From the NCBI RefSeq assembly GCF_008124865.1, contig NZ_VNHY01000001.1:992001-1056000 (forward strand): a DNA stretch of 64,000 bases. The letters run 5' to 3'. This stretch comes from Fodinibius salinus (GTDB lineage Bacteria; Bacteroidota; Rhodothermia; Balneolales; Balneolaceae). The notes below the pieces were generated by a model. It was not told the origin of the DNA and searched no databases. It saw only the letters and a list, made by a program, of their open reading frames with translations. Within the stretch, counting starts at the first letter, position 1. Each line of letters starts with the position of its first letter. Positions 1-64,000 of this stretch are shown in pieces. A program made the translations under genes and the position numbers.

Positions 1-606
1 GTTACTTTGAGTCTTGCACAATTTGCTCGACAACAAAAAAAGATTGTCAGTGGAATCTTTATTGGAGGTGTTCTTGTAGCCTCTGCAATTATGTTTGTAC
101 GCGTCGGCATTGAGGTTGCAATTGTAAACAGTACTCTGCTTTATCCCCTTTGGATTCCACTGACTACCATGTCGATACTAACATTGGGAAGCGGATTCTG
201 GCTTTGGCAAAAACATCTTCAGCTGGAAGACGATCAACCGCCTATTGAATTAAAAAATCCGCTACAATTTATTACCGCTTTACAGTTTGGGCTACTGCTT
301 GGGGTTATTTTACTGCTAGCCACCGCCATGGAACAATGGTATGGGGATCAGGGTATTTATCTGTTATCACTGTTTTCGGGACTAATGGATGTTGATGCCA
401 TTACGCTTTCGCTTTCACGCATGGCTCAAGAGGGAACCGATTCAAGTGTAGCAACTCTTGGAATTGTAATTGCGGTTATTACCAACACCTTGGTTAAAGC
501 CGGGTTGTTCATTTTCTGGGCCGGCTTTGAAAAGAGCAAGCAATTAATATGGCTCATTACAATCATTTGCATTACCGGAATCATAAGTCTCTTACCGGTG
601 CTATAG
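1..606 (+). CDS. DUF4010/MgtC-type membrane protein, C-terminal part
   Basis: The reading frame is already open at the first base, so the gene begins outside the window; the TTG at position 7 is probably not the start. The visible 199 or so residues form about five hydrophobic segments with the pattern of the DUF4010 half of MgtC/SapB-family proteins, including the 'SGLMDVDAITLSLSRMA' stretch typical of that domain near residues 123-139. These proteins usually have an N-terminal MgtC domain, which would lie upstream. The role is unknown; ion or small-solute transport across the inner membrane is inferred from the family. The gene points toward the convergent flavoprotein gene at 820-2094. Confidence 0.7.
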   Translation, partial: VTLSLAQFARQQKKIVSGIFIGGVLVASAIMFVRVGIEVAIVNSTLLYPLWIPLTTMSILTLGSGFWLWQKHLQLEDDQPPIELKNPLQFITALQFGLLLGVILLLATAMEQWYGDQGIYLLSLFSGLMDVDAITLSLSRMAQEGTDSSVATLGIVIAVITNTLVKAGLFIFWAGFEKSKQLIWLITIICITGIISLLPVL

Positions 607-819
607 GTAGCTTAACAATTTCCTTACTTCGCTATTTTTCGGGCAGCTTATCAAACAGCAAAAGTTTTTCAACCCGTAATCTCATTCGTATCCCTTCGGT
701 ATTTAAAACGACGGGCAATCGCATAGGTAATCCTGCCTGCGGTAATAATGCCAATTCTCAGCTCCCTGTTAAACTTTTGAAAAGATATTTTACTTATTTA
801 CTAACGGGGATGTGAGAAT

Positions 820-2094
820 TTAAATCATGGTTCGGTCAGCTATAAACTCTGACATTGGTAATCCCCATGAAGGAATTTTCCCGCCTGTGGTATAGTACAT
901 TGACTTGAATCCCATCTTTAACATATGAGGGGTATACCCCATCTTTAATATACTTGTATCTCCACCCCACCATTCATCAGTATGCATATAGAAACCTTTA
1001 TGGTCTCCCATATCTCCCATACAAACGAGCTCAAACTCTAGGGGGTCAATCTTTTCATCCGGATCATAACCGCCAATCTCTTGTCCCAGCACTTTGGCCA
1101 GTACTTCTGCCTCCATGTGCCCTAAAGACCCAATTTTGGGAACTGTTATCGAAGCAGCATCACCCACAGCAAATACTTCAGGATAATCCGGATTTCTCAT
1201 GTGAAGATCAGTTATAATAAATCCTTGATCATCGCTGATTGGTAGCTTTTTCAAAAAGTCATGGGCCTCCCAGTTTGGAAAAATAATTTTCATTTCTGCT
1301 TCGAGACTACTGCCGTCTTCAAACTCAATACCATCCTCATATAAACGTTTTATACCCTTGGTATTGGCCTGATAGCCATATCCCATCTCGTCAAACATCG
1401 GCAGCAGCTGATCTAAAATTTGCTCACCAGCATCTTCTGCAATAACCTCAGCAGGTGTAAATAACGTGATGTTTTCCGGTCCCCCTAATCCTCTTTTTTG
1501 GAGCCATTCCGCCATCGAAAAGGAAATTTCTACCGGAGGACCTTCGCAGGCTGCTTCGGCTGTGGGAATGTCGGGGAGTTTATCACTCTTTCCCTGTTGA
1601 AAGTAATCGGATCCAATAACAATAGGCCCTCCCTTATAGCTACCATCATGTAAGTAACGACGTACTTTATCACCATAATACGTATCAGTGAACGTATGCC
1701 CATACTTGCCGAACCCTTCTATGTCATCAAATGCCAGCTTGTTGCCCAAAGCAATAACCAGATAATCATAATCAATTTCTTCTGTTGCAGACCCGGATCG
1801 TTCTACCGGTTTAAAGTCAACAGATTTGGTTTCCACATCTATTCCCTGCACCTCACCCTGAATAAAATCGATATTGTCGCGATCCAGAAATTTGATAAAG
1901 GGTAAATGTAGTGAGCGCTCCGGATTGTTATTATTCCAAACTTCAATGGGAATATTTGGAATAAACGCAAGATAAGGTTTGCGATCCATGCAAGTGATCT
2001 TAACTTCGTCACCAGCATATTCACGTATATAACGTGCTGTTGTTAATCCTGCAAAATTACATCCTAAAACAAGTATATGAGGTTGGGCAGCCAT
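820..2094 (-). CDS. FAD/NAD(P)-dependent oxidoreductase, sulfide:quinone reductase/NDH-2-like
   Basis: This 424-residue flavoprotein has an N-terminal dinucleotide-binding motif (GCNFAG, residues 11-16), a central 'YLVIALGN' strand and the C-terminal 'FAVGDAA' FAD motif that together define the SQR/NDH-2 superfamily. A cysteine in 'EAACEGPPVE' corresponds in context to a redox cysteine of sulfide:quinone reductases, and a second lies in 'ELVCMGDMG'. The acidic Trp-rich tail ('DEWWGGDTS') and amphipathic C-terminus fit peripheral membrane attachment. It probably passes electrons from sulfide or NADH to quinone; which donor is not clear. It is transcribed divergently from the universal stress gene, sharing a 275-bp upstream region. 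Confidence 0.75.
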   Translation of the reverse strand: MAAQPHILVLGCNFAGLTTARYIREYAGDEVKITCMDRKPYLAFIPNIPIEVWNNNNPERSLHLPFIKFLDRDNIDFIQGEVQGIDVETKSVDFKPVERSGSATEEIDYDYLVIALGNKLAFDDIEGFGKYGHTFTDTYYGDKVRRYLHDGSYKGGPIVIGSDYFQQGKSDKLPDIPTAEAACEGPPVEISFSMAEWLQKRGLGGPENITLFTPAEVIAEDAGEQILDQLLPMFDEMGYGYQANTKGIKRLYEDGIEFEDGSSLEAEMKIIFPNWEAHDFLKKLPISDDQGFIITDLHMRNPDYPEVFAVGDAASITVPKIGSLGHMEAEVLAKVLGQEIGGYDPDEKIDPLEFELVCMGDMGDHKGFYMHTDEWWGGDTSILKMGYTPHMLKMGFKSMYYTTGGKIPSWGLPMSEFIADRTMI

Positions 2095-2369
2095 AATGGA
2101 TAGTGGTTACTTACACTTTAATTGTAATGGTAATACTTCAACTTAATTTGAAGTATGCATTTTTACAAATAAAGTATTAAAGAATCTTAAATCTTTATTA
2201 TCTTTTTGGGTGCCACTAACTTTCTTCCAAAATCGTGTAAATATTATTTAGCTGTAATAAAACAATTACTTAAATTTATTATCTTCCCCTGTTGAGACGG
2301 GTGCTTATCCACAAATACTATTGGGCTTGCATCTTATAAGAACAGAAATTTATAAACGATTACACAGAT

Positions 2370-3254
2370 ATGGCTTTTTCAATTGATCGTATTTTCTTTC
2401 CTACAGACTTTTCTAAAAATGCTGAACAAGCATTGCCATTTGCTGCAGAAATTGCACTTAAAACTGGTGCTAAACTGACGCTATTCCATGCCAGCCAGGA
2501 GGCAATGGATATAACTCCTGATTTTGAAAAGACCCGTGATCAGGTTATTGATGATAGCTCCAAAAACTTTGACAAACTCTTAAATAGCCTTGAAGAAGAT
2601 CGATACAGTAGTTTAGAAATTTCAACGATTGTACAGGATGGACAGACCGTAACGGCATTACTTAACCAGGTCAAGGAACGCTCTACAGATCTTATTGTAA
2701 TGGGCACAAAAGGCGTGACAGGTGATCGTAACGCTATTTTAGGAAGTGTGGCCTCTAGCGTTATTCAAAAATCACCTGTTCCTGTGTTAGCCATTCCGAT
2801 CGCCAGCAGCCTAGATAATTTTAAGAATATGATTTTCACCAGTGATTATAAGGAAGGAGATTTAACGGCACTATCCGACTCCATCGATCTTGCAAAGCAC
2901 TTTGATTCTTCCGTTGAGGTACTACATGTGAGTGATCAGAAAAGCATGGAATCAGAAATTAAATTCCGTGGCTTCCGAGACCTTGTAAATGAATATATCA
3001 ACTATGACAAGATTTCTTTTCATCACGAGTTTGAACTGGATTTCTTCCCAACAATCAGCCAGTTTTTACCAGATCGGGCGGATTCACTATTGGTAATGGT
3101 ACGGTACAAAAAGTCGTTCTGGGAAAAACTGACAAACCGTAGTCTTTCCAAAGAAATGTCTTTCTATTCGAAAGTGCCTCTGTTGGTGATGATGGGAGAT
3201 CAAAGCTCAAAAGTCAACACAATTCTGGAAGAGTCCGAAGAAGAAAGCAGCTAA
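2370..3254 (+). CDS. Universal stress protein, two tandem UspA domains
   Basis: The 294-residue protein holds two Usp folds (about 1-143 and 148-285). The first ends with the ATP-binding signature G-x2-G-x9-G-S, seen as GTKG...ILGS, followed by 'SPVPVLAIP'. The second domain keeps the fold pattern ('SKVPLLVMM') but lacks the glycine motif, so only one half is likely to bind nucleotide. Such proteins act in the cytoplasm in stress or starvation survival. The ATG is preceded by a 275-bp spacer shared with the divergent flavoprotein gene. The tail is rich in Glu and Ser. Confidence 0.88.
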   Translation: MAFSIDRIFFPTDFSKNAEQALPFAAEIALKTGAKLTLFHASQEAMDITPDFEKTRDQVIDDSSKNFDKLLNSLEEDRYSSLEISTIVQDGQTVTALLNQVKERSTDLIVMGTKGVTGDRNAILGSVASSVIQKSPVPVLAIPIASSLDNFKNMIFTSDYKEGDLTALSDSIDLAKHFDSSVEVLHVSDQKSMESEIKFRGFRDLVNEYINYDKISFHHEFELDFFPTISQFLPDRADSLLVMVRYKKSFWEKLTNRSLSKEMSFYSKVPLLVMMGDQSSKVNTILEESEEESS

Positions 3255-3270
3255 AAGTCGTTTCTCCAGT

Positions 3271-4095
3271 TTATTTTTTTTGACCTAATGCATAAATACC
3301 TGTTCCGCTTGTATTCGGTTCATTTAGATCGAGCCACATAAGTACAAGACCTATAGGAAGCATTAGCAAATAATAAACCATTAGAATCGGAAGTGCCCAC
3401 ATACCTATACTGTTAAGCCACAACATGGGATATTTGATAAGGATTTCCCATGCGATATGACCGTTTTCGCCATAAGTAAATGCAATATGCACAGGTTTTA
3501 AGCCGGCAGACAATAGCTTCTGCCGAAGGTCTTTTTTTGAATATCCTACCCGCGCATGCTCATCCACAAAAGAATCATCATCCCCCGCATCCTCTTCTGA
3601 ATATATCGAGGGAGAATGCATCAGAAAAAAGCCATCCTCTTGTAACGATTGCTGCATATTCTTCATTACCTTTACATCTTCTTCGATATGCTCCAGTACA
3701 TCAATGCAGATAATAAAGTCAAATTCCCGATCATATTTTAACTTACGTAAATCAACCTGTTCAAAAGTAATACGACCGGCCTTAATTTCTTTTTCAAAAT
3801 AGGCGCGTGAATCCTCCAGGTAATCGGCTTTAACATCAACTGCTTTCACCGTCACATTCTCAAACTGTTGCAGTATAAAGCGGTCGTACTGCCCAAATCC
3901 CGATCCCGCATCTAACAACTTCCATGGCCCCTCTGCATCAAGCTTGGAACCAAAACGGCGAAGCACCGCACGTATATACCAGCTGCGTAGAAAAAAAAGA
4001 TCCAGCAGCATATAAAAAAGGGTACGTAAAAATCGAAATCGGCGAATAAAATTTGCAAACCGGTCTTTAACCGGGTCGTAAGCAATACGACTCAT
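3271..4095 (-). CDS. SAM-dependent methyltransferase with C-terminal membrane segments
   Basis: A 274-residue class I methyltransferase. Motif I is 'LLDAGSGFGQYD' (about residues 60-71) and the acidic motif is 'IICIDVLEHIEED'. A hydrophobic C-terminus (about 220-262) should form one or two membrane helices, which is unusual for a soluble methyltransferase and suggests action on a membrane-linked substrate. It lies about 100 bp downstream of, and on the same strand as, a polyprenyl-phosphate-type GT2 gene, so a shared role in lipid-linked glycan or lipid modification is inferred. The substrate is not known. Confidence 0.75.
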   Translation of the reverse strand: MSRIAYDPVKDRFANFIRRFRFLRTLFYMLLDLFFLRSWYIRAVLRRFGSKLDAEGPWKLLDAGSGFGQYDRFILQQFENVTVKAVDVKADYLEDSRAYFEKEIKAGRITFEQVDLRKLKYDREFDFIICIDVLEHIEEDVKVMKNMQQSLQEDGFFLMHSPSIYSEEDAGDDDSFVDEHARVGYSKKDLRQKLLSAGLKPVHIAFTYGENGHIAWEILIKYPMLWLNSIGMWALPILMVYYLLMLPIGLVLMWLDLNEPNTSGTGIYALGQKK

Positions 4096-4194
4096 TAATA
4101 GATATTGTCAAGGTTCAAAAATACAATTGAAACTCGTTGTGTAGCAGGGCACCAAAACGAGATAAAAAATAATACCAAGATTTTAACTTCATCA

Positions 4195-5151
4195 TCAAAC
4201 ACGCTCTTTGATATTAGGTTTCTGCTGCTTTTCGTTCCGCTTTTGTATGAGCTCTCCCAAAAATCCAATAGAAAATATCTGTGCTCCCAGTACCATCAGC
4301 ATTACCCCCAATAGTAGCAGTGGACGATCCCCAAGCGGTTGGCCATAGAAAATTTTATCAATTGTCAGATATAAATTAATGCCACCTCCGAGGATCAGGA
4401 ACAAAAATCCCAGCGTACCAAAAAAGTGCATGGGACGCTGCAGATAACGATTCACAAAAAACAGAGAAAGCAGGTCTAAAAATCCGTGCATAAACCGTGA
4501 TAGCCCAAACTTAGTCTCTCCATATTTACGAGGATGATGTTCAACGACTTTTTCCCCGATCCGGTCATATCCTTCTAATTTTGCAAGAAAAGGGATATAG
4601 CGGTGCAGTTCTCCATACAGATAAATGTTTTCTACTACTTCTCGACGATATAACTTAATTCCACAGTTAAAATCATTAAGATCAATGCCGGTTACCAGCG
4701 AAGTTACTTTATTAAAAAATCGGGAAGGCACAGTCTTTGAAATGGGATCATGACGATCTTTTTTCCAGCCGCTGACCAGATCAAGCTGTTGCTCTTTAGC
4801 CTGCTGAAGCATTTCCGGGATCTCAAATGGGTCGTCCTGCAAATCGGCATCCATGGTTGCAATAAAATGTCCGTCAGCCTTTTCAAAACCGGCCTGTAGT
4901 GCTGTACTCTTGCCATAATTTCGCTGCAGCTGAATACCCGAGACCTTTTCCCTGGATCTGTTCAATTCTTTGACAACTGCCCACGAGTTATCTGAGGATC
5001 CGTCATCTACAAAAATAAGCTCAAAGGTATGTTCATTCCCTATTGCCTCGTGGACTTTATCTGTCAACTCAGCTAGAGATTCAGCCTCGTTATACAGCGG
5101 AATAACAATACTCAGCTCAATGTCGGAGGTATATTTATTCTTTTCTGACAA
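4195..5151 (-). CDS. Family 2 glycosyltransferase, polyprenyl-phosphate sugar synthase type
   Basis: The 318-residue protein has the GT-A motifs of the DPM1/GtrB/ArnC group: 'ELSIVIPLYNE' at the start, 'FVDDGSSD' (UDP site), 'TMDADLQDD' (DxD-type metal site) and 'GIKLYRREV'. Two C-terminal membrane helices (about 243-262 and 275-300) are typical of enzymes that load a sugar onto undecaprenyl phosphate at the inner membrane. It is upstream of the membrane methyltransferase in a probable two-gene unit. The sugar cannot be told from sequence. It begins opposite the MerR gene. Confidence 0.85.
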   Translation of the reverse strand: MSEKNKYTSDIELSIVIPLYNEAESLAELTDKVHEAIGNEHTFELIFVDDGSSDNSWAVVKELNRSREKVSGIQLQRNYGKSTALQAGFEKADGHFIATMDADLQDDPFEIPEMLQQAKEQQLDLVSGWKKDRHDPISKTVPSRFFNKVTSLVTGIDLNDFNCGIKLYRREVVENIYLYGELHRYIPFLAKLEGYDRIGEKVVEHHPRKYGETKFGLSRFMHGFLDLLSLFFVNRYLQRPMHFFGTLGFLFLILGGGINLYLTIDKIFYGQPLGDRPLLLLGVMLMVLGAQIFSIGFLGELIQKRNEKQQKPNIKERV

Positions 5152-5240
5152 TCGGTTGTTAATTATTTTATGACAAAGAGTTAGATATAATCACCTAGAT
5201 CATGTATAATAAGCAATAAAGATACATTTTTAGATCTCTT

Positions 5241-5561
5241 ATGAAAAAACTTTATTACTCCATCGGCGAAGTCAGCGATATTACCGAGGTAGAGGCCCAT
5301 GTGTTACGCTATTGGGAAACAGTGTTTGACGAATTGAATCCTCAAAAAAATAAAGCCGGTAACCGCACTTACAAAGAGGAAGATATTGAAACCATTTTGA
5401 GACTCAAAGAACTCATCCAGGACAAAAAGTACAGTACCGAAGGTGCACAACAGGTATTGGCCCAAGGAGATGAGCAGGAAAATGAGACGGTACCCATTAG
5501 CGTAAAAAAGGATCTCAAAGAGATCCGCGTATTTCTCAACAACCTGCTGGAAAAGCTCTGA
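5241..5561 (+). CDS. MerR-family transcriptional regulator
   Basis: A 106-residue single-domain protein. The N-terminal winged helix reads 'YYSIGEVSDITEVEAHVLRY', followed by a dimerisation helix with 'EDIETILRLKELI' and 'EGAQQVL'. It has no effector-binding domain and no cysteines for metal or redox sensing, matching the short MerR proteins common in Bacteroidota and Balneolota. It is divergent from the GT2 gene and 54 bp ahead of the metallo-hydrolase, which it may control. Its target is unknown. Confidence 0.85.
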   Translation: MKKLYYSIGEVSDITEVEAHVLRYWETVFDELNPQKNKAGNRTYKEEDIETILRLKELIQDKKYSTEGAQQVLAQGDEQENETVPISVKKDLKEIRVFLNNLLEKL

Positions 5562-5615
5562 TTAATCGCCCGGCTGATTAACAAACTATTTTTTCAATTA
5601 AATGTTTGATTGTCA

Positions 5616-6491
5616 ATGAATCTATCGCACATCTCTCTTGGACATTTTGACCTTTACAGTATTGAAACTGGTCGCTTTCGTCTTGACGGCGGCGCCATGT
5701 TTGGGGTAGTTCCGAAGACACTCTGGTCGCGCGCTATTGACGTTGACGACAAGAATCGCATCCCCATGGCCATGCGCTGTTTGTTGATTAAATCAAACAA
5801 GTCTGGACGTACCTATCTGATTGATAACGGATCAGGAACAAAGTTCAACGATAAGTTTGAAGATATTTATCAGCTTGACCATGAGCACAGCAATTTGCTG
5901 TCTTCTCTTTCTCATCACGGTTTTGACCCAGAAGATATTACTGATGTTATCTTTTCGCATCTTCATTTTGATCATTGCGGCGGTACCACATACTACGATG
6001 AGGACAACAACCTGCAGCATCAATTCCCAAACGCAACCTATCATGTTACCGAACGGCATTTAGAAACGGCTCAAAACCCCAATGCCAGAGAAAAAGCCAG
6101 CTTTTTGCCTGATAATATTGAACCCATTGCGAATTGGGATAAGCTCAACACTGTTGATGAGTACCATACCTACGAAAAAGGGCTTGATGCCCTGCCGGTC
6201 AACGGACATACGATCAGCCAACAGCTTCCCCGAATCACAGCCGATGATAAAACAATAGTCTTTATGGCAGATCTCGTTCCCACCCACATTCACCTGCCAC
6301 TGCCCTGGGTCATGGGATATGATATGTATCCGGTAAAAACGCTGAATGAAAAGCAACAGTATTTAGATCAAGCTGTAGAAAACGATTGGTTTCTCTTTCT
6401 CGAACATGACGCTGAGGAAGAAGTCATTACGGCATCCAAAGAAAATGGTAAATATGTTGTTGATGAACGCTTACGGCTGAATGATATATAA
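5616..6491 (+). CDS. MBL-fold metallo-hydrolase
   Basis: I chose the ATG at 5616; a TTG two codons upstream also keeps the frame open. The 291-residue protein carries the metallo-beta-lactamase signature HxHxDH in 'FSHLHFDHCGG', a later metal ligand region in 'LPVNGHTISQQ', an Asp in 'FMADLVPTH' and a final His in 'FLEHDAEEE', so the two-zinc site looks complete. It resembles lactonase- or quorum-quenching-like MBL hydrolases in spacing, but the substrate is not predictable. No signal peptide is seen. It follows the small MerR gene on the same strand. Confidence 0.85.
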   Translation: MNLSHISLGHFDLYSIETGRFRLDGGAMFGVVPKTLWSRAIDVDDKNRIPMAMRCLLIKSNKSGRTYLIDNGSGTKFNDKFEDIYQLDHEHSNLLSSLSHHGFDPEDITDVIFSHLHFDHCGGTTYYDEDNNLQHQFPNATYHVTERHLETAQNPNAREKASFLPDNIEPIANWDKLNTVDEYHTYEKGLDALPVNGHTISQQLPRITADDKTIVFMADLVPTHIHLPLPWVMGYDMYPVKTLNEKQQYLDQAVENDWFLFLEHDAEEEVITASKENGKYVVDERLRLNDI

Positions 6492-6803
6492 TGATAACAT
6501 TGCCAGAGGTTGACATTATCTTGTAATAGAACCTGTATTGGGGTTCTAATAATATGAACTTGCAATGGTCATCCCCCTTGCACAAAATCCACTGTGCGTT
6601 TGCCTTTTATAAGAATCAGGAGGATGATAAACCGATAGTAGATATAACTCACGACGATTTATTATCGTTTGTTCGTTACTATCTACCTCAAAAATCTTTA
6701 TCATACTGAAGTATCCAGACTTTATACTCAGCTTAAAAAATCTGACCCCAAATACCAGAGGCAGAATAACCACAAAACCCTCTAAACTCCGAGACTTATC
6801 CAG
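6492..6803 (+). other. 312-bp spacer upstream of the DUF4175 gene
   Basis: No credible gene. It holds a perfect 7-bp hairpin at 6527-6548 (TAGAACC/GGGTTCTA), too far from a T-run to be a classical terminator, and presumably the promoter of the downstream gene. A leftward open frame here lacks any coding look. Confidence 0.5.
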
Positions 6804-9800
6804 ATGAACGTCGATGAGCAAACATATGAGCGGATGCAGCACCTCATCTCGGTGATACAAAAGCACCTAACGTCGTTAGTACGCAGAAAACGGATGCTGG
6901 TCGGGTTTCTCTTTTTTATCATCTCCCTCGGTGGTCTGCTTCTCGGCAGCATTGCAGAAACAGTATTTTTCTTTCCTGCATGGATAAAAGTATCAATCTG
7001 GCTGCTTTTGGTTGTATCTGCCACAGCCTCATCCCTTTATCTTTACAGCAATCTGCCAGACCGTTCCTTTGAGACCTTTTATCATCAATTTGGGAAATAT
7101 CACAACCTGCCTTGGCTCAGCAATGCCCTCGATCTTTATTATGATGACACTACCGATCACTCACCTCTACACGATGCTGCAATCCGGCAGAATCTTGACA
7201 ATTTATCTACTGACGAAGTCCATACGAAGCTTAAAGATTTCATCAACGATCACCGTATATACAACTGGTTCCAAAAAGCAACTGCAGCTTTAACTGTAAT
7301 TGTAATTACGCTTATTAGCTTCGCAATATGGCAACCGGCTACGATCAATCGCATGCTCCATGCGGGGACAAACTATATGCCGCCCAATCCTTATCAATTT
7401 ACCATTGATCCGGGATCAATTACGCTGGAACAAGGTTCCTCTATCACACCAAATATTACCTTTCAGGGAGATATACCCGAAAATATCTCCCTCGCTTTTA
7501 AGACTGATATAGAAAAAGAGTTTCGGCGGCGTAAGGCTAACTCTGTCAACAATAAGACTGCTCGCTTTTCTCCTGTCTCTATTTCAGCTGATGGGAAATA
7601 TTATATTACGATGGATGGATTTAAGAGCAAAACATTCGACATTTCAGTACAGCTTCGTCCCCGTTTCGAAGAGCTGCAAGCCAAGGTTGTACCTCCTCCC
7701 TATACCAGGCTGGATACCAGCTCATACCGCTATCCCTTTTCTAAAATACAAGCCTACAAAGGCTCAAAAATCATTCTTTCGGCCACTACGAACAAAGCTA
7801 TAGCAGAACTTAACTTGCTTCAAACGGGGGCAGAAGATACTACAAAGAAACTTACTACTGCTGATTCACTCACCTATCAACATACATGGACGGTCACCAG
7901 TACAGACACTATTTCTTTTAGGATGAGTGACCAGGCCGGGCTTACAAATGACAACAAATTCCGATTTGTGATAACGCCCAAAAAAGATCAGGATCCATTC
8001 GTCAATCTCATTGAGCCGGGCCAGAATATTCGCATGAAGACACCTGAAAATATTTCACTGTTATACGAGGCAGGCGATGATTTTGACTTAACTTCGGCTA
8101 CACTCAACTACCGGCTGCAGCGTGCATTTACAGATAAAGCCCAAATCCGCTCTATTTCTCTGGGAAAACCTGCAATGAATCGCGAAGAACATTATGACTG
8201 GAATATCCCGGCATTAGATCCCAAACCACGCGATGTTATCACCTTCTGGATAACGGTTACTGATAATGATGCGACCAATGGATATAAAAAAGGACGATCA
8301 CAAAAGCTCACCATCACTTTTCCATCAACTACGGAATATATGGATGAGCTGGAAACAAAAGAGGATGACATCACCGAGTCTATGGATAAGGTGTCAGACT
8401 CTTTTGATCAGATGCAAAATCAGTATCAGCAGTTTAAAGAAAACCTCAAGCGAAATCCCGAGACCAACTGGAAGCAAAAACAACAGCTTGAAGATGTACA
8501 AAAACAAAAACAGAAGCTGAATAAAGAAGTTGAAAAGCTCAATAAAAACTTTGAAAAAATTCGAAAAGAGATCCAGAAAAATGATGCCCTGTCACCTGAG
8601 ACCATGAAGAGTTATCAGGAACTGCAGAAATTGATGAAAGATATTGACGATCCCGAACTGTCGAAAGCGCTGGAAAAACTGCGCAAAAATATGGGACAAA
8701 TGACTCCCGAGCAGATGCGAAAGGCATTGGAAGAATACGAATTTAATGAGCAGCTTTACAAAGAGCGTATCAACCGTACCAAAGAATTGTTTAAAGCGCT
8801 AAAACTCAACAGCGATCTGGATAAAATGGCTAAATCGCTGGAAAAATTGGCCGAACAGGAAAAGGAAATAAGCCAATCAAAGCAATCCCCGAAAAATGAT
8901 TTAGAACAACAAAAGTCAGTTTCTGAAGACTTAAGCCAACTGCAGAATAAGCTGGACTCTCTGGACAATGTTGCTCCTAAAAAAGCCAGGAAAGAAATCA
9001 ATAAGCTGCAAAAAAACACTGAGAAACAGATGAATGAGACCCGGGAGAATATCAAAGAAAATATGCAGCAGCTGCAAAACCAACAACAAGCACCTAAATC
9101 AAGTCCTGAAACGCGCCAACAGCAACGCAATATTCAAAAGCAAATGCAGCAGATGGCGCAACAGATAGAAAGTGCTAAGCAAAAAATGAATCAGCAACAA
9201 AGACAGATTAATAAGCGGGCACTGGAATATGTTTTATACTCACTGCTCAATCTCTCTACCAACCAAGAAGAGTTAACCAAAGAAACTGAAAACCTGCCGC
9301 CACGTTCACAGGCATTTATTGAAAAGGCGCGGCAAGAACAAAATATTCGTCAGCAGTTTGCTGCTATATCTGATTCACTGTTTCAGCTTTCGGCCGATAT
9401 TCCAAGCTTTTCAAACCAGATCAACAAAAAGAAAGTTGAGATCAATAATAAGCTAAATCGAGCAGTTACAATGCTCTCTGAACGTAATAAATCTAATTCG
9501 ACTTTTGCTCAGCGACAGTCACTGGGAGGCATTAATACCTTGGCAACAATGGTTGCTTCACTGCTGGATCAGCTGCAAAATCAACAAGGCGGCAGTGGAG
9601 GCGGCATGATGAGTATGCAACAGTTTATGGAACAGATCAAAAAAATGTCGGGGCAGCAGCAAAAGCTGAACAAGCAAATCCAGCAAATGATAAATGACAT
9701 CCAGGGTGAACGGCTGAGCCGCGACCAGATGGAGCGACTGAATCAAATGGCGAAGCAGCAAAATAAAATCAGGAAACAACTAAAGGAATTACAGCGGAAC

Positions 9801-10175
9801 GGAGAGCTGGAATCCGGTGATCGCGTACTCAGTGAGCTTGAGCGTATGTCTAAAAAGATGGAAGATGCTATTAACGATCTGCGCGGCGGACAGCTTAACG
9901 GGCAGCTCATGCAGCGCCAGAAGAATATTTTATCAAGGATGTTAAGTGCACAAAAGGCCGTGCAGGAACGCGGTAAGGAAAAGCGCAGAGAGGCTACAAC
10001 AGCCGAAGAGATGCGAAAAAGCACTCCGTCCGACCTCACCATCGAAGAGCTGCAGCAACGCATTCGCAAGATGCTAAACGATCCCGACTACACGAAATTT
10101 ACCGATGACTACCAGCAGCTTGTCGAGCAGTATTTTAAGCTGCTAAAAGAACAAAAAAAGGAGACACTTAATTGA
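6804..10175 (+). CDS. DUF4175 family membrane-anchored coiled-coil protein
   Basis: A 1,123-residue protein. Two membrane helices (about 33-53 and 59-80) and a third near 151-172 are followed by an extracytoplasmic beta-rich region (about 180-510) and then a very long Gln/Lys/Glu-rich coiled coil (about 515-1,100) with runs such as 'QNQQQAPK' and 'MQQMAQQIE'. This order is that of DUF4175 proteins, widespread in Bacteroidota and often near VWA/Bat genes; one BatB-like gene lies 1.3 kb away. The function is unproven. I infer an envelope-spanning structural or regulatory role. Low sequence complexity in the second half makes homology searches there unreliable. Confidence 0.8.
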   Translation: MNVDEQTYERMQHLISVIQKHLTSLVRRKRMLVGFLFFIISLGGLLLGSIAETVFFFPAWIKVSIWLLLVVSATASSLYLYSNLPDRSFETFYHQFGKYHNLPWLSNALDLYYDDTTDHSPLHDAAIRQNLDNLSTDEVHTKLKDFINDHRIYNWFQKATAALTVIVITLISFAIWQPATINRMLHAGTNYMPPNPYQFTIDPGSITLEQGSSITPNITFQGDIPENISLAFKTDIEKEFRRRKANSVNNKTARFSPVSISADGKYYITMDGFKSKTFDISVQLRPRFEELQAKVVPPPYTRLDTSSYRYPFSKIQAYKGSKIILSATTNKAIAELNLLQTGAEDTTKKLTTADSLTYQHTWTVTSTDTISFRMSDQAGLTNDNKFRFVITPKKDQDPFVNLIEPGQNIRMKTPENISLLYEAGDDFDLTSATLNYRLQRAFTDKAQIRSISLGKPAMNREEHYDWNIPALDPKPRDVITFWITVTDNDATNGYKKGRSQKLTITFPSTTEYMDELETKEDDITESMDKVSDSFDQMQNQYQQFKENLKRNPETNWKQKQQLEDVQKQKQKLNKEVEKLNKNFEKIRKEIQKNDALSPETMKSYQELQKLMKDIDDPELSKALEKLRKNMGQMTPEQMRKALEEYEFNEQLYKERINRTKELFKALKLNSDLDKMAKSLEKLAEQEKEISQSKQSPKNDLEQQKSVSEDLSQLQNKLDSLDNVAPKKARKEINKLQKNTEKQMNETRENIKENMQQLQNQQQAPKSSPETRQQQRNIQKQMQQMAQQIESAKQKMNQQQRQINKRALEYVLYSLLNLSTNQEELTKETENLPPRSQAFIEKARQEQNIRQQFAAISDSLFQLSADIPSFSNQINKKKVEINNKLNRAVTMLSERNKSNSTFAQRQSLGGINTLATMVASLLDQLQNQQGGSGGGMMSMQQFMEQIKKMSGQQQKLNKQIQQMINDIQGERLSRDQMERLNQMAKQQNKIRKQLKELQRNGELESGDRVLSELERMSKKMEDAINDLRGGQLNGQLMQRQKNILSRMLSAQKAVQERGKEKRREATTAEEMRKSTPSDLTIEELQQRIRKMLNDPDYTKFTDDYQQLVEQYFKLLKEQKKETLN

Positions 10176-10271
10176 TTGCCCAAATTCTTAAAATGATTAA
10201 CTCCTGACACACCCCGACCTCCGCCCAAATTAAGCCACTCCTCTTTTTAGAGGGGATATATTATGAAAAAA

Positions 10272-11030
10272 CTACTCGGCATCTGCTAACATCTTTCTAT
10301 TGTCTTGAATAACGGTTCGATAGGCCTTTAGGAGTGCCCGGGTGACTGATTCCTCCAGCACTTCAGCATGTTCCTTTACTTCTTCGGCAGCGTTGTTTGG
10401 AGCAAAAGCACGTCCGACAATTTTTAAGCCGGAGATGTCTCCGCTACTGTCTCCAATGTAAGCCGCTTCCGAAGGGGCAATATCCATCTGATCGCACAGT
10501 GCCATAATACCATTTTTCTTGGTATTATTCTTTAGTATCACATTGATGGATACCTCCGTTTGATGGACTTCAAATCGTGGATATTCGGCTTCTACATATT
10601 TTTTGATTGTTGGATAGATATCATCAATCACATTTTTTTCTAGATGAATAATACCGGCATCCATCTTTTTAGTAAACTCGGGCACAAGACCATCATCCAA
10701 GGGCATAATCTTTTCCTTCATCCAATGTTTAATTTCTGCTACTTGTTGGGCTGCCTTTTCATCAAAACTCGGTAGAAACTGTATGTTATTATCTTCAAGT
10801 GTATATATTCCCGCACTTTCAAAGACCGTTGGGCGATCAATACCCAGCCACTGGACTACAGCCTCAACATAAGATAAGGGGCGTCCGGAGCAAATCGTTA
10901 ACGGCGGAACGGCCATATCGTGAATACTCTGCTGATTAAGTCGTCGAATTTGTGAAAGCAGTTCCCAATCCGGCGTCTCAAAAGGAATAGATAGGCAACC
11001 GTCGATATCGGTAATGAAGAGTTTTATCAT
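10272..11030 (-). CDS. HAD-superfamily phosphatase (type IIB)
   Basis: A 252-residue protein starting with the HAD nucleophile motif 'FITDIDGCLS' (Asp8/Asp10). Motif II is 'LTICSGRP' and motif IV is 'YIGDSSGDISGLKIVG'. The insert between them (about 85-190) is a C2 cap, as in Cof-type, phosphoglycolate or mannosyl-3-phosphoglycerate phosphatases. The substrate is probably a small phosphorylated sugar or acid. The start lies 56 bp downstream of the four-helix-bundle gene in the same orientation, across one arm of an inverted repeat (11050-11067). Confidence 0.82.
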   Translation of the reverse strand: MIKLFITDIDGCLSIPFETPDWELLSQIRRLNQQSIHDMAVPPLTICSGRPLSYVEAVVQWLGIDRPTVFESAGIYTLEDNNIQFLPSFDEKAAQQVAEIKHWMKEKIMPLDDGLVPEFTKKMDAGIIHLEKNVIDDIYPTIKKYVEAEYPRFEVHQTEVSINVILKNNTKKNGIMALCDQMDIAPSEAAYIGDSSGDISGLKIVGRAFAPNNAAEEVKEHAEVLEESVTRALLKAYRTVIQDNRKMLADAE

Positions 11031-11049
11031 TGAAGCAAGAAGTGATTAT

Positions 11050-11067
11050 GTGATTACGTAATTAAGT
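11050..11067. repeat. Left arm of inverted repeat around a four-helix-bundle gene
   Basis: The arm GTGATTACGTAATTAAGT matches the reverse complement of 11450-11467 at 16 of 18 positions, with one mismatch still a G-U pair in RNA. The wider region 11041-11070 is made of tandem 7-9 nt words (GTGATTAT, GTGATTAC). The arms enclose 11068-11449, which is essentially just the gene at 11087-11440. Confidence 0.8.
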
Positions 11068-11086
11068 GAGAGTAGAACTTTTATTA

Positions 11087-11440
11087 TCAATTCTTAGATT
11101 TGACATGATGATATAATCCTGATAGTTGGCTTGATACCTTTGCAATAAGCTCTACCAAATCAGATATGTCTTCTATGTAATTTTGCCGTTTAGATATTAT
11201 AAGCTGTGTTTCTAGTTCGCTAAGCGATCCTTTGGCTATATTTATATGATGAGCAAATTCCGCTTGACTCGTTCTTGCGGCACCTTCTGCCACATTACTA
11301 GGTACGGATATTGCTGAACGTCTCATCTGTGATGTGAGTCCAAACTTCTCTTCGCCAGGAAAATTATCGGTTATTTTATAAATCTCATCGACCAAATCCA
11401 TTGCATTTTTCCAAGCATCCAACTTATAATGTGGTCTCAT
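11087..11440 (-). CDS. Four-helix-bundle protein (S23/IVP, Avd-like; TIGR02436 type)
   Basis: A 117-residue, all-helical protein with the hallmarks of the 23S rRNA intervening-sequence protein family: 'LDAWKNAMDLVDEIY' in helix 1, the signature 'SQMRRSAISVPSNVAEGAAR' after it, then 'IAKGSLSELETQLIIS'. The family is homologous to the Avd accessory protein of diversity-generating retroelements; stand-alone copies have no settled function and probably bind RNA or DNA through basic residues. It is lodged between batB and the HAD gene. Its flanks (11050-11067 and 11450-11467) are inverted repeats and one overlaps the batB stop codon, which suggests that this is an inserted cassette. Confidence 0.88.
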   Translation of the reverse strand: MRPHYKLDAWKNAMDLVDEIYKITDNFPGEEKFGLTSQMRRSAISVPSNVAEGAARTSQAEFAHHINIAKGSLSELETQLIISKRQNYIEDISDLVELIAKVSSQLSGLYHHVKSKN

Positions 11441-11449
11441 AACAAAATT

Positions 11450-11467
11450 ACTTAATCACCTAATCAC
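11450..11467. repeat. Right arm of inverted repeat, overlapping the batB stop codon
   Basis: The partner of 11050-11067. On the minus strand it reads GTGATTAGGTGATTAAGT and contains the TAG stop of the BatB-like gene (11460-11462) and its last codon region. The word GTGATTA(A/G) repeats with a step of about 8 nt. Arm ends lie 10 nt from the ATG of the four-helix-bundle gene. Confidence 0.8.
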
Positions 11468-12479
11468 GAATTTTAAACTTAGGAAACACCATCCCGAATA
11501 GCATAAAAAGGAGTCCAATTGCCGCCAGCCACTGGTACTGATTTTTATAATCCGCGTACTCTTGACTGGCAAACTCTCCTTGCTGCAGCTCATCGAGCCG
11601 ACCTAAAAACGAATCAATGCCCGAGCCACCGCTGCGAATTTCATAATACTCTCCATTCCCCTCCTCTGCAATTGACCGAAGCACATCGGGCTGTAATTTC
11701 GTAGTCACCACCTCTCCATCTTCGTTACGTTTATATCCCATCAGAGAACCGGAATCACCATAAAGGGGAATCCTGGAACCACTGCTGGTACCAATACCCA
11801 AGGTATAAATTGAAACATTTTGATCCCGAAGTTGCTGCAGGGCACTGCTATAAGATTCACCATGATTCTCTCCATCCGAAATAATCAGCATCACCTTTGC
11901 AGCATTACCCCCCTTATCCTCTTTTATAGACCCAAAAGCTTCGGAAGCCGTTTCCATGGCAGCACTGAAATCAGTAGATGAAGAAGGCATTTGTTTAGTC
12001 TCGGCAATATTCAAAAACAGCCGAAGGGCCGAATAATCGAGTGTCATTGGTGCTTGTAAGTACGCTTCACCGGTAAATACAACCAGCCCCACCCGGTCTC
12101 CATCCAGCCGTTCAATGAGCCTGGTTACTTCGTACTTTGCTTTTTCGAGCCGACTTGGCTTTACATCTTCGGCATTCATGCTGGCGGAAAGATCAAGCGC
12201 CACAAGCAGGTCCACGCCCTGCCGCTTCACCTCTCGTACCTCGGTACCCAGCTTCGGGCCCGCTGCCGCAATAATAAGCAATCCAATGCCAATATAGATT
12301 GCAATGTGTTTAATGCCTTTGCCCAATGGCCAGAATCCCGACCGCAACCGTTCAAAAAGATCAGAGCCAAAGAAAGAAATGCGTTTTTCATTAAGCTGTT
12401 TATTATACCACCAGCTTGCTGCTATCAATAACGGAATAAGCAAAAGAAACCATAAATACAGACCATCTTGCCAAATCAT
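11460..12479 (-). CDS. batB: BatB-like VWA-domain membrane protein
   Basis: A 339-residue protein with two N-terminal membrane helices (about 7-25 and 58-77), a von Willebrand A domain (about 88-300) and a C-terminal helix (about 315-333). The MIDAS is complete: 'DLSASMN' (DxSxS), the Thr in 'SSSTDFS' and the Asp in 'IISDGENHGE'. This is the order of Bat/aerotolerance proteins BatA and BatB, thought to form envelope complexes in stress tolerance. Unlike usual bat operons no batA, batC or MoxR ATPase gene adjoins it. Its last codons and stop lie in the inverted-repeat arm of the next gene. Confidence 0.82.
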   Translation of the reverse strand: MIWQDGLYLWFLLLIPLLIAASWWYNKQLNEKRISFFGSDLFERLRSGFWPLGKGIKHIAIYIGIGLLIIAAAGPKLGTEVREVKRQGVDLLVALDLSASMNAEDVKPSRLEKAKYEVTRLIERLDGDRVGLVVFTGEAYLQAPMTLDYSALRLFLNIAETKQMPSSSTDFSAAMETASEAFGSIKEDKGGNAAKVMLIISDGENHGESYSSALQQLRDQNVSIYTLGIGTSSGSRIPLYGDSGSLMGYKRNEDGEVVTTKLQPDVLRSIAEEGNGEYYEIRSGGSGIDSFLGRLDELQQGEFASQEYADYKNQYQWLAAIGLLFMLFGMVFPKFKIRD

Positions 12480-12575
12480 AATACCAGGAAATTTATGCTA
12501 CTTTAAAATCAGACAGAGAATAAATAACTCCCAAAGATATACCAAATTGTGTTCCGTTGATCACTCAGTCAGTAA

Positions 12576-13901
12576 CTAATTATACGCAACCAACACCAGA
12601 ACCACATCCATAAGATTATTACCGGTAGATCCTGTTTTCAAATGCGTTTTCATTTGTTCATGAAAGTGATACGAATCGTTACGATCCAGATATTCCTGAG
12701 GGGTGTTACCCTGACGTTCTGCTTTCGGAATTGTACTGCTGTCCACAATGGCACCTGCCGCATCTGTGGGGCCGTCGATACCGTCAGTGCCCGCACTCAG
12801 CCATGTCACATTGTTAAGATCGGCAATTTTCATGCCCCCACGCAATGCCAACTCTTGGTTACGTCCCCCCTTACCGTCGCCTGTAACCTCAACCGTACTT
12901 TCTCCATAAAAAACAAATAGCTTGCCAACTGTTTTATACCCCTTTTCACTTTGGATATAAGTCCGCACCTTTTTTGCAATATCCGATGCAACCTGTTCAA
13001 CATCATCATTAAAAGGATGTGAAGATTTGTACACATCTAGCCCGCGGGACTGTGACAACGAAACAATCTTTTGGGACAGCTTTTTTGCTGAACTTATGAT
13101 ACACGAAAAACTATTGGAAGAATTACTATCGGCCGGTACTTCTTCAATATCACCGTCCATCCCCTTGCTGATATGCTTCTGTACTGACAACGGTATTTTT
13201 TTCCACAGGTTATAGTTTTTGAGAATTTGAAAAGCATCCTCAAAAGTTGAGAATGCCGCCGCCGTAGGTCCGCTGCCAATAACTGAAATATCATCATGCG
13301 GTACATCAGAAACAGCCAGGGTCCCCACCGTTGCATCGGGATGTAAATAACGTAGCAGCTGTCCGCCTTTAACCTCAGAGCAATGCTTGCGGACAGTATT
13401 TATCTCCTCAATGGCCATGCCTGAGTGGTTTAACAGTTCGTAGGCCCGACGAAGATCCCCAATTCCGATACCATCGGGCGGCCGGCACATCAACGAGGAA
13501 GTACCGCCGGAGAGTAATACGAGCAACAAACCATTTTCAGGAACAGAACGCACAAAACTTAGTGCTGATTCTCCTGCCTCCAAGCTATTTTGATCAGGCA
13601 AAGGATGAGAGGCTAATAGTATATTATCAGCAGCAAATGTACTTGTATCAACAGAATCCGGAGTAATCACCAAGCTTCCTGAAACGTAATCCTGCAATAT
13701 ATTCCTTGCTGATCCATACATTGGAACTGCAGCTTTCCCCACTGATAAAAGATATATGGGATGGTCTGAAAGGTTAATTGTTCGACCACAAACCTGAAGC
13801 CTATTTTGATCAACCGACATTGCATTGGTTACAGCCCGAACCGGTGAACAAGCTTCGAGAGCAGTCAAAAATATTTCTCTGACAGTGTTTCGAGCATCCA
13901 T
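12576..13901 (-). CDS. Glycerate 2-kinase (GckA/TtuD family, DUF4147-MOFRL)
   Basis: A 441-residue protein with an N-terminal DUF4147 domain ('LLSVGKAAVPMYGSA', 'LLLVLLSGGTSSLMC') and a C-terminal MOFRL domain ('FYGESTVEV', 'GGRNQELAL', 'SAGTDGIDGPTDAAGA'). These proteins phosphorylate D-glycerate to 2-phosphoglycerate in the cytoplasm, feeding glycolysis; older records call them hydroxypyruvate reductases. The length is normal. It lies 96 bp upstream of batB on the same strand with no evident functional link, and no glyoxylate genes are nearby. Confidence 0.88.
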   Translation of the reverse strand: MDARNTVREIFLTALEACSPVRAVTNAMSVDQNRLQVCGRTINLSDHPIYLLSVGKAAVPMYGSARNILQDYVSGSLVITPDSVDTSTFAADNILLASHPLPDQNSLEAGESALSFVRSVPENGLLLVLLSGGTSSLMCRPPDGIGIGDLRRAYELLNHSGMAIEEINTVRKHCSEVKGGQLLRYLHPDATVGTLAVSDVPHDDISVIGSGPTAAAFSTFEDAFQILKNYNLWKKIPLSVQKHISKGMDGDIEEVPADSNSSNSFSCIISSAKKLSQKIVSLSQSRGLDVYKSSHPFNDDVEQVASDIAKKVRTYIQSEKGYKTVGKLFVFYGESTVEVTGDGKGGRNQELALRGGMKIADLNNVTWLSAGTDGIDGPTDAAGAIVDSSTIPKAERQGNTPQEYLDRNDSYHFHEQMKTHLKTGSTGNNLMDVVLVLVAYN

Positions 13902-14252
13902 GAGAAAATCACATCTTGTTTGCTGGGACCGTAGATAATAATAAAAATGTCGGCGCTAAATACGTACTTTTTGCATCCACAAATATAATCCCTGCTTCAG
14001 GGAAAAGGTACCGCAAAAGAAATAAAGAATTTCTTGGAACCAACTATCTCCGAGGCAAGCCTGCGGAGTATTTTGCTGGTTCCATCTTGACCTGAAGATC
14101 AAAACCCGAAATTCTGTTATTTAGATTCCGAATCAAGTTCGGAATGACATATTTTTTGGACTCCGACGCAAAGCATCGGGGAATTCTATTTATTAAAATA
14201 CAAGGCTGCTGTTCTGGGACTGTGAAATCTAAACGGCCACTTTAGGATATTG
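13902..14252. other. 351-bp spacer rich in palindromes
   Basis: No gene seen. It contains a nested palindrome at 14035-14084 (outer arms TGGAACCA/TGGTTCCA, inner CTCCG/CGGAG) and the REP-like hairpin at 14124-14149, and ends with 'CGACGCAAAGCATCGGGG', another short hairpin. Confidence 0.6.
14124..14149 (+). repeat. REP-like hairpin copy, forward, left of the exosortase-like gene
   Basis: A 26-nt unit beginning GAT and ending GACA. It folds as TTCCGAA-TCAAG-TTCGGAA with a 7-bp stem. Its stem bases differ from those of the copy at 55335, but all changes are compensated, so the hairpin is conserved. A reverse-oriented copy lies at 14836-14861, on the other side of the gene at 14253-14795. Confidence 0.8.
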
Positions 14253-14795
14253 CTACACCTCAGTTGGGAAAAGCTCGGTCTCATCGGCAGCTTTTTTCTC
14301 TTCTCCACCAATGTTTATCCACACTATCGCCAGGACAAGAATCACCAGATAAAAGGTGGCTGTAGTAAAATAGTTGTGCATAAAATCAAAAAAGCCGGGC
14401 CAACTCACTTGTGCTATTGCCAATAGCACACTGCGAAAAATATTTACCAAGTAGATAACGCCAATCCCAATGATGATAAATGCTATTCGTGGTATCCACT
14501 TGCCCGGATAGGCAATTACAAATCCAACAAAAAGTCCCAGAGCAGTAATACCACTGCTGCCGTCGGCTAAAAAGATTCCCGGTGACTCACCAATGCCAAA
14601 GAATCTGCCTGAAGCATATACTTCATAGTCAAACATCTCAAGGATGCCGGTAGAAATAGAGACAATATTGGTCGTTAGCCAGGCGTCCAACGAACCTTTA
14701 GGAAGCAGCCAAAATTCATAAATGAGATACCAGCAAATGTATATCCCCAGCACCTTTAAGATAAACTGTCCAACCTTTGGTTTAAACCACTTCAT
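14253..14795 (-). CDS. Exosortase/archaeosortase-family membrane protein with Ser at the nucleophile site
   Basis: A 180-residue protein with about five membrane helices and the exosortase topology. The Arg (R121 in 'VNIFRSVLLA') and His (H140 in 'FFDFMHNYF') of the catalytic triad are present. The segment that normally carries the Cys (as in EACSGIR) reads 'ADGSSGITAL': codons AGC AGT give S80-S81 and no Cys. The only Cys in the protein is C21. Family members cut and anchor proteins with PEP-CTERM-like tails and usually accompany EPS loci, as here. Possible roles are an altered transpeptidase, a non-catalytic partner, or an exosortase-like protein with another job. No sorting signal is visible in the window. 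Hairpin repeats flank it on both sides. Confidence 0.8.
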   Translation of the reverse strand: MKWFKPKVGQFILKVLGIYICWYLIYEFWLLPKGSLDAWLTTNIVSISTGILEMFDYEVYASGRFFGIGESPGIFLADGSSGITALGLFVGFVIAYPGKWIPRIAFIIIGIGVIYLVNIFRSVLLAIAQVSWPGFFDFMHNYFTTATFYLVILVLAIVWINIGGEEKKAADETELFPTEV

Positions 14796-14835
14796 ATACC
14801 CCTATTTATTGGGCTTTGCAAAACTATCTTCATCT

Positions 14836-14861
14836 TGTCATTCTGAACTTGTTTCAGAATC
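14836..14861 (-). repeat. REP-like hairpin copy, reverse, right of the exosortase-like gene
   Basis: The reverse complement differs from the GIY-YIG-flanking copy at 55335-55360 at just two positions (4 and 20), which pair with each other in the 7-bp stem (C-G replaced by T-A). It faces the copy at 14124-14149 across the exosortase-like gene. Confidence 0.82.
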
Positions 14862-14895
14862 TCACATGCAGTTTTTGACGTTTAACCAAGATCCT

Positions 14896-14924
14896 GATCC
14901 TGAAAGTTTTCGGGACAGGATGAG
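14896..14924 (+). repeat. Related hairpin copy with larger loop
   Basis: It starts GATCCTGAAA and ends CAGGATGAG, pairing ATCCTG with CAGGAT and CCTGAAA with TTTCGGG. It belongs to the same family as 14124 and 14836 but is longer. It lies 34 bp from the reverse copy. Confidence 0.65.
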
Positions 14925-15265
14925 AAGCTAAGTTTTACAAAGTCTTCTGTTTATTTAGGTTCCGTGCAATATATCAGTTTGGCATAAATGCTCGAAATAA
15001 AAAATGGAAATGCCTCTTGCGGGCCTGCGGGGGGGTATCCAGAAGCTACGTACAAGTACTCCGTTTAAGCCCCACTCGGCTACGACTACACAAATTTTTC
15101 GTTGTCCTTTGGTGGGAGTCGCTTTATAAGTTTACTGAACAACAGTTACGCATATTATCATGTGAAATTATTACCAAAACCGTTGGGGATACGTGAGCTA
15201 AGGATATTACAATTGACTAGCAAAAGCTTTTGAGAGACCCCCGGGCGATAAATAGATGCCCGTTT

Positions 15266-17731
15266 TTAATTGCTCCGTATCTGGAAAATGGTATTACTTA
15301 CAATTGCAGCCATTGAAACGATCGTAGAAAGAATTCCTACACGTTCCTGTGTGGTAAGTCTTTGTTTATTCTCTTTTTCAGGAACATAAATTGTGGCACC
15401 GGGACGTACGTCAGGATAATTTTTGAAAAACAAGAAACTCCTTGTGCGATCCACTTCGCCATTTGCATAAACAATATAGGCTTCTTTTGGCTTTCCTAGA
15501 TTGGAAGCACCACCGGCAGCACGTATATAATCTTTCATCGATAATTTTTTCTCGTACCGAACACCAACGGGATATAACACTTCACCTGCTACCTGTACCG
15601 TCTGCAGTTCTCTTGGAATTTCTAACACATCTCCTTCTCTAAGAATTAGATCTTGCTCAGAACCCGGATTGTTGAGTATTCTTTCCAGTTTGATACCTAC
15701 CTTAGTCTTCTTTTGCTCAATTTTTTTTCCTGAACTTTCAGCTCCATCACGAATATTGATAAGCGTGGTATCTATTTTTTGACCGGTTTTTCGGGTTAAG
15801 TTTGCCCCCTGCGGATATGCATAGTCCGTAATACCACCGGCACGCTGGATCAAATCTGATATACGAGTTCTCTTTTTATCTAAGGTATACGTTCCCGGGA
15901 ATAAAACCTCTCCTTTAACCTTAACCTCTTCTTGTTTAAAGTAAGAAGGAGAATTTCGCACATATACCTTGTCAAAGGGTTTTAATGAGAAATTAGCTGC
16001 TTTATCACCCAGCTCTAAATTCTCATTCACGCGAAACCTAAATATTTCAGCCGTCTCCCGGGGTACAAATGTTGAATCTCCACCTGTTATTCGTCGCGAT
16101 ACTTCTACTCGGTACGGCGCTGCTGATTCTTTAAATCCATTAGCTTGCAAGATGATATCTTCAAGTGACATATCTTCGGCATAGCTAAAACTTCCAGGAT
16201 CCTGAACTGCTCCCACAATATTAACTGTATAATCTTCACGCAGATCAAAAATAGATGATATTTGCACAACATCATTACGCTGTAGTGGGATATCATGCTG
16301 CTCGGGATTGTTCATCAGTTTTTTCAAACTAAATGGGATAGCTTCGGTCGTTAAATCCTCTTGTTCACGGAAAATAAGTCCCCGATTCATAAATACATCT
16401 TCTTTTAAGCCCTCTGCCCTCTGGATGAGTGAATATAAGGTGGTAGAATCGGCAAGCTGATAGGATCCAGGGCGAAATACGGCCCCGTTAATCTCAACTT
16501 TATTTTCAAACCGACTTAATACTTTGGCTACCCGTACGCTATCACCATTCTGGAGCTTAAAACCACTTTCTTGCGGATATGATATATCATCAATCCTTTT
16601 TTGCGTATTAGTATTACCCCAAACTTTAATACGCTTGGTGTAAGCTTGATTCGAAAATCCCCCTGCAAAAGTTAATAAATCTTGAATTGTCTCACCCTCT
16701 TTTAGCTCAAATAATCCTTTTCTCTTTGCCTCTCCACTTATTGCTACACGGTTATCATAGGGAGGGACCTTAATGATATCCTGGTCCCGCAGGCGAATAT
16801 TGCCTTTTTGATTACCATCTACTAAAAAGTTATAAATATCGAGTGTTGCAGCGGTACTATCTCCCCTGATAATTTTAATATTTCGGAATGTCCCCAATGA
16901 ATCCGGTCCGCCGGCAGAATAAAGTGCATTAAAGGCTGTTGCCAGCGAAGGCAAGGTATATGTTCCCGGGTTACGTACTTCTCCAATAACAGTAACTTTG
17001 ATACTACGGATATTACCGAGTGAAATACGTGCCTGTGTATCTGTTGGCTGATCGCCATCTGCCTGCAAGCCCGAATAAATTTTACTTAGTTTCTTCCGAA
17101 TACGATCACGAGCTCTTTTAATACTCAACCCATTTACATAAATAGGGCCTAAGTTTGCAAATGATATTGTCCCTTCTGGTGAAACAGTAAGCCGATATGT
17201 TTGTTCAGCAGCTCCCCAAATGTCAATCACCAACTCGTCACCCGGACCAAGCTGATAGTTTTCAGGAGTGGGAATATTTAATGATGGGGAAAAATTTATT
17301 TCTTCACTCCGAAAAATATTAGCACCAAATATTCGGCTTTTCTTTCTTCTGAACTTTTCAAACTCATTTTTTAAATACTCTGTGGTATCTGTAGTAACCA
17401 CAGAACGTAGTGTAGGGTTACCCTCTTGTTGGATACCTTCTTGTTGGGACGGTCCCTGCGAACGTATCTCTCGCAACCGCCGCGACAATTTTTGTACTTC
17501 TACCGGAGAAACACCACGGGCAATAGCCATCCTTTCAATATCAGAAATCGAGTATCCCTTGTTTTGAGCTCGCTGCCATAACTGCTGAATCTGTTGGTCT
17601 GAAAGCTCATCAGCCTTTAAATTCTTAAAATCAATAGAACTTAAATCTTGCGAAAGGGCACTAATTGTAAGAACAAATAAAAAAGAAAAAAATACTGCTG
17701 CCGTACGAAGTAGCTGTTGTTTACTCACCAT
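15266..17731 (-). CDS. Outer-membrane polysaccharide exporter with six SLBB domains (Wza-like)
   Basis: The open frame extends to 17827, but the Met at 17731 begins a clear signal peptide ('RTAAVFFSFLFVLTISALSQ'), so I place the start there (821 residues). After an N-terminal helical region come a Poly_export domain ('YQLGPGDELVIDIWGAAEQ', about 160-240) and six SLBB repeats with the G-E-V-x-x-P-G-x-Y pattern (for example 'VIGEVRNPGTYTL', 'VKGEVLFPGTYTL', 'VAGEVLYPVGV'). E. coli Wza has far fewer SLBB units and is about 380 residues. A C-terminal hydrophobic helix ends the protein. It should form the outer-membrane channel for the polysaccharide made by the genes to its right. Confidence 0.88.
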   Translation of the reverse strand: MVSKQQLLRTAAVFFSFLFVLTISALSQDLSSIDFKNLKADELSDQQIQQLWQRAQNKGYSISDIERMAIARGVSPVEVQKLSRRLREIRSQGPSQQEGIQQEGNPTLRSVVTTDTTEYLKNEFEKFRRKKSRIFGANIFRSEEINFSPSLNIPTPENYQLGPGDELVIDIWGAAEQTYRLTVSPEGTISFANLGPIYVNGLSIKRARDRIRKKLSKIYSGLQADGDQPTDTQARISLGNIRSIKVTVIGEVRNPGTYTLPSLATAFNALYSAGGPDSLGTFRNIKIIRGDSTAATLDIYNFLVDGNQKGNIRLRDQDIIKVPPYDNRVAISGEAKRKGLFELKEGETIQDLLTFAGGFSNQAYTKRIKVWGNTNTQKRIDDISYPQESGFKLQNGDSVRVAKVLSRFENKVEINGAVFRPGSYQLADSTTLYSLIQRAEGLKEDVFMNRGLIFREQEDLTTEAIPFSLKKLMNNPEQHDIPLQRNDVVQISSIFDLREDYTVNIVGAVQDPGSFSYAEDMSLEDIILQANGFKESAAPYRVEVSRRITGGDSTFVPRETAEIFRFRVNENLELGDKAANFSLKPFDKVYVRNSPSYFKQEEVKVKGEVLFPGTYTLDKKRTRISDLIQRAGGITDYAYPQGANLTRKTGQKIDTTLINIRDGAESSGKKIEQKKTKVGIKLERILNNPGSEQDLILREGDVLEIPRELQTVQVAGEVLYPVGVRYEKKLSMKDYIRAAGGASNLGKPKEAYIVYANGEVDRTRSFLFFKNYPDVRPGATIYVPEKENKQRLTTQERVGILSTIVSMAAIVSNTIFQIRSN

Positions 17732-18205
17732 CTGACAAATAAGTAGTGAAAATTGAATGCTTTTTAAATGAATGGAAAAGTAACAAATATAAGCTAAAAG
17801 GTACACTTCATTTTTTGACAGTTTCATGTGTCTCTCCCCAATCCTAAATTCTCGGGATCGCCCCTTCCGGTGTTCTGTTCCAGGAGGGAATATTCCGTCT
17901 GGCCGTTGCGGACTTAAAGGGGGAAGTGGAGCGAGCGTATAACTAACCGCCTCCTTGCCTTCGACTATGCCCTGCGGGCTGCGCTCAGGCGGGCGGAGGT
18001 TGACTGGGGAATCAATGCAGACCGTAGGTTCAAGATAACATTAACTATCCCCCTCCCGGGAGGGGACTTTCTCTCTGCCTTTACTCCAATCCGCGGTCAT
18101 CAGTCATTTGTCAACAGACATCTGTCTCCCTTAACAACAAAAAAGGCACATCCTTTCGGATATGCCTCATATATCATTATATAGTCAGAAATTGCACTCT
18201 AAATT
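17732..18205. other. 474-bp spacer with palindromes, heptad array and terminator
   Basis: No gene. It holds a 14-nt palindrome at 18051-18064 (CCCTCCCGGGAGGG), related to those in the long repeats near 36.2 and 37.4 kb, a run of 7-nt words at 18095-18129 (GGTCATC, AGTCATT and so on), and the terminator at 18138-18167. The promoter of the exporter gene presumably lies near 17.75-17.85 kb. Confidence 0.55.
18138..18167 (-). terminator. Rho-independent terminator after the WecA-like gene
   Basis: On the minus strand an AGGCATATCC stem, a GAAA tetraloop and GGATGTGCCT are followed by a T-run. It lies about 40 nt past the stop at 18206 and would end the polysaccharide transcript, isolating the SLBB exporter gene. 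Confidence 0.85.
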
Positions 18206-19450
18206 CTAAACTACCATACTGTCTGCTTCTTCTCTTTGCTCTTTTGTATCAGAAAATGCGTTTTGAGAAGCTACTTCACTTGTAGCAGTATTATTTATAG
18301 GAGTCGTTTCATTGTGATTAAACTCAATACCCCATTTTTGTCTTCGATACGCCTGCCAGTTATATCCAAAGAGGGATGCTAAGACCCGACGTTTAAACCC
18401 ATTTGTGGGTAATATTACGATGCTGCTGAATAGCAGAATACCCAATAAAAGATTAACTCCGATATTAAATAAAGAAAGCGTAGCCATGAGGCTCACCAGC
18501 GCAATACTTTCTGCATACAATAACAGCGATGCATTTTTATGTGACAGCCCCATTCTTAGCAGTTCATGATGAATATGATCTTTGCCCGGCTCAAATATTG
18601 AACTTTTTCTACGAAGCCGTTTAAAAACAACGCGTAGCGTATCAAAAAGTGGTAGAGCCAAAATAGATACCGCTAAAATAGGGGCAGCGTTACCAAATAA
18701 AGAATAAAACTCAGGATAGCTGCCTAAACCTATAAACTGAATGGCTTGTATGGACAATAAAAAGCCCAAAATCATTGATCCGGTATCTCCCATAAAAATA
18801 GAAGCCGGACTAAAGTTATAATAAAGGAAACCCAGCAAAGCCCCGGCCAAACAAAGTGAAAAGACCGCCATTGATAATTGACCGGTATAGAAGAAGGCAC
18901 CCCCAAATAAAAAGGAAGATATAACACCAACACCACCGGCCAGGCCATCAATACCATCGATAAGATTAACGGCATTAATAACGCCAATGATTGTAACAAA
19001 TGTCACAATAACTGCGGCCCAGTGCGGAATATCAGCTAGCCCCAATACTCCCTGAAAATCAGATATAAGAATATCAGATCCAAATATGACCAAGGCTGCA
19101 GCCGAAATTTGGGCAATGAGTTTCTTTTTGGCAGAGAGAACAACCAAGTCGTCTTTTAAACCAATAAAAAACAGGATTAAAAGTGCTGCAACTATATACG
19201 GAAAACCTTCTATAATATTTGCCCATGGGTTTATCGCAAAACTCAACAAAAAGGCAAAGAATATAGCAACGCCCCCCAATGTGGGAATGGCTTCAATATG
19301 TAATTTTCTATTATGATCTGGCTGGTCAAAAAAGTGATTTTTTTTAGCTGCCCTTATAATAATTGGTATAGCGTAATAAGATGTAAGGCAGGAAAGTAAA
19401 AAAGCAACTCCCAGTGCCATCCAGTCATACAACAGTAACGTATTTTCCAT
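18206..19450 (-). CDS. wecA: Undecaprenyl-phosphate GlcNAc-1-phosphate transferase (WecA/TagO, MraY superfamily)
   Basis: A 414-residue, roughly 11-helix membrane protein with the catalytic motifs of the polyprenyl-phosphate HexNAc-1-P transferases: 'FIGLKDDL', 'NLIDGIDGLAGG', 'IFMGDTGSM' and the His-rich cytoplasmic 'KDHIHHELLRMGLSHKNA'. The last distinguishes WecA/TagO from MraY. It would start chain assembly by making GlcNAc-PP-undecaprenol at the inner membrane. It is the last gene of the leftward cluster, followed by a strong terminator, and is preceded at about 110 bp by wecC. A hydrophilic tail of about 45 residues is longer than usual. Confidence 0.88.
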   Translation of the reverse strand: MENTLLLYDWMALGVAFLLSCLTSYYAIPIIIRAAKKNHFFDQPDHNRKLHIEAIPTLGGVAIFFAFLLSFAINPWANIIEGFPYIVAALLILFFIGLKDDLVVLSAKKKLIAQISAAALVIFGSDILISDFQGVLGLADIPHWAAVIVTFVTIIGVINAVNLIDGIDGLAGGVGVISSFLFGGAFFYTGQLSMAVFSLCLAGALLGFLYYNFSPASIFMGDTGSMILGFLLSIQAIQFIGLGSYPEFYSLFGNAAPILAVSILALPLFDTLRVVFKRLRRKSSIFEPGKDHIHHELLRMGLSHKNASLLLYAESIALVSLMATLSLFNIGVNLLLGILLFSSIVILPTNGFKRRVLASLFGYNWQAYRRQKWGIEFNHNETTPINNTATSEVASQNAFSDTKEQREEADSMVV

Positions 19451-19558
19451 ATACTAATATTTTCTTTAGCGTCTCTTGTTTCAACAACAAATTAATGGTT
19501 TAATAGGTTTATCACAATTATCTGCTTTTATCAATAATAACTAGTGTAAATCATTAAA

Positions 19559-20926
19559 TCACGCCTTCCAAATATGATCTTCATTCTTCGCCCATTTTGG
19601 CTTTACGGCATTTCTAGAATCAATAATACAGTCGGTCCATTCTGCCAGCTTTAGGTAGTCAATATCTGAATGATCGGTCGATATTACAACGCAGTCAAAA
19701 CTATTTATTGTGTCTTTATCCCATTCTACACTTTTCATTCCTGTCCATTCGTCATGTTCTCTGGTAGGTTTTATTTTAGGAATGTGGGAATCATAATACG
19801 ATACATCTGCCCCATATTCTTTAAGCAAATCCATAATCTTAAAAGTGGGTGACTCTCTCATGTCGTCTACATCCGGCTTATAGGCCAAACCTATAACAAG
19901 AATATTGCTCCCATTCATGGCTTTTTTATGAGCATTTAATGCTTTGAGCGTCTGGTCAACAACATATTGGGGCATAGAGGTATTAATCTCTCCGGCCAAC
20001 TCAATAAAGCGCGTATGCTCTTCATATTCACGTGCTTTCCACGTCAAATAAAAGGGATCAATAGGAATACAATGGCCCCCTAATCCCGGACCCGGTACAA
20101 ATTTCATAAAACCGAAGGGTTTAGTATCTGCTGCATCTAAGACTTCATGCACATCAATATCCATCTCGGCAAAAACTACTTTTAACTCGTTGACAAGGGC
20201 TATATTAACAGCTCGAAATACATTTTCGGTAATTTTTACCGCTTCGGCTGTTTTAGTATCCGATACCGGTACTGTTTCTACAATTGATGTATCATACAAC
20301 GCACAGGCTAATTCAATTGCTTCTTTACTGTGCCCGCCCACTACCTTGGGAATCTTAGAGGTATTAAAACTGGGATTCCCCGGATCTTCGCGCTCGGGAC
20401 TGTATGCCACGTAAAAATCTTCGCCGGCCGTTAAACCGGATTTTGATTCCAGGATCGGAATTATCAATTCTTCGGTAGTACCGGGATAGGTTGTTGATTC
20501 TAAAATAACGAGCTGACCTTCACGCAAATGTTCTCCAATAGTCAGGCAGGTCTTTTCTATATACTGCATATCTGGTTCTCGATGATGATCTAATGGAGTT
20601 GGGACGCACAATAACAAAGCATCCGCTTCAGAAATGCGGTCAAAATCAGTGGTAGCATCAGATCTGTTACTTCCAGCAAGTTTCTGCATCATTTCTTTAC
20701 CCAGATGCTTGATATAGGGTTCTCCCTCTTCGATACATTTTATTTTGTCTTTATCAATATCAAAACCCAACACCGGCATGTTGCTACTGTGGAAGGTCCA
20801 CATTAAGGGCAGACCCACGTAGCCGAGCCCAACAATGCCTACGGTGTAATTTCTTTCTTCGATCTTTTTAAGTAAATCACGGAAACGATCAGTTTGAATA
20901 TCTTCTTGTTGAACGGTATCAGACAT
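19559..20926 (-). CDS. wecC: UDP-N-acetyl-D-mannosamine dehydrogenase (WecC/WbpA family)
   Basis: A 455-residue NAD-dependent nucleotide-sugar dehydrogenase. The N-terminal Rossmann motif is 'GIVGLGYVGLPL'. Other motifs are 'LLLCVPTPLD', 'ESTTYPGTTEE', the catalytic Cys in 'GPGLGGHCIPIDPFYL' and a C-terminal 'GLAYKPDVDDMRESP' domain. It oxidises C6 of a UDP-HexNAc twice to give the uronic acid. The WecB gene upstream makes UDP-ManNAcA the likeliest product, but the WbpA reaction on UDP-GlcNAc cannot be ruled out. It lies between wecA and a 640-bp spacer before wecB. Confidence 0.87.
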   Translation of the reverse strand: MSDTVQQEDIQTDRFRDLLKKIEERNYTVGIVGLGYVGLPLMWTFHSSNMPVLGFDIDKDKIKCIEEGEPYIKHLGKEMMQKLAGSNRSDATTDFDRISEADALLLCVPTPLDHHREPDMQYIEKTCLTIGEHLREGQLVILESTTYPGTTEELIIPILESKSGLTAGEDFYVAYSPEREDPGNPSFNTSKIPKVVGGHSKEAIELACALYDTSIVETVPVSDTKTAEAVKITENVFRAVNIALVNELKVVFAEMDIDVHEVLDAADTKPFGFMKFVPGPGLGGHCIPIDPFYLTWKAREYEEHTRFIELAGEINTSMPQYVVDQTLKALNAHKKAMNGSNILVIGLAYKPDVDDMRESPTFKIMDLLKEYGADVSYYDSHIPKIKPTREHDEWTGMKSVEWDKDTINSFDCVVISTDHSDIDYLKLAEWTDCIIDSRNAVKPKWAKNEDHIWKA

Positions 20927-21566
20927 ATGGGTATTAATTAGGAAATGCTCTGTTAATTTTGATACTGAAGATAGCCAAGTTTAGCTAAAGTGTACATCAA
21001 AGCACAAAAAAAATCATACGTACTTTTTGGAATGATAAAGCTGTCCATATTTATGACCTCCGGTTTGTGTTGTTCATTTTGGCTTGATCCAAGGGTGTAT
21101 ATTCATTTTTTGTGACAAATCCCGTATAGACAGGACCAGAAAAACTGGAGAATCAAAACAGTCCCCGGCTGAGAATTTTGCGGTCTGCAAACTACATGTA
21201 TTTTAATGATCTTTGCCCTGAGGGTAGTAGATACTTATTACTCATCAGTATAAAATGCATAAACGTATCTTTTAAGCCGATGCGCAAAATTCGTTAGGCC
21301 GGTTGTTTAATAACCATTAGTAGTAACAAGTACTTACCCTTTCAGAGCTTCGCTCACAATTCTTAGGTCTATTTGTAAGCCATCGCCATAATGAATTGCT
21401 GGTGGAAAACCGAGTACGTAGAGGATAATTTCGTACTGGTTCTTTACGTAGAAATAAGCAATCAAATGCGGTTTTGGTCGCTGAGTAAACGAAAGAATAA
21501 AACAACCATAGCCCCACTAAAGTAGGGGTCTATTGATTACTATCTCTGTAAACCCTGTGAACAGGG
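20927..21566. other. 640-bp spacer between wecC and wecB
   Basis: I see no supported gene. A 66-codon open frame (21317-21517, minus) has no recognisable product, and another frame over the same stretch is also open. The segment near 21136-21180 resembles 36123-36162 (ACCAGAAAA, CTGGA, GTCCCC blocks), indicating a dispersed repeat. A short hairpin (21512-21528, CCCCACT/AGTAGGGG) precedes the wecB-terminal hairpin. Confidence 0.45.
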
Positions 21567-21568
21567 TT
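21551..21568 (-). terminator. Hairpin at the wecB stop codon
   Basis: The perfect inverted repeat AACCCTGT-GA-ACAGGGTT overlaps the TAA of wecB (21567-21569). There is no clear T-run after it, so it may only stabilise the mRNA end or attenuate transcription into wecC. Confidence 0.45.
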
Positions 21569-22673
21569 ATTTAGAAGCTTCCAAAATCGCCTTCACGATA
21601 CGTTTCGCCGTATTCCCATCCCAGTACAGCGGTTTTGGCAACTCTTTATTACCACCAGCAACACCATTCTGCAAATGCTTCTCAATATGATCCAAAATTA
21701 CTTCCGGATCGGTACCTACCAGCGTATTCGTCCCTTCTGTAATCGTAATAGGACGCTCGGTATTTTCGCGCGCCGTAAGACATGGAACACCCAGCGCCGT
21801 TGTCTCTTCCTGAATGCCGCCGGAATCCGTCAGTACCAACCGGGCGTTATTCATTAAACACACATTATCCAAATAACCGACCGGCTCTAGCAAATGCAAA
21901 TCTTCAATACTGTTCAACTGATCCCAGAGGTCAAACTTCTCTGCATTATTTTTGGAACGCGGATGCACCGGCCATACCAGTGGCAAATCGGTAGAAGTTT
22001 GTTCCAAAACATCAACAAAATTCCGTAACGTATCTTTTTGATCGACATTCGAGGGACGATGAAGCGTCACCAACCCGTAATTTTTTTCGGAAATACCTAA
22101 ATCAGCAAGAATGGTAGATTCATCCGATCGCTCACGCATATTAAAAAGAGTATCAATCATGATATTCCCAACAAAGCGGATTTTCTCATCGGCAATCCCC
22201 TCCTTTTTAAGATTCATATTGCCGTCAATTGAGGGCGTCAGCAAAAGATCAGCGATACTATCGGTAAGAACGCGATTAATCTCTTCGGGCATGTCTCGGT
22301 CGTAGCTTCGCAGACCAGCTTCGACGTGGGCGACTTTGATACCCATTTTATTAGCAACAATCGTACAAGCCATGGTCGGATTTACATCACCTACTACTAC
22401 CACCCAGTCGGGTTGTTCTTCTTGCAATACTTTTTCAAATTCGGTCATTACTTTGGCGGTCTGCTCGGCATGGGTACCACTGCCTACTCCCAAATGGAAA
22501 TCCGGCTTGGGAATACCCAACTCGTCAAAGAAGATTTTAGACATTTCATAATCGTAATGCTGACCGGTGTGCAGCAGTTGTGCTTCTATTTTCTGATGAT
22601 TTTTAAATTCCTCGAGCAAGGGTGCTACCTTCATAAAATTAGGTCGGGCACTGGCTACGTTAATGATCTTCAT
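21567..22673 (-). CDS. wecB: UDP-N-acetylglucosamine 2-epimerase, non-hydrolysing (WecB)
   Basis: A 368-residue GT-B-fold epimerase with the expected motifs: 'RPNFMKVAPLLEEF', 'LLHTGQHYDYEMS', 'VVVVGDVNPTMA', 'HVEAGLRSYDRDMPEEINR' and 'DSGGIQEET'. It interconverts UDP-GlcNAc and UDP-ManNAc in the cytoplasm. Together with wecA, wecC and the GT26 gene it supplies the precursors of a GlcNAc-ManNAc(A) lipid-linked disaccharide. The length is standard. It is 52 bp downstream of the deacetylase gene in the same transcript. Confidence 0.92.
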   Translation of the reverse strand: MKIINVASARPNFMKVAPLLEEFKNHQKIEAQLLHTGQHYDYEMSKIFFDELGIPKPDFHLGVGSGTHAEQTAKVMTEFEKVLQEEQPDWVVVVGDVNPTMACTIVANKMGIKVAHVEAGLRSYDRDMPEEINRVLTDSIADLLLTPSIDGNMNLKKEGIADEKIRFVGNIMIDTLFNMRERSDESTILADLGISEKNYGLVTLHRPSNVDQKDTLRNFVDVLEQTSTDLPLVWPVHPRSKNNAEKFDLWDQLNSIEDLHLLEPVGYLDNVCLMNNARLVLTDSGGIQEETTALGVPCLTARENTERPITITEGTNTLVGTDPEVILDHIEKHLQNGVAGGNKELPKPLYWDGNTAKRIVKAILEASK

Positions 22674-22725
22674 TAAGATGTGATATTAAACTTTAATTAC
22701 AGTTTTACAATTGATATTAAGTACT

Positions 22726-23586
22726 TCATAAAACAGCCAAATCTTCTACTTGAAACCATTCTTTTAATATATTCTCACATGTACTAAACTCATAGTTTTC
22801 AAGCAACATCTCTAATTTCCTCTGGGTCGTATGAAGATTAACATAACATTTGAACTTCCTTATTGCCGACATCTTCACACGAGGACAATTTGGGGCAAAA
22901 TCTCGTGGGTGAAGATAAATAACTCCCGGGATTCCATCATCTTCTAATTTTGAAAATCCATATCGCAATATTTTTTCATGCCAAAAGCGTAAATAACCCC
23001 CACCGCTAAATGGAACTTTAACTTTCCCAAAATCCAACACACTCATCGGTAATTGGACAAAGTTAGTTTGAGTTATTGAAGAATCAAGTATTTGAGGACG
23101 TTGCTCAATATCATAGCCACCATGGCCACGTTGTGCAGGGAATAAACTGGCATCATATTGTAAACCAATCTCATCCATAACCTCAAAAGCCCACTCTGTT
23201 CCGGGCGTAATAGAAAAAGAAGGGGCTCTATATCCCTTAACCTTTTTTCCCGTTACTTGTTCTAATGCTTCTACCGACTGTCGTAAATAATCTCTAAATT
23301 TTTCTTTTGAAAGAGTATTAACTCTATAATGCCAGTAACCATGCGTACCAATCTCATGCCCTTCTTCAGCTATTCTTTTTATTACAGCAGGATATTTTTG
23401 GGTTACCCAACCCAAGACAAAAAAAGTTGCTTTAACATCGTACTTATTTAGGATATCAAGAATAAGATTAGTCTTATCTTCAACGATCGAAGAAGAAAAC
23501 GAATCCCAATTCCCTCGTCTTTCAACATAGGGGATTCCTGAAATATTAAACCAATCTTCTATATCAAATGATAAAGCGTGCTTCAA
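22726..23586 (-). CDS. Polysaccharide deacetylase of the XrtA-locus type (DUF3473)
   Basis: A 286-residue CE4-fold protein. The catalytic Asp pair is in 'LSFDIEDWFN', the metal His pair in 'GHEIGTHGYWHYRV' and the Arg in 'KGYRAPSFSI'. The C-terminal DUF3473-like part ('FSGGGYLRF', 'VIYLHPRDFAP') is characteristic of deacetylases found in exosortase/EPS loci. It begins with TTG; an AGGA ribosome site lies 7 nt upstream and no nearby ATG fits. It lacks a signal peptide, as do its relatives. It probably removes N-acetyl groups from the polymer or a lipid-linked precursor. The type is a second hint, beside the gene at 14253, of an exosortase-type locus. Confidence 0.85.
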   Translation of the reverse strand: MKHALSFDIEDWFNISGIPYVERRGNWDSFSSSIVEDKTNLILDILNKYDVKATFFVLGWVTQKYPAVIKRIAEEGHEIGTHGYWHYRVNTLSKEKFRDYLRQSVEALEQVTGKKVKGYRAPSFSITPGTEWAFEVMDEIGLQYDASLFPAQRGHGGYDIEQRPQILDSSITQTNFVQLPMSVLDFGKVKVPFSGGGYLRFWHEKILRYGFSKLEDDGIPGVIYLHPRDFAPNCPRVKMSAIRKFKCYVNLHTTQRKLEMLLENYEFSTCENILKEWFQVEDLAVL

Positions 23587-23607
23587 TATTATCCTGTTTA
23601 ATATTAG

Positions 23608-24372
23608 CTAATAAAATTCTTTCCCCAGTTGCCAGAACTCTTCTACATCTTCTCGTTTAGGAAACGAATAATAAGTCATTTTCTCATCAGGATTTGGAAT
23701 AAGTTTATACTCACCTTTTTTTACCAAATCAATGGCTTCAATGATGGCATCCATTCCTAACTTCTTTGTTTCCTGAATTAATTCTTGTTGCGATTGATCC
23801 CCAATTTCAAATTTCTTCTGAACCAAAATAGGACCGCTGTCAATACCTTCATCTACAAAAAAGACCGATACCCCAGTATAATCTTCATTATTTTTTAGTA
23901 CCCAAAAAGAAGGCATCAACCCACGATACTTTGGCAATAATGCGGTGTGCAAATTAAGACAACCTTCAGGTGCTAAATTTATTAACTCTTCTTTGAAAAT
24001 TTGATTCCCCGCAATAGATACCAATAAATCGGGTTCATAAAATTTTATTTTCTCTAAAGACTCATGTGAATTTATACTACTATCCAATTCGATAACAGGT
24101 ACAGAATGTCTTTCAAGTATAGTCTTCACTTTTTTAGTGGGGTCTAACTTATTTCGCAAAAACCTGATCCCGTAATTGAATAAAAAACCAGTACCAAATA
24201 TATTCCAGGTTTTTAAAATCTTACTCAAAAAACTTTCTTTACCACCAAACGGGGAAGCTTCAAAAACCACACATCCAGTTACATTTACATCAGGTGATAA
24301 ATCAGATAAAAGATAATCCAGATTCTCTGCTAAAAAAAAAGGATCATCTTGGGTAAGAATAACAACATTCAT
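23608..24372 (-). CDS. Formyltransferase-fold protein (methionyl-tRNA formyltransferase-like)
   Basis: A 254-residue protein with the formyl-transferase core: 'DLLVSIAGNQIF', the N-x-H motif in 'LNLHTALLPKYRGLMPSFW' and the catalytic Asp in 'DEGIDSGPIL'. All three catalytic residues of the 10-formyl-THF-dependent family appear to be present. It lacks the C-terminal tRNA-binding domain. In a polysaccharide locus it more likely N-formylates an amino sugar nucleotide than initiator tRNA. It lies 5 bp upstream of nothing coding but is tightly spaced (5 bp) after the GT26 gene. Confidence 0.75.
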   Translation of the reverse strand: MNVVILTQDDPFFLAENLDYLLSDLSPDVNVTGCVVFEASPFGGKESFLSKILKTWNIFGTGFLFNYGIRFLRNKLDPTKKVKTILERHSVPVIELDSSINSHESLEKIKFYEPDLLVSIAGNQIFKEELINLAPEGCLNLHTALLPKYRGLMPSFWVLKNNEDYTGVSVFFVDEGIDSGPILVQKKFEIGDQSQQELIQETKKLGMDAIIEAIDLVKKGEYKLIPNPDEKMTYYSFPKREDVEEFWQLGKEFY

Positions 24373-24377
24373 TAAAT

Positions 24378-25082
24378 CTAAATCCTATTGGTAATAACTT
24401 TTGCTAAGAATGGAAGATACACAATCTGTCGACGAATTCTGGAAGGTTCTGTTATTAATCGGTAAAACCATTCCAAACCTATTTTTCTAAATACTTTTGG
24501 TGCTCGCTCTTTGAGCCCGCAATAAATATCAAAACTACCTCCTAACCCCATGTACAATGCAGGGTGTTCCTCGAACATCTTCTCCATTAAAAATTCTTGT
24601 TTCGGACTTCCCATAGCTACAAAAACAATATCGGGTTCTTTAATTTTAATCTCTTCTACCAATCCCTCTTCTTCTTGATCATCCATGTAGCCATCGCGAT
24701 ACCCTACTATATCAATGCCTTGGTACTCTTCTTTAAGACGTCCAACGGTTTGTTCAATAACCTCTGACTTGCCGCCAACCATGTAAAATGTTTTGTCCAT
24801 ATAATGTCTGTCAATAATATCCAGCCAAAATTCGGCTCCTGGAATTTTATCCGCGGTATATCCCTTACGTTTTAAAGCCATTACCGTTCCTATGCCATCC
24901 GGATAACCCACATGCTGATTAACCAATCTTCGAAGTGTATCATCATCTTTCATCAGTTTTTCAGCATTCAAAGCAATAAGAATATTATTAAAATTCCCAT
25001 CTCCCAAGTAATTCAAAAAATCTTTTCGACTTGTAAAAGGATGAGTTTTATACTCATTTAAATAAACAACATCAGACATCAT
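24378..25082 (-). CDS. WecG/TagA/CpsF-family glycosyltransferase (GT26)
   Basis: A 234-residue protein with the GT26 signatures 'YPDGIGTVMALKRKG', 'KIPGAEFWLDII', 'VGYRDGYMD' and 'PDIVFVAMGSPKQE'. In known systems this family adds ManNAcA (WecG) or ManNAc (TagA) to GlcNAc-PP-undecaprenol at the membrane face. Since wecA, wecB and wecC are in the same cluster, ManNAcA or ManNAc transfer is the natural prediction. Two successive Met codons (25082, 25079) could start it. It is 11 bp after the deacetylase-like gene. Confidence 0.85.
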   Translation of the reverse strand: MMSDVVYLNEYKTHPFTSRKDFLNYLGDGNFNNILIALNAEKLMKDDDTLRRLVNQHVGYPDGIGTVMALKRKGYTADKIPGAEFWLDIIDRHYMDKTFYMVGGKSEVIEQTVGRLKEEYQGIDIVGYRDGYMDDQEEEGLVEEIKIKEPDIVFVAMGSPKQEFLMEKMFEEHPALYMGLGGSFDIYCGLKERAPKVFRKIGLEWFYRLITEPSRIRRQIVYLPFLAKVITNRI

Positions 25083-25093
25083 GCAGTTATTTG

Positions 25094-26119
25094 TTAATTC
25101 TTTTGTGGCTTTTCAATACTCCCTTCCTCTAATAACCTATCAAAGGTATAGAATTGATGTTTTTCTTTATGTTCTTCTATAAATTCTTCAAACTTTTGCA
25201 GTGAATACTTCGTCAGCGCTTTGGGATGACCAATGATTACAAAATCCGCATCAGGCTTATCAGTTTGATAATAGTCAAATGCCCTTTCTAAAAAAGAAGC
25301 TTTATAGCCATCAATACTGACAACCGTATTTGATGGTAATAATAACTTCTGTAGGATCCATTTCTTAGCTGCCGGTAATGGACCACCATCACCTAACGTT
25401 TTATGTTTAGGGTTATCTAATAGCTTTGTGAAGGCCAGCTTCCAGTAGAAAAAGGGAGATACTTTGTATGAAGATATAGGTATTTCAAGGAAACTTCCCG
25501 ACTTATCAGGGGCTAATGGGTTATTCTCAAACTTCCATTTAGTTGTTTTGGGCGCACATCGAAAATCGAAATAACGGGCTTCATCTTCCTGATATCCTCC
25601 CTGATAAACCGTACTATCCAACCAGACACTATTTTCCTCAAGAGCACCTTTAATTTTAGTAAAAGGCTGAATGCACCACCCCCCTGCCCGATAAGCAAAT
25701 ACCTTATTATTTACACGAAATTGTTCTAGATTTTTTTTATAGGATGTTACTATTTCTCGAATCTTATTTTCTGACCAATCGGCCAGACGATATCGACTGG
25801 CATCTATATCCCATTTTCCATTTTCATAAACACTATCTTCCCAATGGGGATGAATATGGAGTTGCAAATCATGCCCATTTTCTGAAAGCTTTTTCAGTTG
25901 ATTGGTAATCAACTCATAGTCTTTTTGGAGTTCCGGATAATCAGACTTAAACTCAGCTAATCTTTTTACAAAACCTATATCTACAAAAAAAACCGCCTTA
26001 ATATCAAATTTATCTAATACTGAAAGTAACTTTTCGGTTGCCTCAATAATTGAAGTTCTCACCGATCCTGTTTTACTCCCAAAGTATAATTCGTAATCAA
26101 GCGTGAGTACAATATTCAT
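25094..26119 (-). CDS. Second polysaccharide deacetylase-like protein
   Basis: A 341-residue protein starting 'MNIVLTLDYELYFGSKTGS', with the Asp-Tyr-Glu opening of a subgroup of the polysaccharide-deacetylase (NodB/CE4) fold. A later 'HDLQLHIHPHWED' provides the metal histidines, 'YRAGGWCIQ' the conserved Arg, and 'FVIIGHPKAL' a late His. It is not closely related to the DUF3473-type gene downstream. The substrate is unknown; a sugar in the same polymer is inferred from context. It is 6 bp after a sulfotransferase gene, so cotranscription is likely. Confidence 0.72.
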   Translation of the reverse strand: MNIVLTLDYELYFGSKTGSVRTSIIEATEKLLSVLDKFDIKAVFFVDIGFVKRLAEFKSDYPELQKDYELITNQLKKLSENGHDLQLHIHPHWEDSVYENGKWDIDASRYRLADWSENKIREIVTSYKKNLEQFRVNNKVFAYRAGGWCIQPFTKIKGALEENSVWLDSTVYQGGYQEDEARYFDFRCAPKTTKWKFENNPLAPDKSGSFLEIPISSYKVSPFFYWKLAFTKLLDNPKHKTLGDGGPLPAAKKWILQKLLLPSNTVVSIDGYKASFLERAFDYYQTDKPDADFVIIGHPKALTKYSLQKFEEFIEEHKEKHQFYTFDRLLEEGSIEKPQKN

Positions 26120-26125
26120 AAATTT

Positions 26126-27010
26126 CTACTTCAGGATTTTATACTTGTTAATGAGCATCAAGGGGAAAGACAAAAGGTAATAACCAATCTTTTTGCAGGT
26201 TGACATATTTTTTATCCATCTATCATCCTTTCTTAACGTAATGGTATCTGATTTTTTTAGTCTGTTGCCTCCCACTAAATGTGGAATTTCAAAGGGTTCC
26301 TTTTCTTCAATTTTTTTTATTGTTTCAGAAAAATCAATCTCTAAAAAATTGCCAATATCAATAAAGGTCTGTTCAGGATTATCTACAATATCTTCATATC
26401 GAACTTTCATAATCTGCTTATTGGAAAGAAACCAGACGAGAATTTGACCCAATACATTTATAATCCAGTAATACAAAACGGTTCGCAAGGGCGGACTATA
26501 GGTTTGCACCTTCTTTTGAAAAGAAGTAATAACTCCTCGAACATCGCGAATAAGAAAAATACCTTTAACATTTCCATTATAGATTTTCCGGAGCGCCAAA
26601 AACCGACCGATATACTTAGCTGAATCTAACACATATCGATTATTATTAGTATGGATAGCTTCAATTAATTGTTTCTGAGCTTCTTGATACTTCTGAAAAT
26701 CCCCCCTTGGCTTAGTTCCTGCTAAATAATAAGGAATGGCTGAATGATACTCCATGCGATGAGCTAATTGCTCATAATCAGTAACGTTATCTTTTATTTT
26801 TTTAGGCAATGATTGCTTTACCGATCGCCAATACTTACAGGAATCAAATTCAAAACCACATGAGCATGCATCGTTATTTTTCAGATAAGAAAAAAAGTGA
26901 TGTAACTCACCAACATTTGTAATCTTTTTGTGATTATTTAAAACGGTTGCTAACACCGTTGAACCACTACGCCCGGCTCCCAGAATATAAATAATCTCTT
27001 TACTACTCAT
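26126..27010 (-). CDS. Sulfotransferase (first of three)
   Basis: A 294-residue PAPS-dependent sulfotransferase. The 5'-phosphosulfate loop is '[18 protein letters not shown]' at the N-terminus. The 3'-phosphate site is around '[13 protein letters not shown]'. It has '[11 protein letters not shown]' and '[16 protein letters not shown]', typical of bacterial carbohydrate sulfotransferases. The last part is hydrophobic. It overlaps the acyltransferase gene by 8 bp and is 6 bp from the deacetylase-like gene, so it is in the main transcript. It probably sulfates a sugar of the exported polymer. Confidence 0.85.
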
Positions 27011-27521
27011 TTCTATACTTTATCACTTTGGCCGGATTCCCTCCTACAATTGCATAGTCTGGCACATCTTTGGTAACAACTGATCCGGCTCCAATAATTA
27101 CATGGTCACCAACTTCTACACCCGCTAAAACAATGACACTTGCACCAATCCACACATCATTACCAACCTTAGTATTATACTGTTTTTTGCCCTGGTACTG
27201 AATGGGAGTATCCAAGCGGCTGTACCGATGGTTTCGTGAATATATCTTGACATCGGGACCCATGATTACGTTGGAACCGATCGAACAGTGCGACTGAATC
27301 ATGCAACGGGTTCCCAATTCTGAATTATTCCCCACCTCAGATTTAGGTGAAATTTCAGCGCCGCTTTTAACTCTCAAATTCTCGCCGCATTTTCTCAAAT
27401 AGTTCTTCACCAGGTACCTTCTGATCGTCGGAAAGAATAAGGCAAAGGGACGATAGTCTTCCGGTGTTTTTTTAAAAAGAATAATATAAAGAGCAAAATA
27501 TAGTTTCCTCAACAAATTCAT
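27003..27521 (-). CDS. Hexapeptide-repeat acyltransferase (CysE/WcaF-like, LbH fold)
   Basis: A 172-residue left-handed beta-helix protein. Hexapeptide repeats run from about residue 55 to 165 ('[20 protein letters not shown]', '[18 protein letters not shown]', '[20 protein letters not shown]', 'GGNPAKVI'). The catalytic His is probably the one in 'IYSRNHRYS'. It most likely O-acetylates a sugar residue. It overlaps the GT4 gene by 4 bp (ATGA) upstream and the sulfotransferase gene by 8 bp downstream. Confidence 0.85.
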
Positions 27522-28564
27522 TGTCTCGTATTCAAATACAACTTTTCTAGGGTTTTACAAATATGATCAATAGTATATTTCTTAGCACTTTTCATAGCAT
27601 TCTGGCTAAGTTCCGCCCATTCACCAGCCGATATGTTATAAGCTTTTTTAATTAGCCGACCCAACTCATCACTTGTACTCGCTTCACACACAAACCCGTT
27701 GTGATCATTACGGACCTGATATTTCAATTGTTCAAGGTTGGAAATTATTCCGGGCGTGCCACAATACATAGCTTCAGCTAGTGAAAGACCAAATCCTTCA
27801 CTTCTGGAGGGAAAAATAAAAAACTTACTCCGGTTATAATATTGGTTAATCTCTTTTTGAGTAAGGCTATCCAAAACGGTTAAATTTACCTGATTCTCAA
27901 GGGCTTTAATTTCTTCCTGATAATTGCCGCTGCCAATAAAAACAACATTCAAATCCTCACTACCAATTTCTTGTAAGGCCTCTATCAGTTTGTCGGTGCC
28001 TTTTACTTTATAGAATGACCCTACATATAAAAAATCGATATCGCGTTCGTTATAATCGTTGCCGAGAGGATTAATATCCGCTGTATTGATACCCGCACAC
28101 AAAAAATGATCAACATCCCTGTTTAATTTCTGTTTTACAACCTCTTCCATCGATTGACCTACACAAATAATTCTATCCACACAGCCGATAAGCTCACGAT
28201 AAAATCGAATCAAAAATGTATTCTGCAAATTATTTATATCACTTCCGTGCATGGTCAAAAAAACAGTTGTTGACGGATGAAATAGTTTATAGATAAATGT
28301 CAGCAACAACAATGGCGACAAAAAATGCAGGTGTAAAACATCATACTGCTTCCTCAGCTGCATAAAAAAACGCAGAAAGCTCATAAGGTATTTTTTAATA
28401 GATCCTAAAAGTCCCGTAAAGCTTCTTTTTATTGAAAAAACACTTACATCCATGTCAGTATTTTTGCGAAACCAATCAACGTGGTTTTTTACAAAGATAC
28501 CGGCATATTCTTTTTCTTCTGAAGGGTAAGCGTTGGTTAGTATTAATACTCTCAAGTTACCCAC
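27518..28564 (-). CDS. Family 4 glycosyltransferase
   Basis: A 348-residue GT-B enzyme. The N-domain starts '[19 protein letters not shown]' and contains 'LHLHFLSPL'. The C-domain has '[13 protein letters not shown]', '[12 protein letters not shown]' and the E-x7-E motif in '[16 protein letters not shown]', diagnostic of GT4. The donor and acceptor are not predictable. The ORF opens with GTG, with a TTG three codons later as alternative; no ATG is near. It ends in a 4-bp overlap with the acyltransferase gene. Many GTs in this cluster appear to be few, so this may add the only backbone sugar after the GT26 step. Confidence 0.83.
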
Positions 28565-28621
28565 TTGTGTAAATGATTAAATTTATTATCGTTCTGTTAC
28601 TATAATTTCTAAAATATTTTT

Positions 28622-29599
28622 TTACATATTATCTAATTCACTTGTCCGAAAATACGTTTTGTTCATTGTGCCTTTCGGTTCTTTTTTTAGTATTACTTTA
28701 AAATGTGTTACAGCTATTTGTTTTGGAGTCATATACTTAAAAGACGCTGGTAAACTCATCCTTTTTTCTACATAATCTATATCCTCTTGATCAACATACA
28801 ATTGTAAATTTGAAGGAGACATGCTTAAACCTTCAAATAAAGTCATATACTGCGGGTATCTAATCCTATTCTGGCATCCATATTTTTTATTATTTAATAA
28901 TTTCCAAACAGAATCTTGATATTTCAAATAATCCAACCTATGGATTTTATTAGAGGAGAATGGATAATGTGGTTGGCTATGAATGTCGTTACAATCTACT
29001 TTATGATATGCAATACCATTTCTTTTTAAAGCTTTGGTAGCTATTTTAGAATATTGCAGTAAGTTTTCTAGTGGAATTCTTTGCAAATTTGAAATACTAT
29101 ACCAGACATCAATTTTATCAATATTAAAATCTTCAAGTTCATTAAATTTCAAAAATGTAATGTTTAACCTATCAAAAAAAGTATTTTTATTATTTATATC
29201 TCGTATTTTATCAAATCTTTTTAATAAGACTTTCTTCTTTATAGAAAAATTCTGAGAAAGCTTATCCAAATGTTCTTCAAATAAATTAATGCTTTTTAAA
29301 TAGTTAAGTGAGATATGATCATTTATGTCACAGGTAATTATTTTTTCAAAACCTAACAAATATGCAATTACCAAATCAATACATGCAGACCCTGTACCAA
29401 ATTCTAAAAAGTTTTCTTTTTCAGACAAATCATGATAAAAGTTATCAAAATGATTAATACCCCTAACTATTCTTTGGTGATAGTACTGCCCATCCACATC
29501 TTGCTCACCGTACAAAGATTCTAATCGATTTCTATGCAAACCTAAATTACTTAAAAATGCCAAAAAACCTTCCGCCAGATGGATAACATAGATATTCAT
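28622..29599 (-). CDS. Putative SAM-dependent methyltransferase, poorly characterised
   Basis: A 325-residue protein starting at the ATG at 29599 (an in-frame TTG lies two codons upstream). 'ENFLEFGTGSACIDLVIAYL' followed by 'IITCDIND' looks like motif I and the acidic loop of a class I methyltransferase, and 'KIDVWYSISNLQRIP' fits the region after strand 4. Similarity outside these parts is not recognised, so the activity is only a proposal. The gene is very AT-rich compared with the edges of the cluster. A 241-bp AT-rich gap separates it from the wzy-like gene, and 57 bp from the GT4 gene. Confidence 0.55.
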   Translation of the reverse strand: MNIYVIHLAEGFLAFLSNLGLHRNRLESLYGEQDVDGQYYHQRIVRGINHFDNFYHDLSEKENFLEFGTGSACIDLVIAYLLGFEKIITCDINDHISLNYLKSINLFEEHLDKLSQNFSIKKKVLLKRFDKIRDINNKNTFFDRLNITFLKFNELEDFNIDKIDVWYSISNLQRIPLENLLQYSKIATKALKRNGIAYHKVDCNDIHSQPHYPFSSNKIHRLDYLKYQDSVWKLLNNKKYGCQNRIRYPQYMTLFEGLSMSPSNLQLYVDQEDIDYVEKRMSLPASFKYMTPKQIAVTHFKVILKKEPKGTMNKTYFRTSELDNM

Positions 29600-29840
29600 A
29601 ATCAAAATTAACTTTAATATTCCAAATATTAATAAAGAGTAGTGATAGCCTTACCTATGTTTTAGCAGAAAAATAGAAAGACCTGCGACATCTCTACACT
29701 AAATTTTTAAATACATCACACATATATACTTGGAGAGATATATTTTATTTAAATTCATTTTGCTAAGTATTTTTAGTCCCATCTTCAAGACACTGATTTT
29801 TTAAAATATACTTGCCTTTTTTCTTTACAGAGAATAAGCA

Positions 29841-31022
29841 TTAGTAAGTAGTAATATATTTCTCATTATTTTGAAGTATTTCTATATTTGCAAGAATCGC
29901 AACGAAGGGAGCAATCATTGCCGACTGCATAATATGACCAGCCAATGTAGCAACAACTACGACCAAACACATGACATAAAAGCAATACCATTGATCGTGT
30001 TTTTGGTTTACTTTTTTATAATTGTTAAAAATCCAATAAATCCATAATAAGAAAATGAATATTCCAATTATACCGTAAGCATCTAATAAATCAACAAAAT
30101 TTTGCTCAGCGGTACCACTCCATCCGTCACCGAATACTAACAACAAAGGATTTTCTATTATCTTTGATATATATGTATCAAATACCCGTTTCCTTTTAAT
30201 ACCACCCGACAAATAGGTAAATATTCCATATTCATCAATAAAATATGCCCATCGTTGCAAGCCAAGAGAAATAAACTTGTAAAGGTATTCATAAATAGAA
30301 AAGAAGACTACTAATAAAACTGAAAATATTTTGTACAGCTTTATTTTAGGATAATTGTACACATAAACAAAAAATATGATAAGTGTACCAAGTATGGAAG
30401 ATTTGCTCAGCAATGCAATGGAAGCAATAAAAAATAATAAAGTAATACCCAGTGCTTTCACAAAAGATTTTTTATTGAGATATAAGAGCAACGAATAAAT
30501 TACTAATAAAGCACCGGTAACTTCATTGCCGGCATAAAAAAAACCAACGCCTCCTATCATAAATCCGCCAGTCGAAAAGCCATAATTAGAAAATCCAATT
30601 CCCAAAAAAGAAGAAAATAAATTTACTAAGAGGATAGCAGCATTTACATAAAGGATAACTCTTAACCGATCTTTCGAGAAGTAGTAATTATTACTTATAA
30701 AAACATATAACAAAAAGGGTAAACTTATTTTTACAACAGCATTTAAGTTATTTATGACCTCTTCATTAGAGTAAAAACATTGCACCAAGAATAATCCAAA
30801 TAAAAGAATAATAGTCGAAAGAAAAACCAGAGAGTTCTTATCTAGATTAGTTTGCAAAATTCCAACCAAAAGAACTAAGATAAAAAAGATCCGAATTCCC
30901 TCTCCTAATGAAAAACTCCCTACTAAAAAAATATTATTGCTAATTAAAAAACCGTTTAAGGCATCAATAAATAGCCATAATACCAAGAAAACGAATATGG
31001 TCTTATCTAAGTACTTCTTCAA
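29841..31022 (-). CDS. O-antigen polymerase/ligase-like membrane protein (Wzy-like)
   Basis: A 393-residue protein with about ten or eleven membrane helices and a large hydrophilic loop near residues 240-300 ('QRWAYFIDEYGIFTYLSGG' and the 'RKRVFDTYISKII' stretch), the layout of Wzy/WaaL-type proteins. The family is very divergent and the call rests on topology and context. It would polymerise lipid-linked repeat units at the periplasmic face. The frame opens with TTG directly after an in-frame stop five codons upstream, so a TTG start is forced. It is AT-rich. Confidence 0.72.
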   Translation of the reverse strand: MKKYLDKTIFVFLVLWLFIDALNGFLISNNIFLVGSFSLGEGIRIFFILVLLVGILQTNLDKNSLVFLSTIILLFGLFLVQCFYSNEEVINNLNAVVKISLPFLLYVFISNNYYFSKDRLRVILYVNAAILLVNLFSSFLGIGFSNYGFSTGGFMIGGVGFFYAGNEVTGALLVIYSLLLYLNKKSFVKALGITLLFFIASIALLSKSSILGTLIIFFVYVYNYPKIKLYKIFSVLLVVFFSIYEYLYKFISLGLQRWAYFIDEYGIFTYLSGGIKRKRVFDTYISKIIENPLLLVFGDGWSGTAEQNFVDLLDAYGIIGIFIFLLWIYWIFNNYKKVNQKHDQWYCFYVMCLVVVVATLAGHIMQSAMIAPFVAILANIEILQNNEKYITTY

Positions 31023-31072
31023 AAAGAAAAAAAATTAAATTATGAATGAACTTATTAGATACCTTTTTATAT

Positions 31073-32035
31073 TTAGATCATATTATAATCTAACTTAGAC
31101 AAAAGATTGTTTAAGTATTTAACTTTTTCTAACTCACTCTCTTGTAGTTCTTTTCGTCCCTTTCCAATACTATCTGTATTAATGGGCTTATGCACTTTTT
31201 TATGGTGAGCATGATATTTGGTATCCCCTAAATCACCCTGCTGATTAAATTTTGCAATCTTTTCACTCATAAAATCAATACCTAAAAAATGGCATACCCT
31301 TTCCACTGTTTGTTCAGGGTTAGATACCATACTTTCATAAGTTAATTCGTAATAGTCTTTTGGATACTTGTTACCAAACTTTTGTAAATATTTGACTGAT
31401 TGTTTCCAGCGCAGGGCAGCCATATCCAAATCCTCGTAGAGGCCTGCTTTTACATACGAATTAACGACATCAATCCCATCTCGGATAATGTGGACAAACT
31501 GTGCTTTTGGAAACATTTTTTTCAATTCGTAAACATACATCGCATTTAACGGGGTTTTGTCTCCCCATCTTATTAGGGGTATTCCTTTTTTTCGGGCATA
31601 AAATTCGTAAAACTGATTTATAACTTTAGCAAGTGATTGCTCGTCAGATTCAAGCGCTTTCAATTCTAATGCCAGATCAGCTAATGTTTCAATTTCGAAA
31701 GTATAAAACTCCGGATGGTACTCAAATGTAGAAAGTATCAGGTTTACGTACTCATCCCAAGCCAAATTTTTATGCACAGCATGCAGCTGTGTAATCTTGC
31801 CTAGAACATAACTTTCAGGAGGTATGACAATTCCTTCTTGAGATACCAGTATTCGTCTTAGTAAAGTATTACCAGAACGTCCAGATCCGACAATAAAAAA
31901 AGGGGAAAAATCTTCATTCTCATGTAGTGAAATCGTGTTAAAATAAAATTTATTTCTGATCCTATTTACAATATTATACCCTCGATGAGCCCAGCGATTA
32001 AAGTAAAAATACTTCAACTTTGTCTTTTCATTCAT
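31073..32035 (-). CDS. Sulfotransferase (second of three)
   Basis: A 320-residue sulfotransferase. The PAPS loop is 'PFFIVGSGRSGNTLLRRIL', the 3'-phosphate region 'VHIIRDGIDVVNSYVKAG', and 'YYELTYESMVSNPEQTV' is also typical. The open frame extends 12 codons upstream, but the ATG at 32035 overlaps the previous stop (32028) by 8 bp and gives the more natural N-terminus. It is not closely similar to the other two sulfotransferases, so they probably modify different positions or sugars. Confidence 0.85.
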   Translation of the reverse strand: MNEKTKLKYFYFNRWAHRGYNIVNRIRNKFYFNTISLHENEDFSPFFIVGSGRSGNTLLRRILVSQEGIVIPPESYVLGKITQLHAVHKNLAWDEYVNLILSTFEYHPEFYTFEIETLADLALELKALESDEQSLAKVINQFYEFYARKKGIPLIRWGDKTPLNAMYVYELKKMFPKAQFVHIIRDGIDVVNSYVKAGLYEDLDMAALRWKQSVKYLQKFGNKYPKDYYELTYESMVSNPEQTVERVCHFLGIDFMSEKIAKFNQQGDLGDTKYHAHHKKVHKPINTDSIGKGRKELQESELEKVKYLNNLLSKLDYNMI

Positions 32036-32900
32036 CTTTAGCCTCTCTACTTTTTTCCCAACTAAACTCACGGCCTATCATATTAAATAACTCCTCATTG
32101 TGGGGAGCGAAATAAGATTCTAATTCAAGCCTTAGGTTCTCATCTAACTTGGAGTAATCGGTCTTGTTTATCCGATTAAAATCAAATTCATTATTATTGC
32201 GTTTAAGCTCTAGCCAATCAAAAATTTGTAATAATTTTTGTTTTGTATTCTCAAAAAAAGACTCACTTTGAATAATTAAAAACTGGTCTTCATCAAAATA
32301 CTGATACCACTTTTCAAGCTGCTCAGCATATCTTCCTCGTGCCAAGTAAGAATAATATTGGTGTTTTTTTCCTCTATAGTTTACTGATGCTAATAGCTTT
32401 TCTTCTTCCTCTTCTAACCGACTTTCTTCTTTATTTATAGCTTTCCTAAATGTTAAAGGTTCGATCAGACCGATATTATTTTTTTTCTGAAAATTATACT
32501 GGGAATATGCCCGATCTACCGGATTCCTGAGCAGAAGCAAAAACTTGGCATTGGGATAATCTTTAGAAATCCTTTGGGGGGTAGCAGGATGAAATAGATA
32601 GTATGGTGAAGCTTCACCTGTTATAACTGAACCCTTCTTTCTTTTTTTAAGAGGAAAGTGCGATAAATACCACTTAAAATCTTTATGAAACCGATAATCA
32701 TAATAGTGTATCTCTTTTTTCAAGGGAGAAACAAAATTCGCAGCATATTTTTTAATGTATCTAAATAAGGAAGAAGTACCTGATTTCTGAGCACCAATAA
32801 TAAAAAAGTTTGGTTGTATTACTTCTTTAATGCTAGTCCTCAAAAGAATATCCCGATAACTCAGTTTAGCTTTTCGGGTTATTTTTTTAGTGATATTCAT
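32028..32900 (-). CDS. Sulfotransferase (third; heparan N-sulfotransferase-like)
   Basis: A 290-residue protein with the Sulfotransfer_1-type PAPS loop 'NFFIIGAQKSGTSSLFRYIK', the 'KEIHYYDYRFHKD' segment and 'LLLLRNPVDRAYSQYNFQ', which resemble heparan-sulfate N- and O-sulfotransferases. 'YLARGRYAEQLEKWYQYF' is also typical. I moved the start from 33014 to the ATG at 32900, because this gives a 4-bp ATGA overlap with the flippase gene and drops a non-conserved 38-residue extension. It adds sulfate to hydroxyl or amino groups of a glycan. Confidence 0.87.
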   Translation of the reverse strand: MNITKKITRKAKLSYRDILLRTSIKEVIQPNFFIIGAQKSGTSSLFRYIKKYAANFVSPLKKEIHYYDYRFHKDFKWYLSHFPLKKRKKGSVITGEASPYYLFHPATPQRISKDYPNAKFLLLLRNPVDRAYSQYNFQKKNNIGLIEPLTFRKAINKEESRLEEEEEKLLASVNYRGKKHQYYSYLARGRYAEQLEKWYQYFDEDQFLIIQSESFFENTKQKLLQIFDWLELKRNNNEFDFNRINKTDYSKLDENLRLELESYFAPHNEELFNMIGREFSWEKSREAKDE

Positions 32901-34240
32901 TTTCCCATTCCCCACATATCTATACCCAAATTCTTTTTTACCTGGTAGTAGTTTATCAAATTCTTCATTGCTAAAGATGAGCCCGTAGCAATAGCAGCAC
33001 CAATAATGCCCCATAAAGGTATAAGTAAAGCATTAAATAGGATATTAGAAAAACCGGCAATAATTGTAGTATTTCTAACCATATTCTGATATTCAGACAT
33101 GCTTAACAAATAGCCCACGGGACCTGTCACAGAATTAATGAATTGCCCGACCAGCAAAATCAACAATGGTTGATATCCTACTACAAATTCGGACCCAAAA
33201 AAGCTAAGTATAAATTCACCAAACAAAATTAATACAATGACTATAGGTAACGTAGTAAAAAATATAAGCTTTGTTGTCTGAGTAGCTGATTTTTCTAATT
33301 CCTCAATTTTGTCATCGTGATACAATTGCGAAAATTTAGGTGCTGCAATAGAACTAATGGCTGAAAGTACAAAAATTGTCAGTATCCCAATTTTATAAAC
33401 AATATGATAGATACCCACGTCAGCTTCATCCATAAAAAAACCGAGCATTAGTATATCAGTCTGGGCAATAACTACATTCATTGTTGTCACCAAGAATAAT
33501 GGGACAGATACATTAAAAATAGACTTATAGCTGATATCATGTTGATCATCATTAGAACTATCTTCTGGAAATGAGTAATAACCTAACAGAAAGAAAAGAA
33601 TACCCATAATAAATAAAGACAATAGATGAGCATAAATGGGTATATTAATATTAGCAGTAAAAATAAAACTGATGAATAAAAATAAAACCAGCTCAAGAAA
33701 ATTAGGAATCGCTTTAAAAAAACTATATCTCTTAATTTCCCCTAATGCACGGAATGTTTCTATATTTATATTTCTCAAACTCCGAAATAATATCACCCCA
33801 ATAGCTAAATACAAAACTATGGTAATCTCTTCACCCGGTGTGTTAAATAATAAACTCTTTAATGGTTCTAAAAATAAAAACAAGCATAAGGATACAGTAA
33901 TTGAAAATAAAAGAAGTAATAAATGACTCTTTTTATAAATTTTAAATGATACTGCTTTTGAAAATTTAGCAGCATATTCTGGAATTAACCGAACCAACGA
34001 TGTCCGTAGTCCGCCTTCCGAAAAAATACAGCTTATAGCCAAAAAAGACTGGATTATAGCATATCTCCCAACTGCTTCAGCTCCATAGAATTGGGCAATA
34101 AGATAATTAATGACCACACTCGAAAGGACAACTGCTACTTTAGATAAAGACGAGTAAATACTTCCTTTGAAAATAAATGCAAAGTTATCATCCGATAACC
34201 ACTGCTGTATTTTTTTCTTATAAAATATAATGTTAAACAC
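32897..34240 (-). CDS. Polysaccharide flippase (Wzx, MATE/MVF superfamily)
   Basis: A 447-residue protein with about 12-14 membrane helices. The start shows the family pattern 'AFIFKGSIYSSLSKVAVVLSSVV' in outline and 'GRYAIIQSFLAISCIFSEGGL', and mid-protein 'QTDILMLGFFMDEADVGIY' is typical of oligosaccharide flippases. It would move lipid-linked repeat units across the inner membrane. It uses GTG (34240); no ATG is in reach. It overlaps the downstream sulfotransferase gene by 4 bp and lies 47 bp after the wzz-like gene. Confidence 0.85.
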   Translation of the reverse strand: MFNIIFYKKKIQQWLSDDNFAFIFKGSIYSSLSKVAVVLSSVVINYLIAQFYGAEAVGRYAIIQSFLAISCIFSEGGLRTSLVRLIPEYAAKFSKAVSFKIYKKSHLLLLLFSITVSLCLFLFLEPLKSLLFNTPGEEITIVLYLAIGVILFRSLRNINIETFRALGEIKRYSFFKAIPNFLELVLFLFISFIFTANINIPIYAHLLSLFIMGILFFLLGYYSFPEDSSNDDQHDISYKSIFNVSVPLFLVTTMNVVIAQTDILMLGFFMDEADVGIYHIVYKIGILTIFVLSAISSIAAPKFSQLYHDDKIEELEKSATQTTKLIFFTTLPIVIVLILFGEFILSFFGSEFVVGYQPLLILLVGQFINSVTGPVGYLLSMSEYQNMVRNTTIIAGFSNILFNALLIPLWGIIGAAIATGSSLAMKNLINYYQVKKNLGIDMWGMGK

Positions 34241-34287
34241 GCTGATTTTGGTAATCTTTAAGATCTATCAGTATAAAAAAACCTTGC

Positions 34288-35484
34288 CTAATCAAGGTAA
34301 AAATTCTTCCACCATTTGTGAGCAAGTAAATATCCTAAAGCTACCAAAAAGCCAAGCATTCCAGAAACAATCAGAATCAATAATCCCGAGGTATTATCTT
34401 CCAGCGGCACACTCACCGGCTGCAGCACCGAAAGCACCGGCGTATCTTTTTGGAGCTCGAGCTTGGCCTGTTCTAGCTGCTGGGAAAGGGAATTATAGAG
34501 GTTAAAAGCTAAATCATATTGCGACTGCAACTCCTGCTCGCGACTCTGCGCTTTAGCCGTTGCTAAATTAAGATTACTGTCACGAAATTCAGCCAGCTTT
34601 TGCTGTATTACATTAAACCGTTTTTTGGCAGAATCTACCTGCTGTTGGACAAAGGCAAGATTCTGCCGGGTCTTTTGGGTGCGATAAGCTTTTACCTGCT
34701 CTTTTAACAGGCTAATACCTAGCTGCGAGACTTCCGCCGCTGCATTGGCATCCGGCAGGGTCACCGAAAAGTTTAGAACTCCGGTTTCCTGATCAACTGA
34801 AACTAATAACTGATCACGAAGTATTTTTACAGTTTCCATCTGTGCTTCGGTAATAGAAAGTACAGAATCGCGGCTAATCTTTTTGGGTAAGGTTCGCATA
34901 TCCCGTTTTTTTTCAGAAAAAATATCAGCCATTTTACCAGGTAAGCCAATGGTGTATTCCTTTATATATCCAAAAATTGAAGGAGAATAAATTTCGGTAT
35001 AGAATTCATGCACTCCGGCAGTGGTATCATAACTTGCAAAGTAAACGGGCGTATGCATAAGTTCCAGCTGGTAGGGTAAGCTTTCTGCAATCTTGGGATA
35101 AAGCTGGGGCGGAATGCTTCCGGTCTGCCCTCCACTTAAATCACTCGGACTAATCCCCAACATTCCACCATACTGCGACAACAAACTTCCGGCCTTTCCC
35201 CCTAAGCCTTGTTCTTGAGATTCCGGCATGAGTGTAGCTTCGGCCGTATATTCTTCGGGGCTAAAAAGTGCAATGAGCAATCCTAATACTAAAAAAGCGC
35301 CGGTAATTTTAACAATTTTTTCGCGGGCATCCCAGAAGGCCTGCAACAATTCGACCAAGTCTATTTCGTCTTCTTCGACGGGACGATAACCGTATTCGGG
35401 GGGAGCATCGTAGTAGGATTGAGGCTGTTGCCTTCTATGAGGTGTGGGGTCGTGATGTTCGTTATGTGATTCCTGGTTGCTCAG
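34288..35484 (-). CDS. Chain-length regulator (Wzz/GNVR family), probable CTG start
   Basis: The protein has two membrane helices (near the N-terminus, 'ITGAFLVLGLLIALFS', and at the end, 'GLLILIVSGMLGFLVALGYL') and a long periplasmic coiled coil with 'LQPVSVPLED', as in Wzz/GumC proteins. No kinase domain. The first in-frame TTG (35358) would cut off the typical 'DEIDLVELLQAFW' motif. The frame continues to a TAA just upstream of 35484 with no ATG, GTG or TTG before that TTG, and a CTG at 35484 begins a His/Gln/Pro-rich cytoplasmic lead. I therefore extend it to 398 residues. It is the first gene of the cluster and controls polymer length. Confidence 0.78.
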   Translation of the reverse strand: MSNQESHNEHHDPTPHRRQQPQSYYDAPPEYGYRPVEEDEIDLVELLQAFWDAREKIVKITGAFLVLGLLIALFSPEEYTAEATLMPESQEQGLGGKAGSLLSQYGGMLGISPSDLSGGQTGSIPPQLYPKIAESLPYQLELMHTPVYFASYDTTAGVHEFYTEIYSPSIFGYIKEYTIGLPGKMADIFSEKKRDMRTLPKKISRDSVLSITEAQMETVKILRDQLLVSVDQETGVLNFSVTLPDANAAAEVSQLGISLLKEQVKAYRTQKTRQNLAFVQQQVDSAKKRFNVIQQKLAEFRDSNLNLATAKAQSREQELQSQYDLAFNLYNSLSQQLEQAKLELQKDTPVLSVLQPVSVPLEDNTSGLLILIVSGMLGFLVALGYLLAHKWWKNFYLD

Positions 35485-35915
35485 CGTTGTATTTATTTTG
35501 TATTAAAATTTCTTTCGTTAATCGTTATTCAACTTGTAGCTAAATTTTTGTTGAAGGTTGACTATGATCATCAAAGGGTCGATTTAGACAACAATTATCA
35601 AGGTAAACTTTTAAACCTTTTTTATTTTTTGAGACTTTGTTCTCGTTATGTACGTCTTCGTTGCTCAGCACATTGATAATTAAAATTTAAAAAAGCTCAA
35701 AGGAAAATAGGTGTGGAATCGAAACTAAATCTCTGCTCAATTTTAAGGTAGCTTATTATAAGGAAATATCGTGTTTGTGGAAAGATGTAATCTAAGAAAT
35801 GTTATAATAATCCATTACAATAATTAGTGTAATTACAGGACCTTAGTTTGTTTTTAAGTTGATGTAGTTATGCTATTCACTCTGCCAATATAGAATACAA
35901 GCATAACTGCTATTT

Positions 35916-35973
35916 GAGATTCTTCACTTTGTACAACTACACCAGGTTTCGTTGCACTTCGTTCAGAATGACA
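35916..35973 (+). repeat. REP-like long-loop unit, forward
   Basis: It begins GAGATTCTTCAC and ends GTTCAGAATGACA, the same ends (GATTC.../GAATGACA) as the compact hairpins at 14124 and 55335, but with a longer degenerate interior. It faces the reverse unit at 37733-37761 across the toxin-antitoxin-like pair. Confidence 0.55.
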
Positions 35974-36018
35974 AGCAAGGAGGTGCTCTGACTATAATGC
36001 TACTGTTGTCACCTCCGA
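35968..36018 (+). repeat. 51-nt dispersed repeat, copy 1
   Basis: It contains the block GTGCTCTGACTATAATGC followed by TGTTGTCAC and TCCGA, which recurs in the same orientation at 37692-37743. The two copies differ at a handful of positions. Confidence 0.7.
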
Positions 36019-36161
36019 TCCCGAATGCTATGACTTTATCTAATGAGGTAAATTCAAGATAAGCAATTTGAAGAGTTATAGTGTTCATTTTTTTCAATCA
36101 AGAAAACCGCCGATAAATATCGGGACCAGAAAACCACTGGAACGAACCAAAAAATTGTCCC

Positions 36162-36259
36162 CCTCGCCTCTCCCGAGCTCTCGGGATCGGCACTCCTCCC
36201 GGGAGGAGATTTTTTGTGCTATTTTTTAAGCTTGTTGGCTGGATTCAACCTTCGGCTTG
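36162..36259 (+). repeat. 98-nt direct repeat, copy A
   Basis: It is nearly identical to 37441-37537. It contains the hairpin CCGAGCTCTCGG and the perfect 16-nt palindrome CTCCTCCCGGGAGGAG (36193-36208) followed by a T-run, so it could act as a terminator. It ends with 'GGATTCAACCTTCGGCTTG'. With copy B it brackets the gene pair at 36489-37006. Confidence 0.88.
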
Positions 36260-36488
36260 TACGGAGATCAAGGTGTATTATCACGGACAGCATTTAGTTT
36301 ACACAATCCCAAACCAGCGCAGAGTGTAGGTTCGAGATGAAGATTAGTAAATTATTTAGCTTTCTGCCAAACGTCCTATATCACGAAAATTTTTAACCAT
36401 TAATAATATCTCTCAACCTTAACCTATAACAGATGTATTTGCCTGTAACATTTTACTGGCTTTTCCAACCTTTAACAACTTTTCTACA

Positions 36489-36713
36489 TCACGCCGCATA
36501 CTGCAATACCTCTATTTCTGCATTGTTCGCTACCGCCTGTTCGGCAATACCCATAAGTTTTTGTGTTACTTCTTCTGAATGGGTGTATTCTCCACAATTT
36601 TCACAGACTTTGGCCGGAACATTTTTTACAACAATAATACTTTCATTTCGCTGCAATGTAACGGTAACCTTGCCCGCTTTCATCGTACCGGATTTACAAA
36701 TTACGCATTCCAT
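36489..36713 (-). CDS. YgiT-type zinc-finger protein, antitoxin-like
   Basis: A 74-residue protein with two Cys pairs: 'MECVICKSGTMKAG' (C-x2-C) and 'VCENCGEYTHSEEV' (C-x2-C), the zinc-binding N-domain of MqsA/YgiT antitoxins. No DNA-binding HTH follows; the C-terminus is a short helix. It lies 11 bp downstream of the DUF4258 gene, the usual order in MqsRA-like or DUF4258/YgiT pairs. It is predicted to neutralise the partner and may repress the operon with another factor. Confidence 0.85.
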   Translation of the reverse strand: MECVICKSGTMKAGKVTVTLQRNESIIVVKNVPAKVCENCGEYTHSEEVTQKLMGIAEQAVANNAEIEVLQYAA

Positions 36714-36724
36714 AATATTATGGG

Positions 36725-37006
36725 TTATTTTCGAGATCTAAAATCTTTCTTCCAAATGTCAAGAGAAGGTTCATAAGCTGTTACTACAATACAAGTATCT
36801 GCTTCCGAATTAACAGCAACCACCACATGAATGGGGCGCTGATTTATGTAAGAAAACATTAAATAGCTTGGATACGGTCGGTCATCGGGATAGGAAGCAA
36901 TTCGCTGTCCATTTTGGATAACCGTTTTTACATCATCAATAGATATTTTACGAGCAAACATTTGCTCTGTCGCATGACCCGTAAATTCAAACACTCTACA
37001 ATTCAA
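36725..37006 (-). CDS. DUF4258 domain protein, toxin-like
   Basis: A 93-residue protein. The pattern 'FTGHATEQMFARKISIDDVK', then 'VIQNGQRIASYPDDRPYPSY' and 'HVVVAVNSEADTCIVVTAY' is the RelE/MqsR-like DUF4258 fold, with conserved His10, Arg and Tyr residues that may form the active site. Such proteins are thought to be mRNA interferases or related toxins. The gene precedes the YgiT-type gene in a two-gene unit that sits alone in repeat-rich non-coding DNA between the polysaccharide and sulfate genes. Confidence 0.82.
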   Translation of the reverse strand: MNCRVFEFTGHATEQMFARKISIDDVKTVIQNGQRIASYPDDRPYPSYLMFSYINQRPIHVVVAVNSEADTCIVVTAYEPSLDIWKKDFRSRK

Positions 37007-37371
37007 AATATAACTCTATAATAATCTCAAAAAATATAATTTAAGGTCAATTGATCTATCAATGGTAAAGTTTAAAAGTAAGTGGTTGCAGGCTAACCTT
37101 AAACTAACTTTGTGATCTGCTGTTAATGTTAAGGAAATATCGCATTTCTTAAAAGATAAAATCCTATTTAACCAGGGGCTGCCAGGTCCCAATAAAGGGT
37201 TTTTACAATTAGAAGATAATCTCAACCCGAAAGGGAGATCTACAGTGCCAATTCCCCGGCATTGGCCCCTTCATATTTATAGGGAGGGATGTTTGTAGAG
37301 CTGAAATTAATGTTTGGCTACAGATTTTAGATACCGACAAAAAATAAATCCCCCTCTAGAAAGAGGGGTGG

Positions 37372-37398
37372 TCCCACACATAGTATTTCTATGTGGGA
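37372..37398. repeat. Perfect-stem hairpin beside a second hairpin
   Basis: TCCCACA-TAG pairs with CTA-TGTGGGA across a TATTT-like loop. The smaller CCCCTC/GAGGGG hairpin (37351-37368) is 4 bp away. There is no T-run, so this is more like a structured repeat than a terminator. Confidence 0.6.
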
Positions 37399-37440
37399 GT
37401 GGGCTTATGTGCATTGTAACACTACAAGTATAATAACCCA

Positions 37441-37537
37441 CCTCGCCTCTCCCGAGCTCTCGGGATCGGCACTCCTCCCGGGAGGAGATTTTTTGTGCTG
37501 TTTTTTGAGTTGTTGGCTGGATTCAACCTTCGGCTTG
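37441..37537 (+). repeat. 98-nt direct repeat, copy B
   Basis: The mate of 36162-36259, identical over most of its length with one indel and a few substitutions in the A/T-rich middle. It carries the same 16-nt palindrome at 37472-37487 followed by ATTTTTTG. Confidence 0.88.
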
Positions 37538-37691
37538 GCCAAAGATCGAGCTATGATTAGCCCGGACAGGCTTGAAACTACATATGCAGCTGCGGAAAAC
37601 AAGTATCCCCATTCCAGAACATAACACTGCAATGAAAATGGTATTTATAATTTATAACAAATAGAGAAGTAGAACCCACTCATAAAGCTAA

Positions 37692-37743
37692 TAATGACAA
37701 ACAGGGAAGTGCTCTGACTATAATGCCAATGTTGTCACTCCGA
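37692..37743 (+). repeat. 51-nt dispersed repeat, copy 2
   Basis: Same orientation as 35968-36018; shares GTGCTCTGACTATAATGC and the following TGTTGTCAC/TCCGA segment. Overlaps the start of the hairpin unit at 37733. Confidence 0.7.
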
Positions 37744-37761
37744 GTGCAGCGAGGAGTCTCA
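37733..37761 (-). repeat. REP-like unit, reverse
   Basis: TGTCACTCCGAG...GAGGAGTCTC: TGTCA and GTCTC ends flank a CTCC/GGAG stem. It has the same general plan as the other hairpin units but a different stem sequence. Confidence 0.55.
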
Positions 37762-37875
37762 AGTATGAATATAGTTACCATTTTGAAAGTTGCTCCGGCT
37801 GTGAATATTGCTATGATTGTCGTTTGAGACTTTTCACTGCGTTTGGGATGTTATGCCGGTTTAGAAAAGCCCTCA

Positions 37876-39153
37876 CTAAAGAATCATTCCGGCACCGACT
37901 GTTTCGTTTGTAAACTCATCAATCAGGATAATACTCCCGGTCTCTCTGTTTCGCTTATAGGAATCATAAAATAACGGGTCAGTGGTACGAATTTTGATAC
38001 GTCCGATATCGTTAAGCCCAATCTCTTTGTCACCTTCAACGCGATGCAAGGTATTAATATTGACCTTGTATTTTACCTCTTTTACAATGCAGCGGGCATC
38101 TTTGGTGGTGTGTTTGATGGCATATTTCCCATTGGGATCCAGCGGCTCTTTATTAAGCCAGCATACCATCATATCGATATCCTGTCCCACGGTAGGCTGG
38201 TTATCGGGCTTGGCAATCATGTCGCCACGGCTGATATCGATTTCATCTTCGAGCGTCATCGTTACCGACATGGGGCTGAAAGCCTCTTCCTCTTCCTGCT
38301 CAAAAGTTTCGACTGTATCAATTTTGCTGGTAAAACCGGATGGTAGTGCTATAATTTCATCTCCGGGCTTGAAAACGCCACCGGCTACTTTACCCGCATA
38401 TCCGCGGTAATCGGGATATTCGGTTGACTGCGGACGTGTAACCCACTGCACGGGGAATCGACTGTCCACGTGATTAAAATCACTGTCTACTTGTACATTT
38501 TCGAGGGTATAAAGCAGTGTTGATCCACCATACCAAGGCATGTTGTCAGACTTTTCTACAACATTATCCCCATACAATGCACTAATGGGAACGTAATGAA
38601 TGTCAGGGACATCAAGCTTGGAAGAAAAGGTCTTAAACTCCTCTTTAATCTCTTTATAACGCTCTTCGCTGTAATCCACAAGGTCCATCTTATTTACGCA
38701 AAGTACTACGTGCTTAATTCCCAGCAAAGATGATATAAATGAGTGTCGACAAGTCTGCTCAATAACACCGTTCCGGGCATCAACAAGAATTACAGCCAGG
38801 TTGGCTGTGGATGCCCCTGTCACCATATTGCGCGTATATTGTACGTGACCGGGCGTATCGGCAATAATGAACTTACGCTCGGGCGTTGAAAAATAGCGGT
38901 AGGCTACATCAATGGTAATGCCCTGTTCGCGCTCGGCCGAAAGACCATCAGTCAACAGTGCCAGGTTGGTATATTCATCCCCTTTCTTACGACTCGACTC
39001 TTCGATCTTCTTCATCTGGTCATCAAAAATGGACTTAGAGTCGTACAACAATCGTCCGATTAAGGTACTCTTCCCATCATCCACACTGCCCGCCGTAGTA
39101 AAGCGAAGCAGATCCATGTCGAGGTATTTCTTTGCGTCAGTTTCGTTACTCAT
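37876..39153 (-). CDS. cysN: Sulfate adenylyltransferase subunit 1, GTPase (CysN)
   Basis: A 425-residue EF-Tu-like GTPase. G1 is 'GSVDDGKSTLIGRLL', G3 'DTPGHVQYTRNM' and G4 'NKMDLV'. Two beta-barrel domains follow ('GYAGKVAGGVFKPGDEII'). It has no fused CysC kinase domain, which here is separate. With CysD it makes APS from ATP and sulfate, driven by GTP hydrolysis. The spacer from cysD (39154-39227) is filled by a palindrome of 7-nt words. Its neighbours point to PAPS supply for sulfotransferases. Confidence 0.95.
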   Translation of the reverse strand: MSNETDAKKYLDMDLLRFTTAGSVDDGKSTLIGRLLYDSKSIFDDQMKKIEESSRKKGDEYTNLALLTDGLSAEREQGITIDVAYRYFSTPERKFIIADTPGHVQYTRNMVTGASTANLAVILVDARNGVIEQTCRHSFISSLLGIKHVVLCVNKMDLVDYSEERYKEIKEEFKTFSSKLDVPDIHYVPISALYGDNVVEKSDNMPWYGGSTLLYTLENVQVDSDFNHVDSRFPVQWVTRPQSTEYPDYRGYAGKVAGGVFKPGDEIIALPSGFTSKIDTVETFEQEEEEAFSPMSVTMTLEDEIDISRGDMIAKPDNQPTVGQDIDMMVCWLNKEPLDPNGKYAIKHTTKDARCIVKEVKYKVNINTLHRVEGDKEIGLNDIGRIKIRTTDPLFYDSYKRNRETGSIILIDEFTNETVGAGMIL

Positions 39154-39163
39154 TACAGTAATT

Positions 39164-39222
39164 ACAAATTGAGAATTGTGAATTAGGAATTATTCCTAAT
39201 TCTTAATTGAAAATTGAAAATT
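39164..39222. repeat. Heptad-word palindrome in the cysD-cysN spacer, without ORF
   Basis: The core is a perfect inverted repeat, GAATTAGGAAT (39180-39190) against ATTCCTAATTC (39192-39202). Both sides extend as 7-nt words (AATTGAG, AATTGTG; AAAATTG, AAAATTC). It begins within about 6 bp of the cysD stop and would form a long hairpin in the cysDN mRNA. Confidence 0.8.
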
Positions 39223-39227
39223 CTAAA

Positions 39228-40133
39228 TCAAAAGTATCCCTGTTTTTTTCGTTCTTCCATCGCCGCTTCGGCTCGCTTGTCATCGGTACGGTTTCCACGC
39301 TCGGTAATTCGCGCCGAGGCCACTTCTTCAATAATCTGCGGAACGGTCGTGGCATCCGACTCGAATGCTCCGGTACAGGTCATATCACCGATAGTACGGA
39401 ACCGAACAGTTTGTTCCTCATATTCCTCATCATCGGTTAGAGTAATAAATTCGGATTTGGCCAAGTAGGTCCCTTCTCGTTCTACGACATCCCGGGTATG
39501 TGCCAGGTACAAGCTGGGGATATCAATATCTTCGGCTGCAATGTACTGCCAGACATCCATTTCCGTCCAGTTACTCAGTGGAAATACGCGGAAATGTTCG
39601 CCCTGATTTTTACGTCCGTTATACAAATTCCAAAGTTCGGGGCGCTGGTTTTTGGGATCCCATTGCCCAAACTCATCGCGGTGAGAAAAGAACCGTTCCT
39701 TGGCGCGGGCTTTCTCTTCATCCCGACGTGCTCCACCAAAAGCAGCATCAAAATCATGCTCTTCCAGCGCTTCGAGCAGCGTAGGGATCTGTAATTTGTT
39801 CCGGCTGGGATTGGGTCCTTTTTCTTCCTTCACTTTTCCGGCATCAATCATATCCTGTACGTGAGCAACAATAAGCTCCACGCCCAGATCATCCATTAGC
39901 TGATCGCGAAATTCAATGGTCTCATCAAAATTGTGTCCGGTATCAACGTGTAAAAATGGAAAAGGAATTTTACCCGGCCAAAAGGCTTTCTGCGCCAGTC
40001 GTGCCATAGTAATGGAATCTTTGCCACCGGAAAACATGAGAACAGGGTTCTCAAACTGGGCGGCTACTTCTCTCATGATGTGTATGGATTCCGACTCTAG
40101 CTGCCGGATGTGATTCAATTTATATAACTGCAT
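39228..40133 (-). CDS. cysD: Sulfate adenylyltransferase subunit 2 (CysD)
   Basis: A 301-residue PP-loop ATP pyrophosphatase: 'LMFSGGKDSITMARLAQKAF', 'FPFLHVDTGHNFDETIEFRD', 'AFGGARRDEEKARAKERFFS' and 'RVFPLSNWTEMDVWQYI' are the family's canonical blocks. It adenylates sulfate with CysN. The first gene of a cysD-cysN pair; cysC is about 200 bp upstream. Full length and all active-site elements present. Confidence 0.95.
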   Translation of the reverse strand: MQLYKLNHIRQLESESIHIMREVAAQFENPVLMFSGGKDSITMARLAQKAFWPGKIPFPFLHVDTGHNFDETIEFRDQLMDDLGVELIVAHVQDMIDAGKVKEEKGPNPSRNKLQIPTLLEALEEHDFDAAFGGARRDEEKARAKERFFSHRDEFGQWDPKNQRPELWNLYNGRKNQGEHFRVFPLSNWTEMDVWQYIAAEDIDIPSLYLAHTRDVVEREGTYLAKSEFITLTDDEEYEEQTVRFRTIGDMTCTGAFESDATTVPQIIEEVASARITERGNRTDDKRAEAAMEERKKQGYF

Positions 40134-40309
40134 GTAATCTTAGGTTTTGATAAAAACTAAAACGGCAAAAAATAAGGATTTATTTATCCAATGACTATCT
40201 AAACACGATGAAAATTGTAAATAGATAGATTAAAAATAGCATTGATCAAAAAATCACTACACTGAGACTGTTTAATCAACACACCATTGTTGGTAATTCA
40301 TTTCCAGCA

Positions 40310-40331
40310 TCCAACATCTAGTATCCAAAAA
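40310..40331. repeat. Single-arm heptad-word array after cysC
   Basis: Words TTCCAGCAT, CCAACAT, CTAGTAT repeat with a step of 7 just before the cysC stop codon (40333-40335). I find no inverted partner in the spacer to cysD. Confidence 0.6.
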
Positions 40332-40332
40332 C

Positions 40333-40866
40333 TTAACTTCTGTTTCTTAAATACTCCAGAACCATTTGTACGCCCTCTTCAGGAGTGATATCGGTAGTAT
40401 CAATTTCCAACTCTGGGTCTTCTGGTTCTTCGTAAGGGTCGCTGATGCCGGTAAAATTATCAATTTCCCCTTTTCGGGCTTGCTCATATAGTCCTTTTAC
40501 ATCGCGCTGTTCGCAGACTTCCAGCGGCGTTGAAATATGTATTTCGGTAAAATCTTCACACATATTGCGTACAAAATCACGTGCATCCTGATACGGAGAA
40601 ATAAATGAAGCCACAACAAAAACACCATGCTTTTGCAGTAAGCTGGCAACAAAGCCTACGCGCTTAATATGGCTATCGCGCTCTTCTTTTGAAAAACCGG
40701 TAGTGGGAAATACTTCCCGAACGGCATCCCCGTCAAGATGTTCTACTTTGTATCCCCGATCTTTTAGCTGGGCATATACTTTTTCTGAAATGGTACTTTT
40801 CCCTGACCCGGAAAGCCCGGTAAACCATAGGACGGTGGGCTTGAGGGCACTTTCGTTATTTTTCAT
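40333..40866 (-). CDS. cysC: Adenylylsulfate kinase (CysC)
   Basis: A 177-residue P-loop kinase: 'LWFTGLSGSGKSTISEKVY' (Walker A), 'HLDGDAVREVFPTTGFSKEER' and 'FVVASFISPYQDARDFVRNM', with 'IHISTPLEVCEQRDVKGLYEQARKG'-type lid residues split over residues 125-150. It phosphorylates APS to PAPS, the sulfate donor of the sulfotransferases at 26.1-32.9 kb. It is a stand-alone enzyme. The four-helix-bundle gene at 40942-41295 separates it from cysQ. Confidence 0.93.
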   Translation of the reverse strand: MKNNESALKPTVLWFTGLSGSGKSTISEKVYAQLKDRGYKVEHLDGDAVREVFPTTGFSKEERDSHIKRVGFVASLLQKHGVFVVASFISPYQDARDFVRNMCEDFTEIHISTPLEVCEQRDVKGLYEQARKGEIDNFTGISDPYEEPEDPELEIDTTDITPEEGVQMVLEYLRNRS

Positions 40867-40920
40867 AAAACATTTTTTTAATTCTAATCGATTAACGTAT
40901 CAATAATTATCAATATTAAA

Positions 40921-40943
40921 TTTTGAATGCTGAATGTTGAATT
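40921..40943. repeat. Left arm of inverted repeat around the second four-helix-bundle gene
   Basis: Words TTGAATGC, TGAATGT and TGAATT in tandem. It matches the reverse complement of 41381-41403 at 20 of 23 positions. It reaches into the stop codon of the gene it encloses (TAA at 40942-40944). Confidence 0.8.
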
Positions 40944-41295
40944 ACCTTAAGCTCTTTTGCGAAGTCTTAACAATAGCAGACAATATATTGACAATCTCAT
41001 TTATTTCATTCAAATAAAAGTCTGCATCAAAATCTAACAAGTCGCTATGTTTTAGCAATCGCAGCCAATACTTAGTCTCCCGAGCCTCTTTTGATGCAAT
41101 GGACATCTTTGCAATAAAATCCCGTTTGGATTGAGCTGCTCCAGCTTCCTCTACATTAGCTCCAATACTGGTTCCACTCTTTAGTATCTGTCTTGAGATT
41201 ACATATTCATTTTTCTTAACAAGTTTTTTGTTCAGGATGATTATTTTGAGTGCAAAATTGAAACTCTTGGTTTTTATAATATTTTTCTTACTCAT
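40942..41295 (-). CDS. Four-helix-bundle protein (S23/IVP, Avd-like), second copy
   Basis: A 117-residue, lysine-rich helical protein of the same family as the one at 11087-11440 but only distantly similar: 'SFNFALKIIILNKKLV' in helix 1, the signature 'SRQILKSGTSIGANVEEAGA', then 'DFIAKMSIASKEARETKYWL' and 'EINEIVNILSAIVKTS'. It probably forms a basic oligomer that binds nucleic acid. It interrupts the cysQ-cysC run. An 85-bp leader separates its ATG from the right arm of the enclosing repeat. Confidence 0.88.
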   Translation of the reverse strand: MSKKNIIKTKSFNFALKIIILNKKLVKKNEYVISRQILKSGTSIGANVEEAGAAQSKRDFIAKMSIASKEARETKYWLRLLKHSDLLDFDADFYLNEINEIVNILSAIVKTSQKSLR

Positions 41296-41380
41296 GATTA
41301 TTGAATTGAGTCAAGGGTTAATAGTAAGACCTCAGAATCAATTCAACCTTACAAAAGAACTACTAAATTCAGTCTTTGCT

Positions 41381-41424
41381 AATTCAACATCCAACATTCA
41401 ATACTCAAAATTCAACATTCTCTT
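41381..41424. repeat. Right arm of inverted repeat, overlapping the cysQ 3' end
   Basis: Words such as TTCAACATC, CAACATT and CAAAATT step by about 7 nt. Positions 41381-41403 pair with 40921-40943; the rest runs through the cysQ stop (41405-41407) into its last codons. Confidence 0.8.
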
Positions 41425-42169
41425 CTAATCCAATAAGAAAGCTACCGTTTTTAAGATCCGGCTTATTGTAAGTTAAAGGCGACGAATGTGCACCATCACG
41501 CGCCGAATAACGGTAGACACAATCTCCTGCAGCCACGTCCCATTCCATAGTCGGTCCCATTCGGGGATAGATATCCGCTTTACCCTCAGCTACCAGACAA
41601 AACTTAAGCGAACTGCCCGCCGGTATCGTCTTATCGATTTCAATTCCTTTATCGGCAAGCTGCTCAACCAGTTCATCAGAACCGTGAGAACGACTTTGAA
41701 CAGCTACAGAGGGATTATCCGTAGTCTCAGAGAAAATTCTCCGGGGCGCATTATCTGCTTCCTGTTTAAATGCCCCCTCTTCTTTAGTAGCATAATAGCT
41801 AACATCCTTATCGGGCACATAAACAACCCCCATCACCGGAACGCCTTGGTCAACAAGGGCAATATTTACCGTAAACTCTCCATTTTTCTTGATAAATTCT
41901 TTGGTACCGTCCAGTGGATCTACAATCCAGAATTTTGCCCAATCTTTTCGTTCCTCATAGTCAGGGATACCTGATTCTTCAGAAATTACGGGGGTATCCG
42001 GGTCAATTTCTTGAAGCGCATCAATAATAATATGATGCGACGCCAGATCTGCCTTTGTCAACGGGGAGTCATCATCTTTGCGAGTGATTTTGATATCCTG
42101 CACATCATTATAAATCTCCAGCATAGCATCGCCGGCCTCTTTTGCTGTTGTAATAACTTCTTTGAGCAT
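41405..42169 (-). CDS. cysQ: 3'(2'),5'-bisphosphate nucleotidase (CysQ)
   Basis: A 254-residue inositol-monophosphatase-fold enzyme. Metal and catalytic motifs are all present: 'KDDDSPLTKADLASH', 'ISEESGIPDYEE', 'WIVDPLDGTKEFIKKNGEF' and 'TMEWDVAAGDCV'. It hydrolyses PAP, the by-product of PAPS-dependent sulfation, and so removes the inhibitor of sulfotransferases. It is downstream of the SLC13 permease and upstream of the inserted four-helix-bundle gene. The C-terminal codons and stop form part of the repeat arm. Confidence 0.93.
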   Translation of the reverse strand: MLKEVITTAKEAGDAMLEIYNDVQDIKITRKDDDSPLTKADLASHHIIIDALQEIDPDTPVISEESGIPDYEERKDWAKFWIVDPLDGTKEFIKKNGEFTVNIALVDQGVPVMGVVYVPDKDVSYYATKEEGAFKQEADNAPRRIFSETTDNPSVAVQSRSHGSDELVEQLADKGIEIDKTIPAGSSLKFCLVAEGKADIYPRMGPTMEWDVAAGDCVYRYSARDGAHSSPLTYNKPDLKNGSFLIGLEENVEF

Positions 42170-42279
42170 AATTTTCTAAAATACTTTTAAAAAACTTGTT
42201 ATACATTCCGACGCAGAGCATTGAAAAAAGATAGAGAGAGGACCAACCATCGCCCGTTTCCCATCCTCCGTCACTTCTC

Positions 42280-44049
42280 CTAAAACGGCCAAATCATAGG
42301 CACAAATGATATGGTGATTGCGGCCACTGTTAAGTTTAGCGGTAATCCAACTTTGGTAAAGTCAGTAAACTTATATCCGCCGGGGCCATAGACCATCAGG
42401 TTTGTTTGGTACCCGATAGGCGTAGAAAAACTGGCTGAAGCGGCCATAATAATCGTCATAACAAAGGGCATATAGCTAACCCCGAATGAGGCCGCCATGG
42501 ATATGGCAATAGGAAAAATAAGAACAGCCGCTGCGTTATTGGTTACCATCTCTGTCAGTATCCACGTTAACAAATATACCCCTGCTAAGGCCAGATGGGG
42601 ATTGTTCTGGATATAGCCTAAGAACTCTTCTGCCAGCACTGCAGCCCCGCCTGTTACCTCCAGCGCATTCCCCAGCCCCAGTGATGCGGCAATAACCAGC
42701 AATACTGACCAGTCAATATATTCTTTAGCCACATTGGCCCTGCAGCAACCACTGCCTACCATAAGGGCTGCTGCTAAAAATGAAGCCTGAAACATTGATA
42801 AAAAACCTAATCCAACACTGGATATCATAATCCCCAGTATAGTCCATGCATATCCTGTTTTATTAAAGTTTGGAGGATTATAATCAATCAATCCGCTGAC
42901 TAAATAATAATCACTGGAATTGCGATACTGGTCCAAAAAGTTAGGAAGGGCTTCTAATAATAGTGTATCACCGGTACGTAGCTTAATATCCCCTAATTTT
43001 TCTTTCAGGCGTTCTCCGTTTCGGGATACGGCCAGTACTACAGCATCGTACATATTTCGGAATCCGCCTTCTCTAATAGTTTTGCCGTTTATGGGATGGC
43101 TGGGAGAGACGACAGCTTCAATTAGCAGTCTTTCGCGCTGCGAAGAAGTCAACTTAAAAACCTGGTCAGTGGCAGGACTCAATCCTTTAATCTGCCGGAG
43201 ATCGACAATAGAATCTACAATACCGGTAAAAATGAGGCGGTCGCCTGCTTTCAGTTCTTGCTCGGGATCTACGGCAGCCATAATATGATCATCGCGATAT
43301 ATTTCAGCCAGAAAAAGCGACGGTAAATTACGCAATCCCGCCTCTTCAATAGTCTGCCCGGGCAATGAACTGTTTTCATCCACAATCATTTCAATGGTAT
43401 ATTCTCGCGGATCTTTAAAAGTGTCAAACCCGGAACCCCGTTCGGGCAGCATTTTATCCCCAAATACAGTTAAGTATAAAAATCCTACAATGGCACACGG
43501 GATGCCAATAAGGGCCGGCTCAAAAAGCCCTATTGTCTGGGTTGTCGCCTCTTCGATGAGCAGTCCGTTTACAATCAAATTAGTGCTGGTACCAATAAGG
43601 GTGCAAGTTCCACCTAAAATGGCGGCGTAGCTCAATGGGATAAGAAGCTTTGAAGCCGCTATACGGTTCTTTCGGCCCCAGTCTTCCAAGGCAGGTATAA
43701 AAGAGGCAACCACAGGTGTATTATTCAAAAAGGCACTGACTACCATCACCGGTGCCATAATACGCATTTGTGCTATACGTATGCTTTTGGTACGGCCAAT
43801 AATAATTTTCACAATATATTGTATGGCACCGGTTTCTTTAAGTCCGGCGGCAACTACATACAATGCTGCTACTGTAAGCATCCCCTGATTTGAAAAACCG
43901 ACCAGCGCCTCGGCAGGAGATACGGCCTGCGTGACAATCAGAATCGTCAGTCCGCCGATAAATACAGAATCAGCGGCAATCTGAGTGCCAACAAGCAGAG
44001 ATACACATAATAAAATTACGGCAATTACCGTCCAGCCAGCCAAGGTCAT
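42280..44049 (-). CDS. SLC13/DASS-family permease with two RCK-C domains, likely sulfate uptake
   Basis: A 589-residue protein with N-terminal helices (about 1-200), two cytosolic TrkA-C/RCK-C domains (about 206-290 and 297-383; 'LKAGDRLIFTG', 'LRTGDTLLLEA') and C-terminal helices (about 395-589). The two DASS ion-binding signatures 'FLNNTPVVASFIPAL...IGTSTNL' and 'VTNNAAAVLIFP...STPIGYQTN' are clear. Relatives carry sulfate, dicarboxylates or other anions with Na+. Being next to cysQ and the cysCDN set, sulfate is the likely substrate. It is the first gene of the sulfate block. Confidence 0.87.
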   Translation of the reverse strand: MTLAGWTVIAVILLCVSLLVGTQIAADSVFIGGLTILIVTQAVSPAEALVGFSNQGMLTVAALYVVAAGLKETGAIQYIVKIIIGRTKSIRIAQMRIMAPVMVVSAFLNNTPVVASFIPALEDWGRKNRIAASKLLIPLSYAAILGGTCTLIGTSTNLIVNGLLIEEATTQTIGLFEPALIGIPCAIVGFLYLTVFGDKMLPERGSGFDTFKDPREYTIEMIVDENSSLPGQTIEEAGLRNLPSLFLAEIYRDDHIMAAVDPEQELKAGDRLIFTGIVDSIVDLRQIKGLSPATDQVFKLTSSQRERLLIEAVVSPSHPINGKTIREGGFRNMYDAVVLAVSRNGERLKEKLGDIKLRTGDTLLLEALPNFLDQYRNSSDYYLVSGLIDYNPPNFNKTGYAWTILGIMISSVGLGFLSMFQASFLAAALMVGSGCCRANVAKEYIDWSVLLVIAASLGLGNALEVTGGAAVLAEEFLGYIQNNPHLALAGVYLLTWILTEMVTNNAAAVLIFPIAISMAASFGVSYMPFVMTIIMAASASFSTPIGYQTNLMVYGPGGYKFTDFTKVGLPLNLTVAAITISFVPMIWPF

Positions 44050-44160
44050 TACGAGACTGTTATGTTCATTTTATATTTAAATTCGGAAATTAAAGAAAAT
44101 GAATTATCGGCTGCTTTCAAACCGCCAATAACATAGTTTTTCTCTTAATTTGTAGGTACA

Positions 44161-46215
44161 CTAAAACTTAAGCCGCGCCTGGATACCCACTTCGCTACGC
44201 TTGTCTCCCTGAATTTGATTTAACCCACTCCCGATTACTTGCTCATCTTCAAAAATGGTAATCCCAAATTTAGCCCAAAACTCCAGGTAGCTGGTCGGCT
44301 CATAATTGAGCAGTGCGTACATCCGCTGCCCGGTATTGTATAGCGCCTGACTGGCAAAGACATACAACAAATCATTTTCAAACTGATACACCCGAGTAGC
44401 AAAGCTTTCGGTATCAAACATTGTGATTCGGGTATCGAGCTGTAATTTCTCGTTAAATTGTAATCTTAAATCCTGGTAAATCAAATAACCGAATTCCAAA
44501 TTTTCACCAGCCTGCTGACTTTGTACCAGCTCTCCCCTGGTGCGTAATCGTACTTTGGGATTCACCCAGTATTCCACATTAGCGCGATAAGTACTTCGGC
44601 GGGCTTTTCCCAATTTTCGAATTTGTCGTCCAAAAGAATCCAATGCTCTATATTCATCGTCCTCAATCTCGCTGCGCAGCTGTACATAAAAACTGAGGTC
44701 GTCATTAAACTCAACATTTACTTTCCCCAACCAGTCATAACCCTGTGTTGGCTGATTGGTACCGAAACGTGCGCTGGGAAAGCGAAACTGATCTATATAG
44801 GCATTTACGGTAACACGATCACCAATGGTGTGCTGCAACCCCAGGTAAATACCTTCTTCATTCTTCGGCTGGCCCGAAACTTCTCCAAAACCATTGCCCA
44901 ATATTGACTGAAATTCTTTCTGATAATTACGGTATGCCAGCGACATTTCTGTATTATCTCCAATGCTCGTTTCAATGCCGGATATCACCCCCATACCCCC
45001 ATTTTGTGATCGAGCAGCTTCGCCAAAGACAACAGCCGGACCAAATAAAAAGGTATAATCCGCTCCAAAGGTGGAATTCGTGCGGCCTTCAAAATCAAAT
45101 TGAGCATAGGTACGATCGCTGGCAGCTATAACTTTGTCGTACTCCACCTGATAACCTGTAGCACCAATCAGTCCAAAAGGTAATTCCATTTGAATATGCC
45201 CTCCATACAACTGCTGGCCAAGGTTCTTTTCTTGAAGAAGCTCATTAATCGTACGATGATAACCATCAGTACCCGGTGATCGCGTGGTATCATTGCTAAT
45301 TTCGCTGGCACTGCGCTGTCGATTAGAATAAAAACCGGTAAACTGTAATTTACCACCGTAGGTAGCAGCTACTCCCCGGTAAAAGTTCGTTTCTTGCGCA
45401 GATGTATATGGGTCAATACCCTGTCCACTCCTATTTACTGCGCCAATAACATCACTGCCTTTCCCAAACGAATAACCGCTCCAAATCACAAGACCCTGCC
45501 CAAATGCCAAACCGTAATCACCACCCACCAACATCTGCAGCTTGCCGTTATCCTGCAATGCAATATGCCAGCTTCGGTGATCAAACTTAACGGGACTCAC
45601 AAGTTGTTCACCGGGGTCTTTTTCTTGCGTCAAATTTACTGATACATGATCACTCTGATAACCAAACCGCTGATAATATTTCACCCGATTACCTACATAT
45701 CCTCCCTCTTCGGGCCTCTTTTTATATCCCTCTGCCTGTTGCAGATCTGTTTGCACACGCGAAAATGCCTGAAATCGGCCATCATTCGTCCAATATCGTA
45801 AATCGGTATATAGATTTTTACCCAGCTCTAACCCACTGCCGGGCGTTACATACGGGCGTACTTTCTCTAAGGTTACGCGGCCAATCCCAGATACTTCCTG
45901 CAGCTCATTAACCGATTCAAAAGGCTTTTGATTATCCCGATAATCAATAATAGCCCGCGCCGTCTTCAGGTTTAAACCAGGCACCCTCAATAGTGTATTA
46001 ATACCGGCATTATTAATATTCACCGGATTTGCTGCCAGCTCTTGTAAGAACTCGGTTAATTGTTCGGGACTCATATCAGAACTCTGCGGATCAAAAACCT
46101 CCAGAGCCTCCTCTATATCTTCTTCTACCTGCGATTGGGTAGAATCCTGTTGTTGCCCGAATGCAACTATCGGTATTGCAAAAACCAACGATATAAATAG
46201 AATTGTTTTCTGCAT
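44161..46215 (-). CDS. Outer-membrane protein with N-terminal helix-hairpin-helix repeats
   Basis: I start at the ATG at 46215, which overlaps the upstream stop; the frame begins two codons earlier with a TTG. The 684-residue product has a signal peptide ('TILFISLVFAIPIVAFGQ'), an acidic linker, two ComEA-like HhH motifs ('PVNINNAGINTLLRVPGLNL' and 'FESVNELQEVSGIGRVTLEK', about 70-130) and then roughly 550 residues of alternating beta strands ending in Phe ('IQARLKF'), as in outer-membrane barrels. The combination is typical of a Bacteroidota family of unknown role. It is translationally coupled to the PorV/PorQ-like gene. Confidence 0.78.
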   Translation of the reverse strand: MQKTILFISLVFAIPIVAFGQQQDSTQSQVEEDIEEALEVFDPQSSDMSPEQLTEFLQELAANPVNINNAGINTLLRVPGLNLKTARAIIDYRDNQKPFESVNELQEVSGIGRVTLEKVRPYVTPGSGLELGKNLYTDLRYWTNDGRFQAFSRVQTDLQQAEGYKKRPEEGGYVGNRVKYYQRFGYQSDHVSVNLTQEKDPGEQLVSPVKFDHRSWHIALQDNGKLQMLVGGDYGLAFGQGLVIWSGYSFGKGSDVIGAVNRSGQGIDPYTSAQETNFYRGVAATYGGKLQFTGFYSNRQRSASEISNDTTRSPGTDGYHRTINELLQEKNLGQQLYGGHIQMELPFGLIGATGYQVEYDKVIAASDRTYAQFDFEGRTNSTFGADYTFLFGPAVVFGEAARSQNGGMGVISGIETSIGDNTEMSLAYRNYQKEFQSILGNGFGEVSGQPKNEEGIYLGLQHTIGDRVTVNAYIDQFRFPSARFGTNQPTQGYDWLGKVNVEFNDDLSFYVQLRSEIEDDEYRALDSFGRQIRKLGKARRSTYRANVEYWVNPKVRLRTRGELVQSQQAGENLEFGYLIYQDLRLQFNEKLQLDTRITMFDTESFATRVYQFENDLLYVFASQALYNTGQRMYALLNYEPTSYLEFWAKFGITIFEDEQVIGSGLNQIQGDKRSEVGIQARLKF

Positions 46216-47060
46216 TACCAATTTATCTGAAAATCAATGGCAGGACTAAAACCAAGCACTTTATTTTCGTGTCGCTGTACCGCTACATTAGCACCCCAGC
46301 GATCAGAACTGTAACCAAAGCCTGCAGTAAATGTTTGCGGATTTGTGGTAATACCGGCACGACCAACTAATGCCTCAACAATTTTTACTTCTACTCCCGC
46401 CCGATAAGCTAAGGGAAAATTAATGTCTTTATAGACATCTGAAGTTATTAATGCCAGGTCAGCAATTTGGTAGGATATCCCCACACTTAAATCCCGTGGG
46501 AGTTTTTCCCCATTTCGGGATCCATATTCCGGCTGATTTATATTTGTAGCTTTTGCCCCAATCCATAAATGGTCTAAAACGGGAGCTGCTACCCCCACGT
46601 CAACACCCAGCGCTCCTGCCGAACCATTATCAATAGCCTGTGTTACGTGGCTGTAATTTAGGATCACTCCATAATGAAATCCCATAAACGAGTTTTTATA
46701 TCCCGCTCGCAGACGATTTTCACTAAAAAGGTCGAATCCATAGCGGTGTGCACCCGCTCCTAAAACGCCAAATTTTGTGGGATAAGTCACTGATACAGCC
46801 ATATCCGTGATTTCAGCAAAGCCATAATACCGGACGCCAAAGAAAGAAACAGAAGGCTGATCTTCAGGCATCAGCGCCGGGTTGCCAAACATCGACCAGT
46901 TGGTTCCTGCCAACGCAGTCGAAGCCTCTCCCAAAGCCAGTTCGCGGGCACCGATTACAGCTTGTGCATGTAGCTGTTGCGTACCGGAAACGAAAAGGAT
47001 ACCGCCGATAAATAACGTCAATAAAAAAGTTCTGTAAGAATAACTTAGCTTTCGTATCAT
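46215..47060 (-). CDS. PorV/PorQ-like outer-membrane beta-barrel protein
   Basis: A 281-residue protein with a signal peptide ('FLLTLFIGGILFVSGTQQLHA') and the opening 'AVIGARELALGEASTALAGT', then 'WSMFGNPALM', as in PorV/PorQ/UPF0164-type barrels. It ends 'FSPAIDFQINW', an aromatic C-terminal strand. PorV and PorQ act in type IX secretion, but this group also includes non-T9SS members, and no other core T9SS gene except the PorD-like one is in view. It is divergent from the PorD-like gene by 44 bp. Confidence 0.78.
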   Translation of the reverse strand: MIRKLSYSYRTFLLTLFIGGILFVSGTQQLHAQAVIGARELALGEASTALAGTNWSMFGNPALMPEDQPSVSFFGVRYYGFAEITDMAVSVTYPTKFGVLGAGAHRYGFDLFSENRLRAGYKNSFMGFHYGVILNYSHVTQAIDNGSAGALGVDVGVAAPVLDHLWIGAKATNINQPEYGSRNGEKLPRDLSVGISYQIADLALITSDVYKDINFPLAYRAGVEVKIVEALVGRAGITTNPQTFTAGFGYSSDRWGANVAVQRHENKVLGFSPAIDFQINW

Positions 47061-47104
47061 AAAAAGGTATTAATTATGAACGCCTATAAATCTATGAATT
47101 CATA

Positions 47105-48031
47105 ATGACTATTTCTTGTCTTAAGAAAAAAAATAGAACAAGCCGTTTTATAGTCATATTCGGATTACTTTTACTTTTTCCATTTCTACTGCATGCTCAA
47201 GAAATTAACGCCACTATTACGGTTGATAAGAGTCAGCTCAGCAGTACTTCTTTGGGATATCTTGATCGGCTACCCAACATTATCGAAACTTATATCAACG
47301 AGTATGACTGGATAAATGCAGATTTCCAAGAGAATGAACGTATTGAAATGGAAATGCAAATTACCCTGATGAGCGTGGACAGCGACTATAATTTTGATGC
47401 TCAAGTGGTTATTCAATCCCGCCGCCCTATCTATAATACGTCGCAAGAAACACCTCTTTTTTTATTTAATGATACCAACTGGAACTTTACATACACACCT
47501 AATCGAACACTTATACATGATGAGTTACAGTTCGACGGCCTGACCAGCCTCATTGATTTTTACTGTTACATTGTATTGGGATATGATTTTGACTCGTTTA
47601 AAGAGCTCGGCGGTTCTTCCTATTTCTCGGAGGCACAGAATATTGTTTCTCTCGCTCAAAGTAGTTCATCCCCGGGATGGTCGCGCAACAGCACAAACCG
47701 GCGGAGCCGTCCTCAATTGGCCGGAAATTTAACTAACACCAGTTACGAGAAGTTTCGTCAGGCAATGTATAAATATCACCGCAAGGGGCTCGACGTATTT
47801 ATAAAAAATCCCCGGCAGGCACGGCAACAAATTCTAGACGCACTTAAAATGATTCAAGAATCGAAACGTACAACATCACGGAACCTATTGTATGATGCAT
47901 TTTTTAATACAAAGTATCGTGAACTGGTATCCGTATTCGAAGATGCTGATACAGAGGTTCGCTTAGAAGCCTACAACGTTTTATCAGATATTGACCAAAG
48001 CCATCTCGGGGAATACCAAAAATTGCAATAG
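47105..48031 (+). CDS. DUF4835 (PorD-family) protein
   Basis: A 308-residue protein with an N-terminal signal segment ('FIVIFGLLLLFPFLLHAQE') and the DUF4835 pattern: 'LNATITVDKSQL'-like start, 'LPNIIETYINEYDWINADFQ', 'QSRRPIYNTSQETPLFLFND', 'DFYCYIVLGYDFDSF' and a closing 'MKYHRKGLD'-type stretch. PorD is assigned to the type IX secretion apparatus of Bacteroidota, although its exact role is unclear. It is divergent from the PorV/PorQ-like gene, which supports a shared envelope function. Confidence 0.85.
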   Translation: MTISCLKKKNRTSRFIVIFGLLLLFPFLLHAQEINATITVDKSQLSSTSLGYLDRLPNIIETYINEYDWINADFQENERIEMEMQITLMSVDSDYNFDAQVVIQSRRPIYNTSQETPLFLFNDTNWNFTYTPNRTLIHDELQFDGLTSLIDFYCYIVLGYDFDSFKELGGSSYFSEAQNIVSLAQSSSSPGWSRNSTNRRSRPQLAGNLTNTSYEKFRQAMYKYHRKGLDVFIKNPRQARQQILDALKMIQESKRTTSRNLLYDAFFNTKYRELVSVFEDADTEVRLEAYNVLSDIDQSHLGEYQKLQ

Positions 48032-48154
48032 CCGTAAAAAATCAACGTTTCCGATAAGCAATACCTCGGACGGTGAACATTTTATCTGATGTTTTGTATA
48101 TTCTTCAACTGAAGTTTTGAACATTGTTCTCTTAATCAAAATTATTCTCATCGC

Positions 48155-48925
48155 ATGAAACTTTACGTCTGTATAAAACAAGTCCCGGATGTGGATGCTC
48201 CCATCCAAATAAAAAATGGTACGCTCATCCAAGATACCGACCGCATGGTGCTAAATGCCTATGACGCTTCGGCCGTAGAAGAAGCACTGGTGCTGACTGA
48301 AGAGCACGAAGGCGAAGTGGAAGTAGTGATGGTTGGACCCGAGGGATCCAAAGAAACTATCCGCAAGGCACTGGCCATGGGAGCTGACAAAGCAACTCAT
48401 ATTCAAACCGATGGCGATGTAGATTACAATTCTGCAACCTATGCCAAAATTCTAGCCACCTTTTTTGAGGACAAGGAATATGATATTATCGCTTGCGGAA
48501 AACAGTCACAGGATACTGATGCGGGACTGGCCGGAAGCATGATGGCTGAACATCTTAATCTCCCCTACGCAACAAATGCTGTGGGCTTGAGTATCGAAGA
48601 TAGTAACCTGATTGTAAAACGTCAGGGCGATGCTGGACAGGAAATAATTGAACTCCCCTCCTCTTGTTTGGTAACATGCTCTAATGATATGAATGAGCCG
48701 CGTATACCCAGCCTCAAAGGTATTATGAAATCCAAGAAAAAGCCGATGGAAACAGTTGAGCTTTCTGATCTGGATATTGCTGAGGAAGATATAAAACCCA
48801 ACACAAAAGTAACCGGTCACATGGAAAAGCCAGAGCGCGAACCGGGACAGAAATTTGAGGGCGATCCCGAAGAGCTGGCACAAAAAGTAGCTAATCTCCT
48901 CGATGAAGAGGCAAATGTCATTTAA
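48155..48925 (+). CDS. etfB: Electron transfer flavoprotein beta subunit (EtfB/FixA)
   Basis: A 256-residue ETF-beta: 'MKLYVCIKQVPDVDAPIQIK', 'NAYDASAVEEAL', 'VMVGPEGSKETIRKALAMGA' and 'ACGKQSQDTDAGLAGSMMAE' (AMP/FAD site). It is the first of etfB-etfA-fixC-fixX, the order of fixABCX operons. With EtfA it takes electrons from dehydrogenases; the pair may feed the FixCX quinone reductase. An ORF-less palindrome starts directly at its stop codon. Confidence 0.93.
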   Translation: MKLYVCIKQVPDVDAPIQIKNGTLIQDTDRMVLNAYDASAVEEALVLTEEHEGEVEVVMVGPEGSKETIRKALAMGADKATHIQTDGDVDYNSATYAKILATFFEDKEYDIIACGKQSQDTDAGLAGSMMAEHLNLPYATNAVGLSIEDSNLIVKRQGDAGQEIIELPSSCLVTCSNDMNEPRIPSLKGIMKSKKKPMETVELSDLDIAEEDIKPNTKVTGHMEKPEREPGQKFEGDPEELAQKVANLLDEEANVI

Positions 48926-48980
48926 TGAGTAACGAGTAAAGGTAATGAGTAAAATGGTACTCGTTACTCATCACTCGTTC
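48924..48980. repeat. Heptad-word palindrome in the etfB-etfA spacer, without ORF
   Basis: ATGAGTAACGAGTA (48925-48938) and its exact complement (48958-48971) form a 14-bp stem. Both sides are tandem 7-nt words (AATGAGT, AACGAGT; ACTCGTT, ACTCATC). It begins inside the etfB stop codon. Confidence 0.85.
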
Positions 48981-49017
48981 AACAGAAATTCCGAACGATA
49001 AATAAATTATTTCAACA

Positions 49018-49992
49018 ATGAGCACTCTACTAACTCACATTGCAATCAGCGACGGAAAAATTAAGCGATCATCCCTTGAGGTGTTGTCTCGTATGCATCA
49101 GCTGGCCAACGAATATGGCCACGATACCGAAGCAGTTATTATCGATGAGCAGCCTTCACAGTATGTTGATGAGGTTGCCAAATACGGTGCTTCTACGATC
49201 TATACCATCGAAAATCCAATTTTCAAAAATCATAGAAATACGCCCCTGCTTAAGGCGTTATCTGCTGTAATGGATGAAGCCAATCCCTACATTTTTGGTT
49301 TTGGTTCTACGGAAGGCACTAAAGATATTCTGGGTGCCCTGGCAGCTAATCAGGATGCAGCTGTACTTTCGGACGTTTCCGAATTTGATCTTATTGATGA
49401 CGGCATTTCTGCCACGCGTCCCGTAATGGCCGCTAAAATTTTGTCTGAAAATGAAGCGCACGGCGATCAGATTCTTGTTTCTGTGCGGTCAGGTTCTTAT
49501 GACCTAAACGAATCTCAAACTGATGCTGAGACAGTAAATATCGATTTCAGCATTGATGAGGATAAGATTCAATCAACACTGCGTGAGATTATTGGAGCCG
49601 ACAGCGACAAAATTGATCTCTCCGAAGCCGAAACGATTGTTGCTGCCGGACGAGGAGCCAAAGATGAGGAAGGCCAAGATTTGATTAATGAACTTGCTTC
49701 CACACTCAATGCCGGCATTGGTGCTTCCCGAGCACTTACGGAAGCTGGCGTAATGGATCCTAGCTTGCAAATTGGTCAAACCGGAAAAGTGGTATCCCCG
49801 CAGCTTTACATCGCCGTGGGTATTTCAGGTGCTATTCAACACGTAGCAGGCATGGCCAACAGTAAAGTTATTGTTGCTATCAACAAAGATCCGGATGCTC
49901 CTATTTTTGATATTGCAGATTACGGCATCGTTGGAGACCTGTACAAGGTATTACCCCCCTTTATTGAAGAACTGAAGACGATCAAAAGCTAA
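49018..49992 (+). CDS. etfA: Electron transfer flavoprotein alpha subunit (EtfA/FixB)
   Basis: A 324-residue ETF-alpha. The C-terminal FAD domain is canonical: 'GASRALTEAGVMDPSLQIGQ', 'TGKVVSPQLYIAVGISGAIQ' and 'VAINKDPDAPIFDIADYGIV'. The N-domain ('FGFGSTEGTKDILGALA') carries no ferredoxin insert. It pairs with EtfB to form the soluble carrier. Whether it is an ordinary or a bifurcating ETF cannot be settled by eye. The spacer to fixC contains another short-word inverted repeat (49998-50066). Confidence 0.93.
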   Translation: MSTLLTHIAISDGKIKRSSLEVLSRMHQLANEYGHDTEAVIIDEQPSQYVDEVAKYGASTIYTIENPIFKNHRNTPLLKALSAVMDEANPYIFGFGSTEGTKDILGALAANQDAAVLSDVSEFDLIDDGISATRPVMAAKILSENEAHGDQILVSVRSGSYDLNESQTDAETVNIDFSIDEDKIQSTLREIIGADSDKIDLSEAETIVAAGRGAKDEEGQDLINELASTLNAGIGASRALTEAGVMDPSLQIGQTGKVVSPQLYIAVGISGAIQHVAGMANSKVIVAINKDPDAPIFDIADYGIVGDLYKVLPPFIEELKTIKS

Positions 49993-49997
49993 TTTAC

Positions 49998-50066
49998 TGA
50001 AGGTTGAAAGTTGAATGGACAACAGTTTGTTTAGAGCCTTCAACCTGAAACTTTTAATATTCAACA
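49998..50066. repeat. Heptad-word inverted repeat in the etfA-fixC spacer, without ORF
   Basis: Left words TGAAGGT, TGAAAGT, TGAATGG (49998-50018); right side CCTTCAACC, TGAAACT and so on (50037-50066). The pairing is imperfect, about 12 of 16 in the best block. It begins 5 nt after the etfA stop. Confidence 0.65.
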
Positions 50067-50077
50067 ACTATTGAACT

Positions 50078-51403
50078 ATGGATGAAAAGTTTGACTGTAT
50101 TATTGTAGGAGCTGGCATCGCCGGACTGGCAGCAGCAATGACGCTGGCCCGTAACAATATGAAGTTTCTACTCATCGAAAAAGGGGAATTTGCAGGCTCC
50201 AAGAATGTCTCCGGTGGCGTACTCTGGGGCAGTGATCTGGCTAAGCTCGTCCCCGAATACTGGAAGGAAGAAGACGGCGGCTGGGAACGCTTCATCAATC
50301 ACCGGCGCCTCACTTTCATGGATGAGGAGTCCACTTTTTCAGTCGATTTTAAATCATCACATTTTAACGAAACGCCCTATTCGGGAGTTGTTGTACTCCG
50401 TTCAAAATTTGATCGTTGGCTAGCCGGTAAAGTCCAGGAGGAAATTGACAATAGCGACTATGCCATGGAATCGTTTATTGCTACCAACATTAAGGTAGAT
50501 GAGGTGCTGATGGAAGATGATAAGGCGGTGGGAATTCGCACCGGCGATGAGGAATTTCATGCCGACAGCGTGATTATTTCAGAGGGCGTCAACAATTTAC
50601 TCACGCGTCAGGTAGGCCTGCAGGATGATTATGTGCCGGCCGACCACATGCTTACCGGTATTAAAGAAGTGATACGTTACGACCAAAACGTGCTGGAAGA
50701 TCGTTTTCAGCTAAACGGACTCAGCGGTATGTCTAATGAGTTTGTGGGATACGCTACCGACGGCGTAGAAGGCGGGGGATTCCTCTACACCAACCGCGAT
50801 AGTATTTCGCTGGGACTGGTAGCAGGGATCAAGGATATGCGGGAGAAAGAGAAAAGTCCGCATGACCTGCTCAATACTTTTAAGCAACATCCCGTCATCC
50901 AGGATACGATACGGGGCGGAGAAGTAATAGAATATTCTGCACATGTGGTCTCATCCGGTGACAAACGCGTGATGCCTAAAGAGTTGTACAAAGACGGCGT
51001 ACTACTTTGTGGAGAGTCGGCTAACCTGCTGATGAATGCAGGCAAAGCAATTCAGGGCATGGACTTTGCCATGCGGTCCGGTATCTTGGGAGCCGAAACA
51101 ATCGTTAAGGCTAAAGAGCGCGGTGATTTTACATCTGCTACGCTCAAAGAATATAAGCAGGCATTGGCCGACAGTTATGTCATGAAAGATATTAACAATT
51201 TCCAGGATGCAGTGCACATGCTTCATAATCCAACAATGATACAAGATGTGCCAAACCTGATTTGTGACTTTGGCCGCAAGTTCTTTACGATTGACAATGA
51301 ACCAACAAAGAAATCACGCAAGTTGATGCAGGAATCAATTAAGAAGCATTCTTCATACTGGGATCTAATGAAAATAGGATTTAAAGGAGCAAAATCACTA
51401 TAA
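50078..51403 (+). CDS. fixC: FixC-like FAD-dependent ETF:quinone oxidoreductase
   Basis: A 441-residue flavoprotein of the geranylgeranyl reductase/ETF-QO superfamily: 'FDCIIVGAGIAGLAAAMTLA' (Rossmann), 'GEFAGSKNVSGGVLWG', 'DSVIISEGVNNLLTRQVG', 'DGVLLCGESANLLMNAGKAI' and 'GMDFAMRSGILGAETIVKA'. It lacks the ferredoxin domain fused in mitochondrial ETF-QO, which is supplied by the fixX gene 18 bp downstream. It should pass electrons from EtfAB to the membrane quinone pool. Confidence 0.9.
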   Translation: MDEKFDCIIVGAGIAGLAAAMTLARNNMKFLLIEKGEFAGSKNVSGGVLWGSDLAKLVPEYWKEEDGGWERFINHRRLTFMDEESTFSVDFKSSHFNETPYSGVVVLRSKFDRWLAGKVQEEIDNSDYAMESFIATNIKVDEVLMEDDKAVGIRTGDEEFHADSVIISEGVNNLLTRQVGLQDDYVPADHMLTGIKEVIRYDQNVLEDRFQLNGLSGMSNEFVGYATDGVEGGGFLYTNRDSISLGLVAGIKDMREKEKSPHDLLNTFKQHPVIQDTIRGGEVIEYSAHVVSSGDKRVMPKELYKDGVLLCGESANLLMNAGKAIQGMDFAMRSGILGAETIVKAKERGDFTSATLKEYKQALADSYVMKDINNFQDAVHMLHNPTMIQDVPNLICDFGRKFFTIDNEPTKKSRKLMQESIKKHSSYWDLMKIGFKGAKSL

Positions 51404-51421
51404 AATCTAGTTAGTATCATT

Positions 51422-51724
51422 ATGAAATTATTAGACCTTACGGAACGACTGGGATTGGTCAGCTATCGCAATCAGGCCAAATCTGACATCAAGCCGCATA
51501 TTACGGTGGATACGGATATCTGTAACTCTACGTGTCCCCATAAATGTACGACCTATGTATGCCCGGCTAACTGCTATACGATGGACGAAAACGGTGATGT
51601 ACACTTTCAGGTTGAGGATTGCATTGAATGTGGCACCTGCATGTATGCCTGCGATCAGGGCGCAGTGGACTGGAACTATCCGGATCCCGAAACCGGCCGC
51701 GGCGTAACCTGGAATTTTGGATAG
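51422..51724 (+). CDS. fixX: FixX-like ferredoxin
   Basis: A 100-residue protein. The [4Fe-4S] motif is 'CIECGTCMYACD' (C-x2-C-x2-C-x3-C, with a further Cys in 'TYVCPANCYT'), and 'WNYPDPETGRGV' is the typical C-terminal block of FixX and of the ETF-QO ferredoxin domain. An additional 'CNSTCPHKC' near residue 37-45 precedes it. It is the iron-sulfur partner of FixC. A bidirectional terminator follows at 51771-51798. Confidence 0.9.
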   Translation: MKLLDLTERLGLVSYRNQAKSDIKPHITVDTDICNSTCPHKCTTYVCPANCYTMDENGDVHFQVEDCIECGTCMYACDQGAVDWNYPDPETGRGVTWNFG

Positions 51725-51770
51725 CTCTCTATATACAATACAAAGCACTGTAAACGATATAAGAAAATAA

Positions 51771-51798
51771 AAGAGCCGCCCTTTACGGACGGCTCTTA
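51771..51798. terminator. Bidirectional terminator between fixX and the convergent small gene
   Basis: AAGAGCCGCC, loop CTTTAC, GGACGGCTCTT: an 8-10 bp GC-rich stem with A-run before and T after, so it can end transcription from both sides. Confidence 0.85.
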
Positions 51799-51823
51799 AA
51801 TTGATTGATACCTTTTCAGCTAT

Positions 51824-52171
51824 TTAACCTTTCGTTGGTTTCAGCTTGATATCAATCCTTTTTCCTTTGGCTGTCACCTTCACTTCTTTTTCCCATTTCT
51901 GATATCCATCAGCTTCAACTACGACGGTATATGTTCCGGTCTTAAGAGATTTAAAAGCATACATGCCTTTATCTCCGGTTGTAGCTTTTTTATCCATTCC
52001 CTGTAGGGTTATTTCTACACCTGTAACAGCCTCACCGGAAGTATCTTCTACAACTTGTCCATATAATTTACCTTCCGCCTTTTCCTGTGCAGAAGCTTCG
52101 TTTGAAAGTAGACCTACTCCTAACAGTAATATGATTGCTGAAAAGAAAACTTTTTTCTTAGATAAATACAT
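51824..52171 (-). CDS. Small secreted carboxypeptidase-regulatory-like (CarboxypepD_reg) protein
   Basis: A 115-residue protein with a signal peptide ('VFFSAIILLLGVGLLSNEAS', cleavage near AQE) and a single beta-sandwich domain: 'KLYGQVVEDTSGEAVTGVEI', 'TTGDKGMYAFKSLKTGTYTV', 'VEADGYQKWEKEVKV'. This prealbumin-like fold is common in Bacteroidota outer-membrane and secreted proteins. Nothing indicates enzyme activity; a structural or carrier role is possible. It is convergent with fixX and is transcribed alone. Confidence 0.82.
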   Translation of the reverse strand: MYLSKKKVFFSAIILLLGVGLLSNEASAQEKAEGKLYGQVVEDTSGEAVTGVEITLQGMDKKATTGDKGMYAFKSLKTGTYTVVVEADGYQKWEKEVKVTAKGKRIDIKLKPTKG

Positions 52172-52463
52172 ATCGTCTCTGTTTTTTAATTGTCCTTATT
52201 CATTATTTAATCGTTTTGACATTTAGATTTCTCTAAATGCAATCATGTGTAGGCGGCAAAATAAAATTATGTTCCCCGGTTAAAGGCTCATAAAGCATGA
52301 TAACTCCACCATCTAACTTTATTTGAGCAAGTCAGAGTTTTAAAACAAATAAAATCGGAATGTTAGATTGTGGAGAAAGCGTTTAATCCACACAGATTTT
52401 CTCCAATATTTTTTTATTTTCATTCTAAAATTTTGATAGCTATTAACCTTCAACTTTGTTTTC

Positions 52464-53615
52464 ATGGATTTTGAACTGACCGAACAACAGCAGCTTATTC
52501 GCGATAGCCTAAAAGATTTCACCGAGCGACATGTGGCACCCGGCGTCAAAGAACGTGACGAAAAGAAAGAATTTCCCCATGACATCGTAAAACGATTAGC
52601 CGAGCAGGGTTTCATGGGTATGGTCCATCCAGAGAAGTATGGAGGCGGCGGTGTGGGACACATCAGCTTTTGCCTGGCCATCGAAGAAATTGCACGTTGG
52701 GATGCCTCTTTGGCACTGACCGTTGCTTCACATACTTCCCTCGCATCGGGACATATAGCGCTTGCAGCCAACGAATTTCAAAAAGAAAAATATTTAACAC
52801 CCTTGGCCAAAGGCGAAAAGCTGGGAGCATGGTGCCTCACTGAACCAGGCTCGGGCAGCGACGCATCAGGGATGAAGACTAATGCCGTTAAAAAAGGTGA
52901 CAAATGGCTACTCAACGGTTCCAAGATATTTATTACCCAGGGTTCGGTTGGCGATATTTATGTAGTGCTTGCCAAAACAGATCCTGACAAGGGTACCAAA
53001 GGGATTAGCACATTTATTGTTGAAGGAGAATGGGACGGTGTACAGCCGGGCAATAAGATGGAAAAACTGGGAATGAACTCCAGCGATACCACCGAAGTTG
53101 TTTTTGAAGATGTAGAAGTACCCGAAGAAAATCTGTTGGGCAAAAAAGGGCAGGGATTTGTTGATACCATGAAGGTGCTCGACGGCGGACGTATTGGTAT
53201 TGGTGCTCTGTCGGTGGGTATTGCACGTGGATGCCTCGAAGAATCGATGAAATATGCCGGTGAACGAAAACAGTTTGGTTCCCCTATCGGAGACTTCCAG
53301 GCGATAGAATCAAAATTAGCAGATATGGCTACCGAAATTGATGCTGCTCGTTCTTTAGTTCATAAGGCCGCCTGGCTAAAAGATAAGGGAAAGCCATTTA
53401 GCAAACAGGTTTCTATGGCTAAGCTTTTTGCCTCCGAACTAGCGGTTCGATCTGCCAACGAAGCGGTACAAATTCACGGCGGCTACGGATATATCAAAGA
53501 ATATCACGTGGAACGATTTATGCGCGACGCAAAGCTGATGACTATTGGCGAAGGAACCTCTGAAGTACAGCGCATGGTCATCGCCCGAGAACTCAAGAAA
53601 GAATTCTGGAATTAG
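52464..53615 (+). CDS. Acyl-CoA dehydrogenase (short/medium-chain type)
   Basis: A 383-residue acyl-CoA dehydrogenase with the standard blocks 'GAWCLTEPGSGSDASGMKTN', 'FITQGSVGDIYVVLAKT', 'MGNSSDTTEVVFEDV'-type strand, 'QIHGGYGYIKEYHVERFMRD' and 'LMTIGEGTSEVQRMVIAREL'. The catalytic Glu is the one in 'GEGTSE'. It oxidises acyl-CoA to enoyl-CoA and hands electrons to ETF, whose genes lie just upstream. It is most like butyryl- or isovaleryl-type enzymes; the chain length is a guess. Confidence 0.92.
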   Translation: MDFELTEQQQLIRDSLKDFTERHVAPGVKERDEKKEFPHDIVKRLAEQGFMGMVHPEKYGGGGVGHISFCLAIEEIARWDASLALTVASHTSLASGHIALAANEFQKEKYLTPLAKGEKLGAWCLTEPGSGSDASGMKTNAVKKGDKWLLNGSKIFITQGSVGDIYVVLAKTDPDKGTKGISTFIVEGEWDGVQPGNKMEKLGMNSSDTTEVVFEDVEVPEENLLGKKGQGFVDTMKVLDGGRIGIGALSVGIARGCLEESMKYAGERKQFGSPIGDFQAIESKLADMATEIDAARSLVHKAAWLKDKGKPFSKQVSMAKLFASELAVRSANEAVQIHGGYGYIKEYHVERFMRDAKLMTIGEGTSEVQRMVIARELKKEFWN

Positions 53616-53761
53616 GAAGCTACCACTAAGCTATTTTAAACTTGAACGATAACTATCTAAGTGGCTTGGTGCTTTAGTAGTTCATCAACTTTTCCTTTAT
53701 AATATTCTTGCAAGCGCTTACCTTCAATTAAAAGAAAATATCTACTTAAAAATTATTATCC

Positions 53762-54979
53762 ATGGCCAGCAACAGCTTTAATATCGATGACCCTTTTCTC
53801 TTTGAATCTGAGCTTTCCGAAGATGATCGCATGATCATGGAAACAGCACGGGATTATGCGCAGAGCAAGCTCGAGCCGCGGGCACTCAAGGGAAATCAGG
53901 AAGAATACTTTGACCCTGATATTGCTGGAGAAATGGGAGATCTGGGACTTTTAGGTTCATATTTGCCTCCTGAATATGGTGGGGTTGATGCCAGCCAAAC
54001 AGCCTATGGACTCATTGCCCGTGAAGTTGAGCGCGTTGACTCCGGCTATCGCTCCTTTATGTCGGTGCAATCGTCATTGGTGATGTATCCTATTTTTAAA
54101 TTCGGTACTGAAGAACAAAAAGAGAAGTTTCTGCCCAAGCTGGCAGCAGGAGAAATAATTGGATGCTTTGGTCTCACCGAACCCGATCACGGTTCCGATC
54201 CGGGATCTATGAGTACTACAGCTCTCAAAACGGACGACGGCTGGATCCTCAACGGGGCCAAAATGTGGATCACCAACTCACCCATTGCTGATGTCGGGAT
54301 TGTATGGGCCAAGGCAAAAGAAAATAAAGACGACGAAGGCGTGATCCGTGGATTTATTGTTGAAAAAGATATGGAGGGTTACAGTGCGCCATCCACCAAA
54401 AATAAAATGTCGCTCCGGGCTTCGGAAACAGGAGAAATGATTTTTGAAGATGTATTTGTACCTGATGAAAATGTCTTCCCTGATATTACCGGCTTAAAGG
54501 GACCCTTTACATGCCTGAATAGTGCTCGCTACGGCATTGCCTGGGGAACGGTGGGTGCCGCAGAATTTTGCTACCAAAAATCGCGTCAATATGTAGGTGA
54601 GCGTACGCAGTTTGGGTATCCCATTGCAGCAAACCAACTGCCGCAGACCAAATTGGCAAATATGCTTACCGAAATCACCCAGATGCAACTGCTGGCATGG
54701 CGACTGGGTAAACTCAAAGATGAGGGACGAGCCCATCACAGCATGGTTTCATTAGCTAAGCGTAACAACTGCGGCACCGCCCTGGAGATTGCCCGAACTG
54801 CTCGTGATATGCACGGGGCCAATGGTATAACAGGCGAATACCGCGTGATGCACCATCTGATGAACCTGGAATCTGTCAATACCTACGAGGGCACTTATGA
54901 TATTCACGGACTTATCCTGGGAAGAGAAATTACCGACATTCAAGCTTTTGTACCTCGTGGTAATGATATGCCAGATTAA
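53762..54979 (+). CDS. Acyl-CoA dehydrogenase, glutaryl-CoA dehydrogenase-like
   Basis: A 405-residue acyl-CoA dehydrogenase: 'FGLTEPDHGSDPGSMSTTA', 'AKMWITNSPIADVGIVWAK', 'RASETGEMIFEDVFVPDEN', 'GANGITGEYRVMHHLMNLES' and 'YEGTYDIHGLILGREITDIQ'. The catalytic Glu is in 'YEGTYDIH'; the whole C-terminal block is that of glutaryl-CoA dehydrogenases, which oxidise and decarboxylate glutaryl-CoA in lysine and tryptophan breakdown. It is 146 bp after the other dehydrogenase gene. Electrons would go to EtfAB. Confidence 0.9.
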   Translation: MASNSFNIDDPFLFESELSEDDRMIMETARDYAQSKLEPRALKGNQEEYFDPDIAGEMGDLGLLGSYLPPEYGGVDASQTAYGLIAREVERVDSGYRSFMSVQSSLVMYPIFKFGTEEQKEKFLPKLAAGEIIGCFGLTEPDHGSDPGSMSTTALKTDDGWILNGAKMWITNSPIADVGIVWAKAKENKDDEGVIRGFIVEKDMEGYSAPSTKNKMSLRASETGEMIFEDVFVPDENVFPDITGLKGPFTCLNSARYGIAWGTVGAAEFCYQKSRQYVGERTQFGYPIAANQLPQTKLANMLTEITQMQLLAWRLGKLKDEGRAHHSMVSLAKRNNCGTALEIARTARDMHGANGITGEYRVMHHLMNLESVNTYEGTYDIHGLILGREITDIQAFVPRGNDMPD

Positions 54980-55435
54980 GTTTATTTCCACTAGAGACAC
55001 CAAGATGGAAGGGCTTAAGCGCCTGATCGCCCGCAGATCCTGAACGTGTTCTGCTGAGCCTGTTACAGTCTCTCCCACATTTTATGGCTGGTGCCTTTAA
55101 CATGTTATGTCCATTTTTTGTCAGCAAAAAATAGACGAAAAAACTGCTGGGGGAATCGTATATTTTGTACTTATTAAAATACTTATTCAGAAGATTGCTT
55201 TGTCTCGGTAGTTGCTTTTTATAAGATGTTTCCCGCGATTCACCCCAAATCCCGTTCGGATAGGTAAACCTAAAAACCATAACCAACATTGTTTTACCAC
55301 CAAGGCACTTCATTTTCTTGCAATATAATTCATAGATCCTGAAACAAGTTCAGGATGACATGTTGCTGCTATACCATTATTGACCTTTTCTTCTATTTTA
55401 TTCTGTTTCACTATTGCAAGGTTCTTTTCGCGTAA
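54980..55435. other. 456-bp spacer after the acyl-CoA dehydrogenases
   Basis: No gene. Contains the hairpin unit at 55335-55360. A CACCAAGGCACTTC-type stretch near 55302 resembles short-word arrays elsewhere. The rest shows nothing I can assign. Confidence 0.5.
55335..55360 (+). repeat. REP-like hairpin, forward, left of the GIY-YIG gene
   Basis: A 26-nt unit with stem TCCTGAA-ACAAG-TTCAGGA followed by TGACA. Its exact reverse complement is at 55802-55827. Confidence 0.92.
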
Positions 55436-55738
55436 TTATGAGTCCCATAAATTTTCTAATGTTGGATTTTCGCTTTTTATCAAGTTTAGCTTCCACTCTC
55501 GGTGCCAATTCTTTAGCTGCTTTTCTCGCTCAATGGCTTCGTTAATATTGGGATATTTCTCATAGTACAGAAGAATATTCACATTATATTTAGCTGTAAA
55601 TTTTGCCCCTTCCCCATAGACATGGTCAAAAATACGCTTATCTAAGACGGCGGTAACGCCAATATATAATGTGCTTTTAGTTTTGTTTGACAAAATATAG
55701 ACAAACCCATTTTTACCCGATGAACTTTTATATCCCAT
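55436..55738 (-). CDS. GIY-YIG nuclease-domain protein (UPF0213/YhbQ-like)
   Basis: A 100-residue single-domain protein: 'GFVYILSNKTKSTLYIGVT' (GIY...YIG strands), the Arg in 'LDKRIFDHVYGEG', and 'EAIEREKQLKNWHREWKLNL' with the catalytic Glu helix. All catalytic elements of the fold are visible, with no added DNA-binding domain. Relatives are structure- or site-specific endonucleases of unsettled role. It is transcribed alone. Perfect 26-nt inverted hairpin repeats lie about 75 bp and 63 bp from its ends. Confidence 0.9.
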   Translation of the reverse strand: MGYKSSSGKNGFVYILSNKTKSTLYIGVTAVLDKRIFDHVYGEGAKFTAKYNVNILLYYEKYPNINEAIEREKQLKNWHREWKLNLIKSENPTLENLWDS

Positions 55739-55801
55739 TTTGAACTATCTTTTTAATAATAAGACCATCAGGGAAGCTGATCCTTACATATTAAAATCCT
55801 A

Positions 55802-55827
55802 TGTCATCCTGAACTTGTTTCAGGATC
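55802..55827 (-). repeat. REP-like hairpin, reverse, right of the GIY-YIG gene
   Basis: Exact 26/26 reverse complement of 55335-55360. The pair encloses the GIY-YIG gene with both TGACA ends pointing toward it. Confidence 0.92.
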
Positions 55828-55953
55828 TCAAGAAAAGAGCCCCAGATAATAATAAAAGACTATTAGAAAGATCCTCCCTGCTTATACTTGTTTACTATAC
55901 TTATCCCCGGATAGGTACCCTCTGGAAGATTACTTTGTACAAAACGCTAAATT

Positions 55954-55979
55954 TTCTAAGTGCCCTTAGTGCCTTAGTC
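55954..55979. repeat. Short-word array after rmlB
   Basis: CTAAGTG, CCTTAGTG and CCTTAGT words in tandem a few bases before the rmlB stop codon (55988). It is the same kind of array as at 40310-40331; no clear inverted partner. Confidence 0.55.
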
Positions 55980-55987
55980 GTAAATCA

Positions 55988-56992
55988 TCACTTATACCGT
56001 TCTATATACCAGCGAACCGTTTCGCGAAGTCGACCTTCAAAATCGCCTTGCTTTTCCCAACCCAACTCCTCTTTTATCTTTGAGGCATCAATGGCATAGC
56101 GGAAATCGTGGCCCGGGCGATCAGTCACAAAGGTAATCAAATTAGCATAATCACCATCCGGCCCATCCCCTACTTCCTCATTGAGAATACTGCAAAGCTC
56201 TTTTACCAAGGCTATGTTTTTCCACTCATTATCACCACCAATGATATACGTTTCGCCAGCTTCACCATCCCGAAAAACCAAATCCAGTGCCCGGCAGTGT
56301 TCCTCCACATACAGCCAGTCGCGCACATTTTCACCCTTGCCATATACGGGAATATCCTCATGCTTCAGGGCCGTGCGAATAACTGTAGGGATTAACTTCT
56401 CATCATGCTGGTGAGGACCAAAATTGTTCGAACAGTTTGTGGTCACCACATTCATGCCGTAGGTGTGAAAATACGATCGTACAATAAAATCACTGCCCGC
56501 CTTGGACGCCGAATACGGTGAGTTGGGCGCGTAGGCTGTTTCTTCAGAAAAGGCGCCTTCATCGCCCAGTTCGCCATAAACTTCATCAGTTGATACATGC
56601 AAAAAGCGTCCGCCATCTCCCTCATAATGTTCCGACTGCCAAAACTGCCGGCACTCTTCCAGCAAGTTAAAAGTGCCTAACACATTCGACTTGATAAACG
56701 GCTCGGGACCCTTAATCGAATTATCGACATGCGATTCAGCCGCCAGATGAAACACCTCATCCGGTTTAAAACTTCTAATGACATCACATACCGCATCCCG
56801 ATTAACGAGATCTAGCTTTTTAAACGTATATCTATTCGATCCCTTGATGTCTTCTAAATATGCCCGATCCGAGGCATAGCTCAACTTATCAATATTTAAA
56901 AACTGGCTATTCGGATATTTTTCGTGCAGATACAGCAGCAGATTTGATCCAATAAATCCCGCACCGCCTGTAACTAAAATACGTTCTTCCAT
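55988..56992 (-). CDS. rfbB: dTDP-glucose 4,6-dehydratase (RmlB)
   Basis: A 334-residue short-chain dehydrogenase-fold enzyme. 'VTGGAGFIGSNLLLYLHE' binds NAD; 'HVSTDEVYGEL' carries the catalytic Thr/Asp/Glu; 'YSASKAGSDFIVRSY' has the YxxxK motif; 'DWLYVEEHCRALDLV' is family-specific. It makes dTDP-4-keto-6-deoxyglucose. Its ATG begins directly next to the rmlC stop. Last gene of the leftward rml operon. Confidence 0.94.
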   Translation of the reverse strand: MEERILVTGGAGFIGSNLLLYLHEKYPNSQFLNIDKLSYASDRAYLEDIKGSNRYTFKKLDLVNRDAVCDVIRSFKPDEVFHLAAESHVDNSIKGPEPFIKSNVLGTFNLLEECRQFWQSEHYEGDGGRFLHVSTDEVYGELGDEGAFSEETAYAPNSPYSASKAGSDFIVRSYFHTYGMNVVTTNCSNNFGPHQHDEKLIPTVIRTALKHEDIPVYGKGENVRDWLYVEEHCRALDLVFRDGEAGETYIIGGDNEWKNIALVKELCSILNEEVGDGPDGDYANLITFVTDRPGHDFRYAIDASKIKEELGWEKQGDFEGRLRETVRWYIERYK

Positions 56993-57538
56993 TTAAAACA
57001 AATTATCTGTTGAAATTTCATTAAGTGTAGGCTGATTCTGATCCTTTTCAGAAATAATGGGGGCATTTACTTTCCAATCAATTCCCAATTGAGAGTCATC
57101 CCAAAAAAGTCCCCGTTCACCCTGCGGATAATAATAATCGCTGCACTTATAATACACATTGGCCTTGTCCGATAACACCGCAAAACCGTGAGCAAATCCC
57201 TTGGGAATAAATATTTGGTGCTTATTCTCAGCCGAAAGTTCCACGGCCGTGTGTTCTCCGAAAGTATCGGAATTTTGCCGCAGATCTACTGCCACATCTA
57301 AAATACGACCTTGCATCACCATAATGAGTTTATCTTGCGGCTGTTCGATTTGGTAATGTAACCCCCTGATCGTCCCCTTTTGTGACTGAGAAAAATTATC
57401 CTGCACAAAATGTACATCTATTCCATACGAGCAAAAATGCTCCTGGCGATAGGTTTCCAGAAAAAATCCGCGATCATCCCGATGTATGGTCGGTTTTAAT
57501 AATAAAACATCGGCGATGGTGGTCTCTGTTATTTCCAT
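56993..57538 (-). CDS. rfbC: dTDP-4-dehydrorhamnose 3,5-epimerase (RmlC)
   Basis: A 181-residue cupin-fold enzyme: 'RDDRGFFLETYRQEHF', 'FVQDNFSQSQKGTIRGLHYQ' (catalytic His), 'LDVAVDLRQNSDTFGEH' and 'FIPKGFAHGFAVLSDKANVYYKCSDYY' in part. All active-site residues are in view. It epimerises the 4-keto sugar at C3 and C5. Its stop abuts the rmlB start. Confidence 0.93.
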   Translation of the reverse strand: MEITETTIADVLLLKPTIHRDDRGFFLETYRQEHFCSYGIDVHFVQDNFSQSQKGTIRGLHYQIEQPQDKLIMVMQGRILDVAVDLRQNSDTFGEHTAVELSAENKHQIFIPKGFAHGFAVLSDKANVYYKCSDYYYPQGERGLFWDDSQLGIDWKVNAPIISEKDQNQPTLNEISTDNLF

Positions 57539-57647
57539 TGTGTTTAACTGATAAAAAACTTCCTGTTATCAATTGTCGCTATTTTTTGTAAACGTCCTGC
57601 AAACGGCACAGTTCAATCGTGGATTGTTGCAAAAATAAAAAACCCGG

Positions 57648-58523
57648 TCAACGTTTTTTTAACTGCTCTAATAAGGCAATAAGCCCCTCTTCCCAATCAT
57701 CAACTACCTCTCCAAGCTCTGCCGTAATTTTCCGGGTGTTCAATTTCGAAAAATGAGGTCGAGGTGCTTTGGTAGAAAAGGTATCAGAATCAACCGATTC
57801 AACTTCCACATTGATGTCGCTTAACGTAAATATTTTTTCTGCAAAGTCGTACCAGCTAATCAAACCCTTTGAAGTATAATGATAGGTCCCCGTGGCTTCA
57901 GCATTAATCAGTGCGATACTGTTGCGCACGATATCAGTGGTAAACGAGGGACTACCCCACTGATCATTCACCACCTGCAGTTTATCTCGCTCACGACCCA
58001 GTTCCAGCATTGTTTTCACAAAGTTACTGCCGTACTGACCGCAAACCCATGACAGTCGCAAAATCAAATAGTTGCTGCTGGTATTACGGATCGCCTGCTC
58101 TCCTTCCCACTTTGTGCGTCCATACCAGTTGATGGGATCAGCCGGATAATCTTCGGGATAACCTTCAGGCATTGCACGACGATCCAGTTTCGATCCCGGA
58201 AATACATAATCGGTAGAGTAATGCAATAGCTTAAATTCCAGTTCTTGACTCAACTCAGCCAGGTACAACACGGCTTCTACATTTACCTTTTGCGCTAGTT
58301 TTCGATGGTCTTCAGCCCCATCCACATCGGTATAAGCCGCACAATTGACTACCAGATCGGGTTTCTGCTTGCGTAGTTCATCCGAAACCTGTTGGTAATG
58401 CGTAATATCAAGATCATCGGAAGTATAGGCCAGCAAATTGAACTCATCCTCATCCTGCCGTTCAATAAAATCCTGCCACTCCCGGCCCAATTGTCCCGAT
58501 GCGCCCAGTAAAACAACCTTCAT
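57648..58523 (-). CDS. rfbD: dTDP-4-dehydrorhamnose reductase (RmlD)
   Basis: A 291-residue enzyme: 'VLLGASGQLGREWQDFI' (NADPH site), 'DLVVNCAAYTDVDGAED', 'LLHYSTDYVFPG' and 'NWYGRTKWEGEQAIRN' (YxxxK). It reduces the keto sugar to dTDP-L-rhamnose. It starts 1 bp after the rmlA stop. The 109-bp gap to rmlC has no strong terminator, so one transcript is likely. Confidence 0.92.
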   Translation of the reverse strand: MKVVLLGASGQLGREWQDFIERQDEDEFNLLAYTSDDLDITHYQQVSDELRKQKPDLVVNCAAYTDVDGAEDHRKLAQKVNVEAVLYLAELSQELEFKLLHYSTDYVFPGSKLDRRAMPEGYPEDYPADPINWYGRTKWEGEQAIRNTSSNYLILRLSWVCGQYGSNFVKTMLELGRERDKLQVVNDQWGSPSFTTDIVRNSIALINAEATGTYHYTSKGLISWYDFAEKIFTLSDINVEVESVDSDTFSTKAPRPHFSKLNTRKITAELGEVVDDWEEGLIALLEQLKKR

Positions 58524-58524
58524 G

Positions 58525-59229
58525 CTATTTATAACCTGCCAATTTATTTGCCCGTTTATACGACGAAGGCGTACCGGCGTCAGTCCACCAGCCGTCCATT
58601 ACCGAAAACCGCATAGCCTTTTCTTGAATGTAATAGTTGTTAACATCCGTAATTTCCAGCTCCCCGCGATCAGAGGGCTCCAACTGTCGAATATAATCAA
58701 AGACATCTGCATCATACATATAAACACCCGTTACAGCTAAGTTGCTTTTGGGTTCATCCGGCTTCTCTTCGATACCAACAATTTTATTACCATCAATCTC
58801 AGCCACGCCAAATCGTTCGGGATCATCTACCTCCTTTAATAGAATCTGGGCGCCCTGACCCGGATAAGAACGGATAGCCTCATCCAGAGAAGTCTGGAAT
58901 ATGTTATCTCCCAGAATTACTGTCATGGGATCATTACCTACAAAGTTTTCAGCCAATCCCAATGCCTGGGCAATCCCCCCGGCCTCATCCTGTACTTTAT
59001 AAGTAAAGCGACAGCCAAAATCTTTGCCCGATCCCAGTAGGTTTACCACATCTCCCATATGCTCGGTACCGGTAACAATAAGTATTTCTTCGATACCTGC
59101 CTCTGTCAACTTCTCGATAGGATAATAAATCATGGGTTTTTCACCAATCGGCAACAGGTGTTTATTCGTAACTTTAGTAAGAGGATACAAACGAGACCCG
59201 GTTCCACCGGCTAAAATGATTCCTTTCAT
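58525..59229 (-). CDS. rfbA: Glucose-1-phosphate thymidylyltransferase, short form (RmlA)
   Basis: A 234-residue nucleotidyltransferase: 'GIILAGGTGSRLYPLTKVTN', 'KPMIYYPIEKLTEAGI', 'VILGDNIFQTS', 'GIEEKPDEPKSNLAVTGVYM' and 'WWTDAGTPSSY'. The core is complete but the protein lacks the C-terminal 50 or so residues of the common ~290-residue RmlA, which carry an allosteric dTDP-rhamnose site. It makes dTDP-glucose and may be less feedback-regulated. First gene of the rml operon. Confidence 0.88.
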   Translation of the reverse strand: MKGIILAGGTGSRLYPLTKVTNKHLLPIGEKPMIYYPIEKLTEAGIEEILIVTGTEHMGDVVNLLGSGKDFGCRFTYKVQDEAGGIAQALGLAENFVGNDPMTVILGDNIFQTSLDEAIRSYPGQGAQILLKEVDDPERFGVAEIDGNKIVGIEEKPDEPKSNLAVTGVYMYDADVFDYIRQLEPSDRGELEITDVNNYYIQEKAMRFSVMDGWWTDAGTPSSYKRANKLAGYK

Positions 59230-59265
59230 GAACTAACAATATTGACAACTATTAAAAATAATTCC

Positions 59266-59299
59266 GTTGTAACATTGAATATACTAACAATATTACAAC
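59266..59299. promoter_or_regulatory. Inverted repeat with direct repeats upstream of the rml operon
   Basis: GTTGTAA (59266-59272) and TTACAAC (59293-59299) are perfect complements 20 bp apart. ACTAACAATATT occurs at 59232-59243 and 59283-59294. It lies between the divergent rmlA and adhesin genes and could be an operator; there is no direct evidence of binding. Confidence 0.4.
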
Positions 59300-59449
59300 C
59301 GTTTTAAAAAGTTAAAGTAGGTAAATAACACATTAATATGCTTTAAAAGTATTATTTTATTTCTTAGGTAAAATAAAGCTGACTAGTAAATAAAACAGTT
59401 ATCACACTATAAACAGATTAAACGATTATAATCTATAATCTGGATAGTG

Positions 59450-59477
59450 TTTGTTATTTTTATATAAAATAGGTTTC
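59450..59477 (+). promoter_or_regulatory. Possible Bacteroidota-type promoter for the adhesin gene
   Basis: TTTG (59450-59453) and TAGGTTTC (59470-59477) resemble the -33 TTTG and -7 TAnnTTTG elements of Bacteroidota sigma-A promoters; the 16-nt spacing is slightly short and the last base differs. Confidence 0.3.
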
Positions 59478-59508
59478 AGTTTTTCGAATTGCGGTACAAA
59501 TCAATAAT

Positions 59509-62500
59509 ATGAGACAATCATACTTATTAACAATCCTTGCATTTACTTTGCTGATGCTATTTGCTGTTACCACTGTGTCAGCACAGTTCTCTAATGGATA
59601 CACATTCCGCAAGCGCATAGAAATAGATAATAGTCAGGTTGCCGGCACCCAATCACTCCAAGACTTCCCCGTACTTGTCAATATAACTAACAGCGATCTA
59701 CGCTCTTCCACTAACGGGGGCTTTGTCGAAAACCTCAACGGTTATGACATCATTTTTACCGCAGCGGATGGCACTACACAACTAAATCACCAGCTTGAAT
59801 CATACAATCCCAATACCGGTGAAGTAAGCTTCTGGGTCAATGTCTCCTCTTTACAAGCACAAAACAATACCTACATTTATCTTTACTATGGCAATTCCAG
59901 TATATCATCCGACCAGTCAAATCCCGGTACGTGGAATAATAATTATCAGCTGGTGCAGCATTACAACAATGATTTTCTTGATGCTACAGCAAATGGAAAT
60001 GACGGAACCAACAATGGCACGTCCGATATAGCAGGACAAATTCTCCGTGCCCGAGATTATAATGGCTCCAATAATTTCGTCGAAGTAGCTGATGACCCAT
60101 CTTTATCTATTACAAATCAGATTACCATCTCAATGTGGATGTACGGGGATGATTTCTCTAATACACCGGATCTGGTAACAAAAGGAGAGTACACCCAAGC
60201 CTATTCAACATGGGTTCGCAGCCAGCAAACTGTACGTTTTGCAATTAACAGCAACTCCTTTACAAGTAATAGCACCATCAGTACGGGAACCTGGAATCAC
60301 CTGACTTTTACCTACGATCAGAGCCAGTGGAAAATCTTTATTAATGGTAACCAAGATAACAGTGGTTCGTTCACTGATCCCATAAATGATCCGAACAATA
60401 CCCCGCTTTTTGTCTCTACATCTTCCTCTGATTACCCACTCGATGGACGAGTTGACGAAGTACGTATCTCCAACACCGCCCGTTCAGCCAACTGGGTAGA
60501 AACAGAATTTAACAATCAAAACAATCCCGGCAGTTTTCTATCCGTTGTCAATGATCCTCCGGTGCTGTCAAATATCGAACCACTGGCCAAAGCCTATAAC
60601 ACCGGTTCGCCCCCCATTACTATTACTTCTGAGATAACAGTCGATGATTACGACGATGCCAACATCCAGAGTGCCACCGTTCAGATAACCAGTAATCAGG
60701 GTGCAAATGATGTGTTGGCATTCACCAATCAAAATGGCATATCAGCTTCCTGGAATTCTTCCACAGGCACATTGACGCTTTCGGGCAGTGCCTCTGCTGC
60801 GGACTACCAGGCGGCCTTGCGCTCTGTAACCTTCGAAAATACCAGCGGATCGCCCAGCCAACCACCGCGCACTATAAGCTTTCAGGTAGATGACGGGACC
60901 ACTAGCAGTAGCACCGTTAGTCGACAAATTTATATCCCGTCAATTAATGATCTTTCTGCCGATATTAGCAATGTGGTTTTCCAATTTAGTGGCTTAGATG
61001 TTGACGGTGATAACCAAACGACTGATCAGCCCGCCAGCGGTACAACTGTTAATCCATGGGGCGACCGTTCAGATGCCGTTTCTGGTAGTGCTGACTATTC
61101 CTTTAGTAATGGGACTGCTGCCGAGCGTTCTCAATTTTTTGATAACAGCGCTGCCATGGGTGAAGAGGGAGCATTACTTTATGACGGTACCGATGACTTC
61201 TACACAAGAGGGTCAGAAAATGCTATCAATACTGCCACTTTTGACCAAAAGTCTTTTGCCCTTGTTTTCAGGACATCAGATGATATTTCCAGTGACCAGG
61301 TGATTTATAAACAGGGAGCCGGTATCCGGGGCTACCTGTTTGGGATTTTTAACGGGGACCTCTATGCCTATACATGGAACACTGCTGAATGGCAAGCCGG
61401 TGATCAGTACAAATCAATAAACCTTGGATCCGTTCAACGACATACCAGCTATACCGTTATTGCAAGCCACGATGCTACGGCAGGAAACCTCGCTGATCGA
61501 ACGTGGTCAGCTAATGTTAACGGGGGATCTATTCAAACCTTAAATAATGTTGATGTACAAGAGTCGCATACCGGAGCTCCCGAAATTGGCACTTCCAATG
61601 ATGCTCTGGATCCCATTAACGATCAGAGTCTTAGTGGAGCTAACTTTCAGGGATATATTGCGGAAGTAGTGTCCTGGAACCAAGCGTTCTCTTCTGCCCT
61701 GTTCTCGGAAGTCTATAATATATTGGATCAGCGATGGAGTAACGTTCCTCCACAAATATCAGGTATTGAAACAAGTGACTTAAATTATGCCGAGGGTGAT
61801 CCTGCCACAACCATTACCTCTGCCCTTTCAATTTCTGACAGTGACAACACCGTAATGGACAGTGCACTTGTCTCAATCAGCAATAATTTTGTTGGTTCCG
61901 AGGACGTGCTCAACTTTACTAACCAGAATGGCATCACCGGCAGCTATAACAACTCCACGGGCGAATTGTTTTTATCCGGTACCAGCTCTATTAGTAACTA
62001 TCAGTCGGCGCTGCAGTCCATTACTTTCGAAAACACGAATAATGTCAATCCCTCAACAAACAAGCGAACGATTGCCTTTAAAGCCTATGACTGGGATGAT
62101 CCCAGCAACACCCAGAGCCGGGATATAACGATTACACCAGTCAACAGTGCACCTTCTCTCAGTAATATAGAATCGACGGTATTTAATTATACTGAGGGCG
62201 ACGGGGCGGCACCCACTACTTCATCTATTACCATTGGTGATCAGGATAACAGCAACATGCAGAGTGCTACTGTCCAAATCTCTGGAAACTATGCCCAGGG
62301 GCAGGATATATTGGCATTTTCTGATGCCAATGGAATTACCAGCAGCTTTAATAGTTCCACGGGTACCCTTACACTTACGGGATCTTCTTCTATTGCCAAC
62401 TATGAGTCTGCGCTGCGAGCTGTTACTTACAATAATATTAGCTCTACTCCCAACACTGCCAATCGCACTTTTACATTTACGATTAACGATGGTACGGATG

Positions 62501-64000
62501 GCAGTAATACTCAGTCCAGAGACTTTAGCATTACCAAGATTAATGATGCTCCCGTATTGGCCAATATCGAATCTTCTGCACTTTCCTATCAGGCCAACGA
62601 CCCTCCTTCTGTGATAACTGATAATATCACTGTTTCTGATGCGGATGATGCTAACATCGAGAATGCTACTGTTGAAATTACTTCTGGTTTTGAAAATGGA
62701 GAAGATGTACTGGCCTTCAGTGATATTTTAGGTATTACCGGTAGCTATAACAATACAACCGGCGTACTCAGCTTAACGGGTACTGCAACAAAAGCTGATT
62801 ACGAGACGGCCTTACAATCAGTAACTTACGAAAACACCAACAGCTCACCAGCTACCCAACCCCGGGAAGTCACCTTTACCGTTAACGACGGTAATGACAA
62901 CAGCAACACTCAGAGCCGCAATATCAGTTTAAATATAGTACAATCCATTTCTGGTCTGGATCTCTGGCTCAGAGGTGACAAGGGAGTGATTACAAGCGGA
63001 TCAGAAGTAACCACTTGGGAAGACCAGAGCGGCAATAACCACGACTTTACGGGTATAGCCGATGCTGGCACCCGGCCAAGCTTTGCTTCTTCGGTGGGAA
63101 CATTAAATAATAAAGACGCCGTTCAGCTTGCCGGAGATGGGGACTATTTGGAAGATGCCGACGGGGAAAACTTTATAAACGGATGTTCTGAGTTCACTAT
63201 CTTCTATGTTATACAATCCGACCAAATAAACACCAACCGCGGATTCTGGAATACGCAAGTACCCGATGGGCAAGATGATATATTTACTCTGCGATATGAT
63301 GCACAAGGAGCAAATGCCGGTGCACAAAATCTTATCAAAGCGGGTATCCTGGCCGACAATCCTGACCATCAGCTTGAGAGTTTTTCAGACATTCAAACAA
63401 CAGAGGGACAAATACTCTCGCTAGATTGGCAGAGCGGCAACGAATTTAACCTCATTGTCAATGGGGTACTCAATAATCCCAGTGGAATTTCGGCCCCACC
63501 CTCCGGTACGATAAGTAATGCCGCAACTGCTATTGTAGGGAAAGGCGGCAAAGATGATCCTGACTCAAATAATCAAAGCTGGGATGGTTACGTGGCTGAA
63601 GTGGCTTTTTATTGCCGGTACTTATCCTCTTCAGAGCGAAAGCAAATTGAAGATTACCTCTCGGAAAAATATGATATCGCAATACGACTTATCACCCCTG
63701 CAACAAACGGAGAAGCAATCCCGGCTGATAATTTTGCTACCGGCACCTATACCACGCTCAATGGCCCACGGCTCCGGGAGGGAACTCTTGGCGAACTGGT
63801 AAGCGGAGAAACCATTACACTTAAAGCACCATCCGGTTTTGAATGGAATACAAGCGCATCTCCTACTGCTAGTGTGAGCCCCGCCTATGGTAGTAATACC
63901 ACATTGCAAATATCCAGTTCACCAACCAACATTACAACATCTGAGATCACCTTTACCGTTAATCAAGAATCTGATAATACTGGCAACCCCGGGGAAGTTT
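59509..64000 (+). CDS. Giant secreted adhesin-like protein (DUF2341, LamG, cadherin-like repeats), 3' end missing
   Basis: The frame is open from the ATG at 59509 to the window end: 1,497 codons seen. Order: signal peptide (1-25, cut near VSA/Q); DUF2341 domain (about 30-140, 'YIYLYYGNSS'); LamG-like (about 192-344, 'WNHLTFTYD', 'DGRVDEVRISNTAR'); cadherin-like repeat 1 (about 346-475); LamG-like 2 (about 482-744); repeats 2-4 (about 746-876, 878-1,012, 1,013-1,143); LamG-like 3 (about 1,146-1,391, 'LWLRGDKGV'); a beta-rich tail. Each repeat has a core of the type 'DVLAF...GIT.SYNNSTG.L.L'. Asp/Asn-rich edges suggest calcium binding. It is probably a cell-surface or matrix protein; the sorting signal at the C-terminus is out of view. 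Confidence 0.87.
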   Translation, partial: MRQSYLLTILAFTLLMLFAVTTVSAQFSNGYTFRKRIEIDNSQVAGTQSLQDFPVLVNITNSDLRSSTNGGFVENLNGYDIIFTAADGTTQLNHQLESYNPNTGEVSFWVNVSSLQAQNNTYIYLYYGNSSISSDQSNPGTWNNNYQLVQHYNNDFLDATANGNDGTNNGTSDIAGQILRARDYNGSNNFVEVADDPSLSITNQITISMWMYGDDFSNTPDLVTKGEYTQAYSTWVRSQQTVRFAINSNSFTSNSTISTGTWNHLTFTYDQSQWKIFINGNQDNSGSFTDPINDPNNTPLFVSTSSSDYPLDGRVDEVRISNTARSANWVETEFNNQNNPGSFLSVVNDPPVLSNIEPLAKAYNTGSPPITITSEITVDDYDDANIQSATVQITSNQGANDVLAFTNQNGISASWNSSTGTLTLSGSASAADYQAALRSVTFENTSGSPSQPPRTISFQVDDGTTSSSTVSRQIYIPSINDLSADISNVVFQFSGLDVDGDNQTTDQPASGTTVNPWGDRSDAVSGSADYSFSNGTAAERSQFFDNSAAMGEEGALLYDGTDDFYTRGSENAINTATFDQKSFALVFRTSDDISSDQVIYKQGAGIRGYLFGIFNGDLYAYTWNTAEWQAGDQYKSINLGSVQRHTSYTVIASHDATAGNLADRTWSANVNGGSIQTLNNVDVQESHTGAPEIGTSNDALDPINDQSLSGANFQGYIAEVVSWNQAFSSALFSEVYNILDQRWSNVPPQISGIETSDLNYAEGDPATTITSALSISDSDNTVMDSALVSISNNFVGSEDVLNFTNQNGITGSYNNSTGELFLSGTSSISNYQSALQSITFENTNNVNPSTNKRTIAFKAYDWDDPSNTQSRDITITPVNSAPSLSNIESTVFNYTEGDGAAPTTSSITIGDQDNSNMQSATVQISGNYAQGQDILAFSDANGITSSFNSSTGTLTLTGSSSIANYESALRAVTYNNISSTPNTANRTFTFTINDGTDGSNTQSRDFSITKINDAPVLANIESSALSYQANDPPSVITDNITVSDADDANIENATVEITSGFENGEDVLAFSDILGITGSYNNTTGVLSLTGTATKADYETALQSVTYENTNSSPATQPREVTFTVNDGNDNSNTQSRNISLNIVQSISGLDLWLRGDKGVITSGSEVTTWEDQSGNNHDFTGIADAGTRPSFASSVGTLNNKDAVQLAGDGDYLEDADGENFINGCSEFTIFYVIQSDQINTNRGFWNTQVPDGQDDIFTLRYDAQGANAGAQNLIKAGILADNPDHQLESFSDIQTTEGQILSLDWQSGNEFNLIVNGVLNNPSGISAPPSGTISNAATAIVGKGGKDDPDSNNQSWDGYVAEVAFYCRYLSSSERKQIEDYLSEKYDIAIRLITPATNGEAIPADNFATGTYTTLNGPRLREGTLGELVSGETITLKAPSGFEWNTSASPTASVSPAYGSNTTLQISSSPTNITTSEITFTVNQESDNTGNPGEV

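Follow-up and report, generated by a model that had tools for sequence, protein, structure and literature searches.

The window analyzed here, a 64,000-nucleotide stretch of the Fodinibius salinus genome, carries between cysQ and cysC a compact element in which a single S23/IVP gene is bounded by inverted arrays of a lineage-specific heptamer and located where the coding sequence of a host gene ends (3′). By sequence comparison, copies at different sites have gene and arms in common, and the same word also forms hairpins lacking a gene elsewhere in the genome. We regard the cysQ-cysC element as probably a member of a family of very small mobile elements that is widespread; the complete explanation, in which the protein would also recognize its own word and movement would be linked to natural transformation, we put at an even chance. 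Genes annotated in databases as "four helix bundle protein" have had no known role, and the heptamer repeats of bacteria, although familiar for decades, have lacked an owner. Brought together, they give a family of mobile DNA that can be tested and whose ends are of a new type: in place of a fixed sequence, a seven-letter word, different from lineage to lineage, is repeated as an array. If the protein does read its own word, it would be a small nucleic-acid binder with a readily changing specificity, and if movement does follow DNA uptake, the element would be exploiting transformation.

The product of the gene between the arms is a member of the S23 family, matching PF05635 (E 5.6e-24; 84.8 bits against a curated cut-off of 33.8) and TIGR02436 (97.6 bits against a curated cut-off of 24), and the sole solved chain found was PDB 2rld (E 1.9e-25), an entry with five such chains. 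This gene is the only ORF of at least 90 aa between the arms, and the element contains no gene for a recombinase, nuclease, or reverse transcriptase. The arms pair over 40 nt at 78% complementarity, and Tandem Repeats Finder reported a period of 7 in both, counting 5.6 copies in 41382-41420 and 2.7 in 40924-40942. The last codons and the stop of cysQ are contained in the first heptads of the 5′ arm, and the promoter-like motif is placed between this arm and the start codon of the IVP gene (Table 1). Host genes (cysQ, cysD, cysN, nadK, mdh, etc.) are named here after family matches or the look of the protein.

An earlier note on this DNA had matched positions 40921-40943 with 41381-41403 at 20 of 23, which we reproduced, and the layout it described, with arms around a TIGR02436 gene reaching the cysQ stop, was confirmed by coordinates and family matches. 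Its assignment of both window proteins to one family held by HMM; BLASTP, however, gave no alignment between the two at E <= 100. The promoter-like motif and the two gene-less heptad hairpins in Table 1 are features beyond those it had described.

Table 1. Features of the cysQ-cysC element, and further elements and hairpins of the window (positions are those of the window).
Feature	Position	Strand	Remarks
IVP/S23 four-helix-bundle gene, 117 aa	40942-41295	-	PF05635, TIGR02436, and PDB 2rld matches
5′ arm (gene-relative), heptad array TTGAATT TTGAGTA TTGAATG TTGGATG TTGAATT	41380-41419	-	
3′ arm (gene-relative), heptad array in inverted copy	40905-40944	-	
Promoter-like motif TGTAAGGT-N14-GGTCTTACT	41323-41353	-	One mismatch from the genome-wide motif preceding competence-type genes
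Upstream gene cysQ (Inositol_P family)	41405-42169	-	Stop codon within arm
Downstream gene cysC (APS kinase)	40333-40866	-	Family match
Element 1, IVP gene	11087-11440	-	Arms ~11040-11069 and 11447-11468, word GTGATTA
Gene-less heptad hairpin, word AATTAGG/AATTAAG	39160-39222		Junction of PAPS_reduct (cysD) and GTP_EFTU (cysN)
Gene-less heptad hairpin, TAATGAG ... TACTCGT	48923-48979		Detected with Tandem Repeats Finder; overlaps the stop codon of ORF 48155-48925

Taken alone, the pairing of the cysQ-cysC arms is just moderately rare: when the same geometry was drawn 19,011 times from the window, 68 draws attained its arm score of 22. The case for arms beyond chance comes from the survey of the genus, where 50 of 79 copies exceeded the control 99th percentile of flank complementarity (8291 draws) and about one was expected. 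The same percentile was passed by 52 of 68 copies in a phylum sample (6708 draws) and 30 of 71 loci from many phyla (8755 draws), which includes Sulfuricella (~ten GGGTGAT units) and Lysobacter (GGGAATG/GGGAATC), leaving 29, 16, and 41 copies, respectively, below the arm threshold. Elements whose own arms paired above the 99th percentile of pairs mixed from different elements numbered 25 of 79, 25 of 68, and 18 of 71. Flanks of 300 nt upstream were scored against 220 nt downstream (280 and 200 in the many-phyla set), with controls from the same loci. The genus search gave 82 rows, which became 79 tested copies after the removal of two second halves of broken copies and one further row, and later genus analyses used 78 copies, excluding a DGR-like Avd (L073). 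The phylum sample comprised 68 loci among the strong matches listed, 40 of them hand-picked for spread; the many-phyla set was found with the element 1 protein, with 4 of 75 rows dropped for short flanks and one of its 76 loci (L274) absent.

Elements with an arm score past 15–17, depending on the analysis, were used to study periodicity, stop position, reading frames, and the link between word and protein. In 93 arm pairs, the identity at lag 7 was 0.505 in the 5′ arms and 0.502 in the 3′ arms, while other lags from 2 to 15 gave 0.24–0.33, except lag 14 (0.48 and 0.47), and gene bodies gave 0.286 at lag 7. Heptad arrays in direct orientation flank L052 (G002:C13:19393), L058 (G005:C37:179361), and also L252 by eye, the words of such arrays reading ACCCGCA and CAAGGTT. 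Among the 150 elements with an arm score of at least 16, a stop codon closing an open frame of 100 codons or more lay within -40 to +45 nt of the 5′ arm's outer edge in 104, and of either edge in 130; random positions in the same loci gave 295 and 545 of 3103 for these two measures, a single position being compared with the two edges of an element. As 104 of 150 compares with 295 of 3103, closeness of the arm to an upstream stop codon is a general feature, and among elements that have a stop there at the 5′ arm, the three sets gave median offsets of -1, +3, and +1 nt. The refuting test named in the earlier note was run around PF05635/TIGR02436 genes, using random positions and draws of the same geometry in place of size-matched genes, and did not go against it: inverted repeats in the flanks and closeness to the upstream stop were both strongly enriched. 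A further idea, that a stop-bearing word closes all three frames given that 7 = 1 mod 3, proved weak: all frames were closed outside-in in 53 of 106 arms in the genus and 51 of 100 in the phylum sample (inside-out, 34 of 106 and 34 of 100), and the genus stop density outside-in barely rose above mononucleotide shuffles (0.098 vs. 0.090), with a larger enrichment inside-out (0.074 vs. 0.056).

The word follows the lineage of the protein from site to site. Among 57 armed elements of the genus, similar arms were seen in 11 of 15 non-orthologous pairs whose proteins are at least 70% identical, in 1 of 9 such pairs at 60–70%, and in practically none of 1510 pairs below 60% (~1% of 560 pairs at 30–40%). 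The 11 word-sharing pairs derive from about four groups, five of these pairs from L014/L015/L027/L044, perhaps one rearranged locus, and L051/L052 also look like a single site. The link is plainest for type C, where the element occupies cysD-cysN in G001, G004, and G006 and cysQ-cysC in G002, with proteins 83–87% identical and a common word; in G002, the array apparently stands in place of the last codons of cysQ and provides its stop. The earlier statement that only the design is shared between elements holds for unrelated copies, but the words are not arbitrary. Given this link across sites, recognition of a word array fits better than recognition of a generic stem, and the mismatch pattern of the arms and the direct-orientation arrays at L052 and L058 (by eye) lend little weight to a stem as such. 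We also considered a host-derived word, as the cysQ word resembles, by eye, the cysQ ends of gene-free species, and dropped it as a general rule because the words go with the protein.

Comparison of 12 congeners by eye revealed turnover at the same junctions. At cysQ-cysC, the type seen in the window is intact in G000 (the genome of the window) and G006, broken in G009, and left as mere scars in G003 and G007; a second type lies behind remnants of the first-type 5′ arm in G001, G005, and G011 (nested or replacing), a third type is found in G002, and the gene is absent in G004, G008, and G010. At cysD-cysN, where the window has the hairpin 39160-39222, an IVP element is present in G001, G004, G005, and G006 (type C in three of them and a fourth type in G005), gene-less AATTAGG hairpins in G000, G002, and G007, degenerate ones in G009 and G010, a hairpin with another word in G003, a possible one in G011, and none in G008. 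AATTAGG is also the word of IVP elements at a junction occupied in 8 of 12 species. At nadK-mdh, the gene is found just in G000, with gene-less hairpins of several words in G001, G005, G007, G009, G010, and G011, long arrays in G002 and G006, nothing in G003 and G008, and a rearrangement in G004.

Similar differences were noted, again by eye, in a sister genus. At one junction with flanks ~90% identical, the element in G110 differs from that in G037, G049, and G065; at a second, four species have one element, G049 has another (flank identity ~90%), and G076 is empty, with the stop followed by 3 nt and a start codon; at a third, the gene is present in three species, a small hairpin-like stretch in two, and nothing clear in one. 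No target-site duplication was seen at the site with the empty allele, where the flanks are just ~77% identical. Inverted ends and presence or absence between relatives, as in insertion sequences and MITEs, are both present. Many copies are old and vertically inherited, with one junction occupied in 8 of 12 species, and the IVP protein is under purifying selection, with a dN/dS of 0–0.17 in 26 of 27 defined pairs (33 pairs, 7 sites) and 0.28 at a dS of 0.014 in the remaining pair. Compensatory evolution of the arms was tried and rejected, as the initial result (34 vs. 17, p 0.0025) mixed different element types at one junction. When an element's own arms were compared with pairing to the arm of a homologous copy at the same junction, the excess was weak (p 0.07 for all, 0.013 for intact copies), became p 0.43 and 0.11, respectively, with a 50% identity cut, and was not significant among close relatives (14 vs. 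12, p 0.13).

Gene-less heptad hairpins are few in the window's own genome. An ungapped search of 464 kb found 60 hairpins with arms of at least 18 nt, of which 7 had a lag-7 identity of at least 0.5 (0 of 30 in block-shuffled sequence); about four of these are heptad hairpins by eye, one of them in the window. In a Lysobacter genome (that of L200), (GGGAATN)3 gave 259 matches, including overlapping ones, and the reversed control gave 0. Among 100 places listed, we noted 44 arrays, in which 13 of 13 close pairs are convergent; one pair spans 450 bp, its coordinates coinciding with an S23 gene on what we infer to be the same contig, and the other 12 span 76–272 bp, without room for the gene. 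One array pair examined in full begins behind an apparent stop codon. We read gene-less hairpins as MITE-like offspring of the elements.

Similar heptad arrays have been described before. According to the main text of PMC4692102, arrays of GGGAATC in Xanthomonas and GGGGA(C/T)T in Nostoc form 70 and 75 convergent inverted pairs, are mostly near stop codons, with some overlapping them, and are generally unassociated with mobile elements; S23 has 0 occurrences in that main text. The Lysobacter S23 gene of L200 lies between arrays of the same word as in Xanthomonas, with convergent pairs matching the published pattern, and, like the Nostoc repeats, the arrays around the S23 gene of L277 are of similar G-rich heptads (TAGGGAG/TGGGGAG). 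This L277 gene, on the Nostoc edaphicum plasmid pNe_5, is antisense between two ribonucleotide reductase subunit genes, and its TAGGGAG arms are near-perfect. The Beggiatoaceae heptamer TAACTGA also forms intergenic arrays, including in cyanobacteria and five Bacteroidetes; unlike those of IVP elements, these are direct repeats upstream of start codons, with one indirect repeat reported, and S23 goes unmentioned in the main text (PMC4679880). Across open-access PMC full texts, we found no tie of S23/IVP genes to heptad arrays, which is weak evidence of absence, subscription papers and preprints lying mostly outside that collection.

The nearest described relative of the heptad-armed IVP elements is the 23S rRNA IVS, which has the same protein family and a gene between complementary ends, and whose scattered distribution is taken, in passages of PMC4990558, as a sign of horizontal transfer. 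In contrast to it, the cysQ-cysC element is outside rRNA, and IVP elements sit in protein-coding operons, have variable-heptamer arms, occur in several copies per genome, include antisense placements, and in some cases carry their own promoter. REP/REPIN sequences with their RAYT (Y1) gene are small hairpins near gene ends with one linked gene and many gene-less copies. The IVP family likewise combines hairpins near gene ends, one linked gene, and gene-less copies, but PF01797 had 0 matches in G000 at E <= 0.001, and the IVP word differs from lineage to lineage. Avd of diversity-generating retroelements is, as passages of PMC10053308 have it, a homologous protein by sequence and structure, yet no reverse transcriptase is near the cysQ-cysC element, and the single RVT_1 match in G000 lies on a different contig (G000:C2:799682). 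At a separate locus (L073; G009:C5:252200-258200), a distant family member stands beside RVT_1 with VR/TR-like near-repeats by eye, which is a probable diversity-generating retroelement.

The motif upstream of the IVP gene is found genome-wide. Its consensus, TGTAAGGA-N13-17-GGTCWTACT, had 88 exact matches in the 12 congeners (86 with N14 and 2 with N15) and 0 in the reversed control, and 7 of the 88 are directly before an IVP gene by coordinates. Allowing up to 3.5 mismatches, it precedes 30 of 78 IVP genes in the genus (0 of 78 on the reversed strand) and 7 of 68 in the phylum sample (0 reversed), being absent from 48 and 61 copies, respectively. The first long frames behind it at 30 of the 88 loci, identified in part by HMM and otherwise by eye, include RecA (163 nt away), ComEC, ComEA (2), ComF, YifB/ComM (2), RecN (2, >200 nt away), an integron integrase (TIGR02249, 433.8 bits), and four short integrase-like N-terminal proteins, along with GIY-YIG, DUF559, five IVP genes, and others without an uptake or recombination role; the matches to the NCBIfam equivalog models for ComEC/Rec2, comE, comF, and recN fell short of the curated cut-offs. 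Of 8 further genomes examined, the 6 from the sister genus had 69 matches (the other two, from other genera, had none), 15 of them before IVP genes by coordinates, and 30 loci included RadC (3), SSB, GIY-YIG (6), DUF559 (3), and Y1-like genes (4); of the three Y1-like genes scanned, two match PF01797 and one has no Pfam match. Presumably, the motif is an ECF-type competence promoter. An RNA-leader hairpin formed by GTAAG ... CTTAC was rejected, as the pair varies by eye without compensation; its genome-wide occurrence with nearly fixed spacing is why we read it as a promoter. A search of Rfam at E up to 1 in 20 loci gave a tmRNA in L033 as its sole match, and copies with the promoter showed no association with an upstream gene end in sense orientation (Fisher p 0.13).

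On the mobile-element explanation, a ring-shaped IVP protein (relatives have been solved as pentamers) may recognize the array of its own word, most likely as folded single-stranded DNA, a step that we hold to be plausible yet somewhat short of an even chance. The protein would then help the element or its gene-less copies to enter new gene ends by way of host replication or recombination. Movement would take place as single-stranded DNA, perhaps during DNA uptake, and since part of the copies in this genus and the sister genus share a promoter with DNA-uptake and recombination genes, natural transformation would be the likeliest occasion, although we propose this link tentatively and with the balance of probability against it. 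A helper acting in trans, sought elsewhere in the genomes as PF01797 and PF00078, is not indicated by the distribution of either: RVT_1 is missing from 4 and the Y1 transposase from 6 of the 12 congeners, all of which have an IVP gene. Phage records gave no match to the element 1 protein at E 1e-3.

Three alternative explanations were considered. The arms might act in RNA as those of the 23S rRNA IVS, folding the insert from the host transcript while RNase III or insulation spares the operon and the protein binds its own RNA. The same gene family and stem-bounded layout as in rRNA IVSs (as far as PMC4990558 sets them out) speak for such an element, as does the adjoining gene end, which is sense-only in 70 of 150 elements and antisense-only in 26. 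Antisense placements nevertheless occur, and the direct-orientation arrays at L052 and L058 (by eye) also speak against it. A sense RNA stem should, moreover, tolerate G-U pairs, yet the arm mismatches comprise 152 of the G-U type and 186 of the A-C type (p 0.07 opposite to a G-U excess), or 98 and 133 in the best-paired 58 elements (p 0.025, again opposite), so that an RNA stem gains no support, and we find this explanation unlikely.

It is also conceivable, albeit improbable, that the primary feature is a host hairpin at the gene end, acting in transcript stability or as a transcript 3′ end, and that the gene is a passenger entering its loop. Gene-less heptad hairpins do stand behind stops at junctions that have the gene in relatives (by eye), convergent pairs without room for the gene outnumber those with it by 12 to 1 among the places listed in the one Lysobacter genome, and the Xanthomonas arrays adjoin stop codons in the account of PMC4692102; independent entry into resident hairpins, however, would not be expected to make the word go with the protein lineage between sites. 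Very unlikely, in our estimation, is a mutational by-product in which slippage makes the arrays, template switching keeps the arms complementary, and the protein is irrelevant. At site S7, the array has expanded in a comparison of G049 with G065 without change in the other arm, both arms have apparently changed jointly at S4, the mismatches lack a G-U bias, and homogenization of arms by template switching is described in PMC8604942, all of which suit such a process. It fails, though, to explain one gene family between such arms in several phyla, and copies with a broken gene have lower arm scores than intact ones (median 15.0, n = 17, vs. 18.5, n = 61; p 0.003), a difference that may stem from arm sequence missing in partial copies, the broken class (17 of 78) having been assigned by hand from stops and partial matches.

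The mobile-element explanation can be extended to a guild of single-gene, hairpin-ended elements timed to natural transformation. In this rather doubtful proposal, the S23/IVP pentamer would read its own word as folded single-stranded DNA and assist the element in settling at gene ends during active DNA uptake, GIY-YIG, DUF559, and Y1 genes with the same promoter, many of them flanked by REP-like palindromes, would be further members, the heptanucleotide repeats of Xanthomonas, Nostoc, Calothrix, and other bacteria would largely be non-autonomous IVP offspring, and rRNA IVSs would be IVP elements that landed in rRNA. Among 34 hand-chosen genes without a control set of their own, and with a score of at least 18 set by hand, inverted palindromes enclose 5 of 8 GIY-YIG, 2 of 4 DUF559, and 3 of 4 Y1-like small genes bearing the promoter, compared with 4 of 7 IVP genes, 1 of 7 com/rec-type genes (a radC scoring 21), and none of the 4 short integrase-like genes. 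The palindrome-flanked GIY-YIG, DUF559, and Y1-like genes under one motif in the sister genus resemble a guild of small selfish genes.

Single genes flanked by palindromes in the sister genus were noted at L349, L352, L354, L357, L360, L362, L364, L370, and L371. The window itself has one at 55329-55834(-), where a GIY-YIG gene (55436-55738) has the same promoter motif at 55758-55788 with one mismatch and is flanked by inverted REP-like palindromes, GATCCTGAAACAAGTTCAGGATGACAT, at ~55801-55834 and 55329-55361 (arm score 28.5). Behind the promoter motif at L081 (G006:C1:742528-745558) lies a full-length integron integrase, and in other congeners the same motif precedes a 112–117 aa protein resembling the N-terminal part of this integrase (L078, L080, L086, and L097).
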